Shown here piece after piece: positions 1-64,000 of a DNA stretch of 64,000 bases. Origin of the DNA: Nymphaea colorata. Its lineage: Eukaryota > Streptophyta > Magnoliopsida > Nymphaeales > Nymphaeaceae. The notes below the pieces were generated by a model. It was not told the DNA's origin. It did no database searches and saw only the letters and a list, made by a program, of their open reading frames with translations. The position numbers and the translations under genes are program-made. The DNA lies in NCBI RefSeq assembly GCF_008831285.2, contig NC_045145.1:21468040-21532039 (forward strand), read 5' to 3'. Each line of letters opens with the position of its first letter. Position 1 is the first letter of the stretch.

Positions 1-884
1 GCGAAGGGATTATGTAGTAAATGATGAGGCAATCCCTGAAGGCGTGTATCAGTAAAAATTTGGCAGTCGGCCACATCAATTGGCTATGCCTACAAGTTTA
101 TGGGAAAACTGTTCAACACTTAAAGCTGATGTAACTCATGTAGGTTAAAGACTCTGGTCGTCAGAGTGATGCTTTTTTCTGAACCACAAAGACAAATGTA
201 ATTTTAAGTTGTGCATCTCTCAATCTATCTGTAAAACTGGCTTGCAACTAGATAGCAGGCAATAATGAACTTGTCAATATATCGTACTGGGTTTAGCAGT
301 CATGTGATCTCTGGTATGAGGTGTCCATGTCTCTTTCTCTTGAACGGTGATTCTAAGGCTAATGGACATTAAGAGACACCAAATCTAGGTGATCAATTTT
401 TTTTATTGTTTTTTCTCAGAGCCACCGATCATGATAAATCACCACAGTTGAGTAACTTTGCTTTGTTTCAAGCTTTGATGGAGAAGGAAAGGTTGCAATA
501 TATATATATATATATAACTTTAGCTATCAAAGTCACTCAACTATGTTCATCCATTTAAAATATATAAATGGTTGAAAAAAAAAGTGAGAGCTAATATTAA
601 ATGACAAAAATACAAATTACCTTTTCTCTTTTTAATTTTTTTGTTAACTGTTGATCATTGATCGAACGACTCTTATTAAATGGTTAGTGATTCGCATACA
701 TATTTATGCATATTTGTTATTTTATACTTATTTGTTATTTCATATAGATATATGCTATCTCATAAACCCACAGTAGCTAGTAAAAATTGAACAGATGGCC
801 CACAATACCGAAACCCGTCCACCCAGTTAAGCTACACATCATTTGGAAAATTAAGAGAGAACTAGGAGGAAGATATAGACATAC
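1..884. other. Presumed intron or downstream part of the TIR gene; no firm exon
   Basis: AT-rich sequence with a short (TA)n run near 498-516. On the minus strand a short candidate terminal exon (118 down to 76) would follow an AG and add about 13 residues before a stop. Its encoded residues do not resemble known TIR-family sequence, so I do not call it. Nothing else coding is visible. Confidence 0.4.
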
Positions 885-1507
885 CCGTTCGCGCTGTTCT
901 TGAGACTGAACCCATGAATGCTTGTTACTTTCCGCAACGCTTTCCTCCACTTCTTCTTCTCATCCGCACTCGCACTTCGGAACCGACCCTGAGAATGCCT
1001 GTACCAGCACCGAACGTCGTCCGGTTCTATGTCGAAGAATATGGGGACGATATCCACACTCTGGTCCGTCTTCATCACCTCCACCATCTCAGTGACCTCC
1101 TTCAGGCACCAAATGGAGTCGGCGTAACTCTTAGAGAATATGGGCAGCAATATCCTCGATTCTCTGACGTGCTTCAACAAGTTTTCGATAGGTTCCCCCT
1201 TCCCCAAATCATTGTTGTCCATGAAAGCGCTGACGTTACTCCGTTTAAGGTCCTTATACAGATGGCTGACGAATCTGTTTCTGATGTCTTGCCCTCTGAA
1301 ACTCAGAAATGCGTCGAACAGGAATCGTTTATCATCATTCTCATGTGCTGACGAAGAAGCGGCTCCAATAGGTGGTGACGGTACATCGCCTTCAAGGTCG
1401 GTAGGTCCTGGAGAGACAGGCGGCTCCCGTGTGGTCACTACCCTGATCGTGTACAGCAGCAGGCCAATGAAGATGATAAAGGCCACCAGTATTGTAAAGC
1501 CGTCCAT
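885..1507 (-). CDS. Membrane-anchored TIR-domain protein, first exon (gene incomplete in window)
   Basis: The first exon encodes about 208 residues. Residues 5-22 form a hydrophobic helix, likely a signal anchor, followed by a Pro/Ser/Asp-rich linker (about 27-59) and a TIR domain (about 60-203). The start of the domain reads FDAFLSFRGQDIR, followed by a BB-loop region near 97-105 (NNDLGKGEPIE). The conserved SIWCLKE motif places the NADase glutamate at E137. Plant TIR domains cleave NAD+ and make ribosylated nucleotide signals read by EDS1 dimers. The exon ends at 885 in a good donor (CGG|GTATGT, phase 2). Reading on past it gives a stop 13 codons later, so an intron is likely. I see no NB-ARC or LRR exon between 1 and 850, so this is either TIR-only or a gene leaving the window. 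The start at 1507 is the first Met and directly precedes the membrane helix. The gene is divergent from the SAG101 array that begins 1.55 kb away. Confidence 0.88.
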
Positions 1508-3062
1508 TACTTGATCTGTCGGCCGGCAATTAATTATCTAACTGCCACCCAGCACTTTCGAGCAGACGAGCAATCAGTCGGCGACTGTTGCTGTAAGGCT
1601 GCAATGGAGGAGAAGAGAGAGGGAGAGAGAGAGATATGTGGCTTGAGTTAAGCCGTAGATGGGAATGCTGAGTGAAGATGAGTTGAGATACCTGCCATGG
1701 CATATATGCAGCCACGGGCCCTGCGCAATTTCTCCTAAGGGGAAGAAGAGATGCATACGACAAGATCAACGTTGCAGAGTCTTTCACGGCATCCGGCAGG
1801 CACCTTCGTCGTCAATGGGATGGATGCAGGCACGTTGGTCGTCAATGGGAAGATAAATGACTAAAATACCTTTAGTTGATACGGTAATGTAAAAACAATA
1901 ATAAAAATTTTAAAAAAACTATAGAAGATATTTTTTTAACAAATTATTAAAATGTCCTTCTCTTTGGCAACTCACTTTCCTTGACAAGAGAAGGCCTAAT
2001 GGCACTATTTGGCTCATTCATATTTGCCTTAAGGAAAAAAAAATGTGGAAAGATAGTAATAAGTTTAACTTACATCCAATTTTTCTAAGTGGCCTCTTAT
2101 TTTTAGTTTTATGATTATTTTTTCGGTGTCTGGTGGACAAAAGTTTTAGAACTTTCCTTCCACCTCGGCGTTATGAACATGTGTTTGATGGGACGAAGAA
2201 ATTTCTTAACATTTACCTATGAGGTTCCTCCGATAAAAGATTCCCATGAACAATTTGGTCAAACAATTTTGGAAAGGCAAGTCATTAAATTCCGTCGTTT
2301 CTCGAGCCAGTGAAATTTGTCGTTCCTCGCGATGGACTTCACGTGGCGATTTAATAAAAGGCCGTCTAGTGGGCAGAAGAGAGAATGTGATTGGGGGAAC
2401 ATCTCCCTTGGACTTTTTAGATAAATATCTTATTATATCCAGCTGCTATTCATTTCCAAAATCTATTCTTGTTGTTCAATTCAATTGTGCAGTGGATTCG
2501 ATGTAAAAAACGAAAGTTGGATTCTAAAAATAAAATTCAAATACAACAACAGTATGGGATTTTATTCGTTCATCTTCCAACTCGAGTTCAATGGGATGCG
2601 CCTCAAGGTAGGGTTGATTGGAACCATGTCCGTTCATATCGCTTCCTTTGATCCACGATTCAACATACTCCCCAGCCAGAGTTACAGTCCATTTTCAAGC
2701 CGCCATGCAAGGACGAAGGCAGATGTGGATTTTGGCGTTTGTCTTCACCTTCTGCCAAGCCAATGGCTCAACGTCCTTGGTCGTTGTCGTTTACGCGTCC
2801 GGCGCATCATCTAACGTCCAATCCAGTGCCGGCTATCGCATGTGAACTTGCAATTAAAAATCCTTGAGTTGCGATCTGATCTTATGCATTCTTCAACTTT
2901 ATGCGGAATCTCCTTCTCTCTCTGGCTAAGAATCGTGCTCTTCGGCTCTCCCTTCCTCTCTCTGTGTCTGAAAAACTTTTTGGTTCTTCGGCCGCCTCCC
3001 ACTCTCTCTCTCCCTCTCTCTCTCCCTCTCTCTCTCCCACACACACACACACACTGATAGAC
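1508..3062. promoter_or_regulatory. Divergent intergenic region between the TIR gene and SAG101-L1
   Basis: This 1.55-kb spacer separates two outward-facing start codons, so it must contain both promoters. Next to the TIR gene is a GA/CT-rich stretch (about 1611-1645) of the kind common in plant 5' leaders. Next to L1 is a CT then CA repeat leader (about 3001-3055). A short imperfect tandem repeat (about 30-bp units, AATGGGA shared) lies at about 1797-1856. I identified no defence cis-element with confidence. Confidence 0.5.
3001..3055 (+). repeat. CT/CA microsatellite leader of SAG101-L1
   Basis: A (CT)n tract interrupted by CC, followed by (CA)n, ends 8 bp before the L1 start codon. An in-frame ATG at 2901 runs through this tract without a stop, so initiation there would add a 54-residue low-complexity extension. 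Confidence 0.85.
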
Positions 3063-4997
3063 ATGGAAGCATCGTGGAAGTTCAGTGGTGGAGTGGCGAA
3101 GGCGAATCTGATACTGTCCGGTACGCGGATCCTCCACCGAGCGTGGGAGTTCATCTCACAGATCCAACAATCTCCCAGATCAATCAGCTTCGCCATCAGG
3201 GAGCTTCCCCGCTTCACGATCCTCGCCTTCAATTCACGGAGTCGACCGCAAGACGTGCTGCCAAATTTCGAGTCACTGGTTGACTCCCATCCTCTGAGCT
3301 TCCTCATCACCAAGGACAACCCCTCCGTTGCTCTCGACAGCTTCCCTCTTTCCACTTTCTGCACACTCTTAGAACACCCCGATCTCAAGAACAAGGTGGG
3401 ACTACCACATAAAAGAGGGAAACTGTTCGCAATTCCATGACGGCTACTTGTCTGTTTCTTTTCTTAGAACAGGTTGCTCCTGATATATACTGATCTCCAG
3501 GAGGCACAATTGGCTAATGGTATGTATGTCTCTTTTCGTGGAACAGCTTAAGACACTAACCGCCAAAAATCAACCAAGGCTCATAGTTGTTGGTCACGCG
3601 GAAGGGGGAGCAGTGGCTGCCTTATTCACGCTATGGCTTCTGAAGAACAGGTCCTCCGCAGCACTGCCCTTATGCATCACCTATGGATCCCCTTTTATTG
3701 GAAACAAAGGACTCCAGACAGCCATTGGCAAGATGGAGCAATCGAAGTCTCAATTCTGGCACGTCCTCAGTCTTGACGATCCCGTAATTTCCTCCTGCGG
3801 CTTCCTTGAATCAGCCGAACTACAGTTCAAACCTTTTGGCACCTATCTTCTCTTATCAGAATCAGGTTATGCTTGTATCGATGACCCCGATTCGGTAATC
3901 GAGCTGTTGAGATCAGCAGATTCAGCTCAAACGGAACCCAAGGATTATGGAGCCATGCTTCAGCAACTAGAGCAGAGCACCAAATACAGAAAATGCAACG
4001 TTCAGGTCACTCCTTCCAATGACAGTCTAAAAGTGGATTTGGCTCTACAATTACAAACATTGGAAATTGGCTACAATCATCTGGTATTCTCTCTTTGTCT
4101 CTTTCTCGAATATTTTGTGTGTGTGTGGAACCATTAAACGTGAAAACTGATTAAGTATTGTTTTGAAAGAAGCAGGGTGAGGATGCCCTTCTTCAAGCAA
4201 TGGAGAAAAGGCACAGAAGCGAATGGAAGAAACCGACTCACAACTCGAAGAAGCTCAACAACATGAAAATGAAAATGGCCCAACTTGAGTGGTTCATGAA
4301 ATTCTGCGAGAAAGGAGGCTGCAACTACTATGATTATTACAAGAGACCAGAGAACTCTGGACGTGAAAATGTAAACGTTTGGACTGATATCAAGACCTTC
4401 CTCGTCGACTACTGGAAGAAGGAGGTGAATAAAGTAGAAAACAAGCCACAAACACAAGATGCTCAGTTCCGAGACAGATGGCTCTTCGGAGGAAACAACT
4501 ACAGAAGGATGGTGGAGCCTCTGCACATTGCTGAATACTACACAAAAGGTGGTACGGACTACCTGAATCGCAGAGAGGCTCACTTTGCAAAGCTGGAGGG
4601 TTGGGAACAAGCGGATTCTGCGAAGGAGGAGAAGAAGGGCGACGCTCCAAAGAAGGAGGAGCCGAAGGGGAAGAGCGCGGCTCCCAACGTCACGCACGAC
4701 TCGTGCTTCTGGGCTCGCGTGGAGGAGGCTGCGCTCAAATTGCCTGAGCTCGAGAAAGGTGGGGAGGGCAAGATAAGGCAAGAATTGAGAGAGTTTGAAG
4801 ACTACGTCATGAAACTGGTGAACGACTATTGGTTGTCGCCTGATGCTTTCTTTGAGGGAAGCTCATTCATGGTGTGGTGGCGACGCTACTGGGAGATGTT
4901 ACAGAGGGTAGAACCAGATTCTGATCGAGATTCCCGCCCGTTTATTGTTTTCATGAGCAAAGACGGATATCTCAATTACGTAAATTCAGCTCAGTGA
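3063..4997 (+). CDS. SAG101: SAG101-like EDS1-family protein L1 (three exons)
   Basis: Exons 3063-3395, 3547-4083 and 4176-4997, with phase-0 introns of 151 and 92 bp, give 563 residues (Arabidopsis SAG101 is about 540). Exons 1 and 2 encode the alpha/beta-hydrolase-like domain with FTLWLLKN, CITYGSPFIG and KPFGTYLL. Exon 3 encodes the EP domain: MAQLEWFMKFC, NNYRRMVEPLHIAEYY, HDSCFWARVEEA and FMVWWRRYW. SAG101 forms heterodimers with EDS1 that sense TIR-made nucleotides and recruit NRG1-type helper NLRs in nucleus and cytosol. The nucleophile elbow reads GHAEGG, so Ser is replaced by Ala (A129) and this copy should not hydrolyse esters. The usual Asp in EPLDIA is His. The start at 3063 is chosen because paralogues align from this Met; an in-frame ATG at 2901 is the alternative. 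Most compact member of the array. Confidence 0.92.
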
Positions 4998-6934
4998 AAA
5001 CAATATCATCCCTTTCTTGATATGCATGGATCAAAAAAATAAGAAATGTACAACGGAAATGAAATCGAATGAAAAATTGATCCTGAAGAGCATGAGCGCA
5101 CAGACACTAACGTCTGGATTGAAAAAGATGCAATATTTACCATGTCCGATTTATTAACATTCAGATATTAGAATTTGAGTTTGGATTCATATTAAAAGGC
5201 TGTATATATTTGAAATACTAGTTTAAGTTCACAATCACAATCTAATTCAAATTTGGCTTACAGTTTTTTATATCCAAATCCAGCTTTTAGATACACAACC
5301 GAATGTGAGGTGCACTATGATATGTTAAGAATTGACTTTCAAAGTGCTTGTGCGAGTATTGAATACGAGATATTTATTCCAAATTGAATGTGGATGCAAA
5401 TCCAATTATGATAAAAGAGATCTATTTAATACTAGATTCGATTCAAATCCGATTGGACTCCATTTCTTAAATCTAAACTTAAATGAAGTCCCTTGCCAAG
5501 AGTTTTTGCATTGTCCGGATAGACATTGGCGGTTAGTACTTAGCAATGGGGCGGAGGGAATGGGGGAGGGGGCTTTACATATAAATTTTGAAAATTTTAG
5601 TTTAATCGATATAAAAATTTTAAAAAATTATATTCGACCCCTATTAAAACTATATTTCAGCCCCTGCAAAAAGTCCAAATTGCATTGGATCAGATTTAGA
5701 TTTGAGAAATGACATCTAATCAAATTTGGATTCAGATATTATACATAAATATTTGATCATTTTCAGGTCAGATTTACTTTTAAATAACAATCCTATATCC
5801 ATTGCCCTTTTATTTTGAAAGTCGGTTGAATTTGATTTATAGAGTTGGGTGTGAGTTAAAAAATCGAATTCGGATTGTGAAATTGGATTTTGGATTTAGA
5901 TATAAGTTTTCTTCTTTTGTATTCAAACCCTAATTCAAATATGTGAGCATTCGAAAACCAGATATAACATAAGATTACATCCAACTCGAATCTGATCCAC
6001 TTACATTCCTAACAGGGAGTAAGAATTGTACATAATAATTATATCTATATAACTTAAGGTACACTTGTTTTCCCTTGGATCTGATCTGAGGAGATAAAAA
6101 TTCCCACTCTCTAGAGAAAGCCTTAGATTTTGTATTAATACCACAAGTTGTTATGCATTATTTTAAAATTTATAAAAAATTACATTAAGGGAAACTTAAT
6201 TGCATTTATGAAGGTCGGGACAATTTCATATTATTTTTTAGGGAATAAATAATAGTTTGGGAATTAGATTTTCAAAAAGAATCTTACGAACTCTTTTGTT
6301 AATCATACAAAAGCTTGTCTATCTAATAATGCGAAAAAGCATGGGGCAATTTCAATTTCAAGTGTGTTTTTTTTATTGCTATGGATGTATTTTCTTTTCC
6401 ATGTATCCCTTGGGGTAGGAATGATCAACGATTCCGACAAGACTTGAACTCGTTTGCTTAAGCTCAATTGGAGTTCGAGCTTAACTGATAACTTGAATTT
6501 AGTCAAGTTCGAATTGGGCTCGTTTAGCACTAATACTTATTTTTTGTAAATTCAAAAACTTAGAGTTGCCTAAATAAAAATGTAAAAATTTAACATATAA
6601 AATATATATTGAGGAACACAAGTTTAAACGAGCTCGAGGTCACCTTACAAAACTTGAATCGAGCTTGAGCTCACCTCATATAACATGTTATATGAATACA
6701 GATTGAGCTCACCTGATAAAACGCGACTCGACCTGGCTAGCTGGACCCGCTCTTTTGTACATCCCTACGAGGCTTTTTCCGCGCAGCAGTGTTGGTTCTC
6801 TCTCTCTCAGAAGCTTCTCTCTCTCCCACGCCGAAACTTCGCAGGCCAATAATTGAGTTCGAATGAACAACCCATTTCCATGAGGACAGTCTCTCTGTCT
6901 CTGTCTATCTCTCTGAATTTCGAGGTAGCTATCC
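4998..6934. other. Intergenic, no gene
   Basis: AT-rich sequence separating L1 and L2. Around 5540-5670 is a degraded piece starting near ATGGGGCGGAGGGA and containing AATTTTGAAAATTTTAG, which resembles fragments of a common plant interspersed repeat. The sequence before L2 (about 6790-6934) is CT-rich and probably its leader; it is shared with the broken copy at 17 kb. No reading frame has recognisable similarity. Confidence 0.6.
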
Positions 6935-9900
6935 ATGGAAGGTTGCAAGTTCAGTGGGGGCTCAGCGAAGGCTAACCTGATTCTCTCCACAGGCATCCTT
7001 CAAAGGGCGTGGACCTCCGTCTCCGAGCTCCAACAATCGGGCAATCACCATCTCCCCTTCGTCGTCAACGATCGTTTCCACAACATCACAATCGTAGCTT
7101 TTCATGACTTGCAGAACCAGACGCAAGACCTCCACCTCCTCCCACCCTTTCTTGCTCCCCTGCAGCAAACCCATCCCGACTTCGGCTTCCTCATCACCAA
7201 GGACAATCCCTCCATCTCCCTCCACGCCTCCCCTCTCTCCACCTTCCTCCGCCTCCTCCGCACCACCGACCTCAAAGCCCAGGTATGTACGCCTTTACTG
7301 CTTTAGTTTCTTTCTTATCAACGATTATGTAGCTGCCCACCTTCTGCGCTCTGTTCTGCATATGTTGAACTGAAGATTTTCTGCAGATCTTTTGTGAATC
7401 CCAACCTTTCCCTCTCTGATGCGTTTAAATCCAAGCTTGAATGGCAAAACTCGGGTGGTGCCCAGAATTAATCGCACCTTTCCCCGTTCTCCGGCACCGG
7501 AAATTCATTAAGTTTCCCCCCGCGGAGGGAGGATAGGAATTGGGGAACATTTGTCGCGCGCCATGCTTTCCTGTAAGGCGTTTGTTGAAATCCCCATTTG
7601 GGAAAAGGATTTCATTCCTTTCATGAGAAAGCTACCCATTTCGTGTAGCAGGGAGAAGGGGAAAATGGGCACCTGAAACAGAGTAATCCTTTAGGCAGAA
7701 AGTTACCCTTCGACGTTGGTTCAACGAAGAAAGGAGCCTCTTTCCGTTGAATTGCATCGTTTGGTTTGAAAGCAAAGAGTCGAAGTCTTCGTTTGGGTAA
7801 TGAAGAGGTATTCATTTGAAAAATCTTTACATGTTCCTTTTCTTTACCCTTTCGGGATGCATTGAGGATTTCTCCAAAGAGTGGGTGATGGGTGCCCCTT
7901 ACTCGGTTTGACTAAACTCGAAGAGGCACCAGACCAGCCTGAGTGGGCTCGGTGAGTTATCGGGCTGGCCCGATAATGGGTTTGATAATATTTTTTAATA
8001 TATAATTTATTATTTTACATATAAAAAAAAGGACTAAGCAGAGCTTTGGATGGTAGCACAAATTCAGGTTTTGGGGGCAAAACTTGATTTTGTCTCTAAA
8101 ACAAGTTTTAGAGGTGTTTGGATGATTTGAAAACTGTGTTTGATTAAAATTTAAGAGGCATTGAATGACACCCTCACCTAATCCAGTCTTTCTGGAAATC
8201 TGGTTTTATGAAAACCAAGTTTCTTAATGGGTTTTAAAAACTTTGTTTTTGTTTTTGTCTAAAACCTAGTTTTTGAATAACCAAAGGGAGGGCTGGTTTT
8301 ATGCTTTCTTTTGCAAAACCTGGTTTTGTCAAAACTGGGTTTCTTCAAGCCCAGTTTTGATGGCACCAACCACTTTAAAAACATAATTTTTGTGATGTCA
8401 TTCAAACACCTTCTAGTTTTTAGAAAACCTGATTTTTAACATAGGGGAGGTCCTCTGGGATGCTCTCAAAGAAGAACAGATTTTTCAATTAACTTCTTAA
8501 CATACAGTATTCCACTCAAAGTGGGTTGAGAATGCCATCAAGTGTGTTTCATATTCTATGTTGATCAATGGTAAGGAAGGAAAACGTTTTGGTAGCAATA
8601 GGCAAAAGGAAAAAGAATGCCCATTACAATTTTCAAATATTTGAATCTGGCTCTTACTAAAACTTTGAAAACTATTAGCCAGCCATATGAAAATGAGTGA
8701 AAGATTTAGTTCCCCTCAGTCACTACTTACTCTTGGTGTTCTGTTGTTTTTGAAACAAGCTTCAAAGATCAACAGAAAAGAACAAGCCTCAGCTCATACT
8801 TGTGGGTCGGTCGATAGGAGGCTCGGTTGCTGCTCTATGCACACTGTGGCTTCTAAAGAACCAGTCGTCCCCTTCGCTTCCTCTCTGCATCACCTTTGGA
8901 TCTCCGCTCGTCGGAGACGAAGGTCTCCGGAAAGCCATCGACGCTGTTGAGCAATGGAAGGCCCAATTCTGGCATGTTGCAGGGCACGACGACGTAATTC
9001 CGCGACTTTTTGCTTGTCGGCCGACGGGTCAGAATTCATGCAGCCAGTGCAAACCCTTCGGCACCTACTTTCTCATTTCCGACTCCGGCTGTACCTGTGT
9101 TGATGATCCGGACTCGGTCCTTGAGTTGCTCGACCTCACTTCTCCAAGCTTGGACAAACTGCCAATGCAACTGCGGCCAAAGAACTACGGCGTTTTGCTA
9201 AAACAACTCGAGAAGAAGCCACTCTGCAGGAGCAGAAATATTCAAGCTGCCCGTTTCCAAGAAAGCCTTACTGTAGATTTGGCTCTACAGCTGGACTCAG
9301 TTGGCATTGGGTCCAACCATCTGGTAAGAAAAGCATCCTTCTTCTTTGTTGATTCACCATTCAATCAAAATGATTTGATGGCTAGCTAGGCGAGAGTTCT
9401 GATTAGCCCCAAGCGTTGCTTGAATACATGGCGGCTTGAGCATTCAACTGGCTTTTCTAAATTGGACTAGCAAGCTTATTGAAGGATTACAGTGTTTTTC
9501 TACATAAATCAAACCAGTTTAAATTCATGAACTGATCACTTGAGATCTTGCATACTAGCATTCACGCACTTTCCTTCTCATACCCTTCTTCAGAAATCTG
9601 ATGAGTACGATTACTACATGCATTTTGTGATGCCATTAATTTAGAAACACAAAGAGCTGCTTCAATCAATGGAGGGAAGAGAGAAAGAAGTGCACCTCAA
9701 ACGGAAAAGCGCCCCTAATCCTTCCAAGAGACTCAACGAAGTGAAGAAGCAAATGGCCCGTCTGGAGTGGTACAAGAAAGAGTGTGAGTCGAAGAACACG
9801 ACCTACTACGACTGTTACAAGAGCAGGAGAACGGCGAAAGACATAGACGTCATTAAATTCAAGAACATACTCAACAACTACTGGAAGGAGAAAGTGGAGG

Positions 9901-10439
9901 AAGCCGAGAACAAGCCGCAGCTTCCGCACGCTCGGATGAGCGTCAGGTGGCTCTTCGGTGGAGTGACCTACAAGCGTATGGTCGAGCCCCTCGACATCGC
10001 CGATCACTACCGGAGAACCGGCCGCGGAGACTACATGGCAAAAAGACCTCGCCATTATGAGTTACTGGATAAATGGCACGAGGAAGATGACAAGAAACAC
10101 AAGGCGGCGAAGAAGACGAAGAAGGAGAAGGGCACAAGCCTCACGGATGACTCGTGCTTTTGGTCTCACGTTGAGGACGCTGCACGAAGGCTGAATGAGC
10201 TGAAGAAGGAAGGGAGAATCGCAGGAGGCAAGAGCAAGGAGGACCTGTGCAACGAACTGCGGGAGTTTGAAGGCTATGTGATGAAGTTGGTGAACAACTA
10301 CGAGTTGTCCCCCGAGGTTTTCCTGGAGAACAGTTCGTTCATGGAGTGGTGGAATGAGTATGAGAAAGAGCTGGAGCCTGGTTACAGTTCACAATTTGTT
10401 GCTTTCATGAAGGATAGACGCTATGTCCATTACAAATGA
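6935..10439 (+). CDS. SAG101: SAG101-like EDS1-family protein L2 (three exons)
   Basis: Exons 6935-7282, 8760-9323 and 9645-10439, with phase-0 introns of 1477 and 321 bp, give 568 residues. The lipase-like half shows LILVGRSIGGSVAAL, so the GxSxG nucleophile Ser is kept (S134), followed by CITFGSPLVGDEGL and KPFGTYFLIS. The EP half shows MARLEWYKKECES, TYKRMVEPLDIADHY, DDSCFWSHVEDA and SFMEWWNEYEKEL. A Lys/Glu-rich loop (KKHKAAKKTKKEK) precedes the DSCFW motif. Role by family: EDS1 partner in TIR-driven immunity. Exon 2 has no ATG near its start; it begins with CTT after TTTTTGAAACAAG, and the frame is continuous from exon 1. Closest relative in the array is L3: exon 3 and the 3' flank (for example GAGGTTCC after the stop) are very alike. 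Intron 1 carries transposon-like sequence. Confidence 0.92.
7870..8035. repeat. Possible hAT-like fragment in intron 1 of L2
   Basis: A GC-rich patch (GAGTTATCGGGCTGGCCCGATAATGGG) followed by AT-rich DNA resembles the interior of the hAT-type element at 32671-33006. Ends and target duplication are not visible, so this is at best a fragment. Confidence 0.3.
8110..8415. mobile_element. Inverted-repeat element in intron 1 of SAG101-L2
   Basis: AGAGGTGTTTGGATGATT near 8110 is answered by GTCATTCAAACACCTTCT near 8398-8415 in inverse orientation, giving a foldback structure of about 300 bp rich in AAAACTGGTTTT-type words. A related stretch (GTTTCTTAATGGGTTTT) occurs in opposite orientation near 12840-12870 in intron 1 of L3. 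No target duplication was resolved. Confidence 0.5.
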
Positions 10440-11591
10440 GAGGTTCCGACCTGTTCATCTCCCCTTGTAAATTGTGGTTCCTTGCACTTTGGAATAGCCT
10501 TTGCCCATAGAAAAAGTAATAAAGTGCATTATTTGCGCCTCATAATTTTTAGTTCCATAATAAAGATTTCAATAAAAAGTTTGGAAAATGATATTTTGGG
10601 GCGTATCAAAATTTTGAAACCATAATTGGCCCCTCTTATAAAAAATTTTTAGCTCTAGCCCTAATGATTATTAAGTAGGTCGTCTAGAACAATATGGTAA
10701 ATGTCACACTGAAGCATATTTACTTTCTTTTCGTATCCCTTCCCTCTGATGCACGAAAGGAATTATTGTTAATGACTTCTCAACATTAATCTTAAATCCG
10801 GCCTTCACCTGAAGTTCACGTAGAACCTTTTATTTTTCTTAAGGCTTAAGGGTTGACAGATGCCTTGCTGAAAAGTAAGTAGAGGAATTTATACTCTTGT
10901 TCATCCCAAAGTGCTTTGGAACAATTATTTTCCCATCCTCTGCCTCCACATTAAACATATATGACAAAAAGCCCAAAGCGCACTTATTATAACAAAGGCA
11001 AGTTGTTAGTTCATTAGTTTGCATTTTCCTAACTATATCATAATTATCTCTCTATGAATATTTACAAAAATGATGCGGCCTTTGTATTGGTATTAAAAGG
11101 TTCATGTGTTTGTTCATGTGCTTCCTTAGAGTGTAAAATAAAATTTCTCAACAATTTAGCAATTTAATTTTCAAAACCAATCCGATGAACTGTTTCTATG
11201 AATCATAGAAGAGCTTACCTACGTTTTGAGCAATATGAAAGGCATACATGTGGTGTTTGTTATTATCGTCACCTTCCTTCTCACGAAAAGAATCTCCCAA
11301 CCCAATAAACCCAATAGTATGGGGAGTGGTTATGTAAGGATTATTCGTGCAAACAGAAAAGAACAAAAACAAGTTTAAAGATTACAAACACAATTTTTTT
11401 AAATAATTTTTCAGAATATCCCATCTTCCTACCTTTTTTTTTTTCCCCATATTACTTATACAAAACAGTGCAGGCAACTTCTGTGAACAATGCAAAAACC
11501 TTTTAGTGCACAGAGGTGGCGTACATAACCAGCTTCTCACAATAACACCTTTAGTTTCTCTTTGGCTCTTTCAATTTCTAGGAAGTCATCC
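10440..11591. other. Intergenic region and L3 upstream sequence
   Basis: The first ~130 bp are the likely L2 3' UTR, with an AATAAA near 10518. A block at about 10719-10785 (TTTACTTTCTTTTCG through TTAATGACTTC) has a recognisable partner upstream of the broken copy at about 16645-16706, showing that upstream DNA was duplicated along with the genes. The rest is AT-rich with no gene. Confidence 0.55.
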
Positions 11592-14500
11592 ATGGAAGGC
11601 TGCAAGTTCAGTGGAGGCAGAGCTAAGGCCAACCTGATTCTCTCCGCAGGCATCCTCCAGAGAGCGTGGACCTCCATCTCCGAGCTCCAACGTCGACGGA
11701 GCACTACTGACGCGTGCCCCTTCGTCGTGGACGACACTTCCCCCAACTCCACAACCTTAGTCTTCCTGCGGCATCATGTATCTGCCTTCATTCAGCGCGA
11801 CGAGCGCCGTCGTCTACCCCTGCAAACCCATCCCCACTTCGACTTCCTCACTACCAACGGCAACCCTTCCGTCTCCTTCAATGGAACCTTTCTCTCCGTC
11901 TACCTCAGCTTCCTTCAATCCACCGATTTCGGAGACCAGGCATGTCCAATCTCTACCTGTTTCATTTCTCTCAAGAAATTTTCTTTTGTGAATTACAATG
12001 TCGAGAAAGAAGGCATAAAACTTTTACATTTCGGAGACCAGGCATGTCCAATCTGTACCTGTTTCATTTCTCTCAAGAAATTTTCTTTTGTGAATTACAA
12101 TGTCGAGAAAGAAGGCATAAAACTTTTACTTGGTTATCATCACATGACAACAACTACTTAGTGGAATTTTGTCTTCGTTTTTAGAATATTGGAGTTGGGG
12201 CGAAACCAAGATTTTTTTGATGGGCCGGCCAAACAGTCCATCAAACTTATTCGGATAGGGCCAAACTAAATCCGAGTAGGGTCAAACTAAATCGGAATAT
12301 AAAAGACACATTACCCAACCAAAGTTTTCCAATTTTTATAATGTAATATTTTTTTTGCAAATAGTTGGGGCGGGCCACCGCCTAGGTTGAGTTTGAGGAA
12401 ACATAGTTTTGTAAAACTAATGTTGAGTTTGATATTAGAATGTAACATTCAAGGCTACATAAAAAAGTGTGTTTTCTAGATGATCTTCAATTTAGTTGAA
12501 CAAACTGGAAATCTTACTACCATATATTTTAAATTCAAGGCTACATTAAAAAAGTGTGTTTTCGGGATCCTCAATTTAGTTTGACAAACTGGAGATTTAC
12601 TACCATAGAATTTAAATCCATGCTACATGTTAAAAGCCATATATTTAAAGTAAGATGGGAAAATTTTAAATCCATGCTATATGTTAAAAGCCGGTAAAAT
12701 GGAAAGAGACCTGACCTTATAAGATCTTATGATTTCAAATCACCTCAGACCTGAAATTCATAGCTAAACAAACACAACCGAAGTGAAAAGCTTGACTTCC
12801 CTCATATTATTCATAAAAAGAAAAGCTTTGTAACAAATAAACCAAGTTTCCAAAACCCATTAAGAAACTAAGTTTGTATAAATTGACATTCTTACAAAAC
12901 TAGGTTAGATATGAATGTTATCCAAAACCGTTCTTACAGTGGGGTTAGGTAATAGCCTTAATAATAATTGGCCTCTCAACACATATACCATATGATAGCA
13001 GTCAGCTAAAAACCCAAATTGTATAAAAAAAAAAAAAATTAAGGGCATTCGGGTCTGGAGAAAGCGGTTGCTCTGTTATTACCATCTTTTATCTTGCCTG
13101 GTTAGGAAGAGGATGATATCTGATTGTAAAACAATAAGTTGACATGATAAGGACTTGATTTATGGTACCAACTAAGATGGTCATGAACATCAATCTATTA
13201 ATTTCTAGTTAATGTTTATTAACAAATGTACGGTTACCTTTATTTAGCTTGTTTTTGAAGTTAAATGCATAAATTAAAAAATATACTATAGTTTATACAA
13301 AGTGGGTGGCGCATGTACCAGAAATTAACTTAGAAACGTTTTGTGACATTAAAAAGTAGTTGACATTGAATTGCCTATATAAATATCGAAGGTTGATTAT
13401 AAGTTTTACTATATTTTAATGTGAAAGAGAAGGATGTTAAAGTATGAATAGAATACCAAATTAATTTTATAATTAAGTCGTTAGGCCCAAGCTTAGGGGA
13501 TGAACCGGCAGGAGCCATGCCTCACTTCACCACCAATTTGATCCAACTGTTTTATCTATCTGCCCTAAAAACTCAAATAATTTAATAAAAAAGTATGTTA
13601 CAATATGTCATATATCTACCCAAAAAATTGCAATAATGTTCTATTAATGTATCCCAACTGTTTTTTTTGACAAATACATAATTATTGTTATAATGACAAG
13701 GTTTTCTGGAATTAATGGGAGCATGTCAAGGTTGATGTGTAGCGGGTTATGTACATCATATTGTTTTCGTGCACTAGGTTATGGTAAATGAAAAAAAAAT
13801 CCTAGTTAATAAAAAAAATTGTATGAAAAAAGAAAATTTTAAAAATGAATATTTTTTAAATAATTTATAAAATATCCCAACTCCTTTTTCTTTTCTTTTC
13901 TTTTTCTTTTTTTTTTTTTTTTTTGCGCACTCACTCTCAGGTTTCTGAACCGTTACTGACGCTTCTCTCTCGCTTTCTGACATCACAAAGCTTCAAAACC
14001 TGGAACTTACTCAAAAACGAAGAAGAAATAACAAACAGCTGATAATTGTTGGTGAGGAGGAAGGAGGCGCGATTGCTGCTCTTTGCACGTTGTGGCTTCT
14101 AATGAACTGGTCGTCCCCCTCGCTACCTCTTTGCATCACCTTTGATGCTCCGTTCATCGGAGGCGACGAACTCCAGAAAGCCGTCGGCACTGTTGAGCAA
14201 TGGACGGCCCAATTCTGGCATGTCACCAGGCGACGCTACGACTGGCATTTTTACTCCGATTCCGGCCGGTACGAACCCTTCGGCACCTACTTTCTCATTT
14301 CCGACTCCGGCTGTGTCTGTGTTGATGACCCGGATTCTGCCCGTGAGTTGCTCCAAGTTAAATCTCCAAGTTCGGATGGGCACTTCCTTGACAACGACCA
14401 TGGCCGTCGATATTCCGGTTTAAAAGAGTACGGTATGTTGCGGAAGAAGCTTGAGAAGACGCCTTTACCCAAAAGCAGAAATATTGAAGCGACTGGTTTC

Positions 14501-15693
14501 CAGGAATGCCTCATGGTAGATTTGGCTCTGCAACTAGACTCGGCTGGAATTGGGTTCAACCATGAGGTAATTAGAAATCCCTCTCTCCTTGTTGATTCAC
14601 CATTCAACCAAAATGATCTGATGGCGTAGGAGATGCCAATTTATTCAAAAACTAACATTACCAAGTCGTCGAACAGCAAGACGGGAGAAATCACGTTCCA
14701 GATGAGATATATTTATGCATGAATTTGTTGGTACACAAAGTTTTTCTAAATAAAGTCAAAAAATCTGTATAATATTCATGAGCTCACTTAGATCATGCAG
14801 ACTAGCATCACGCACTTTCTCTTTCTCATGCCTTTCCTCAGCAATCAGCAACAATCTGATGCATGCAATTACTGCACGCATTTTGTGATGCCATTAATCA
14901 GAAACACCAAAAGCTGCTTCAATCAATGGGGGAAAGAGAGGAAGTAGCGCACCTCAGCCGGAAAAGCGCCCCAAACGCTTCCAAGAGGCTCAATCAAGTG
15001 AAGAAGCAAATGGCCCGTCTTGAGTGGTACAAGAAAGAGTGTGAGTCGAAGAACATGACCTACTACGACTGTTACAAGAGCAGGAGCACAGAGAAAGACA
15101 TGGACGTCATTAAATTCAAGAACATACTCAACAACTACTGGAGGGAGAAAGTGGAGGAAGCCGAGGACAAGCCACAGCTGCCGGACGCTCGGATGCGCGT
15201 CAAGTGGCTCTTCGCTGGAGTGACCTACAAACGCATGGTCGAGCCGCTCGACATCGCCGATCACTACCGGAGAACCGGCCGCGGAGACTACACGGCAAGA
15301 AGACCTCGCCATTATGAGTTACTGGAGAAATGGTACGAGGAAGATGATAAGAAAAACAAGAAGGAGAAGAAGAAGGAGGGGAAGGGCACGAGCCTCACGG
15401 ATGACTCGTGCTTTTGGGCTCATGTTGAGGAGGCTGCACTGAGGCTGAATGAGCTGAAGAAGGAAGGGAGAATCGCAGGGGGCAAGAGCAAGGAGGACCT
15501 GTGGAACGAATTGAGGGAGTTTGAAGGCTATGTGATGAAGTCGGTGGACAACTACGAATTGTCCCCCGAGGTTTTCCTGGACAACAGTTCGTTCATGGAG
15601 TGGTGGAAGGAGTATGAGAAAGAGCTCCACCCTGGTTACAGTTCACAGTTTGTTGCTTTCATGAAGGACAGACGCTATGTCCATTACAAATGA
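11592..15693 (+). CDS. SAG101: SAG101-like EDS1-family protein L3 (three exons, GC donor)
   Basis: Exons 11592-11939, 13991-14566 and 14902-15693, with phase-0 introns of 2051 and 335 bp, give 571 residues. The nucleophile elbow is GEEEGG, so Glu (E139) replaces Ser and hydrolase activity should be absent. A basic stretch, QKRRRNNK, sits just before it. EP motifs are intact: MARLEWYKKECES, TYKRMVEPLDIADHY, DDSCFWAHVEEA and SFMEWWKEYEKEL. Role by family: EDS1 partner in TIR immunity. The intron-1 donor at the position used by the paralogues is CAG|GCATGT, a GC rather than GT donor, and it lies in a 102-bp tandem duplication. If splicing fails, exon 1 reads on to a stop near 12160 and gives a truncated lipase half. 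Exon-2 start (AAAG|CTTCAAAAC) is set by frame and paralogue alignment. The gene may therefore be intact, alternatively spliced or weakly expressed. Confidence 0.85.
11926..12129 (+). repeat. 102-bp in-frame tandem duplication across the L3 exon 1 splice junction
   Basis: Units 11926-12027 and 12028-12129 are identical but for one base (CTCTACC versus CTGTACC). Each contains the last exon-1 codons (TTCGGAGACCAG) and the GCATGT donor. Because the unit is 34 codons long, both copies stay in the same open frame. Confidence 0.95.
12188..12380 (-). mobile_element. Interspersed-repeat fragment (copy 1) in intron 1 of L3
   Basis: GGGGCGAAACCAAGATTTTT through AGTTGGGGCGGGCCACCG matches, in reverse orientation, the block at about 45970-46165. 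Both share GGGCCAAACTAAATC, ATTACC(C)AACCAAA and AATTTTT(A/G)TAAT words in the same order. This type of GGGGCGGA sequence is typical of decayed plant retroelement ends. Confidence 0.6.
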
Positions 15694-17118
15694 GAGGTTC
15701 CATCCAACATGTTCATTTCCTTGTAAAATTTAGTTCCTTTCATTTTGGAAGAAGCCGTATCTATGGAAAAAGTAACAATTGCGCCTCAAAATTTTTCGTT
15801 ACATCAGTGGATCATGTTACAGGTGGGACGTTGATCAGATATAATGGTGGTCTCGATCTTTGTCTTGTCTTTGCTCTCTCTTACATAACCACCACTACAT
15901 CTGATCAACATTCCTAGCTCCTGATTCATGATCAACTGTGGAATTATTCTCATTTCTTACAAAAATGGCTACGTAATTTCACGTATTAGTTGGAAGTGTC
16001 TCTCCAACGCTTCCTTTCCTCCCGCTTCCCCTGCATCACTTACCCTTCTGTTTTCCATTACGATCACCTCCTACTTGGTTTTAGTACATCTCAATTTTAC
16101 TGTGGCAGAATCCAGCCTACGATTTCATTATTAATTTAGGGATTGACTTTTCTCACGCTAACTAACGTTGTTTGGTGCCCATTGATGGAGGACTGTGTTT
16201 GATTTGCCATTGTTGTATGGTGGAGAAGGAATCCCCCCGTGCAATGTTCTCTTTCCACCATCCCATTTGTAAATCCCTGAGGCTGGCTTGCAGGAATTTG
16301 TTTTCCGATCTAAACAATCAATTGCTTGTAATTTAGTTTCCATGCCATAAGCAATAGCCTTCTTACGAGCCATCTCTTTCTGCGATCCTTCTTATTATAT
16401 TGACTTTCATGGGAAAGTTTTGATCTGTATAAGCATTCTTACCGCCTATGTATAGGAGGCAAATGTTCGCTTCATTCAAGCAATTCAATGATGGGTAGAA
16501 GGAGTTCTGCTTCTTTGAACAGTGCCGGTTTGAGAGAGAGAGAAGGCGAAGACGAAGCCTTTGAAAAGAGAGGCCGATCGATTTCCGGAAAATGAGAAGG
16601 GAAATGGGACGGAAGCTTCGTTAACAGGAGCTTGGACGCATATTTACTTTCTTATAGCCCTTCCTTCTGACACACGGGAAGAATCATTAATGATTTCCTA
16701 CAGGTGGAACCTTTTAATCTTTATTAGCGGGCGTTTGATATATCCAGAATTCTAAACTTTTACAATCCAAATGCTTTATTTTTTAAAATTAGAATTATTA
16801 AACAAACGCCGTATTTTGTTTCTAAAATTAAGAAAATGAAACTTAGAATCTTGGTTCCATTTCAGTTTAAAGACGAAGAATATATATATATATGTGAAGT
16901 AATTTTAATCATTGGGCCAATATATTTTTGTGTGAGATTATCATTATTGAAACCAAAAGAATCCCAAGTCCCAGCCCAGAGCGGGGAACCTCTCTTTTTC
17001 TTTCTCTCTTCCTCTCTATCTCACAGAAGCTTCAGCGCCCAATAATTGACGTTGGATCGACACTCCACAAGACCTTTCCAAGGAAGCAATCTCTCTCTGA
17101 ATTTCTAGGTAGTTGTCC
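15694..17118. other. Intergenic; duplicated upstream sequence of the broken copy
   Basis: The L3 3' UTR begins here and resembles that of L2. From about 16465 the sequence shares blocks with the L4 upstream region (GCTTCATTCAAGCAATTCAA near 16470 and 19182; AATGAGAAGGGAAATGGGAC near 16591 against a near match at 19301) and from 16645 with the L3 upstream region. From about 16990 it resembles the L2 leader (CAGAAGCTTC, GCCCAATAATTGA). Confidence 0.55.
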
Positions 17119-17385
17119 ATGAAAGGTTGCAAGTTCAGTGAGGCAGAGCCAAGGACCAACTGATTCTCTCCACATGCATCCTCCAAAGGGCGTGGATTTC
17201 ACGAGCCATCATCCTTCATGGTGGACGACTTTTCTACAGGTCTTCCTGGCGTTGAACTAAGCTTATACAAACCCCATTCCCACTTCGACTTCCTCACTAC
17301 CAACGACAACACCTCCATCTCCTTCCGCGATCCCATTCTCACCGCCTTCTTCAGACTCCTTGAAGCCACCGACCTCGAAGCCTAG
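17119..17385 (+). pseudogene. Broken SAG101-like exon 1
   Basis: The sequence starts like exon 1 of L2 and L3 (ATGAAAGGTTGCAAGTTCAG). It then loses a G at TTCAGTGAGGCAG, which shifts the frame, and lacks a stretch after GGGCGTGGAT where paralogues encode TSISELQ. The final codons read GAAGCC then TAG just before a preserved GTATGT donor. The following ~200 bp resemble the start of L2 intron 1 (TCGCACCTTT, GTTCTCCGGC), so a genomic segment was copied, not a transcript. No matching exon 2 or exon 3 is seen before L4 begins. Confidence 0.85.
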
Positions 17386-18452
17386 GTATGTTCAACCTCT
17401 GCCTGCTTGATTCATCTGTGTAATTACCTTCCGCAAATCTTTTGCCAATTATTCCAATGTTTCCATCCCTTATGTGTTTTAAGAGCAAAAACTCGAATGA
17501 TTCCCGGAAATCGCACCTTTGCCGGTTCTCCGGCGCCGAAAGTTCCTCAACTTCCGTCTGCAAGCCACCCATTTCGCGTAACTGGAAAAAAAAAAGGTGG
17601 GGAAGGAAAAACAACACCTGCAACAGAGTCCCCTTGAGCTGTTTCTGGGAAAAAACAAAAAATCAAAAAAAATGGTGACCGCCCCATCGGTGGTGTCAGT
17701 GCTTCAGATCTCTGCTAAAGAACAAACCTGATCAATTGCTGGAATGTAACATATGGCTCCGGTTTGGGCTTATTCCATATGCTTGGAAGGATTGTTAGAG
17801 ACAAGGAAGTTTGCCTTCAGATGATGTCTTTGCTTTCGTTAATTAAAGGTGAAAAGTAGCAACGTTTGGACTGAGGTCTGCTGATGGATCTCAGTTCATA
17901 TCCTCTTTGCAGAAGCTTCATTCGAGGCTTTGGTTTTCTGAAAGGATTTTAGATATCGGATTATTGATGGGCATATCATGGAGAATGACATTCATAGGGT
18001 TTTCATTAGCTCCGATCAGCGAATGTCACCGGCAAGTTTCAGCCATTGTGAGCCGCGACTGGTCATTTTCTTGAAATGACCTTTTTGTGATGTTGCACGC
18101 TCATTTGTCTTTGTTATGTTTGTTAACTGTTCATCACGAATGACGAATTTGGTGATTATGCATGTGAGATTATGAAGAACATAAACTAAGTTAGTTGTTT
18201 TTTTACTGAAATAATATTTTTAAATAAAAATGAATGGCTCTTCTAACAACAAAATTTTGATAGCAGAAAGATTTTTTTTTTTTTACAAAATACTTAAACC
18301 AAAGCATGGTTTACTTTAAATTCATGTTTAAGAACATATTAAAAGGTTCACATTTTGGTTAAAGTTATCAATCATGACTATTTATCATTGTTTTTCTCTT
18401 AATTATTCATCTATTTTAAATGGATGGTCTCGATACTAAAAGTCATCATTGA

Positions 18453-18546
<94 letters not shown>

Positions 18547-19489
18547 TCATGATTTGAATGTATTTAGACAAAAACGTTAGGAACATTTTCATATTTATGA
18601 CAAATTCTTGTGAAGTCAATACATGACTATGACAAAGCCAAAACTTCTGGCTCATTGTTAGTAACAAAATAGTGGAAAGAAGAAAACTGAAAGGGATTGA
18701 CATTGCCTTGGCATGTGGAAATAACAGCCTGGTCATTCGGGCAATTTATTAACTTAATATAAAATTTTCGTTTAAGACTTTTAAGGAGGTGCTTTACCGA
18801 CTAAGTCACTGCTACTCTTTTATTTTACTGTTGTACCCGAATTGCATCAAGTCGGGTATGCACCAGACATGGGTGTCATTCCGACTCACACACACATGCG
18901 TGTCACTTCGACTCACACTCGAGTTTAATTAGAATGTCATATTACTAAATTACTTTTATAATATATATTGTTATGATATAATATTAAATTATAATAATAA
19001 TATATATATGTTTATAATAAATTAAAAATAATAATAAAATAACCTCATCCCGCTGTCCCCATATAAATTTTTTGGGACGTGGACACGGTATGCTTGAATA
19101 AGCCATTGTTTAGTTGCATTATTTCCCACCAAATTCGATACTCTCTACTTGGATCCCAGTAAACATTTGCGGTTAATGTTTGCTTCATTCAAGCAATTCA
19201 ATGACAATACCCTCTCTTGGAACGGAAGCCTTTTTGTTGTCGTTGACGCTTTGATTGACTTCAGGCTTCGTACCATCGCTTTACTTGCTTGGTAACGTGA
19301 AAATGAGAAAGGGAACGGGACGGAAGGTCCTCGGGGTCCACGTTCTTTCTCCGATGACCCCATTTTATCATATTAAAAGACTTTTATTTTTCTGTTAACT
19401 TTTTGACTATTCGTGCTCGGGCCTTACAGAATACAGGGACAGACAGCACAGTACCAATACTCTCCCTGTTTCTGCTGGATCTCTAAGCG
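17386..19489. other. Intergenic, L4 upstream region
   Basis: Begins with the relic of the copied intron (to about 17600), then AT-rich sequence, a long (AT)n tract and a block near 19180-19330 shared with the upstream region of the broken copy. No gene recognised. Confidence 0.55.
18456..18544. repeat. (AT)n microsatellite
   Basis: An uninterrupted alternating A/T run of about 89 bp between the broken SAG101 copy and L4. It is self-complementary and likely polymorphic. Confidence 0.97.
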
Positions 19490-23819
<4,330 letters not shown>

Positions 23820-26800
23820 AACTCGTTGATCTTGACAAGTTCACAGTGACATATCTGGAATATGGATTCCTGCGCCTCTTAGTTCCTTGCTCAGTAATAT
23901 TTCAAACATTGAATATTGTTGTAATTAGGCAATTATGTGTGCTTTCTTTGAAGTTTGAACTCATCATAACTATGCTTTGCTGCGATGCCTGAATCAAGTG
24001 TGAATTATCAGAACTCTTATAGATTAATATTATTGTTTATGTTGTGGAGAATAGTTAGATTGGTTGGCCAACGGGTCTTACCCAAAATGTTGTATTTTGG
24101 TAAACGAGAGGTACTTAATCGTTGTGTTATTGTGTGCTTGCTGGGATCGTAAACCCGATCTCATGACATGATTAACTACTCTACACGCTCTAATCCTCCT
24201 GGTTCATTAGAAGTGAAGTCATGCTCACTAAATAATACATGCAATGCTTATTAAAAATAAAACGTTTGAAATCTTTTCAAAGTTGGTGCTGATCACCTTA
24301 CACATGTTGCACAATATTTTGCACGTTCCATAAATATTATACATTGACGTGTAAACATATACAAATTTATTAGATATGGAAATTGATCAGATTCTTTAAT
24401 TAGATCATGAGTTGAATTCCAATCCTTTGAAAATCCACGGATCCAGATAAACCAAACCAATAATTAGTGAGTTTGTATGTTTTGCAAAATGGACAAGCCA
24501 TTCTTACATTACTCAATCTTATCACACTGAACTTTACTAGATTTTGTTGATAATGCAAAACTCTAACACAATATTTCCGATTCAGAGAAATTAACATCTG
24601 TCACTAAATATTTAAAGGTCGTGGCTAAATGCACCATAAACCATAAACCGTTGTTAAAAACACCATGCACCGTCGCTATGTCATGAACCATTGCCTCATC
24701 ATATTTTTGGCCTCGAACTTTCCTCGGGCAACGGCACTTCGTGAACTTGATCTTTCAGCTTCTTAATTTGTTTATTCGATTTTTTATATTTATCATGGAA
24801 TTTACTATATGTAAAAAGATATGACGCAATTGGATCTAGGACAGAGGACACATAAATAGTTGGTTATAAATTAAAAATTATTTTTAAGATAATTTTTTGT
24901 GAAATATATCGGTTGTATTAGCTAACACAATTTTAGCACGGGAACCAAAATTAGAAATTTCAGCCACTTTCAGGTTAGTGGCCAGAGGATTTTATTTGGC
25001 GAAAAAACTTTGAATGTATATATATGTGGGTATGCGCTTGTGTATGTTATAACCTGCACTTGTTCCCCTTTCTTTTATCTGGTCTCTTCCCAATTCTTTA
25101 TCTGGTTTTTGCAGGATTAACAATAGATATTATCTTCTTACCAGTCCAAACGTGGGATGGTCTTAGTCATTTCTTGATATATACTCCTCCACCTTATTCA
25201 ATGACCACGGATCTGAGGAAAAGGAAGTTCCAGTAACCTTCTCTAAAATGGTGGATATGATATAATAATTGGAGTTCGACCTCCATTATCGTCCTCACTA
25301 TCTCCCAATCTGTCTCTTTTCAATTGCTTGTAATAGGATCAAAGGTTATATGCTATTCTCAAAAGAAAAAAAGATTAAAGACAACTGAACATAGGACCAA
25401 GGACATTCTCGTGCAGAACATAATGTAAAGCAGAGCTTTAAAAAAGAAAAAAAAACAAACAAACCGACAAAGATTCTGATTCCATGTTAAAATTAGAAAT
25501 TTTAGGTTCTCATACATTCACGCGGACCTTGATTTCCTTTAGATATAACTTGATACAAAGATATCAACATAATATCATGGGACTGGATATCAGTTATACG
25601 CAGAAACATGTTGCAACATATTTTTCACAAGCCAAAGACTAACTAGAAATTAATGGTGCATATTATTATTGGTCGTATGCCTATGGATTCTTCATGGGTA
25701 ACTGTCCATTCTGAGATTTTGAGAACAGGAAATTAATCTGATTGTCAATAAGTTGATTGTCATTTTTAAGGAAGAAATGAACATTTTCCCAGTCTGCCCT
25801 TCCCACTATCTTTGTCAATGTTGTTGGATGCCGGATAATTGTTGCACGGCTAAAATTTTCAAAAATTCATCAGTAAAAGATCACAGAATGTGTACTCTCT
25901 CCCTTCGTTGTCTCCCACTCTCCAGCTTTCAATCCCTCTATAGCTCCTGCTCCTTCACTCTCCCTCCCTTTTTATCCCTCCCATTTTGCCACTAATATCA
26001 CCCTTGCTCTGCAAGCATCGATGGATCCGGATCCAATGGAACCATCCACCTCACAAGGAAGTCCCTTGACCTTTTTCTATATCTTTTACTACTCCTTTTT
26101 TCTATTAATATTCATTTGTCTCTTTTTATAATATCTAGCATCTACATTTACAACCTCTACAATAGAGTGTGCGGGAAGGAAAGAGGGCACAAAGGAGAGC
26201 AAGGGAGGAAGAAATCAAGGGCATCCAACGCAGGACCATCTTCTCTCTCGATCGGCCATGAGAAAGGGAGATACAGAGGTTCGGAGATGGAGAACGGAGA
26301 GGGAGAGTGGGAGAGACGATGAAAAAGTCGCGAAACTGTGGGAGAGAGGAGGAAAGCGATGGTTGGGGATGGTGGGAATGAAAGAACTAGAGAGAACTGA
26401 ACAGTTGCCATTATCCAAATCAATCAAGCATAAATGAAGCCATGACCAGATCGATTTTGTCATTGATATTGAGAAGATCGATACTGTCACGGCTTCATTC
26501 ATGCTACTGCCTCGGCCCTTCGGTTAACAGCAACCGTTGTCAAGATTAAATGGCTCGATTGTAGTTTTTCTCTTACACGCTCTCCAAAATATGTTCCGCA
26601 CATAGTAACTATTTACAAACACACTAACATGTTGACATTAATTTTTGTGGTAATCTTTTAGCCCATATTTTAATTGTGAGACACCCGTATCTCACCTATT
26701 TCTATCCGGAATTTGCAGCTATAATTCCGTAGAGGTGGTCTTCCTAAATATCAGTTCATTCTAACAAGTCAACTTACGTACACAGAAGGCGCAAACCTCA

Positions 26801-27356
26801 AGCATAAATCTGACCAGGAATGCCTGTGAAGCATATAATTATGAACAAAAAGAGCAAGGGTGAGACTCTGCAAAGGGAACATATATACATGTATCAAATT
26901 TTTATTTGGTTGCATACTAATTACAGCCAAATTTAAGACACATGACAAGTGACAGAAGGCTTCATCAGTCCAGTACCTACACTCTGCCATGCAGCAAGCC
27001 TTCAGCTGTACCCTATGAAATTCTAAAAGATGTACTAGCTATGGAGTTACATGCCATCTCACATGCTCAGGACAGTTCTTCAAAGCCAGCTTCTGCAGAC
27101 TGATGCGAAAGAAGCCATGAAAACCTCTTTTGAGACAAACGTAACACAAGCATCATGGCGATCAGGGGAAAAACTTTTCTTGACGCACTATGTGAAGCAC
27201 AACCATAACAAGCACGCATGAAAAAAGATTGACTAGCTGGTGGAATTGCACCGGAAATCTTCCAAGCTTCCTGAAAATTTAGAAATCCACTTGCACGATA
27301 ATGCAGAGCCATGATACTGTAGCACATGGAATATGATTATCCAGAAGACCGCTTTT
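23820..27356. other. Intergenic between SAG101-L4 and USE1
   Basis: Both flanking genes end toward this region (L4 plus strand, USE1 minus strand), so it holds two 3' UTRs. It contains one copy of a 199-bp dispersed repeat. The purine-rich stretch at about 26165-26365 has no recognisable coding content. No gene seen. Confidence 0.6.
24813..25011 (+). repeat. 199-bp dispersed repeat, copy 1
   Basis: Starts AAAAAGATATGACGCAATTG and ends GGCGAAAAAACTTT. It matches 41167-41365 in the same orientation with only four substitutions and no gaps. No terminal inverted repeat or coding sequence is visible in it. Confidence 0.93.
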
Positions 27357-30300
27357 TCAAGTAACACGAATAAGAAGCACAACCATGACAAACACGCAAC
27401 TCATGACAAAGATCAAGAGCCATGTGAAGCATGTAGTGTTGAAGCTCCGTGAGTAGACTTCCATTGCACGCGTATTGGCATGGCCAGTGCTCGCTAGACT
27501 ATGCTCCACAGCTTTCTCAGTAGAATCAAGTATCTGAAGGGCAAAAAGATGCATTAGGAGCTTGCACTCCGTAAGAAATTTTTTGTATATCCTAATACCT
27601 TTTAGAGCAAGTAAATGGGCTTAGGATATGGATAATTATGCTCTTAGCCCTTTTATTCCAAACCAACTATATACTTTACTCTGGATCCTATAAAAGTAAC
27701 CGAGAATTATGGCAGGTGAAAAACAATTTATGAAGCCAAACGAGGCTCAAGTTGTCTTCTTTTGTTTGGAAAAAATGCTAATGAAAAGGAAAACCACAGT
27801 TTCAAAAAATCCTGATATATATCCAACAGAACAAGCAAATGGGTTCAGGAAGTGGATAATTACGTTCTTAGCCCTCTTGTTCCAAACCAACTATATATTT
27901 TACTCTGGATCCTCCAAAACCAAGAATTATGGCAGGTGAAGAACAATTTATGAGGCCAAATAGAGATGCAAGTTGCCTTATTTTGTTTGGAAAAAATGCT
28001 CATGAAAAGAAAAGGAAGTAAAAAAAAATGCTCATAAGTTGCTTTATTACATGCAAGTCGACTGATAGGTCACAAGCTTGTTGGAACACCATAATACCCA
28101 CAATGTGGAGAACTCAATCATCAGGTTGATGACTGCATGCTTGCCATTGGCTTTTCATTCTTTCTTTCTTTTTGATGGTCAAGCTAGTTAGTAGATGTCC
28201 CGAATGGACTTTAAGCCTATGATCCCTTGGTTAAAAAATTAATAGCATGACCTTAGCTCAAGCAACCATCTTTCCGGATCAGTCATGTGCTTGCTACAAA
28301 CATTAAATGATGCTGAAAATTGTGAAAGCAGCTGATAGTTCAAAACCAGCTTTCAGCCACGAAATGCTTTTGACACCAAAATTGGCTGGTTGATACCAAA
28401 AAAAGTCTAAAAACTCCAGAACCTATCTGATGTTTGCAAAGCAGAAGCAAGTAACTGAACTTAGATTATAATACCTTCTCAGTCTCCTTCACCGATTGAC
28501 TCATCAACAGGCTGCTCTCCTTTAGCTGCCGTGCTAGGACAACCATTTCATCTGTGAGGTCCTCCTGTAGTTTCCTATTATACCAGCATAGGAAATCAGT
28601 GGATTGCTTTGAGAACTCTACATCACTGAAATATATTCCAACACACAGAACAGCAAATAGAAAATATAGCCCCATACTTCATCGGGTGGCTACTAATCCA
28701 AGGTGAATACACAGGTGGAATTCCAGACCACATGGCTTATCATGCATCTTGATCATGAAAGAGTATGGCACTCCCTTTACATTATTTGAACAGTTATTTT
28801 TATCAAATCCTTTTTTAACAATGGAAGCAAAATAAGATAATAAGTTCCATTGAAGGATATAGAAATTTACATCATCTCAGAGATAATTGGACCGATACAT
28901 CATCTCATGAACACAAATTATGTATCCAAATTTGATATCTAAATATTTTTGAGCAGTTGAAAATGTTATCTTCTTTTTCCTTTTATTTTGGTTTAAAAGC
29001 TGAGAGAAAATCCACCTCTGATTTCTGCAGATCAAACAGAAGGAATGCACCGGCTAACTATCATTATACAATGCTATTCAATCCTTCGCCTGTAATAGGC
29101 CAACTGTTATATCTGTGATGCTGAGCATTTCTTCCAACCTAAGAAAAAATGGTTTTATTTTTTCAAATAATTATGTAAAAATGCTTAAGCAAATCAATCA
29201 TGTATATAATAAAGCCCTGCCTCTCATCATCCAAATTGCAGAAGCAATCCTTCAACACTAGCACCCAGGTAAAATGGTAACAAACGTCGCAGAACACCAT
29301 GATGGGAGGCCATGCCATGAGCTATTTGCTCCCAAATTTATATATGAAACAAGAAAATGCATTACATTTACATGGCCAAGAGTGTGGCAGTCCAAGTCAG
29401 TTTCAGGTTTGAGTGAAGTGGCATTTAATCACCTGAGCACCCTATGAACCACTACAGTCTAAATGGAAGACTCCCAAAAGATGAGATTGCTGAATTCAAT
29501 TGTGTGAAGTTGGCATAAAACTTGCTATATTATGAGTTTAGCTAGACTTTGCTTTGACAAAATGATATTCTTTAGGAAAATTCAAGAGATGAATTTGTGG
29601 AAACAAATCCATGTAACATTTTGCCTTTGTTTGCAGAAAACAAAGTGGTTTGCAAATTACAAAACAAGCAGGCAATGAAACATTCCAAACTTAAAAGGAA
29701 AACTTATGGTTTCTTTTACTAATTCTCAGTGAAGACATTTGACCATCATTCCCATCACAACAGAAGTAAGAATCGTTTAAGCAAATAAAAATTACCGATG
29801 CTTCTCTATGTGCTCCTGAGCAGAACTGTCCAACCTAGCAGAGGAATTGCTGACAGAAACCTTGGCGTCTCCTTCTGAGTTAGACCTGCATTTAAGTCTT
29901 ATAGAACTCAGAACTCCATAATGTTTCAACATAATTCAGCACCTACCATACTCACACAAATCTCCTTCTAAGAGTTTGTGATGAGGGCTTGTTCATTTGA
30001 CTTGGCTCTGGTCTTGGCAGTGTTTCTTCCGGTTGGATGTCACCTGATTCTTTCAACTCGTGGACCTCAGCCTGAACTACGTCATTTGGTCTCTGATCAA
30101 GGCAAAAAAAAAAAAATGTAAGGGCTATGTTAACATTCCAACATCTTCTCAAGTGAATTCCTTTTCAGCTATCTCCCGATATGAAATAAACTGCTAGTAA
30201 CCATTGTTCTGGACCTCAGGTAAACCATCAAAAAACTAAAAATTTAAAAGAATATCCTTGAGAAGAATTTCTTGTTCCCAATTTTGATCTTGCTTCTCTC

Positions 30301-33300
30301 AAGATAATCAAATCCTCTCACTTGGGAAGCAAAATTAATAGTAAAGCAGAACAAAAGTAAGCAGATTGACAATACAACCCGGGCAGGAGCATGTTCTAAG
30401 TAAAGAACCTAACATTGAGTCGAAATTTTGTGAGTGGACTAGAAGATATATCATGCATACCATGGAAGCTAATGCAGCTGCAAGTGCTTCAATTCTCTCG
30501 GAATATTCATTCAAGTTCACTTTAGAGATACTGCATATTCAAAGCCAGAGAAGATCTTTGAGAAAGATAAAGGAACAGCTGAAAGATTATTATTTATATG
30601 TTGGTGATAAAAACATGAACAGAAAAATGTTGAAAATTTAAGAAACAAGTTGAAACTATGTCATGTGAACATGCAGCATACCAGTGGATTTGAGTGCATG
30701 TGTGCATGTATGTGCATGTAAAAAGTTATATAAAAATATACAAACTAACAATCTATAGATGGATTAAAGTTTGTATATAACAAGTGAAAGCAGGTGGCTA
30801 AGCATTGTGCGCTACTAAGCAGAAGGCTACCTCTATGGCCAGATGGTTATTTTTTTATTTTGTATCACTAAAAATTGTTGCAACAAGTGCATTTTGTTGC
30901 TGAAAACCGTAGCCAAGCAATTGGCTGTCGGCCCATCGCAAATGCACTTGCTACAATGATTTTTAGAGACAAAGAGTAAAAATAATAATAATAATAATAA
31001 TAACCATTCGACCATGACATTATATATCATGACACTGATTCACCGGCCTCTCTCACACACATCTTACTAGGACCAATTTAATTGTTACTTTCAGGTTTCA
31101 TCTTAACATTCAATTGATCACCTTAAACGTTCAATATCTCAGATATAACCAAGTCAAAAGTGCGGCATGGTAAAACAAGTACTCATAAAATTCTGCAAAT
31201 TATTGTAGCATGCTATTATAATTATTCAAAAGAAAAACTCCAACCTGAGTATGCTGCAACTGCTCAAGCTGGAATTTATGAATTCATAAAGTCATGATAC
31301 AAAAAATAAGATACTTGATCTGCTTCTCATCATATGTTTTTATTAGGCAAACAACCAGGGTTAGGCAGAACCCCACTAGATCATGGCAAAACATTTCCCA
31401 ACCTTGTCATCTAAGCACTTGATGGCTCCTCATATTTAATCACTGCATATCTATGTAACATGGGTATGCTGGCATACCTGTGTTGGTACGACAGTGTTGA
31501 GGCCCACATACCCTGCTTTAGTGGCCATGTTGTGGATCTGGTCTCGAACGGACCCAATTCAATACATAAAGTCATAAACTGACAGTAGATCATGTTGACT
31601 ATGCTTATGATAGGCATATTTGAAGTTGTATTTATCCCTATGGTTAACATAAACAGACTTTGTGCCTATTTTAATTTTTAATGTAATTGACATATATAAG
31701 CATTTACGCCTATTTTGAGTTTTACCATAAAAGCCATAAATGTCATAATCATTTCTAATAGTCGACTGCATTTAACACCAGGCATATTGATGGTACATAC
31801 TACATACTGACTTTTGAACCTATTATAAAAGCCTGTCAAAAAACAAAGAAACTAGACTTTTCAAGAGCTGTAAGACTGTAGCATTAGCATTTTATAACAA
31901 GTTCATAATGAACTCAAAGGGTAAATCCACTAGACTGGTGTTTTCCTTCTGAATGCAGGATCTGCATCCTCAGAACATGGTGTATATGTGTGTGTGCACT
32001 CAGCATTGTAATCCCATACCCACACTTTTTAAATTGTCGTGTCCGTACCCGTCATACCGTACCTACACTTAGACTCATGTGATTTGGCTACATATGTTCT
32101 TAACTTCAACAGGTAAGGGACAATCACAAAAAAATGCTGTTAAAAGAAACTACAAATGACATAGTTGATTGTAAATGGTGGAAGCTAGCTGTTTCACGTA
32201 TCATGTGTATAAGCTTCTTCACTATTTTATTTGAAACGCAACAGTGAGGAAGCTACAAAAGGAGAGAACTTACGTTTTGGTCTTTTCCCGATTATCTCGT
32301 TGGACTTACAACTATGTCAAATTAATTGCCTTAGTTTGTCATACTGGTAAAAAAGATCAAGAAAAAACAAAATGACATTGCATTAAAATTGTTAAAAACT
32401 CTAGTTCACAATAATGCAAAAACAACCCAATGGCCAACACTAGGTCACTGCATTAATTGTTTTTCAACCGACAAAAGAATGATGTTCTTAAAAGTTGAAA
32501 CGCTTTTCAGCAATACCAACAAGCAAAATGTTGAACAACATGTTATGAGTTTAAACTCCATCAAGAATATAGTTATTAAAGATTTAATACGAAAGGTTAG
32601 ATACTCAATCCACTTCTCATCATATTTTTTATTAGACAGGCAACCAAGGTCAAGCAGAACTCCACTAGATTAAGCCTAGGCATTGGGCCGGCCTGGCCGA
32701 TAACGAGTCGGCCCGGGCCGACCCAACATCCAAAAACCGGGCCCGGCCTGATTAAATTCAAAAATATATTTTTAATATAAAATAATATATAAATATAATT
32801 AATTAAAATATAATATAATATAATAGTATAAATATATATATATTAATAAAAAATTAAAAAAAAATATCGGACCCACTCGGGCCGGCCCGATAACGAGTTG
32901 GGCCGGCTCGATAACGAGTTGGGCCGGTCCGGGTCCCTTTTTCCTAGGCCCCGGGCCCAAGTCGGGCCGGATACCCGGCGCAGGCCTGGCCCGGTGCCCA
33001 GCCTTACACTAGATCGTGACAAAAGCATTGCTGACATTGATCTGTTGACCTTCTTCAACTTGGAAGTCCCAATCTTGTGATCTAAGCTTTTGTTGGCTCT
33101 TCATATTTTACCACTGCATAAGTTCACCGGTTCAACAGGTAGGGGCAGTCATGAAAATGCTGTTAAAGATAACTACTAATTACATAGGTGTCCTCTTAGT
33201 GGAAGACAGTAGTTTCAGGTTATTTGTATAAACTTGTTCATTATTTTATTTGAAATGACAAAGGTATAATCTACAATAGGACAGAACGTATGTTTTGGTC

Positions 33301-36300
33301 TTTCCACAAGTATCTTGTTGCACTTTCAAGTTTTCAACCATATCAATTCAGTTATCTTAGACATCAAAATGGTAGGCAAACTCAAGAAAGATCAAATAAG
33401 ATTGCTCCAAATCATTGGTTTTTCTAGTTCATATTGCAGGAACAATCTAATTGCCATCACTGCATTAATATTTGTTTGGATGTCACATAGGTACGGGTAC
33501 GGGTACGGGTACGGGTGTCGGTGCTGGTACGGGTACGGACTATTTTTAAAAAACTTGGGTACCGGGGTACGGCCTTACACACAAAATTTCAAATAAGATA
33601 ACATATTCACACCTAGCAAAAGAGCTACAATGCAGAACCAATAGAAAAATGGATCATTCCAAATAGAAGAACCCTCTCACGAAATGATATATCACACCAA
33701 TAACTAGGGAAGACTCAAAGATGATAAATCTCCAAAAGGAAACTCAAACCGGTTGTCGAACACATTTATCAAGTATCAACACATTGAATAATTCCAAAGC
33801 TAGAACCAAACATCAATAATAGACACAAAAACAAAAACAATAATCGAAAATAGAAAATAGAAACTAAAACCATAATGAGGAACAAAGGGAACAGAAAAAA
33901 CAGACGTCTGCTGTCGCTCGTCGTCGCTGGCTGCAAAGTCTGGGGCGGAACCAAACATCGATAATACACACAAAAACAAAAACTAGAACCAAAAATAGAA
34001 AATAGAAACTAAAACCATAATGAGGAACAAAGGTAACAAAAAAGACAAACGCAAGATCGCTGTTTGTCGTCACCGGCAGCAAAGGCAGGGGTGGAGCAGA
34101 TGAAAATGAAAAGAAAAAGGACAAAAACAACAAAATACCGTGACCGTTTGCCTCCTGCCGTCGCTGATCGCCGTCTACCGTCGCTTGGTGAGAAGAGAAC
34201 AGAGAAACCCTTAAACGAAAACATGTTTTAAGGGTTTCAAAGTTTCGTTTTTTTAACGTTAAAATGGTTTTAAACTATAAAATCTAATAATCGTTAAAAA
34301 TTTAAAAATGACACATTTGGACTTGGTCAAAGTTGACCATGCCCAAAAAAGGTCAAAAATGACCTTCGGTGTACGGTCAACGCAGCACCTTAGGCGTACT
34401 GAGTGGCGTACCCATACCGGTACCATACGGGGTCGTACCGGTACCATACGGGTACTCCGTGTGACTTAGGGACGGACCCAAAACAAATGATGTTCTTGAA
34501 AGCTTAAACCTGTTTTATCAATACCAACAAGCGAAATAGTGCCAACAAAAATTTTTAAGGTGAAACTCCAACAAGATTGTCATTTATCATCACAAGACAA
34601 CCACAAGCAAACTTATTCAAATCATACATTTATGGTATTCACGAAAAACATGCATAACAATCATCAGCTACATTCCCATGGGTAGCATTTAGAACTTGAA
34701 AAAAAAAAAAAAAAAAGAACTGACTAGAAACCTTCATATGCACTCCTTTTGCCTATCCTCATATAAAGATGCATGTAATATTGCACAAGAATGTCATTAA
34801 ACCACAGCCAGCAACGTGGCCAACCTTCTAAAAGCACCATTGACATCATTTCAAGCCAGCTAATATTGGTGACAAAATATCAAAATAGTATTAAATCTAG
34901 CCAAGAACTAAAATACGATGTCATTTATCCAGAGATACATCCTCAAATCCTTCCTGATGTTTTCATAAATCTCCCTTTCAGGTCCTTAAATGTGGAATTT
35001 TTTTCCCTTTCTGTTTATCCAATATTTTATGGAACTTTCTATTTGCTCTTAATATCTTTGGAAAAAATACTATAAAACTATCATCTCATAACTAGGTTCA
35101 TTGATCTATTGTTTCAAGTTTTAACACTTCCAAGATCTTTGTTAGAAAAGCCATGCTTTGAAAAGCTACCACGGAAAACCTCACCAAAACTTTGCATAAG
35201 TATACTATAATTGTAAATTTTTAGTGAAGAAAAGCTTCTGCATGCTAATATGCTTTAAAATTTGGTTTTAGACTGGAATGTTTCACCAGATGTCAATAAC
35301 AAATGTTTAGTGAAAAGACACAAAAAGAAGAAAATCAATTATTTTAACAATTTTAGTATAGCATTCAAGTAAATAAAGTCATCAAAAAAAGTTCCAAAAT
35401 CCAAAATAAGAAATTTTAGAAAAAATTCAGCACCTTTAAATGCAATCATGGCCACAGTAGGTTTTACAAACCAATTTTATTTTTCTAAAAATGGAAATCA
35501 TGCTAAGCAATGCCATCAACCAATAGGAAATAAAATTGAGAAAGTGAACATTAAACAAACCTTGGTAAGCCATCTGATGCACTATCTTTCTTCAACTGTT
35601 CTAATAGTTCCCTTGAAGTAGCAACATACTGCAAGAACAAATGAAAAAGTGCACAAGAAAGAAAGTCACAAACACATGCATTGGCCATCATCCATGAAGA
35701 GACCAAGTACTCTGTATCAGATAAAGATGCTGCCAATGCTGAAAACTCGGAAGCATCTCATGTAAATAAAAGCATTAGACCTCAGCATTGCACCGTGAAG
35801 TAATCCTGACTTTTAATAATCCAAACAAATCATTTATGTAAACTAAAAAACTAGGTTTTTTTTTATTTTGGAGACGACCGGGGGCACAGATATTTTTTAT
35901 GACCCTTGCAGCCATGCAACCAAAAACAAGTGCAAACATTCCCACCTTGTTGCCTTAAGAATTGCCCGCTTTAGGATAAAAAGGGCTAAGGCCTAAGAAC
36001 TAACATGGGAAATGAGACACCTAATATGTTCTCCAAGCCAATATGAGTCCCTACAGGTGCCCCAACCGTGTGCTACTTTTGACTATTGACAGCAGCAGTT
36101 TAGCTCAAAAAAATTGCAATAACTAAAGGAAATAGAAGATTTAGTAAGGAAAGTAATGATAAGAAATAGAAAGCATATGGAGGGAAACAATGACAGATAC
36201 AAATGCTGTCACCCTTTGTCACATGAGAACAGAGTAAGGGATGCAGTTATTGGGCTCTTAATCTGTCCCTCTATTTATATATGTGTGTGTGTGTAGCAGT

Positions 36301-36847
36301 CACCATTTAACATGCAGTAAATGTTCACCATGATCGATATCAGAATGCTTTACCCAATCAACTTCTAGTTTTTAATAGTGAACCTTAACTGAAACAAACC
36401 AAGCCTCAACAAACAATGAAGCATCAACCTGATTATTGTAAAGTTTAGTTCTCTCATTGGCACAAGCAATTGTTGCCCACGTCACAGGGATATATGGTTG
36501 AAAGTTGAAGCTGCAGCAATAGGAGCATTTTTATCAAGTGTCCAATATAACCTTTTAAAAGGGCATACAATGGGTGTCAGAATGGAGTATCCCACTGATG
36601 GAGATTATTTGAATATCATCAAGTTAGCTGGATAAAGAGATTGACATCATAACAATATTTAAAGTTCAACAAAATATGAGCAAAAGACAAATCACAACGA
36701 TGAACACATGAAAAAGATCAATCAAGATCAGATGGGGGAACGAGGCTACAAGAAAAAACTTACATGCACAAGTTTTGATGGATTCTGCTGATTAGGAGCA
36801 AAATAAAGCAACCTCCTCAGATTTATTTCTGTTTTATTTAGTCCCAT
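27357..36847 (-). CDS. USE1: USE1-type SNARE, membrane fusion protein (seven exons)
   Basis: Exons 36847-36764, 35628-35561, 30530-30461, 30092-29956, 29885-29796, 28574-28475 and 27533-27357 join in frame to 241 residues. The N-terminus ([14 protein letters not shown]) and the stretch [20 protein letters not shown]...[23 protein letters not shown] match plant Use1. The latter, about 150-212, is the SNARE helix. Residues about 219-239 form the C-terminal membrane anchor ([20 protein letters not shown]) ending RVT. Use1 is an ER Qc-type SNARE that, with Sec20, syntaxin-18/Ufe1 and Sec22 partners, fuses Golgi-to-ER retrograde vesicles. All junctions keep frame and have GT-AG borders. Exons are tiny next to the introns: intron 2 is about 5 kb and full of insertions. 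Single-copy housekeeping gene, convergent with SAG101-L4. Confidence 0.93.
27608..28013. repeat. Tandem duplication in USE1 intron 6
   Basis: The blocks starting at 27608 (CAAGTAAATGGGCTTAGG) and 27832 (CAAGCAAATGGGTTCAGG) run in parallel for about 180 bp, sharing CCAAACCAACTATATA, TTACTCTGGATCCT, AATTATGGCAGGTGAA and TTTGGAAAAAATGCT. They are offset by 224 bp and have clearly diverged. Confidence 0.9.
30843..31007. mobile_element. MITE-like foldback element in USE1 intron 2
   Basis: Left arm from ATGGTTATTTTTTTATTTTG to CAAGTGCATTT and right arm from AAATGCACTTG to AATAACCAT are reverse complements, apart from a small (ATA)n expansion in the right arm. The central loop is about 45 bp. The arm core (TTTTGTxTCxCTAAAAATTGTTG) recurs at 41061-41170. 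Confidence 0.8.
31451..32087. mobile_element. Probable hAT-like insertion in unit A (637 bp)
   Basis: Unit B is uninterrupted where this segment sits in unit A. The left end is CTATGTAACATGGGTATG and the right end, read inverted, is CCAAATCACATGAGTCTAAG, a partial terminal inverted repeat. The flanks CTGCATAT and CTACATAT form an 8-bp target duplication with one mismatch. No transposase coding is visible, so it is non-autonomous. Confidence 0.65.
32671..33006. mobile_element. hAT-type MITE with 8-bp target duplication (336 bp)
   Basis: Perfect 8-bp flanks CACTAGAT at 32663-32670 and 33007-33014. Terminal inverted repeats TAAGCCTAGGCATTGGGCCG (left) and TAAGGCTGGGCACCGGGCCA (right, inverted). 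The ends are GC-rich with repeated GGGCCGG words around an AT-rich core (about 32755-32875). Eight-base target duplication is characteristic of hAT elements. It has no coding capacity. Confidence 0.9.
33479..34469. mobile_element. Probable hAT-like insertion with internal repeats (about 990 bp)
   Basis: The left end GGATGTCACATAGGTACGGG and inverted right end CTAAGTCACACGGAGTAC belong to the same end family as the elements at 31451 and 49220. Subterminal GGTACGGG/GGTACC words repeat at both ends. The interior contains a 145-bp tandem repeat (units from 33803 and 33948). No clean target duplication was found, so the borders are approximate. Confidence 0.6.
33803..34097. repeat. 145-bp tandem repeat inside the insertion
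   Basis: Units begin GAACCAAACATC at 33803 and 33948 and share ATAGAAAATAGAAACTAAAA and CCATAATGAGGAACAAAGG. A third, shorter and weaker copy may follow to about 34190 (CCGTCGCTGATCGCCGTC). The Phe-rich reading frames here on the minus strand are by-products of the repeat. Confidence 0.85.
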
Positions 36848-37420
36848 TGTTAAACCTGAAAGTGGTGAACATGTGATCATAAGAACCATGGGATTATGAG
36901 TTTTCCACTAATTAAGTTAAATATACGACAGGCATAAATTCACAAAGACTAACAACATTTTTTAGCTAAGACTGATTCGACAACACCTCCTTGTACATGA
37001 ATATCACATAAGCTGTTATATGTTTCTGGAGCATAATAAAACAAAGTTTCTCAACTTATTAGTCTTATTTGGCAGCTTGTTTGATTCTGCAAACACCACC
37101 TCTGTAAGTTTCTTTACAATAATTGCATATCAAGTTTCCCCTTTTCTCTTTATCGTGAGGATCTTCTTCAACACAATGTTCCCATGCTGGATCCTGTCGT
37201 GGCATTTTTTCTCAAACCTAAACAATGTGTTACAAATACAATTCAATAAGCATCCAATGAGTTCAATTACATGTATAAAAAGTCACAAAATACTAAGCAT
37301 ACCCAAATATTAACAACACATAATGTAACAAATATTAACACCAATTGAAAATTTTGAATTATTAACAAGTAACAACGTATTACAAATTTCGTGCACAACT
37401 AATGAAGAAGACAAGAAAAA

Positions 37421-37555
37421 GGTTAGACAGCAAAATGAAACTATAATTAGCACAAAAAATTAATCAAGAAAATACAACGGACCCCAAATCCAACTTGTAG
37501 ACCAATAACCAACATCACTTTGTGGGTAGCTATGTTTCAAGTTCCAATTGACTGA

Positions 37556-37600
<45 letters not shown>

Positions 37601-37707
37601 CGTTGACAACTTGACACCACTCCCTTTTAAAAAGGTTAGGCAGCAAAATGAAACTATAATTAGCACAAAAAATTAATCAAGAAAATACAACGGACCCCAA
37701 ATCCAAC
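37421..37707. repeat. 74-bp direct repeats flanking a (GT)n microsatellite
   Basis: 37421-37494 and 37634-37707 match with one difference (GGTTAGACAGC versus GGTTAGGCAGC). Between them lies a (GT) run at about 37564-37598. The 213-bp offset suggests a tandem duplication in which only one copy carries, or retained, the microsatellite. Confidence 0.93.
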
Positions 37708-39110
37708 AAGTGATTGACAAAATGAAATCCAAAATAGAAGAAGACAAGGGTGAGTTATGTCATTAAGAGATTATTCTTTTTTCATGTTGGGTCTGTTCTG
37801 CTTTATCTATATGGATTATTGACCGAGCAGCTCCTTCCCGTCAAATGGTCCTTTTCTCTCGATGTCCACCTTTTGGAACGTGTGAATTGTGATCATTTTC
37901 CAATCCATCAACAATACCAGAGCAACTTTGAACCAAGTGCTCATGGATCACACCCCTGATTTGTAGGACGAATTAAAGTCCAATTGAGCTACGTGTTAAG
38001 TTTTAAATTTTTTCTTTTCTCTTCTTTTTTTTTCCAGATCAATCTTCTTTCCAGCATTAACAATTGTTCCAGTTTAACATACTCCAACTAGCTACCAGAA
38101 ATCAACCTAACCTGTAAAAAAACCCAGTTGACACTCAAAGCCAACTTGGGTGATAGAGCTAACCTAACTCTAATACCAAGTCTTGAGTTTATTTTTCCTC
38201 TGTCTAATTTATTTTTCCTGTCGTTGGTTTGTGCAGCACAGAAGATTGCCTCAAACTCACGGCTAACTTATGCTCTTAGGAAACATAACAGAAGCTTATC
38301 TCTTATGAACTAGGAGTGATTATTGCACTTGTAAAGCCATCTACTATACTTTATCTAACATTGATCGTCGATGAAGTAACGGTAGCAAGGCCCTGCCAAA
38401 CTACATCATTTTTTTGAATCAGATGTTCAGAGGAGATTCCTTTGGGAATAAGTCCCCAATCAAATTCAGTTGCTGGGGGATTAATTTAGTTGGTTTGTTG
38501 TGTTCAAGGGAGTCTCCAAGACTCCAACAGTTGCAAGCCGTCCTAATTTAAAGAGCCCCTTCTGCCTCCCGTCAATTGATGTTGGCCTCAATGTCTCACT
38601 TGACATTAAAAAAGATCAATTGGGGCTCAAACAGGAACTTGGAAAACAATGGGTTGCACAGTTGCATGCAAATGGAAAACAACCAACCATACAAATAAAC
38701 AAGCACCATGAATTGTTGATTAAATTTGTTCAAAACTAAAAAGTTTCCACTATTCACTTGTATTATTTTATTTGCCCTTTTCTTGTGCTTCTATTTTCTT
38801 CCTCCGTTGTTTCCCCTACTGAGTTTTCCCCTTTTTTGCCCAGCCGAAGGATCAACGATGCATGTGTTCAAAGATGACCAAATTTAGGTTGCGGAGAAGA
38901 GATTGAAAGAGATTGACTTACAGTTGTTGGGCGATGGCTCCAACCGTCCACCGGCCGCACCTCTGCTGCTCTGCTCCAGCCTCCAGCCTCTAGCAATGGA
39001 GGAAGAAAAACAGCGTGCAGTGCTGCAACGGTTCAACTTCAGAGATGATTTGAGCTTCTTAACCATTTTTATTTAATTTTAATTTTTTTAATTAAAACAA
39101 TTAATATGTC

Positions 39111-39250
39111 CTTGAGGCGTACGCCTCAAGCACTAAACGTGCCACACCTTGAGGCGTACGCCTCTAGCATATGAGGCGCACGCTTCAGGGATGCGTGCGC
39201 CTCACACCCTTGCCTCAAGGCGTTTTTTAAAAAAACTCCTTGAGGCGCTT
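39111..39250. repeat. GAGGCG palindrome cluster
   Basis: A perfect 20-bp palindrome CTTGAGGCGTACGCCTCAAG at 39111-39130 is repeated with one change at 39148-39167. More GAGGCGC / GCGCCTCA words follow to about 39250. The patch stands out as GC-rich in AT-rich surroundings and is probably part of a decayed DNA transposon. Confidence 0.9.
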
Positions 39251-41060
39251 TAATTTTGTACAGCTTCTTACAACATTGATTTGGCTTTCTTAATTTACAG
39301 GATAACCAAAACCCAACAACAATGCAAAATGCATAATCATGTGGGAAAAAAGTAAATGGGCAAAATCCCAATTATTGTTTAGTTTCTGTCTCATTTATTG
39401 TTTTCCTTATCATGTCTCCCACGGACACGGTACATCTCTCTCTCTCTTTGTTCATCGGCCATGGCTGTCGATGCAAACAGAAAGAGGCTAACGCCGCAGC
39501 CGTGGCAGTCCATGGCCAACAAACGCAGGGGCTGTGACGGCTTTTAAGAGATATTTGAAAAAAAAAAAATGCTAGTGAGACCTACTGCACTTTCAATGGC
39601 AGCTTCCTTTATGTAGTGTTTGATTGCACTTCTTGTTTTAGAGGGAAAAGATTTCTAGAGAAAGCTCACCCAACAGACGGTCAAGGAGGGGAAATTTCAC
39701 CTAGTCCCAAAATCTTGATAAACCAGAAAAAAAACGAGTGAAGAGGTAGTTGGGTGTTTGATAAGTGAGTAGTACCTTGTCAACTCGATGCTAGAGCACC
39801 TTAAAGAAAAATCCCCATCACATCCGGCGAAGAACCCATAATCAACCGAAAATCCAGCAGTTACCGCCCGTTGCAGGAACGGCCGGTTGGGGAAACGGTG
39901 AAAACTTGATTTTTCCGTCGATGAAATCTGGTTTTTGTGTTTGTTATGAATTATTCATAAAATCCTAAACCAGGCTTCCCACTATGTAATTCATGCTTCA
40001 AAACGGAATAAACGATTGAAAGATTTTTGAAAACCGTTTGGCCCCTGCACTTCCAGGGTGCCGTTCATCACAGGAACCTCTCACCAGCGAGGGAAGAGAG
40101 AGAGAGAAGGAGGAAAGGAGAGAGAGGGAGATCCTTACCTCTCACCCGCCGGCGGGTGGAAGATTGGAATAGCTCGAACGCCACAGCGAGGTTGGTAAGT
40201 GGCTGCTGCCGGTGAGGCGAGACCAATGGGTTACCAGTGTGTGCCTCACAGTTTACGACGGTAAGTTTGGCGACTTGGGTTCGATGCGAGGGAAGAAACG
40301 TACCATTTCGCTTTCCCGCGAGACGGGTGGAGATGTGCACGCGGAAGAAACCGGGAGTTTGTGGGAAAGAGGAAGGAGCATAATTTTTATGTTAATAGTA
40401 TTTTATTTCGTTAAATTTTTAAAATTGTACTGAGTTCTCGTGTGTCTATATATATATATATATATATAAGAAATTAAAATGAGCTAGCCAACTGGTTCTA
40501 TAACCTAACGTTGTTTTCTCATTTGCTGTTGCTAAAAATCGTCGTAAAAAGTAAATTTCTTTGCTAAAAGTTGTGGCTCGGTAATTGGTGAGATCGTTAA
40601 TGAACTCTTTTAATGACACAAAATTTAAAAAAAAAAAACATCTGACCATTAGACAGTCATCAAATTCCAATACAAATAAGCATATATATATTATATAATC
40701 AAGCAGTTGTTGAATGGCTAAAAACTTAAAAATGTGGTCTTACAAGGATAATAAATGATTGCTGAAGCCATCATAAACAGCTCTAGTATCATAGGCTGTC
40801 GCTAATACTAGTGTAATAAGTATTTTTTTTTATGGATAAATTTTTAGATTTTAATCAAGCAACAACATTGACAAGATTGAAGTGTCATATACATAAACCA
40901 TTGTTATACCATAAACTATTGTTAATCTTCTTGTGGCTTGGTATTTTTAGCAACGGTCCTAAATATTGTGCCACCCACTAACTTCTGGCAGCCAGCTGAT
41001 TTCAACCTCTCTCTCTTTCTCTCAAATCAGTCGGCCACCTTTGTAGCTAGTTGGTTTTTG

Positions 41061-41170
41061 TTTTTTATTTTGTGTCGTTAAAAACTGTTGCTAAAAATGT
41101 ATTTCAATGCACCGCAAACCGTGGCCACAACCGTTTTGAGCAACAATTTTTAGCGACACAAAATAAAAAA
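41061..41170. mobile_element. MITE-like foldback element
   Basis: TTTTTTATTTTGTGTCGTTA followed by AAAACTGTTGCTAAAAA (41061-41097) is inverted at 41139-41170 (CAACAATTTTTAGCGACACA followed by AAATAAAAAA). The arms match the element at 30843-31007, and a more decayed relative lies at about 40520-40640. The 199-bp repeat follows almost at once. Confidence 0.75.
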
Positions 41171-41365
41171 AGATATGACGCAATTGAATCTAGGACAGAG
41201 GACACATAAATAGTTGGATATAAATTAAAAATTATTTTTAAGATAATTTTTTGTGAAATATATCGGTTGTATTAGCTAACACAATTTGAGCACGGGAACC
41301 AAAATTAGAAATTTCAGCCACTTTCAGGTTAGTGGCCGGAGGATTTTATTTGGCGAAAAAACTTT
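41167..41365 (+). repeat. 199-bp dispersed repeat, copy 2
   Basis: Matches 24813-25011 in the same orientation with four substitutions and no gaps. The left edge abuts the MITE-like hairpin, which the first copy lacks. Confidence 0.93.
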
Positions 41366-41845
41366 AAGAAAAATATTAAAAACAGGGAAAGCGTGATCGG
41401 AGGATCCAGAGCAGCCATTGACCACATCCCTCCAGAAGTGGAACATGCAGCATGGCAGTTTTCCCTCTCTGTCTCTCTCTAGATTCACTCCCCACCTGTA
41501 GAAATGCTTCTCTTCCTATACTTCTCTTCCTATATTCACTCTCCACCTCTCTCTTCGTCTGCCTACATTTTTGTTCTCTCTCTAGAATCTCTCCTCGCCT
41601 CAGAAACTGAACGAATGCCGCTTTCTCTCACCAAGCCTATCTCCTACCCTCGCCTCTGTTTCTACCTGTTCAGCTCCAGAAGCTCTCTCCATCGGGACGA
41701 GGGGAACTAGGACGAGTGCCACCATCACTAAACCAGAAAGGAAGACAAGCAGTTCCGACGAAGAGAAGAGAGGAAGAGAGAGAGAGAGAAAGAAACAGGG
41801 GAGAGGAAAGAAGTTTTGAGGAGGAAAAAAGGAAGGGAGGGAACA

Positions 41846-44237
41846 ATGACTCTGCTCCTCTTCTTCCTCTTCCTCTCGCTCTCCTGCCTCTCCGCAAACG
41901 GCAGGCTCTCCTACAACTACTACGAGAAGAGCTGCCCAAAGGTGGAGGAGATCGTCCGGGACGTGATGGTGCAGAAGCAGATCCTACAGCCCACCACCGC
42001 CGGCGCCACCGTCCGCCTCTTCTTCCACGATTGCTTCGTCGATGGCTGCGACGCCTCCGTTCTTCTATCCTCCACCCCCACAAACAAGGCCGAGCGCGAC
42101 GCAGACATCAACCTCTCCCTTCCCGGCGACGGCTTCGACGCCATCGTCCGTGCCAAGACCCAGCTCGAGTTCAGCTGCCCCGGCACCGTCTCCTGCGCCG
42201 ACATTCTCGCCCTTGCCACTCGCGACCTCGTCACCATAGTAACTCTCTGAAACTCCTGTCATCATTAGCAACATGCACACCAAATTCATTCGTTTGCATT
42301 CTGAATGCAATTGCAGCACGGAACCCATTCTTTTTTGGAGATTTTTTTTTTTTCCATGTTGGCACTAGGACTCTTCAATATATATCGCGCTTTATGTCCT
42401 CTTATATCACCAAATTATAAAGAAAAACGGAACTGAAAATGGCGTATCCTGCGTTCTTTGAAGCAATTCCGTGTCACAAATGTCATTATAAACGGATCAG
42501 TTCACGAATAGAATTGTTGCTGACATAGAGATAAAAGAAGATCAGCAACTTGATTCCGATTATTCAAATTTCATCCTGCTAGATGTTGGTATTAGCTTTC
42601 AACATTCACATGTTTACGAAACTTCGGAATTTGCATTTTGGTAGGACAACATTCATGCTTTTATATGAATTTGTTCAGTGCCTGCACGTTACTTTTGTGG
42701 AAATGGTGAACTTTTAATAGTTAGGTACACTTGGTTGATGTTGCCTCATTACCTGAATGTTTATCTGAGCGGGCGGAGAATTTCTTACGATACATATGTG
42801 TTTTAGTTGATTCATGCTGTACCTATGAATAATTACGTGGAAATACAGGTTCTGAAGTTGGTGTCGGGACTCTCACATTTCCTGATGATTTATGAAGGAT
42901 AGAACTCACTCCACTGGAAAGGCAAAAGCTCCTTCATAAAACTGAACTATTAAGCCACATTTTCACCTTTGTGTCAGTGTCATATAAATATATAACGATA
43001 TGAGATTGCAAAGTGGGTGGAATGCTTTGTTGAAAGTTGCATGCGAAAACAAACTTGCTTACTTCTTAATCAATGTTTCGCATTTTGAAAAATGTAGGAA
43101 TTTTCTTATCAATGTCAAACTGCAGTTTCTGTAAATTCCTTTTGCAAAAAAGCAAATTATTTTAGGAGGTTCACATGTGGTGTTCTATTCTCTCTTGTCA
43201 AGTATTCATCTTGTGTAAATGAAACATTTCTCTTTCTGGTTAGTTTGCACATTTTCCCTCAGCCTTTGTATGCCATACAGCAGTTTCTGCAAAATTCCAA
43301 TAAAGCATATTTTCTGCACATGTATTTCTCTTCTCGTTGGATTGCAGTTTATCAAGTATTGCTAATTTGTGGCATTGGATTGTAAAAGATGTCGTGAAGA
43401 ATACGGAGATCTCCATCCCATTTCTGCTATTCGTCTTTTAAACTGCGGGAAAATTTTTATCAGTGGGTTACTGATTGAGGAGGTGCTTTCCACTATGGAT
43501 GAATAGGATGGTTTCATGTTTCCTTTCTTGTTTAAACTGATTGCCCAAAAGAAGAAACTACTTTATTCAACTTTTTCAGACTCACAAAGTGCTCGGTCTC
43601 CTGAAAAGAATGTGATTAACCAATGTCTTATTTTTTTGTTTATGGCATCTGATGGCAGACTGGAGGGCCTTACTACAAGGTGAGGCTGGGCAGGAAGGAC
43701 GGCCGTGTATCTGATGCTTCTCGTGTAGAGAGCAATCTGCCTCTGCCAACAATGACTGTAACACAGCTAGCCTCTGTTTTTGCAGCGAAGGGATTCTCCA
43801 TTGGAGAAATGGTGGCCCTTATTGGCGCCCACACCATTGGCTTCTCTCATTGCAAAGAATTTGCCAAGAGGCTGTACAGCTTTAGCCGTGCATCACCTGT
43901 TGATCCCTCCATGAACACAGTCTTGTCTCAAGCATTACAGAAGGCCTGTGCAAACTACACCAAGGACCCTACCATGTCTGTGTTTAATGATGTAATGACC
44001 CCAGGCAAATTTGATAACATGTACTACCAGAACCTTGAAAAGGGTCTTGGCCTGCTAGCTTCTGATCAGGTTCTTTACACTGATCCGCGAACCAAGGTGT
44101 TTGTTGAACTGTTTGCCAGAAACCAAACTGCATTCTTCAATGCATTTGTTGACGCCATGGACAAACTGAGCATTGTGGGAGTGAAGGTTGGGAGGAAAGG
44201 AGAAGTTCGAAAGCGGTGTGATATGGTCAATACATGA
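41846..44237 (+). CDS. Secreted class III peroxidase (two exons)
   Basis: Exons 41846-42238 and 43659-44237, with a phase-0 intron of 1420 bp, give 323 residues. Residues 1-19 are a signal peptide (MTLLLFFLFLSLSCLSANG). The distal haem pocket is TVRLFFHDCFVDGCDASVLL with R57 and H61, and the proximal haem ligand is H189 in MVALIGAHTIGFSHC. All eight structural cysteines are present. These haem enzymes use hydrogen peroxide to oxidise phenolics in the apoplast (lignin and suberin formation, wall cross-linking, defence). SLPGDGFDAIVRAKTQLE and VFNDVMTPGKFDNMYYQNL resemble the Arabidopsis PER31/41/63/65 group. The start at 41846 is the ATG giving a proper signal peptide. The C-terminus ends soon after the last Cys, with no vacuolar-type extension, fitting secretion. 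Exon 1 is distinctly more GC-rich than exon 2. Confidence 0.95.
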
Positions 44238-45276
44238 GTCGAGTGATTGCAGAAGAAATGTGGATGATGGTACATTGAAGAACTAGTTTAGCCGGTCTAT
44301 CAAATGTATGAATTTGAGTTAATCTTAATTAATCTCTTCATCTGATGCAAATGATGTTCTAGTAGTCGAAGGGTTGTGTCATCCAAATGTGGGAGCTCAG
44401 TCCTTCTTTCATGCTTTTTCAACAAAAGTTTAATTTTAGCTCCATCTGTTGAACTGTTACCACATGTAATTAAAATGGTGACCGCTCTTGTAATTCCTTT
44501 GTCTGCATCATCTTGGTCTCTTGTTTATGAGCTTTGATAATCTTCTCTTGTAGTTTCAGCTCAAAAGATGTAAACAATACTTCATTTTCTTTTCTCTTTC
44601 AATTTGCAATAAACGATACCAATCCACATTTTGCCGGCTGAATGTCAACAATAAGGTCATCGTTGTTTAGCATCTCTCCCTCTCCCTCATTCTCTTGCGC
44701 ATTTGTTTTAGTGAAATTTTCATTTAGCTGTCACTCTTGGGTCATACGGACGAATATATGACACTTATCTTTCTTGTTTATTCTTTTCATGTCAACTTCT
44801 TTTTTTTTTAATAGCAATTAGTTAGAAATAGACATCAACTTAATTATCTTGTTTCTTTCATCTTATCATATGGCGCATGCATTGATGTAACCCATGTCGG
44901 GTTAATAAAAGTACATTAGACTAATCAAACGAAAACTTCTAAAATTTTACCAGCTCTAAGGATATCAAGTGATCATGAAGGCAAAAATGGTTCGCGAAAT
45001 GTGTTCCTCACTTCTTCGTTTCGAATTTCTGTATACCAATTGCAAAAAGGAGTCATCGATAATCTTCTGACACCTTACTTACCTTTCTTAAGAACCAAAA
45101 CCAGACTTAGACCCTCACGAGATGTTCCAGGGTGAGGATTTTGCCTCTCCTTTTTTTGTGAGCAGGAATGAAATATTTCTTATGCTCACCCTTTAAAATA
45201 TAAACATAACTGGAACTATCACTATCATTTCTTTTTTTAACTAAAGTTAAAATGCAAAGTAAGTTCCATAGTCACA

Positions 45277-45473
45277 AAAAAACGTGTTTTTTTTAACACA
45301 AAAAAAAATACGATAAATTAAATTGCCGTTTACAACTTTAAAAACGCATTTTTTTTACTTAAAAAAATAATTTTTAACATGTTTTTTTTTCATTTTTTCA
45401 CTTTTTTATTTTTTTATTTTTTAATGTTAAACAGTTTTTTTTCATTTTCTATTTTTATTTATTGCAAATCTAT
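45277..45473. repeat. T-rich dispersed repeat, copy 1
   Basis: Shares GATAAATTAAAT, CGGTTT/CCGTTTA, TCACTTTTTT, CCAAACAG/TTAAACAG and TTTTTTCATTTTCTATTTTT in order with 58955-59131. Diverged, same orientation. Confidence 0.7.
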
Positions 45474-45964
45474 TTGGTATCCCTCAAATTCCTGGGGAAT
45501 CCTATTCAGCATTTCTACAGCTTTGCAGGTTATCTCTTCAAGTTCCTGGTAAAATCTTTCCAGCTTTTCCACGACTTTTTATACAATATATTCAAATTCG
45601 TGGGATATTTCCGCCCACAGGTGACTTGTCAGGGACATATTTTGTTCTGTCTTGTCCTTTTCTGACGAAAAGGACGTGTGGGGACTTTTTGACTCGGCAC
45701 GCTTTGTTTAGGAGGGAGGAAGGTGCAGATATGTTGCACATGGAGCAACTGTTTTCTCATTACTCTCATATATGGAGAAAAAAATTAACTTCGACGAAGA
45801 AATCTAATATCCGATTTGGATTCATAAAAAGACATCCAATCATATTTGTATTTGTTTCTGTTTTAGATAAATACCTGATCAGATCTTGGAATTGAATTTG
45901 AATTCAGTATCAATATAAATATTTTATATCAAATATCAATTGCTGAGCTAGAAATTTCTAGCTT

Positions 45965-46165
45965 AGGGGCAGGAGCGGAGGGAGAGGGCTGCGTAGGCCG
46001 TAGCCCACCCCAACTACTTGAAAAAAAAATATATTACAAAAATTGAAAAATTTTGGTTGGTAATGCATTTTTTATATTCAGATTTAGTTTGGCCCTATGC
46101 AGATAAGTTCGATGGACCGTTTGGCTCGGCCCAAAAAAAAATTTTTGGTTTCGCCCTTAAATAGG
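45965..46165 (+). mobile_element. Interspersed-repeat fragment (copy 2)
   Basis: GGGGCAGGAGCGGAGGGAG through TTTGGTTTCGCCCTTAAAT is the inverse of the block at 12188-12380. The GGGGCxGGAGCGGAGG start is typical of one end of decayed plant retroelements. No coding remains. Confidence 0.6.
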
Positions 46166-47045
46166 GGCACTTTAAGCTTCAAACGTCAAGGAACACTTAT
46201 ATGTAAAAACAAAAACTGAAAACTAATGAAGTTTATAAATGTAAGTAAAGTTTGTGAACTAGCGTGGGCCCACTAACCACGTTTTGGAAATCGATTTTTT
46301 CACATATAATATGGTGCTCAATATGGTGCTCAGATTCAGTTGTATATCAAAGTCCGATTCTGATTAGATTCTGAATTCAAAAATCCGATGTGTATAGGAT
46401 CTATATTTTAACTTTAAATTTTGGACTCATATATGATATAGACCTTCATTTGCATTTGAATCCAAGTTTATGAACATATGATAAATTGCATATGGTAAAT
46501 GACACAAGAATTTGACCTCACACTCAGGCTGGCTATATTGAGCCCACGGAGATAAAATGAATAAAAAATTAACGCACCTAATATCTGACAGAAGTGTTGA
46601 AGGTAGATTTAGGCAGCTTCTTTCTTAAAAAAAAGCACCAAATACATATAAGGAAAAGGAATTAAATTGCTGCTCAAAATTTTTAGCAACAAGTACATGC
46701 AAGTGGGACATTTGTTTAGAAGCATTTTGACTTCTCTGGAAACAACATTGGGAAACTTCTACAAAGATCTCACCACAGTGGCCCTCCCGAACCATTCTTA
46801 CAGAACCTCACAAGGATGCTCCATCTGCCAACCAGCATTGGTTGGGCTTTGCGCAGCAGCTTCTCATCCTTCGTAATGAAACTAAGAGATATGGGCGACT
46901 TGAATATACACCAAACGCCCCTCTGCTTGAAAGCTCTCCCCAAGAAATATATACTGTAAGGAAATATAGCGCGCTCTTCGGACTTCAACAGCGTTGCACA
47001 ACCTAGGTCAGGTACTGGGCAATATGAAACGGGCAAAACCCGCAC

Positions 47046-50000
47046 TCAACAGGGCTTCCTCTTGTCCACTTTCACGTGGATGTTGAACCACTTCTTTCTC
47101 CTTGACCTTTCTCTTGCCGTGGGTTTAGTCTGCCTCGAATGACAGCCTTCTTCCCCTTTAAATTCCTTGCGGGAAGCCCTGCGCTTGCCACCGCTACTTG
47201 GGGTCCGCCCTGGGGTTGGTGAGATGGATGAGTAAGAGGCATGAATCATATCTCGTTGTTTGAGAAGCTCATCTATCTGAACAATGAAACAGGATATCAA
47301 GTCAGAACTTTTCAGGTACAAGACGTTGGGAGAATTATTTTCAGTACAGGAGAATGATCGTCCTGTAGCAGTCATCCCAGCGTAAAAGGAGAAGAAGAGA
47401 AACTCACACTCTTCATTTCCTGTGCATATCTACTCGTCATCTCTGTGAATTGAGCCAAGACCTAAAACAGATATGGAGTTGCATTAATTCTCAAACGTTG
47501 AAAGAAAATACAGGAAAAAATGAGAAAACAAGTGTGTCTGAGATCACTTGAAAGATAATACAGAAGATGAAAACAGCAGGTCCGTCTTGACATGGTAACC
47601 AACAAAGGGAGAACGGGAAGCATGAAACTCAAACAGAGAAAGGAACTTTCAGAAAAATCTAACGTGGTTACATACATTTGCAACTCAACCAAAGAGAAAA
47701 GGTGAGAATCATGAATAGGTGCCATCATCAACTGAGGAAGTAGCAGCAATCATGTAAAAGAGCCATATACATGAACGACAGACAGCTGAAAAGCATAAAC
47801 AGACGATGACATGAAACTGAAATAACAACCTCCCTATATTCTGTCTCAAACTTAGATAGCTCCATTCTTTTGGACAAAATTTGCGCCTCAACATCCTTAA
47901 GTTGCTCTTTTTCTTCAGAAAAGGGAGCAGCACATACGGCTTCTATGCAGTAGGTTGCACTTTTAAAAAAGTTGTCACCTTCAAAAGTTAAAAGGCAAGA
48001 CATGAACACTTCAGCTATATAACAAATTGGCGAACCTTTAAACTAATACAAATAAGACAGGTGTTTCCACATAGTACAACTAAATAGATCAACTGACCAT
48101 AAACCGCAAAAACATGTCTGCCAGCCTTCAGCTCAGTTATCTCACATGGCTGAAATCCATCCAGCTTCTTAAAGAAGGCAGCATCTGGATCTTTAGCCAA
48201 AGTCATCTGCCAGCAACTTGCCATCAGACAAAAATGATATATTATACATATTAAAGCCAAAGAATGAGGCAACCTAAAATCACCGTAACCTGCAAGTATC
48301 ACAAAATATTGCTAGCATACCGCATTTGCTGCACGATCTAATCTATAAACAGGAAATCGGAGGAAGTACATCCCTGCTGAGGTAACCTTCCCTGTCCTTG
48401 AACTGTCCTCCTGCACGGGTGAATCCACATTATGATCAAAGTAAAAAAACAGCAACTCTTCAGTGGTTCATCCAAACAAAAATATCAGGAAGCCAGAAGA
48501 CCTGATCCAGTTCAAGTTCATGATGGGCAATAAAATATACAGAAAGCAGATGCTTGGAAAATAAAGTTCATAACAACATTTTAATTAAACTGATTTTATA
48601 TAAGACAGTGACACTCCCCTAACCTGCAAAGCGAGGCTAAGTCCACCATTCTCTTCCAGCTCAAAGTATAAAAGCTGTTCACAGATGAAAGTTTAATTTC
48701 ATCAGTACTCCTGATAACGCACACAATTTAAATAGTAACAGAACATATTCAAGGTAGAACCTATATCTTAACAATCTATCAGAACAGCATTTTCAATAGC
48801 ATTATCATTTAATCCTTTCAAGAGCAGCAGCCTCTGTCGAGTCACCTACACAAACTTTTACTTTTCTATATGTAAGCCATGGTATAGTGATGACTTGTCA
48901 TGATGGTATAGATACAACTATCAAATAGAGAAGAACCTCAGTCCTGAATGAATTCTATATACTAGAACAAACGGAATAGGATGATAATGCTGGAACCCAC
49001 TTCAACACAGTAACTGCTCAAAAGCAGTATATATTCGCTAAAGGACTTATCCCTATTAGAAGTTTCACATCCAAAAAAAGATTTCACAAAAAAACAAGAT
49101 ATAAGAATCTGGTGTCACAGTAGGAAAACTCGAAGAGAAATATCACCAATCAACAAACTATTCAGAAACATACATTTTACCAACATACAAAGACTTTAGA
49201 AGCGGCAATATGTGTGTAACTAAGTCACATGGGTGCCCAAAACTGGTGAAGCACCCGAGTCGACTCGGGTGTGGGTGTGGCCCGACACAGCACCTGACTC
49301 GATTTGACTGAGCCGGGTGCTGCTGATTAAACTCACTCGTTTTTTTTCATTTTTTTCTTTTATCTTTTCCCTCATCTTTTTTGCCCTCTTTTCTCTTTCC
49401 TCCCCCATTTTATTTAATAAAACTTTGAATTTTATATGAGATAAAGGTAATCTTGATAAAAAAAAAAATAACAATGTAGACAAATAAAATTACTTATATA
49501 TATATATATATATATGTGCCCTCGCCGCACCCGCACCCAACTTTTTTTGGAACTTGCCGCATCCCACACCCATGCGACATAGGTGTGTAATAATACTTGC
49601 AGATGTAAATAGCCCTGTAAACAGTCAAACGCATGATGGGCATAACCAATGTGCCAATGTTGTTCTTGTCCATTGTCCATTCTCTACCCTGTTCACTATG
49701 AGCCAGTCTTATCTAGTTCTCTTTCTTCTTTTTCATACACAAAATCTTTTAAAATTCTTGGATTCAGTCAATAATATCACACACCTTGTGAATTTCTTTC
49801 TCGAATATACAGCTTATGCATGTACTAGCTACCTCAGAACAATCTTATTGTTATAGACTTATAGTACACCAGCACTTGTATCTGCACTTGCTCCCATACC
49901 CATGTGACATAGTTTACCAAAAAACAAAAATGAATACAGCATTTTCATGGCGATGTCATTGAATTTCTGAAGAATTTGCAATCCAATGGCACAAAATTTT

Positions 50001-53000
50001 TATGATAGCCAGAGAGACCACTACTATTGAATAAACTGGCATCAAACTCCGGTTCTGGAGACATGTGAACAATGATAAAGAGGAAGGCAAGAGCTCAGAT
50101 AATAAAAGAAGAATATAAATTTTTGACTTCAACATTGATGGCTGCCTTAACCAAGATTTTATGAAGCAAGACAGTTGCCTTGACTCCAGATCACAAAATA
50201 CTCAGGAATCCTAGACCCAAGTTATTAAGTTGCCGTTTGAGTGACCTAGATATGTAAAATTTTCAAACTTGACTTGTGAATATTTTACAATTTGCACATT
50301 CACATACCCATGCAAAACTTCTTCAACATTTGCCTCAAACATGAAAATTATGGAAGATCAACGTTTGTATAAGATGGTAAAGGTAGAGTTGATAATTTTG
50401 GAGAAACCTTGAATTTGCTTCTATCTGATGAGTGCACTCTGCATACAAACCCTGCCTCTGCTTCTGCTTCTGTTATTGTTACAGAGTAAAAGTGTGCGCA
50501 TTGTTTCTCAACCTGTATGGCAGACAAAGACATTCAAATGTAGGTATTAGCAGCAGAACCAGCAAAAGGGTATAAAAAATAAGGAAAGTCTATAAACCTT
50601 TTTAACCAGCGGCTGCCCCAGGAGGAGTGGTCTGACAGTTATTGTGCCATTTAATGCCTCCTCCAAAACTGTTGCTGATACAGCTGTTTTAATGGGGACG
50701 CCAAGTTTGCTTCATAGAAGTCCATTCAGTCAGTTGTGGAATGAACTCCAGGGACAAGAGCATAGTTACAAGAAATCAGGCAAATATTAGCTTTACCTGA
50801 AAATGGCAGCAAACATTGTGTTTAATGTTCCAAGACTTGAAAGATCGAGCTCCAGTTCTTGATTGTCTGATTCAATAGCCTAGAACCAATCAAAATAAAG
50901 TCAAATTCCAAAAGGATGATAAACATCCTGTATGATATCAGAACAATAGAAGTTTCTGACAAACAGGAAATCCTATTAAGAAGAATAATGCATGTAGGAT
51001 TCAAATTAATCTCTTGTCTCAGGCACAAAATTGCCAAAATTCATGTAATATAACTGAATTAGGTTAAGCAGCCTGCTTTCAACTTAAAACCCTCTCGGAA
51101 CTGAATCCTAACCTTAAGTTCACAGCCACATGAAACAAGACTGCAGAATAAGATGCCAGAAATAAACATGAGTAAGTTGCTGTGGAGAAGAAAAATAACA
51201 TATTTTGACAACAGAAGCTCCCCCTTCAAATATGAAGTTCCATATTACTATCGGTGGTATCACTATAAAGCTTCCCTTGATAACCCCCACCTACAAATTC
51301 CAGTGGCCCAAACAACTTCATGAAATGTTACGCATTCTTTCTAACAGCATTTTTGGTCAAAGTTTGAAGCCCTTCATCCAAGAAATAAACCACAGTGCAT
51401 AAAAACATGAATACCCATTTCCACTGCATTCAGCATATAATGGACCACCATTCTAGATATATACCAGCAGGACCACTTATTAGAGCCTTAATAGCTTACA
51501 TATTCAAGGTAAACCTTCATCATGAGGAAGGTCTCCTGCCCCCACCAAACAACTGATAGGCAAATCCAAGGGTTTACTGGGAAACTGATTTTAATATCCC
51601 TTTCCAGACAATTCTGTCATTATCAAGCAACCACCTATCATGATGTCTTGTTCAACCACCTAGTGAGTTCATCAAAATGCTGGCTTATTATCCACAAGAC
51701 ACAAGCAGACCAGTTGGCCGCCACAGTAAAACTAACATGCTAATAAAATATCCCACCTCAAACCCAGCAGCATCATACTGCCGACGTTTGTCAGGATCTG
51801 ACAAGATGGTATAAGAGAAAGTAATTTCCTTGAACATATCAGCAGCTTCAGGGTCATTGGCATTTTTGTCTGGATGGTACCTGCAATAATAGAGTAAACG
51901 CAATGTCTAAAAAGGAAAGGCATTTTTTAAAAACATTAACTATTTGGAATTCTTGATACTAAAAGCCTAAAACCAATAAAGAAGCAAGCAGCTGACAAAC
52001 TAGTAACAACATATAAAGTTCACTTGACCAGACTATCGTTCTATGCCCTAAATGCAGAAAGGAAGGTCCAACAGTGATCATATTATTTTCACTATCTCCA
52101 CATCTCTTGCAATGCCTAGTGGTATGGACACAAATAGCATAATAACAAGTACAGAATAGTTGAGAGAGCCAGATAACAACTACAACAAAATAACACTGGG
52201 AATTTTGCTAATTGTTTTCAATATCATGAACCCCAAATTGTTTATAGGTTGCTACAAAAAAAAAAAAAGACAACAACAACAACAACATGATTAAAATTTA
52301 GCTATGCAATATAGAGAACTGGAAATCCACATTGCAAGAATCATAAGGCCTTTGTTCAGCAATTTCAAAGGTATGGTAGTCTGATGCAGCATGGACCATG
52401 GGAACCAGAGAGACCAACCATTTGAAAAGCAATCCAAATGAACAAAGATAAATTTTGACAAGGAGAAGTAAGAAACATAAGATTGTACAAACATCTCCAG
52501 ATAGACATATATGATCTGCTTGTTTTATTTGCTTTCCACTTCATTGCATGTATCCTGTTGTTAGAATGAAAGAAGTTCACATTTTCTCTTCATCTCCCTG
52601 CATTTACTGAGTGGATTGCTGGCAAATCTTTTGTTTAGATAAATGAAGGACAGTTTAGGAAGGGCCCATTCAATGAGATCTAAGATCTAGACTCACATGT
52701 GGAAATGAAATCCAAAATTATTTCCAATCTCAGTTTGCTTCTATGTCTTGCTAAATGTCATTTATCCAAAGGAAAATAGGCATAAAACTGAATGTATGAA
52801 ACTGACAACCAAGTATATTATCAAATTTGGAATCTTTGTGACAAAAAAAAAGTCCAGATTTTTTGTCAGAGTATTTAGATATATAAAGTCCCATATGATT
52901 TTTTTAATAGATCCATACTCATATCGTACTTGAAGTCTTGAAGCACCCTCCTCATTCAATTTGAAAGTTCCGTTCTTCTGCTGAGGTACTGTGCAAGGCC

Positions 53001-54309
53001 ATGCCAAAATGAGTGGGGAAAGGGATTCAGATCTCCAACAATTTGTTAATAAAAACGGCAACAGAGAACAACTCATTTACCTCTAACATATTCCAGCAGA
53101 AGAATATCTTTAAGGCATTAATCCTGACTGATTAATGATGTACATAACTAGAATTGTAGGTCGTTTTGGAACAGGGTATCTCACAAGGTTCTTTATGACA
53201 TGGACAGGATGGAAAGGGGCAGCTCCAGTGGACCTACTGAATCTTAATCATGCCTACAAGGGACCATTGTCTGCTTCTACCTTCAACCCATCCAAGGTCG
53301 TTTGCCCGCCATTCTCTGTTTTTTTCTTTCATCATCATCATTAGTATATTCATAAGAAAACAAGCCGATACCCAGATCTTGAGAGCGTAGCACTAATAAT
53401 TTGATCTCTTCAGCCGGTGCATGTGTCATAATCTTCAGAAAACGAGCATAACATAAAAAGAATTTCTGAGAAAGCATTTATGAAAACAGTACCCGCAAAG
53501 TGGCGATTTGAATGCAAGCTAACTACACGGGTGAAGACTAAAAAAGGATAGAAACAAGAGAACCAAACCGGTTGTCCTGCACTACAAGCAAGAACAACGA
53601 AGGAAGAATCGAGTAGATTATTGAAGAGAATGGAGGAACATGAAAGCAGAAAATGGAACAGGTTGCAGGGAACAAACACACTTGCAGAAACGAAATTGAG
53701 AACAGCATAAATGAGCTCTTGCACAGAGAACCAGCTGAATAAAACAAGAACATTTCCAATGAAGAAAAGAAACTTTTCTAGCTCCGGCGATCACGGTAAA
53801 ATAAAAGCCCTGCGTTTTCTCGTGGACATTATTTCGCAAAAGTACGTCCAGACACGAGTTGTCTAACAAAAACCAGAAAAGCGTTCCGTAAATACAAACG
53901 AAATTGAGCTCCAAAACTTGAAAAGCACGCACCTTTCCCCCACATTCCATGCAAAGCAGGCGCGATTATCAAGTTATGCACGACTTTCTTTAAAAAAAAA
54001 AAAAAAGAACCTTCATAACGACTCTGTGAAGGCAAAAGATCCCTGATTCCTCCCCGCACATTTTTCAGGCGCATCACAAATTAGATAAAATACAAAGATA
54101 AAAGACTCCAGGTAAAATGAAAGGACGACGGAGAGTGAGAGAATGAGGGTGTTAAGCTTTTACTTTAGGGCCATTTTCCTGTAGGCCGTCTTAATCTCTT
54201 GATCGGAGGCGCTCCGTGGCACGCCGAGGACGTCGTAAGGGTCCCTCCGCTGGTGGGAAGACCGCTTCGACGCCGAGTTCTTCCCAGCCCGCGGCGAAGG
54301 CGTCGGCAT
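47046..54309 (-). CDS. ARG1: ARG1/ARL-type J-domain protein (eleven exons)
   Basis: Exons 54309-54164, 51880-51757, 50879-50797, 50709-50598, 50512-50408, 48674-48624, 48410-48321, 48206-48098, 47978-47830, 47461-47408 and 47276-47046 join in frame to 417 residues (Arabidopsis ARG1 is about 410). Residues about 22-88 are a J domain ([20 protein letters not shown], with the Hsp70-stimulating HPD at 51-53 in [11 protein letters not shown]). A family-specific middle follows ([29 protein letters not shown]-type segment, [16 protein letters not shown]), then a coiled coil (about 295-350) and a Lys/Arg-rich tail ([16 protein letters not shown]). ARG1 and ARL2 are peripheral membrane J proteins needed for root and hypocotyl gravitropism, acting on amyloplast-linked signalling and auxin carrier relocation. 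I cannot tell ARG1 from its paralogue ARL2. One intron carries a hAT-type insertion. Confidence 0.94.
49220..49582. mobile_element. hAT-type non-autonomous element in an ARG1 intron (363 bp)
   Basis: Flanked by identical 8-bp GTGTGTAA at 49212-49219 and 49583-49590. Terminal inverted repeats CTAAGTCACATGGGTG and CTATGTCGCATGGGTG. The interior has CGAGTCGACTCGGGTG near the left end, a (TA)n run at about 49496-49515 and CGCACCCGCACCC near the right end. No coding capacity. It lies between exons 5 and 6 of the ARG1-like gene. Confidence 0.88.
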
Positions 54310-57300
54310 AGCGTCTCTTCTCCGGCCACGGGACGGCCTCCGCGAGCTAGAGAAACCCTAAGCAGAGGCAGAGCGACGGAGGAAGACGACGATCTCTGAC
54401 CTCACGAGGCGCTGCCTGCGGGAGGGCTGACGGTATCCCTCCTCGGAGCACCGAAGGAAAGGAATAAGGTGGAAGTCTTCCGGGCGTTACTTTTGAACGC
54501 CGAAAATGCCCTGGCTCGAACGGATGCTTTTTCCCCAAACTGGAAGCCCATTATAAGGGTACTTTAGGGAATGACTAGATTACGAAATTGGCCCAGACCG
54601 TTCGAATTGTTACGCGCGTGCCTCAGGAGAACTTTCAAATTGTTCTTTTTTTTTTCTTTCCACGAAGCCAAATTACTTTTCAGTCCTCCACTGTCGGCGT
54701 TATCGCCAATATCATTGTTAAAATGATTAGCTGGGCTCGGGGCCCACCAAGATGCTTAATCCACCGTCCAACGTTATCTCGTCAGCACGGGAAAGTAGAA
54801 CGTGACCGTCCATCTCCCACTGCAATGCAAACGCCGGAGTCGGTTTTGCTGCGACTTTTTTAAATCTCGGATATCGAGAACTGGATCATGAATTCTGTTG
54901 CCTCCGCAAGCTGAGGCTCTAAAGTCTAAACTTGGTGCACCTTTCCATCCTCGAAATCGCGAACTAGTTCGCGGATTAGGTCACAACTGGCCCACTTCTA
55001 GCATCAGAAAATCATGTTTAGCATAATCTAGGAGGGCTTTATAAGTTAGTCCTAATAAGCCATTTATGAGATAATTGAGAGTGGAGATTATTGGATGTAT
55101 TACAATTAAAATAGAAAATGTATAGACATTGAATATACGAAAATTTTAACTGACTGTATTGTTGCGTATTTTTCGATCAGATGTTTATTTAAAACTGAAT
55201 TTAAACCCAAATATAATCAGATGTTTGATACTAGAATCTAAAGGGTTGCTTAGAAGGGCTCCAAAGGAATGGATTTGATGCCTTCAAATAAGAGGAGGCC
55301 AAGAGTTCAAAACATTCTAAGGGCAATTAATTGAATACTTAGCACTAACTCTGTCTTGAGTTCACGAACTTGATCATGTTTCACGCAATGCCAAACGCTA
55401 TTCATGGTAAACTTGGTAACTTTTCCAAGTCATTGGGAGATTCAGCTCATGTCCTAAGAAATCAAGGGCCATACTGTCTTTTAGGTTTGTCAATGTGTAC
55501 TTGTTTAAATTTGTTCTTTACTTTATATTGCTCATATTATTTTTGCTTGTGTAATCATCTTCTTGGTAGTTCTCACTTCAATGTGATGTTTATGTGTGAA
55601 CTAACAAATGACATCCAACCACACTGATCATCATTTCATAATCATGTAAAGGAAATGTGTATTTATTTAATCACATCTAAGTTCATGATTCAAAATGTGC
55701 TTCCTTGTTTGACGACCAATTATTCCTCCATGAATTCTTAATAATGCTATATGTGCTTCCATCACAAGCGTGGTTGGTGGGACAGTTTAAAAAGCTTTTA
55801 TGACTTATCATCTATTTTGGATCTGGACCGGTCGATTTGAGTCGAGATCTGGGCAGATGTGGATTCTATTTCCCTTGTTTGTTTCAAACCAAAATGTGAA
55901 TGCACAGGGTCTTGTTTGCACTGGCCCAGATCCTGTTTAAATCTAAATAGAAAATAGAGCCCTTGCCATTCACATCTCACCTACTTTTTACCCACTTGTC
56001 ACATGTATATCTTGCATACCATATAGCAAACATAGAAAAAAATGTTCTGACATACCAAAATGTGACAATTCTTCAATGTATGTAAAAATGAAAAAGATGC
56101 GTATAGGTATATATTGTATCAATACATGTACATTGTCAGTTCAGGGGCTCCAGCCATTGGTTTCAAGTATTTTTACCTCCCGAGGAAAAGAAACAAGATT
56201 TCTAAATTCGAACACTTGCTTTTACTATACTTCTAATTGACATGAAGTACACTAGGGTAGATCTGATGTTTTAAATCGGATTAAATGTCACCGACTATAT
56301 CCAATCATGTGCATTGGACAGGAATCCCGTGTAGGACATGGGCAGTGACCGAGGCATTTAAAGGACTTGACATAATATAATTATTTGAATCTTTTAGTGT
56401 CAAAAAATCATCATTTTAGTATAAATAAGCAAGTATTTATCCTCAAGGGTGGTAGTGTATTAGTGGCAAGGTGGTTCACTTTCTTTTAAGGACTCGCAAT
56501 CGAATTTTAGAGAAGTCACTATCATGTTTTATTGCGCTCTACCTCTGAATCGTAAAAAGTCTCCAAGCATGCTTTGTGAACTCAGGCAGGTGGTACAGGA
56601 GGAGGGCAATGGCTTCTTTACGGATGGTAAAATAAACCACTCACCTTAAAAAAAAAAGAGTATGTACTTAGAAAACAAGCATATGAAACTATATGTGTGT
56701 GAGTTATTGTTTTTAAATATGTAGTCAATAGAAGTGAAAAAACACACACATGGATTGATACCCCAATTGTTTTAGGACGGCATGCATTTATTGTTTGGTT
56801 AGTGGAAGAAACCACACTTGGCGTTGCAAAGGTCAATACCCCCTCTCTCAGGGCTTATGCTTGGTTTGGTTTATTCAGAGAGTTGATGCCCAAAGAAATC
56901 GAATCAATGTCTGGCCTCTTACCAGCTGCTGGTCCGACCAGTAACGCCGAACTCATTGAGGCGGACAATACAACATACCTAGAATTTGCAACTTCATAAA
57001 AGCATATCTAAATTTGTGCTTTGGTAGTCCATCATTGTTCTCATCAACCCAACCTGGCCCATTAACTAATCATTAAATTTTGAAGGTAATCTCTTTCTCT
57101 CTCTCCCCAATGGCCTTGGCATGGCTGATCGATCAATCGACAGGTGAAAAGTCTATCATCAGTTTGATTCCCGTGGACATTAAGTCTTTGGAGCGCAAGT
57201 TGGCTTACATCTCTTTCTCTCTCTCTCTGTCACACACACACATCTAGAGCTTGAGTGTACAATAATTATGTGATGATTAAGCAAGAAGGCAAACTTCAGG

Positions 57301-60025
57301 GCTTTGAATTGGATATACACTGGATCCAGATCCAGTTTCGTGGCCAGTCAAGCATTTATGAAAATAGACAATAGGCCCGAGATGTTGGCAATGTAAGCAT
57401 ACACTATTATGTGATGGAAATAACCTGAATGTCTGGATCTTTGATTCGATTCTCCCATATAGTCAGTAACCAAGTTAGACGATGGCAAAGCAAAGGGATA
57501 AAGAGAATTCGTGTCCAAACACATAATGGTCATAACTGAGCCTCTATCCGAAGAAGCACCACCCTCTCTCAAAGTGTGACTTTCTTTTCTATCTTTTGGT
57601 TTTTTCCTTCTGGACAGGCAAGCTACGCCAGACAAGTATGACATATTCAAAGTATTACCAGCTACGTCAGGCAACTATGACATGTTGAAAACATATATTA
57701 CGATCAAGAAGGTGAGAAACTAATATGGGTATTCATCCTTATGCATTCGATTCATTAAGTATATGAGATAGGTAAGAAGAATAAAGTTAAAATGACATTT
57801 TGTGACAACCAGTTTTTTAAAAAAAAACGTGTTTTTCTAACTACTTCCTTTTTGTATCTAGGTGACTTCTTGTCCCCAAATTTTGCTATGAATTCTCATT
57901 TTATCAGTTCTTCCTTCTCTCTCTCTCTCTTTCTTTCTCTGTGCGTGTGCATGCTCATGCGTGTTTGTAGCAAGTGCCAAGCATAGGAAATGAGATTACG
58001 AGTATTATTGTGTATACATTAGCAATGTGACATCTCTTTGTGCAATTGCAAACATGCAAATTTGTGAATGGATGATATCTCCTGCATGTTGGAGACAACC
58101 TCTCGTGAAAACTTCATCTTCTAGGAATATTTGGCATGAGATAGCTCCTAAGAACCAAATTCAAGTTCTGCAAGGTCTCATGCTCGTTTAAGCATGTTTT
58201 TTCATAGAAGATGATACCTTGAAGCCTTAAAAACCTTGTTTTAGCATTCAAACATGGTCTCCGATCTGTTCTTGTGTTCATCAAAACAGGCTTCAAAATG
58301 CCCCCAAAAGTAAGTTGCATTTGATCACAGAAACCCTTTACAGCCGCATATTGTTTGGTCAAAAACTTTGGTCTTTGCTGAAGTCACTACCGTTTTTTAG
58401 TTGCTTAATTTTGAAACTTTCCATTGATTGATTAAAAAAAAAGGAATAAATGCAAGATACCCACTTTATTCAACGACAATTAACGTTCGATATTTGAACG
58501 CACTGATGAGTTATAATCACACTTTTTGACAATGTTGCAGAATATTCATGAACCTCCTGTTCTCTATAGAGGAGATAAACGTGTAATTGCTTAAAAGAAA
58601 TGCAGGCCTCATGGTGCAATGACTTGTCTTGTTATTTTGGTGAACTCAGCATTTATGTCGCTTTTCTTTTTTCAATGACAAGGAAAGTTGAGGAACCACT
58701 CAATGGGGTCTCTTAGGGTGCGTTTGATGCACAGGAAAGAAATTAACATGGTAAATTTTCTTCGCAAATTTTTTTTGAAAAAAAAAACAAGAAAGAAATT
58801 AGCTTCTTTAAATGGTTCAGCCACTTGTTGGAGTCATGAACAACTCATGATAATGGACAGAAGAATTTAAATAAGAGAGAGAGAGGGGTAGAGAGAGAAA
58901 GAGGTCAAGACCTTTCAGTCCAACTCTTAACATTGTTTAAAGCATCGTCATCACAGAAAACATGTTTTTTTTTTAAATGTGATAAATTAAATGACGGTTT
59001 AAAATTAAAAGCAACGTTAAAAATGAAAAAAACTCGCTTTTTCTTGTTTTTGCACTTTTTTCATTTTTTCAGTTTTTTCAATGCCAAACAGCTTTTTTTT
59101 CATTTTCTATTTTTTGTTTGTTCAAATCTACTTACCTTTTGATGTTTGTGTTATTCGTTTCTCACTTATTTTATTTTATCCCCATTTTTAGTTTTTGAAA
59201 CTTTTAAAAATTTATATTTTTATCGTCTTTTTCAAGGTCTTTGTATTATATCTAAGAAAAATTTGACCGTTTAAAACTCCAAAACGTTTAAAGAGTAGCA
59301 AATCAGACAGGAGACTTATTTTCAATTCAAGTAAAGCCTTCCCCCCAACTTGAGATCCATAGAATTATGGTATATTCAAAATCTTGATTCCACAATTTGC
59401 TGAAACCATATTTTTAAATTTGGCCCTACATAAAGATCAAATCTTCATATAACCAAATGCATGCCACTTAAGTCTACCTTTGTCTACTTTTTTCATGAAA
59501 GAAACCATGTGACTTTGTGGGGGTGATGAAATGTCAATGTTCATAGACGAAGAAAACATTTCACGTTAAGTTTATTTGACAAGGATTCATGCAGATTTTG
59601 AAACAAATAAAATCTAAATGAAGGTAATACTCTCTAGTTTTTATTATTCAAGAGCATCTGGTTTTTTATTCAAGAGCATCTGGTTGTTTGTTTTTTAAAG
59701 GTATTTTGATTAGGGATGACAACGGATCAGATTTACGTCATATGCATCACATCTTTAGACTCAAATAAAAATACAAACAAAACTCGAACCTGAAGTCCAA
59801 TTCACAAATTAAATATAGTTTTTACATATCCAAATCCTAATTTTAAATAAAATCTGGCTGATTTTCAAAATGCAAAAGTATGAGATATAGGTCGAAGCGG
59901 AGCCAAAGGAGGGCGAGCCAAGTTAACTTAAACCCCCTGCTCACAAAGCCAAGTAGTTATCTTTTTTATTTTTTATTTTTTATTTTTTATTTTTCGCGCT
60001 CGGCGGGTGCCCTGTCCCCGTGGGA
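54310..60025. other. Intergenic between ARG1-like and PPR genes
   Basis: About 5.7 kb with no convincing gene. The part nearest 54310 should hold the ARG1-like promoter and leader. CT/CA-rich patches lie near 57208-57243 and 57912-57955. The 48 bp at 57864-57911 match sequence in L4 intron 2. A frame at 56802-56999 is short and has no recognisable similarity. A low-complexity TTTTTATTTTT run (about 59959-59993) precedes the PPR start. Confidence 0.6.
58955..59131. repeat. T-rich dispersed repeat, copy 2
   Basis: Diverged partner of 45277-45473, in the same orientation, with GTGATAAATTAAATGACGGTTT and TTTTTTTTCATTTTCTATTTTTTG. Confidence 0.7.
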
Positions 60026-61971
60026 ATGGCGGATCCTGCGGTTGTGGTGGCGAAGCTCGTCCTCCGTTACTGCGGCAACGCCCTAAATGTTGCCCTTCGT
60101 CGCTCCGGCGTCGCCTGGTCTCCTCTCCTCGCGTCGCGCTTGCTCCGCCTCTTCCGGTCAGACGCCAGGAGATTCCTCCGCCTCCATCGATGGCTCTCTC
60201 GACACCGCCCCTCCTGCCTCGGCCCTGCCGCTACAGACCTTCTCGTCGACGCCCTTGGCCGCGCCCACCGCCTCGACGCGCTCCGCCGTGCCGTCGACGG
60301 CCACAGTTCACCCTCCATCCGCACGTTCGCCATTGCCGCCGAGCGCCTTGTTTCCGCCGGTCGGTCGGACCTCGCAGTCCGCTTATTCCTGGAGTCTCCC
60401 ACCCCTCCGACCCTCCCTTTACTCAACGCCCTCCTCGCGGCCCTCTGCCGCTCCGGACGCATCGCTGAGGCTGAGTCCCTGTTTAGATCCCTCCGCCGGA
60501 GGATTCCGCCCGATGCTATCACTTTCAACACTCTTGCTGACGGGTGGTGCCGCGCCGGGTCGGTAGAGCGAGCAGTGGAGACCCTCCGGCGGATGGTGAT
60601 GGACGCGGGGATCCAGCCGACTGCCGCTAGTTATAACATACTCCTGAAGGGTTTCTTGAGGACCAACAGGATCCAGAAGGCAATTGAATTCTTCCGGGAG
60701 ATGATCCGCCGCGGTTGCAAGCCGGACGCCGTCACCTACACCACATTGATAAGCGAGTTCGGCCGTGCAGGTGAGGTCGATCGTGCCTTCAAGATCTTTG
60801 AGGAAATGATTGACCCCGGCGGGTGCCATCCCACTCCAGCCACCTACAATGCCATGATTCAGCTTCTCTGCAGGTACTTCTGGTGCCTTCATCCTTATTT
60901 GCTCTCACTTGGGTATGCTGTAATGATGACATCCACTGTGAACTTACCGTTAGACTTTGTTCAATTCTTGTAGGTGCGTGTTGATGATTTAGCACATGTG
61001 GGTACCTTTTTCTGTCGATATTTTACAAGTAGACATCTTCATTATACTTAATCGTGATTGTTTTAGGAAATTGAATGTCGTACTGATATACTCAAATTGC
61101 ATTCGCCGTGGATAATATTGTGATGTGATATAGTGATACTATTAATTATATCACGTAGAAATTCTGTCGGCCAATTGAATTCAGTGGGAGTACTAGGTTG
61201 GTAGTTAAAGGGCTGATATTTGAGTTATTTCTTCCAAATTTGGTTCTAAATTTGAATATTTTATTATTGCATAATATGCTGCTAAGATTTACACCAATAC
61301 ATCATGATTATTACTCACGATATCCTTTATGCCTATTGTGTTAGTGATGCTTCTGTATGCATGTTGTCAACTGTAAAATTTACTTTCTACAGATGGGATT
61401 TCCCAATATTTTCTTCAATAGTTCGTGAGTATTATATTTTTGTGCTTACGTCCACAGGAAAGTCTCCACGGACAAAGGGCTGAATCTCTTTAACGAGATG
61501 AAGAAGAAGGGTTACAATCCAAATAAGACAACGTACAATATATTACTCAAAGGTCTATGCGATGCCCATAGAGTGGATCAAGCAATGGAATTCTTAACTA
61601 GGATGAAAAAGGAGAGTGAATTTGGGCCAAATACACAAACATACAACATCTTGATACGGGGTTTCTGCATGGTTGGTGAGATTGAGAGAGGAAGGATACT
61701 TTTAGCAGAGATGGGAAAAGATGGTTGTATTCCTGATTCTGATAGTTATAGTATCTTAGTTAGTGCTTTTTGTGCCACGCGGAAAAAGAACGAAGTTTTG
61801 GAGTCAGGCAAGTTACTGCAGGAGATGATTGAAAAAGGGTTCACTCCTCCAAGGCTGACAGTCAACCGGGTCATGAATGGGCTCATCATGACTGGTAATC
61901 AAGAGTTTGCAAGAGAGTTCTTGAGACGGCATAGCCAGTGCGGTCGTCTTCCTTGTGCAATCAGGCTATGA
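60026..61971 (+). CDS. P-class pentatricopeptide repeat protein (two exons)
   Basis: Exons 60026-60873 and 61458-61971 join across a 584-bp intron (phase 2) to 453 residues. From about residue 90 on there are repeated 35-residue PPR units with typical signatures: PDAITFNTLADGWCRAGSVE, SYNILLKGFLRTNRIQKA, PDAVTYTTLISEFGRAGEVD, TYNAMIQLLCR, TTYNILLKGLCDAHRVDQA, TYNILIRGFCMVGEIERG. There are no E, DYW or SMR extensions, so this is the P class, whose members bind organellar RNA and affect its stability, splicing or translation. The Arg/Leu-rich, acid-poor first 60 residues suggest a mitochondrial or plastid targeting peptide. The precise RNA target cannot be told. The start at 60026 is the first ATG before the targeting region. 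Exon 1 is strongly GC-rich and exon 2 AT-rich. An intron within a PPR gene is less common, as most are intronless. Confidence 0.9.
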
Positions 61972-64000
61972 CGTTCTAAATGGAGTGAAATCTGTAATGG
62001 AGCGACATCTGTCATAGAGCTGCAATGAAGCTTCCTTTTCGGGGAGCTGAAATTTGACCTTGCAACATGGCCTTGCCAATGAAGCTGCTTGTGTTCATTT
62101 TCCATTTTAAAATCCCGCTACAAGTTGCAAGCAACAGGTGTTGGACACAAACTGTCTTGCTTCTGAGCGACATTCAAGTAACTTTGGTACAATTGGATTT
62201 GAATGTCCTAAATGAAACAGCTGATATCAATGTCATGGTCTTGCATGAACCATCTTCGATCAATAGCTGATTTGTGTTCGTGGAAGTTCTTTTCGTGGAC
62301 TAGGAAGTCATTTGATTGGTCCTGCTGCTGTGGCATGTTTTGTTCTAGCTCTTGAGCTTAAGCATTATGGCAATGAGATGGATGATCAATATTCACTTGA
62401 TAATTTCTGTGATTAGTCTCTTCATGGTTCCTTTTTGGAAGAGTTGGCATTGGTCACTAGTTCCAGATAATGCTGACGAATCTTTAGAACCATGCTTTCA
62501 GCTGAGTGGTAGATTATTGAAAGTCCGTTTTCAACTCTAGCTTCTGAGAAAGATAATAGTCATGTAACACTTCTGTGATCATGTGAGATGCAAAATATTT
62601 GGGCGTTGTGCTTCACGGCAATTTGCTACTTCCAGGGCCCATGCTTTCAGCTTAATGTCGAACTGTCTCAATCCTGGCTTCGCTTCTTATAGATAGTCAC
62701 TATGCGTGAAAAGGACTTCTGTGGTCAACATGTGAGACAACTGAAAGATTGAGTTCAAGTACAGAATTCTTGGACGATGCTGTGGCCCTCTAGTTGAAAC
62801 AATGAATCTCCAGTGATACTTTCGCTGTGGCCTCTCTTTTTTTAACCAACAGCGAAGGTTCTGAAGAAAAATACAGAGACAAAGACCAAACGAATAAGCT
62901 TGAAGTGTTCTTTACAGTTTACACAGTCACGATACAAGAAGTAGGAAGCCTATGAGCTTCTTTAATATGCATATTCTAATTTTAGAAGTTATTATGCTGT
63001 ACATGTACTGTAAAAATCAAATAACTGTGCCCCATGCATTTGTACTTCAATATGAAGAAACAACGCTTTGTACAAACAAAGCTGATTCGCGAAACTAGCG
63101 GCTCTAATTTGTTCGGGAATATGGTATACACAAAATTGATTCATGAAACTAGCAGCTCTAAATTGTTCAATAGAATGGCTAAAAACCTAAAAGCACCCTT
63201 ATGTGAAATTGCTTTATTATTTTGCACAAATCGTGTTTGATAAGCTGGGATCTGAGATTCTGTGACCTGCAAGTGAACTCAAGATCTTGTAAGCACCAAT
63301 TGATTCATGAAACTAGAAGCTCTAAATTGTTCAAGAGAACAGTTAAAATCTTAACTTAAAGCATCCTTATGTGAAACTGCTTTATTGTTTTGCAGATGGT
63401 TTTTGAGCTTCTAGAATCTCGGATTCTGTATGCAACTGAACTCCATGTCGTGTATGTGTCCATGTTTGGAGCTAAACTTTTAACAGCCGTGTTAAAATAT
63501 CAGAAAAGGCATTCTACTAAGCGAAAATAAAAAATTCATCCTCTTGGCTCTTGTCTGTAATTTTGAGCTTCATCTCGTCTTCATGTTCGGTATCATTCCC
63601 AGTCCATTTGACTCTAAAATGTTTTTGCGGACTGCTTGTAACTTTCTTTGTGCATCATTTGTCAACTTGACATGGCATGTGAAAGGACCAAGAGAAAAAC
63701 GATGTGCTCTCTCCGGTACTGCCTTAATTTGAGTTATTGTCTAAAATGTTTTTTTCTCACTTGAGAAGTCCCCCCACGCCCACACCCGCCCTCCAGGCCG
63801 ACCCAAGAGAGAGAGGGAGAGAGAGGAGAAGAAGAAGAAGAAAGGCCATCCCACTCTTTGTAACCCTTTGAATCTAAACTTCACAAAATCCCAAATGATG
63901 CAGCGTGAGCTCGAAGAAAGGCCATCCCACTCTGTCATAGTTGTTACTGATAACCATCCGGCTTTTTGCTGTGTACACTAACATTTTCGTGTTGAAAAAG
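61972..64000. other. Downstream region of the PPR gene to window end
   Basis: Starts with the PPR 3' UTR. It holds diverged repeats at 63079-63396 and, near the right edge, a GA-rich stretch (about 63808-63842) and an 18-bp word AAAGGCCATCCCACTCT present twice (63840 and 63917), which might be the leader of a gene beyond the window. No coding region recognised. Confidence 0.5.
63079..63396. repeat. Diverged repeats downstream of the PPR gene
   Basis: GATTCxxGAAACTAGxxGCTCTAAxTTGTTC occurs near 63084, 63139 and 63302. The last two copies continue in parallel through CCTTATGTGAAA(T/C)TGCTTTATT(A/G)TTTTGCA, so a segment of about 95 bp was duplicated, plus a shorter third copy. Confidence 0.8.

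Follow-up and report, generated by a model that had tools for sequence, protein, structure and literature searches.

Two intact copies and one decayed copy of a head-to-head unit, made up of a TNL gene, a spacer and a SAG101-type gene, were found in Nymphaea colorata, and comparison of the copies indicates that the block was duplicated recently. On balance we think it probable that the linkage is an accident spread by tandem duplication, the proteins acting in the ordinary pathway from TNL to EDS1-SAG101 and not as a dedicated, co-regulated module.

The window, i.e. the whole stretch of 64 000 nt that was analysed (C8:21468040-21532039), overlaps a 66-kb mixed cluster (C8:21426159-21491855) with three open TNLs and six SAG101-type genes; the search of the plant's own genome covered the 407.8-Mb assembly (783 contigs). 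From left to right the cluster holds SAG101-0 (+ strand, C8:21426159-21429155, located by tblastn), TNL-A (−), the pair TNL-B (−)/SAG101-B (+), remnants, the pair TNL-C (−)/SAG101-L1 (+) and then L2, L3 and L4 (all +). Thus, TNL-B with SAG101-B and TNL-C with SAG101-L1 are the head-to-head pairs, while one of the three TNLs (TNL-A) and four of the six SAG101-type genes (SAG101-0, L2, L3 and L4) are not paired in this way.

The TNL genes

The initial annotation had reported a TIR gene with a catalytic Glu at 885-1507. The domain was confirmed (Pfam TIR on the minus-strand frame, E=1.1e-31), and Glu137 of the motif WCLKE pairs in alignment with the Glu of WCLEE in ROQ1, which we take to be the catalytic position. 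Still, what lies at 885..1507 (−) is predicted to be only exon 1 of a full TNL gene that runs out of the window; this exon encodes a hydrophobic N-terminal anchor, a linker and the TIR domain, and it has a phase-2 donor at its low end. The later exons follow on the same strand to the left of the window: an NB-ARC exon and two LRR exons (C8:21467996-21466874, 21466680-21466393 and ~21466301-21464973), with NB-ARC and LRR matched by Pfam on separate exons. The joined TNL-C model of ~1120 aa is a predicted gene model in which the last intron is tentative; the exon 3/4 junction, here as in the other TNLs, was placed by guess at one of two points that differ by 12 bases. Its first 716 residues matched ROQ1, the best overall match, with 374 bits (query 63-715), from the TIR domain through NB-ARC into the start of the LRR. 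The joined models of TNL-A, B and C are all open from start to stop, with lengths of about 1120-1140 aa.

A TIR-only gene, which would use the 217-aa frame running past the donor and ending at 851, was ruled out, since the phase-2 donor and the acceptor of the NB-ARC exon are common to the three paralogues. Membership in the conserved TIR-only family (~200 aa) was ruled out as well, because TNL-C continues into NB-ARC and LRR exons; PMC9806590 reports that this group is absent from Nymphaeales. One stop each was seen in extended pieces of LRR1 of TNL-A and of LRR2 of TNL-A and TNL-B; these pieces overrun the exon ends of the open models.

The N-terminus of TNL-C reaches a best 19-residue hydropathy of 2.67, and membrane anchoring of the TNLs may be expected from it; the TIR domains would be enzymatically active as NADases. 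The C-JID post-LRR domain is present in RPP1 and ROQ1 and absent from some TNLs. Up to E 0.1, neither TNL-C nor TNL-A gave a C-JID match in its last LRR exon.

With the TIR exon of TNL-C as query, TNL-B scored 385 bits (84% identity) and TNL-A 372 bits (83%); the best TIR match elsewhere in the genome had 132 bits and 48% identity (150 of 254 candidates scored), and among the matches listed none outside C8 was >50% identical. These TNLs look like a lineage specific to the locus. A profile search with PF01582 (150 scored of 256 candidates, all counts being lower bounds) gave at least 150 TIR matches, located on 13 of the contigs C1-C14 and on C316, with no TIR on C10 among the matches listed. 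Three of the listed matches are on C8, and all three are TNL-A, B and C within the SAG101 cluster.

The SAG101-type genes and the EDS1 family

The divergent layout described by the initial annotation was borne out, the start codons being at 1507 (−) for TNL-C and at 3063 (+) for SAG101-L1 and the spacer between them 1555 bp long; so was its assignment of the second gene to the SAG101 type. SAG101-L1 (3063..4997, +; exons 3063-3395, 3547-4083 and 4176-4997; 563 aa) has lipase-like and EP domains (Pfam Lipase_3 2.1e-14, EDS1_EP 2.5e-57) and no internal stops. Its best match among PDB chains was Arabidopsis SAG101 (219.6 bits, versus 132 for PAD4 and 77 for EDS1), which, with class assigned by score against solved chains only, places it closer to SAG101 than to PAD4 or EDS1.

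Downstream, on the same strand, are SAG101-L2 (6935..10439; exons 6935-7282, 8760-9323 and 9645-10439; 568 aa), SAG101-L3 (11592..15693; exons 11592-11939 with a GC donor, 13991-14566 and 14902-15693; 571 aa), which is 67% identical to L2, and SAG101-L4 (19490..23819; exons 19490-19828, 20677-21207 and 22794-23819), which has 631 aa and a longer C-terminus. L2 scored 254 bits to SAG101, 173 to PAD4 and 128 to EDS1 among the solved chains. Between L3 and L4 there is a decayed remnant of a SAG101 exon 1 (17092..17417, +), seen as repeat families D3, D9, D13 and D16 and as tblastn pieces. All five SAG101 models that were built (L1-L4 and B) are open. The lipase nucleophile Ser is absent from L1, where GHAEGG aligns with GAALGG of AtSAG101, and from L3 (GEEEGG), but it is retained in L2 (GRSIGG) and L4 (GESLGG); the trait is mixed across the array. 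The tree of EP domains had 13 rows, with the long-branched AtSAG101 as its single foreign row and no PAD4 row. Proteins of the SAG101 type would be expected to bind EDS1 and ADPr-ATP/di-ADPR and to recruit NRG1.

Across the genome the PF18117 profile search gave 14 matches from 14 candidates. Seven are SAG101-type, six in the C8 cluster and one on C3, the latter with 184.9 bits to SAG101 and 86.3 to PAD4; there is also a decayed SAG101 copy at C3:19203759, of which 127 residues align with the C3 gene at 75% identity. An array of five EDS1-type genes occupies C8:21825940-21860002; one of them scored 164 bits to EDS1 chains, and the other four are 48-67% identical to it. EDS1 remnants were found in or beside the SAG101-TNL cluster, and one within the cluster is 90% identical to a member of the array over 88 residues. 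No PAD4-like gene was seen among the 14 PF18117 matches, five of which were compared with solved chains and the rest assigned by similarity to those five. Of the three EDS1-family loci with intact genes, one borders TIR genes.

Duplication of the unit

The alignment of units B and C starts outside the 3′-end of the TNL (C8:21463093), runs through the spacer and ends past the SAG101 stop (21473711); its blocks have 71-91% nucleotide identity. Between them lies a decayed third unit with TIR pieces at 21453010-21456098 and short matches to SAG101 flanks, in which tblastn found no SAG101 coding sequence. For TNL-B versus TNL-C the dS values (YN00) were 0.126 in TIR, 0.103 in NB-ARC, 0.051 in LRR1 and 0.019 in LRR2, with dN/dS from 0.52 (NG86) to 0.75 (YN00); for SAG101-L1 versus SAG101-B dS was 0.036 and dN/dS about 1. 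The alignment shows that TNL, spacer and SAG101 were copied together, and the low dS between the units that this was recent. The unevenness of dS along the two TNLs suggests gene conversion between them. A single neighbour pair was thus ruled out, the unit being duplicated.

The divergent spacer

The spacer (1508..3062) lies between the start codons of TNL-C and SAG101-L1. Compared with unit B in 100-bp bins, ~800 bp on the TNL side align at 82-96% identity and, towards SAG101, 250 bp at 72-84%, while the middle is unrelated (38-45%). A segment of ~445 bp (window ~2307-2750) in unit C is missing in B, and a segment of ~480 bp at another point in unit B is missing in C. TNL-A faces no SAG101 gene, yet its upstream region shows 70-81% identity to stretches on the TNL side of the two spacers, so that half is the TNL's own upstream sequence and not that of the pair.

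Motif counts were set against 300 mononucleotide shuffles. There were four TTGAC cores, where the shuffles had a mean of 3.34 and 131 of the 300 reached at least four, and one full W-box (238 of 300 as high); with both at chance level, a shared WRKY-driven promoter was set aside. The GCC-box occurred twice (6 of 300 shuffles as high), being one of six motifs tried, with no correction. CT repeats were strongly enriched, with 18 counted and none of the 300 shuffles reaching that number; they belong to a low-complexity feature near 2996-3038. We saw no sign of a conserved shared promoter, although the low divergence of the spacers is still compatible with one.

The homeologous segment on C3

On C3 a SAG101 gene (C3:17868946-17872214, +) is followed by a peroxidase gene (C3:17888530-17891073, +), mirroring SAG101-L4 and the peroxidase gene of the window (41732..44237, +; Pfam peroxidase), which lies outside the immune unit and serves as the syntenic anchor. 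The two peroxidases match at 74-75% with dS of 0.82-0.89 over 356 codons, in agreement with the whole-genome-duplication peak of N. colorata near 0.9 (PMC7015852), and the C3 segment is taken as homeologous.

The initial annotation had held that relatives with SAG101 arrays but no TIR gene nearby would make the linkage accidental; a case of this kind exists once, within the plant's own genome. No TNL was detected in 38 kb of C3 (from ~13 kb upstream of SAG101 to 22 kb past it; best tblastn E 0.16), and the nearest C3 TIR among the matches listed is at 21.2 Mb, 3.3 Mb from the C3 SAG101. As one internal comparison, this speaks against an obligate TNL-SAG101 pair. Among SAG101 paralogues dS (NG86) was >1 for all tested pairs except L2/L3 (0.36) and L1/B (0.04), values which for several distant pairs come from NG86 alone and are near saturation. 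Since most of them lie above the whole-genome-duplication level, the SAG101 array is probably older than that duplication, and loss of the TNL on C3 is therefore as possible as gain on C8.

Origin of the linkage

How unlikely is it for a given gene to lie next to a TIR cluster? The TIR matches listed (at least 150) form 46-65 clusters. On the 31 580 genes that PMC7015852 gives for N. colorata, about 0.29-0.41% of genes would be expected to border one; of the genome sequence, 0.16% is no farther than 2 kb from a listed TIR. This estimate is rough and post hoc, and the adjacency counts as one event, the duplicated units not being independent.

We consider accident followed by tandem duplication to be the best explanation. 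An anchor-bearing, locus-specific TNL lineage would have become the neighbour of the SAG101 array once, and tandem duplication would then have copied the TNL-spacer-SAG101 block at least twice. The TNL, activated by an effector, would form a tetramer whose TIR active site makes ADP-ribosylated nucleotides; EDS1-SAG101 would bind these and recruit an NRG1-type helper. In PMC10442000 and PMC12856790 the TIR enzyme and SAG101 act one after the other in EDS1-SAG101-NRG1 signalling, and on the fit with that pathway the TNLs and SAG101s of the locus are most likely its members. The accidental origin is favoured by the alignment of units B and C, the decayed third unit, the TNL-free segment on C3, the likeness of the region upstream of TNL-A to the TNL half of the spacers, the copy-specific segments of the spacers and the dN/dS about 1 between L1 and B. 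Against it, adjacency is expected for only 0.3-0.4% of genes; all three C8 TIRs among the matches listed sit inside the SAG101 cluster, with EDS1 remnants in or beside it, as if pathway partners gather; in two surviving copies of the unit both genes are open; and, given paralogue dS mostly above the whole-genome-duplication level, C3 may have lost its TNL.

A possible but doubtful alternative is that each TNL was kept with the adjacent SAG101 as the main reader of its product or membrane site, the divergent spacer giving joint induction. That the unit was duplicated together with its spacer, that the base rate of adjacency to TIR clusters is low, that these TNLs have no close relative elsewhere among the matches listed and that seven diverged SAG101 copies leave room for specialisation all agree with such co-adaptation, but the C3 SAG101 lacks a nearby TNL, TNL-A and four SAG101-type genes of the cluster lack a head-to-head partner, TTGAC cores are hardly above their shuffled mean, and the spacers differ by 4-28% per aligned 100-bp bin besides their unalignable segments, mostly more than the coding dS. 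Of the linked inherited module proposed by the initial annotation, the close divergent linkage is supported, and the unit was duplicated with its spacer; shared regulation is a conjecture, as is selection on the linkage, and the unpaired genes and the TNL-free C3 segment speak against the module. Its strongest form seems to us rather unlikely: a private immune cassette in which a TNL and a SAG101 paralogue are inherited, duplicated and induced together, membrane-anchored signal production being joined to a dedicated receptor subunit as a plant counterpart of a signal-maker/signal-reader operon. If true, it would let each new TNL specificity take its own reader along as it spread.

Finally, it is improbable that the TNLs and the surplus SAG101 copies are duplicates under drift that now have little function, as dN/dS near 1 (L1 versus B) and of 0.52-0.75 (TNL-C versus TNL-B), the decayed unit, the exon remnant and the EDS1 remnants might suggest, given that three TNL and five SAG101 models are open, that their Pfam domains score far over the cut-off and that constraint is hard to judge from so small a dS.

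Comparison with known systems

In the usual view, one pathway runs through TNLs, EDS1-family proteins and helper NLRs as unlinked layers. Here sensor and receptor subunit are neighbours and have been amplified as a unit, in a probably early-diverging flowering plant with seven SAG101-type and five EDS1-type genes. This makes the locus a natural setting in which to study whether individual SAG101 paralogues are specialised for certain TNLs; built-in controls are provided by the recent duplicates (dS about 0.02-0.13) and by the C3 homeologue with no TNL near it.

Flax L6-type TNLs carry an N-terminal signal anchor, and TNL-C resembles them in having a hydrophobic N-terminus, a linker and then the TIR domain; the L6 TIR is matched by the TIR of TNL-C, while the best overall match of TNL-C is ROQ1 and its anchoring is predicted. 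In bacterial Thoeris operons the gene for a TIR protein that makes a nucleotide signal adjoins the gene for the protein that reads it. The adjacency of maker and reader is the same in TNL-C/SAG101-L1, a likeness by description alone, as the Thoeris receptor is unrelated and the arrangement a bacterial operon.

The EDS1-SAG101-NRG1 module has been described as functional and co-evolved across species, whereas physical linkage of TNL and SAG101 did not appear in the accessible parts of the literature searched; as far as these searches show, a TNL-SAG101 gene pair has so far gone undescribed. There is a likeness in layout to CSA1-CHS3 and RPS4-RRS1 of Arabidopsis, in each of which a TNL stands head to head with an immune partner; PMC4350097 gives CSA1-CHS3 as divergent across 3.9 kb, compared with 1.55 kb for TNL-C/SAG101-L1. 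In those pairs both partners are NLRs and are needed together, whereas the partner of TNL-C is SAG101-type, a predicted downstream receptor subunit of the EDS1 family.

EDS1-family genes around the SAG101-TNL cluster

The EDS1 genes and six of the seven SAG101-type genes occupy a span of ~0.45 Mb. Five genes with an EDS1-type EP domain form a tandem array (C8:21825940-21860002, L038-L042) located ~335 kb away from the SAG101-TNL cluster. We also found two EDS1-type remnants, one inside the cluster on the minus strand (C8:21450722-21451374) and another beside it on the plus strand (C8:21421106-21421504). An ORF at L010:3712-4143 (minus strand) appeared EDS1-like by eye; it produced no match in the Pfam search.

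SAG101-0, a cluster copy to the left of the window (C8:21426159-21429155, plus strand), is the SAG101-type gene with the greatest divergence. In the midpoint-rooted tree of EP domains (13 rows, with the long-branched Arabidopsis SAG101 as the single foreign row and no PAD4 row) it was placed outside the remaining SAG101 rows, Arabidopsis included. Still, the EP domain of SAG101-0 has its closer resemblance to SAG101, scoring 138 bits against it and 79 bits against PAD4.

Structure of SAG101 copies and spacers

Among the arrayed SAG101 genes of the window, SAG101-L3 carries a 102-bp tandem duplication, 99% identical, across its exon 1/intron 1 junction (window 11926-12129), and the donor of its exon 1 is GC rather than GT. 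SAG101-L4 (third exon at window 22794-23819) exceeds L1-L3 by 60-68 aa, and a stretch of ~50 aa of L2/L3 has a second match in it (41-44%); taken together, these sequence features suggest an internal duplication near the C-terminus of the L4 EP domain.

The two divergent spacers between TNL and SAG101 genes contain copy-specific segments of ~445 bp (window 2307-2750) and ~480 bp (C8:21445085-21445567), which occupy different points. Copia-like retroelement fragments, with ORFs named by eye, lie between the decayed third unit and TNL-C (L009:416-4299); one SH3 domain match was obtained there.

Candidate signalling partners

RPW8 matches, 20 genome-wide, were located on C3 (C3:21523439-21641197) and C4 (C4:16855118-17265780), plus one on C9. 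None of the 20 was on C8; thus, candidates for RPW8-type helper NLRs are unlinked to the SAG101-TNL locus.

No PAD4-type EP domain was seen among the 14 PF18117 (EP-domain profile) matches genome-wide, five of which were compared with solved chains; this could be due to gene loss, a gap in the assembly or a limit of the search. PAD4 is described in PMC9806590 as present in most seed plants.
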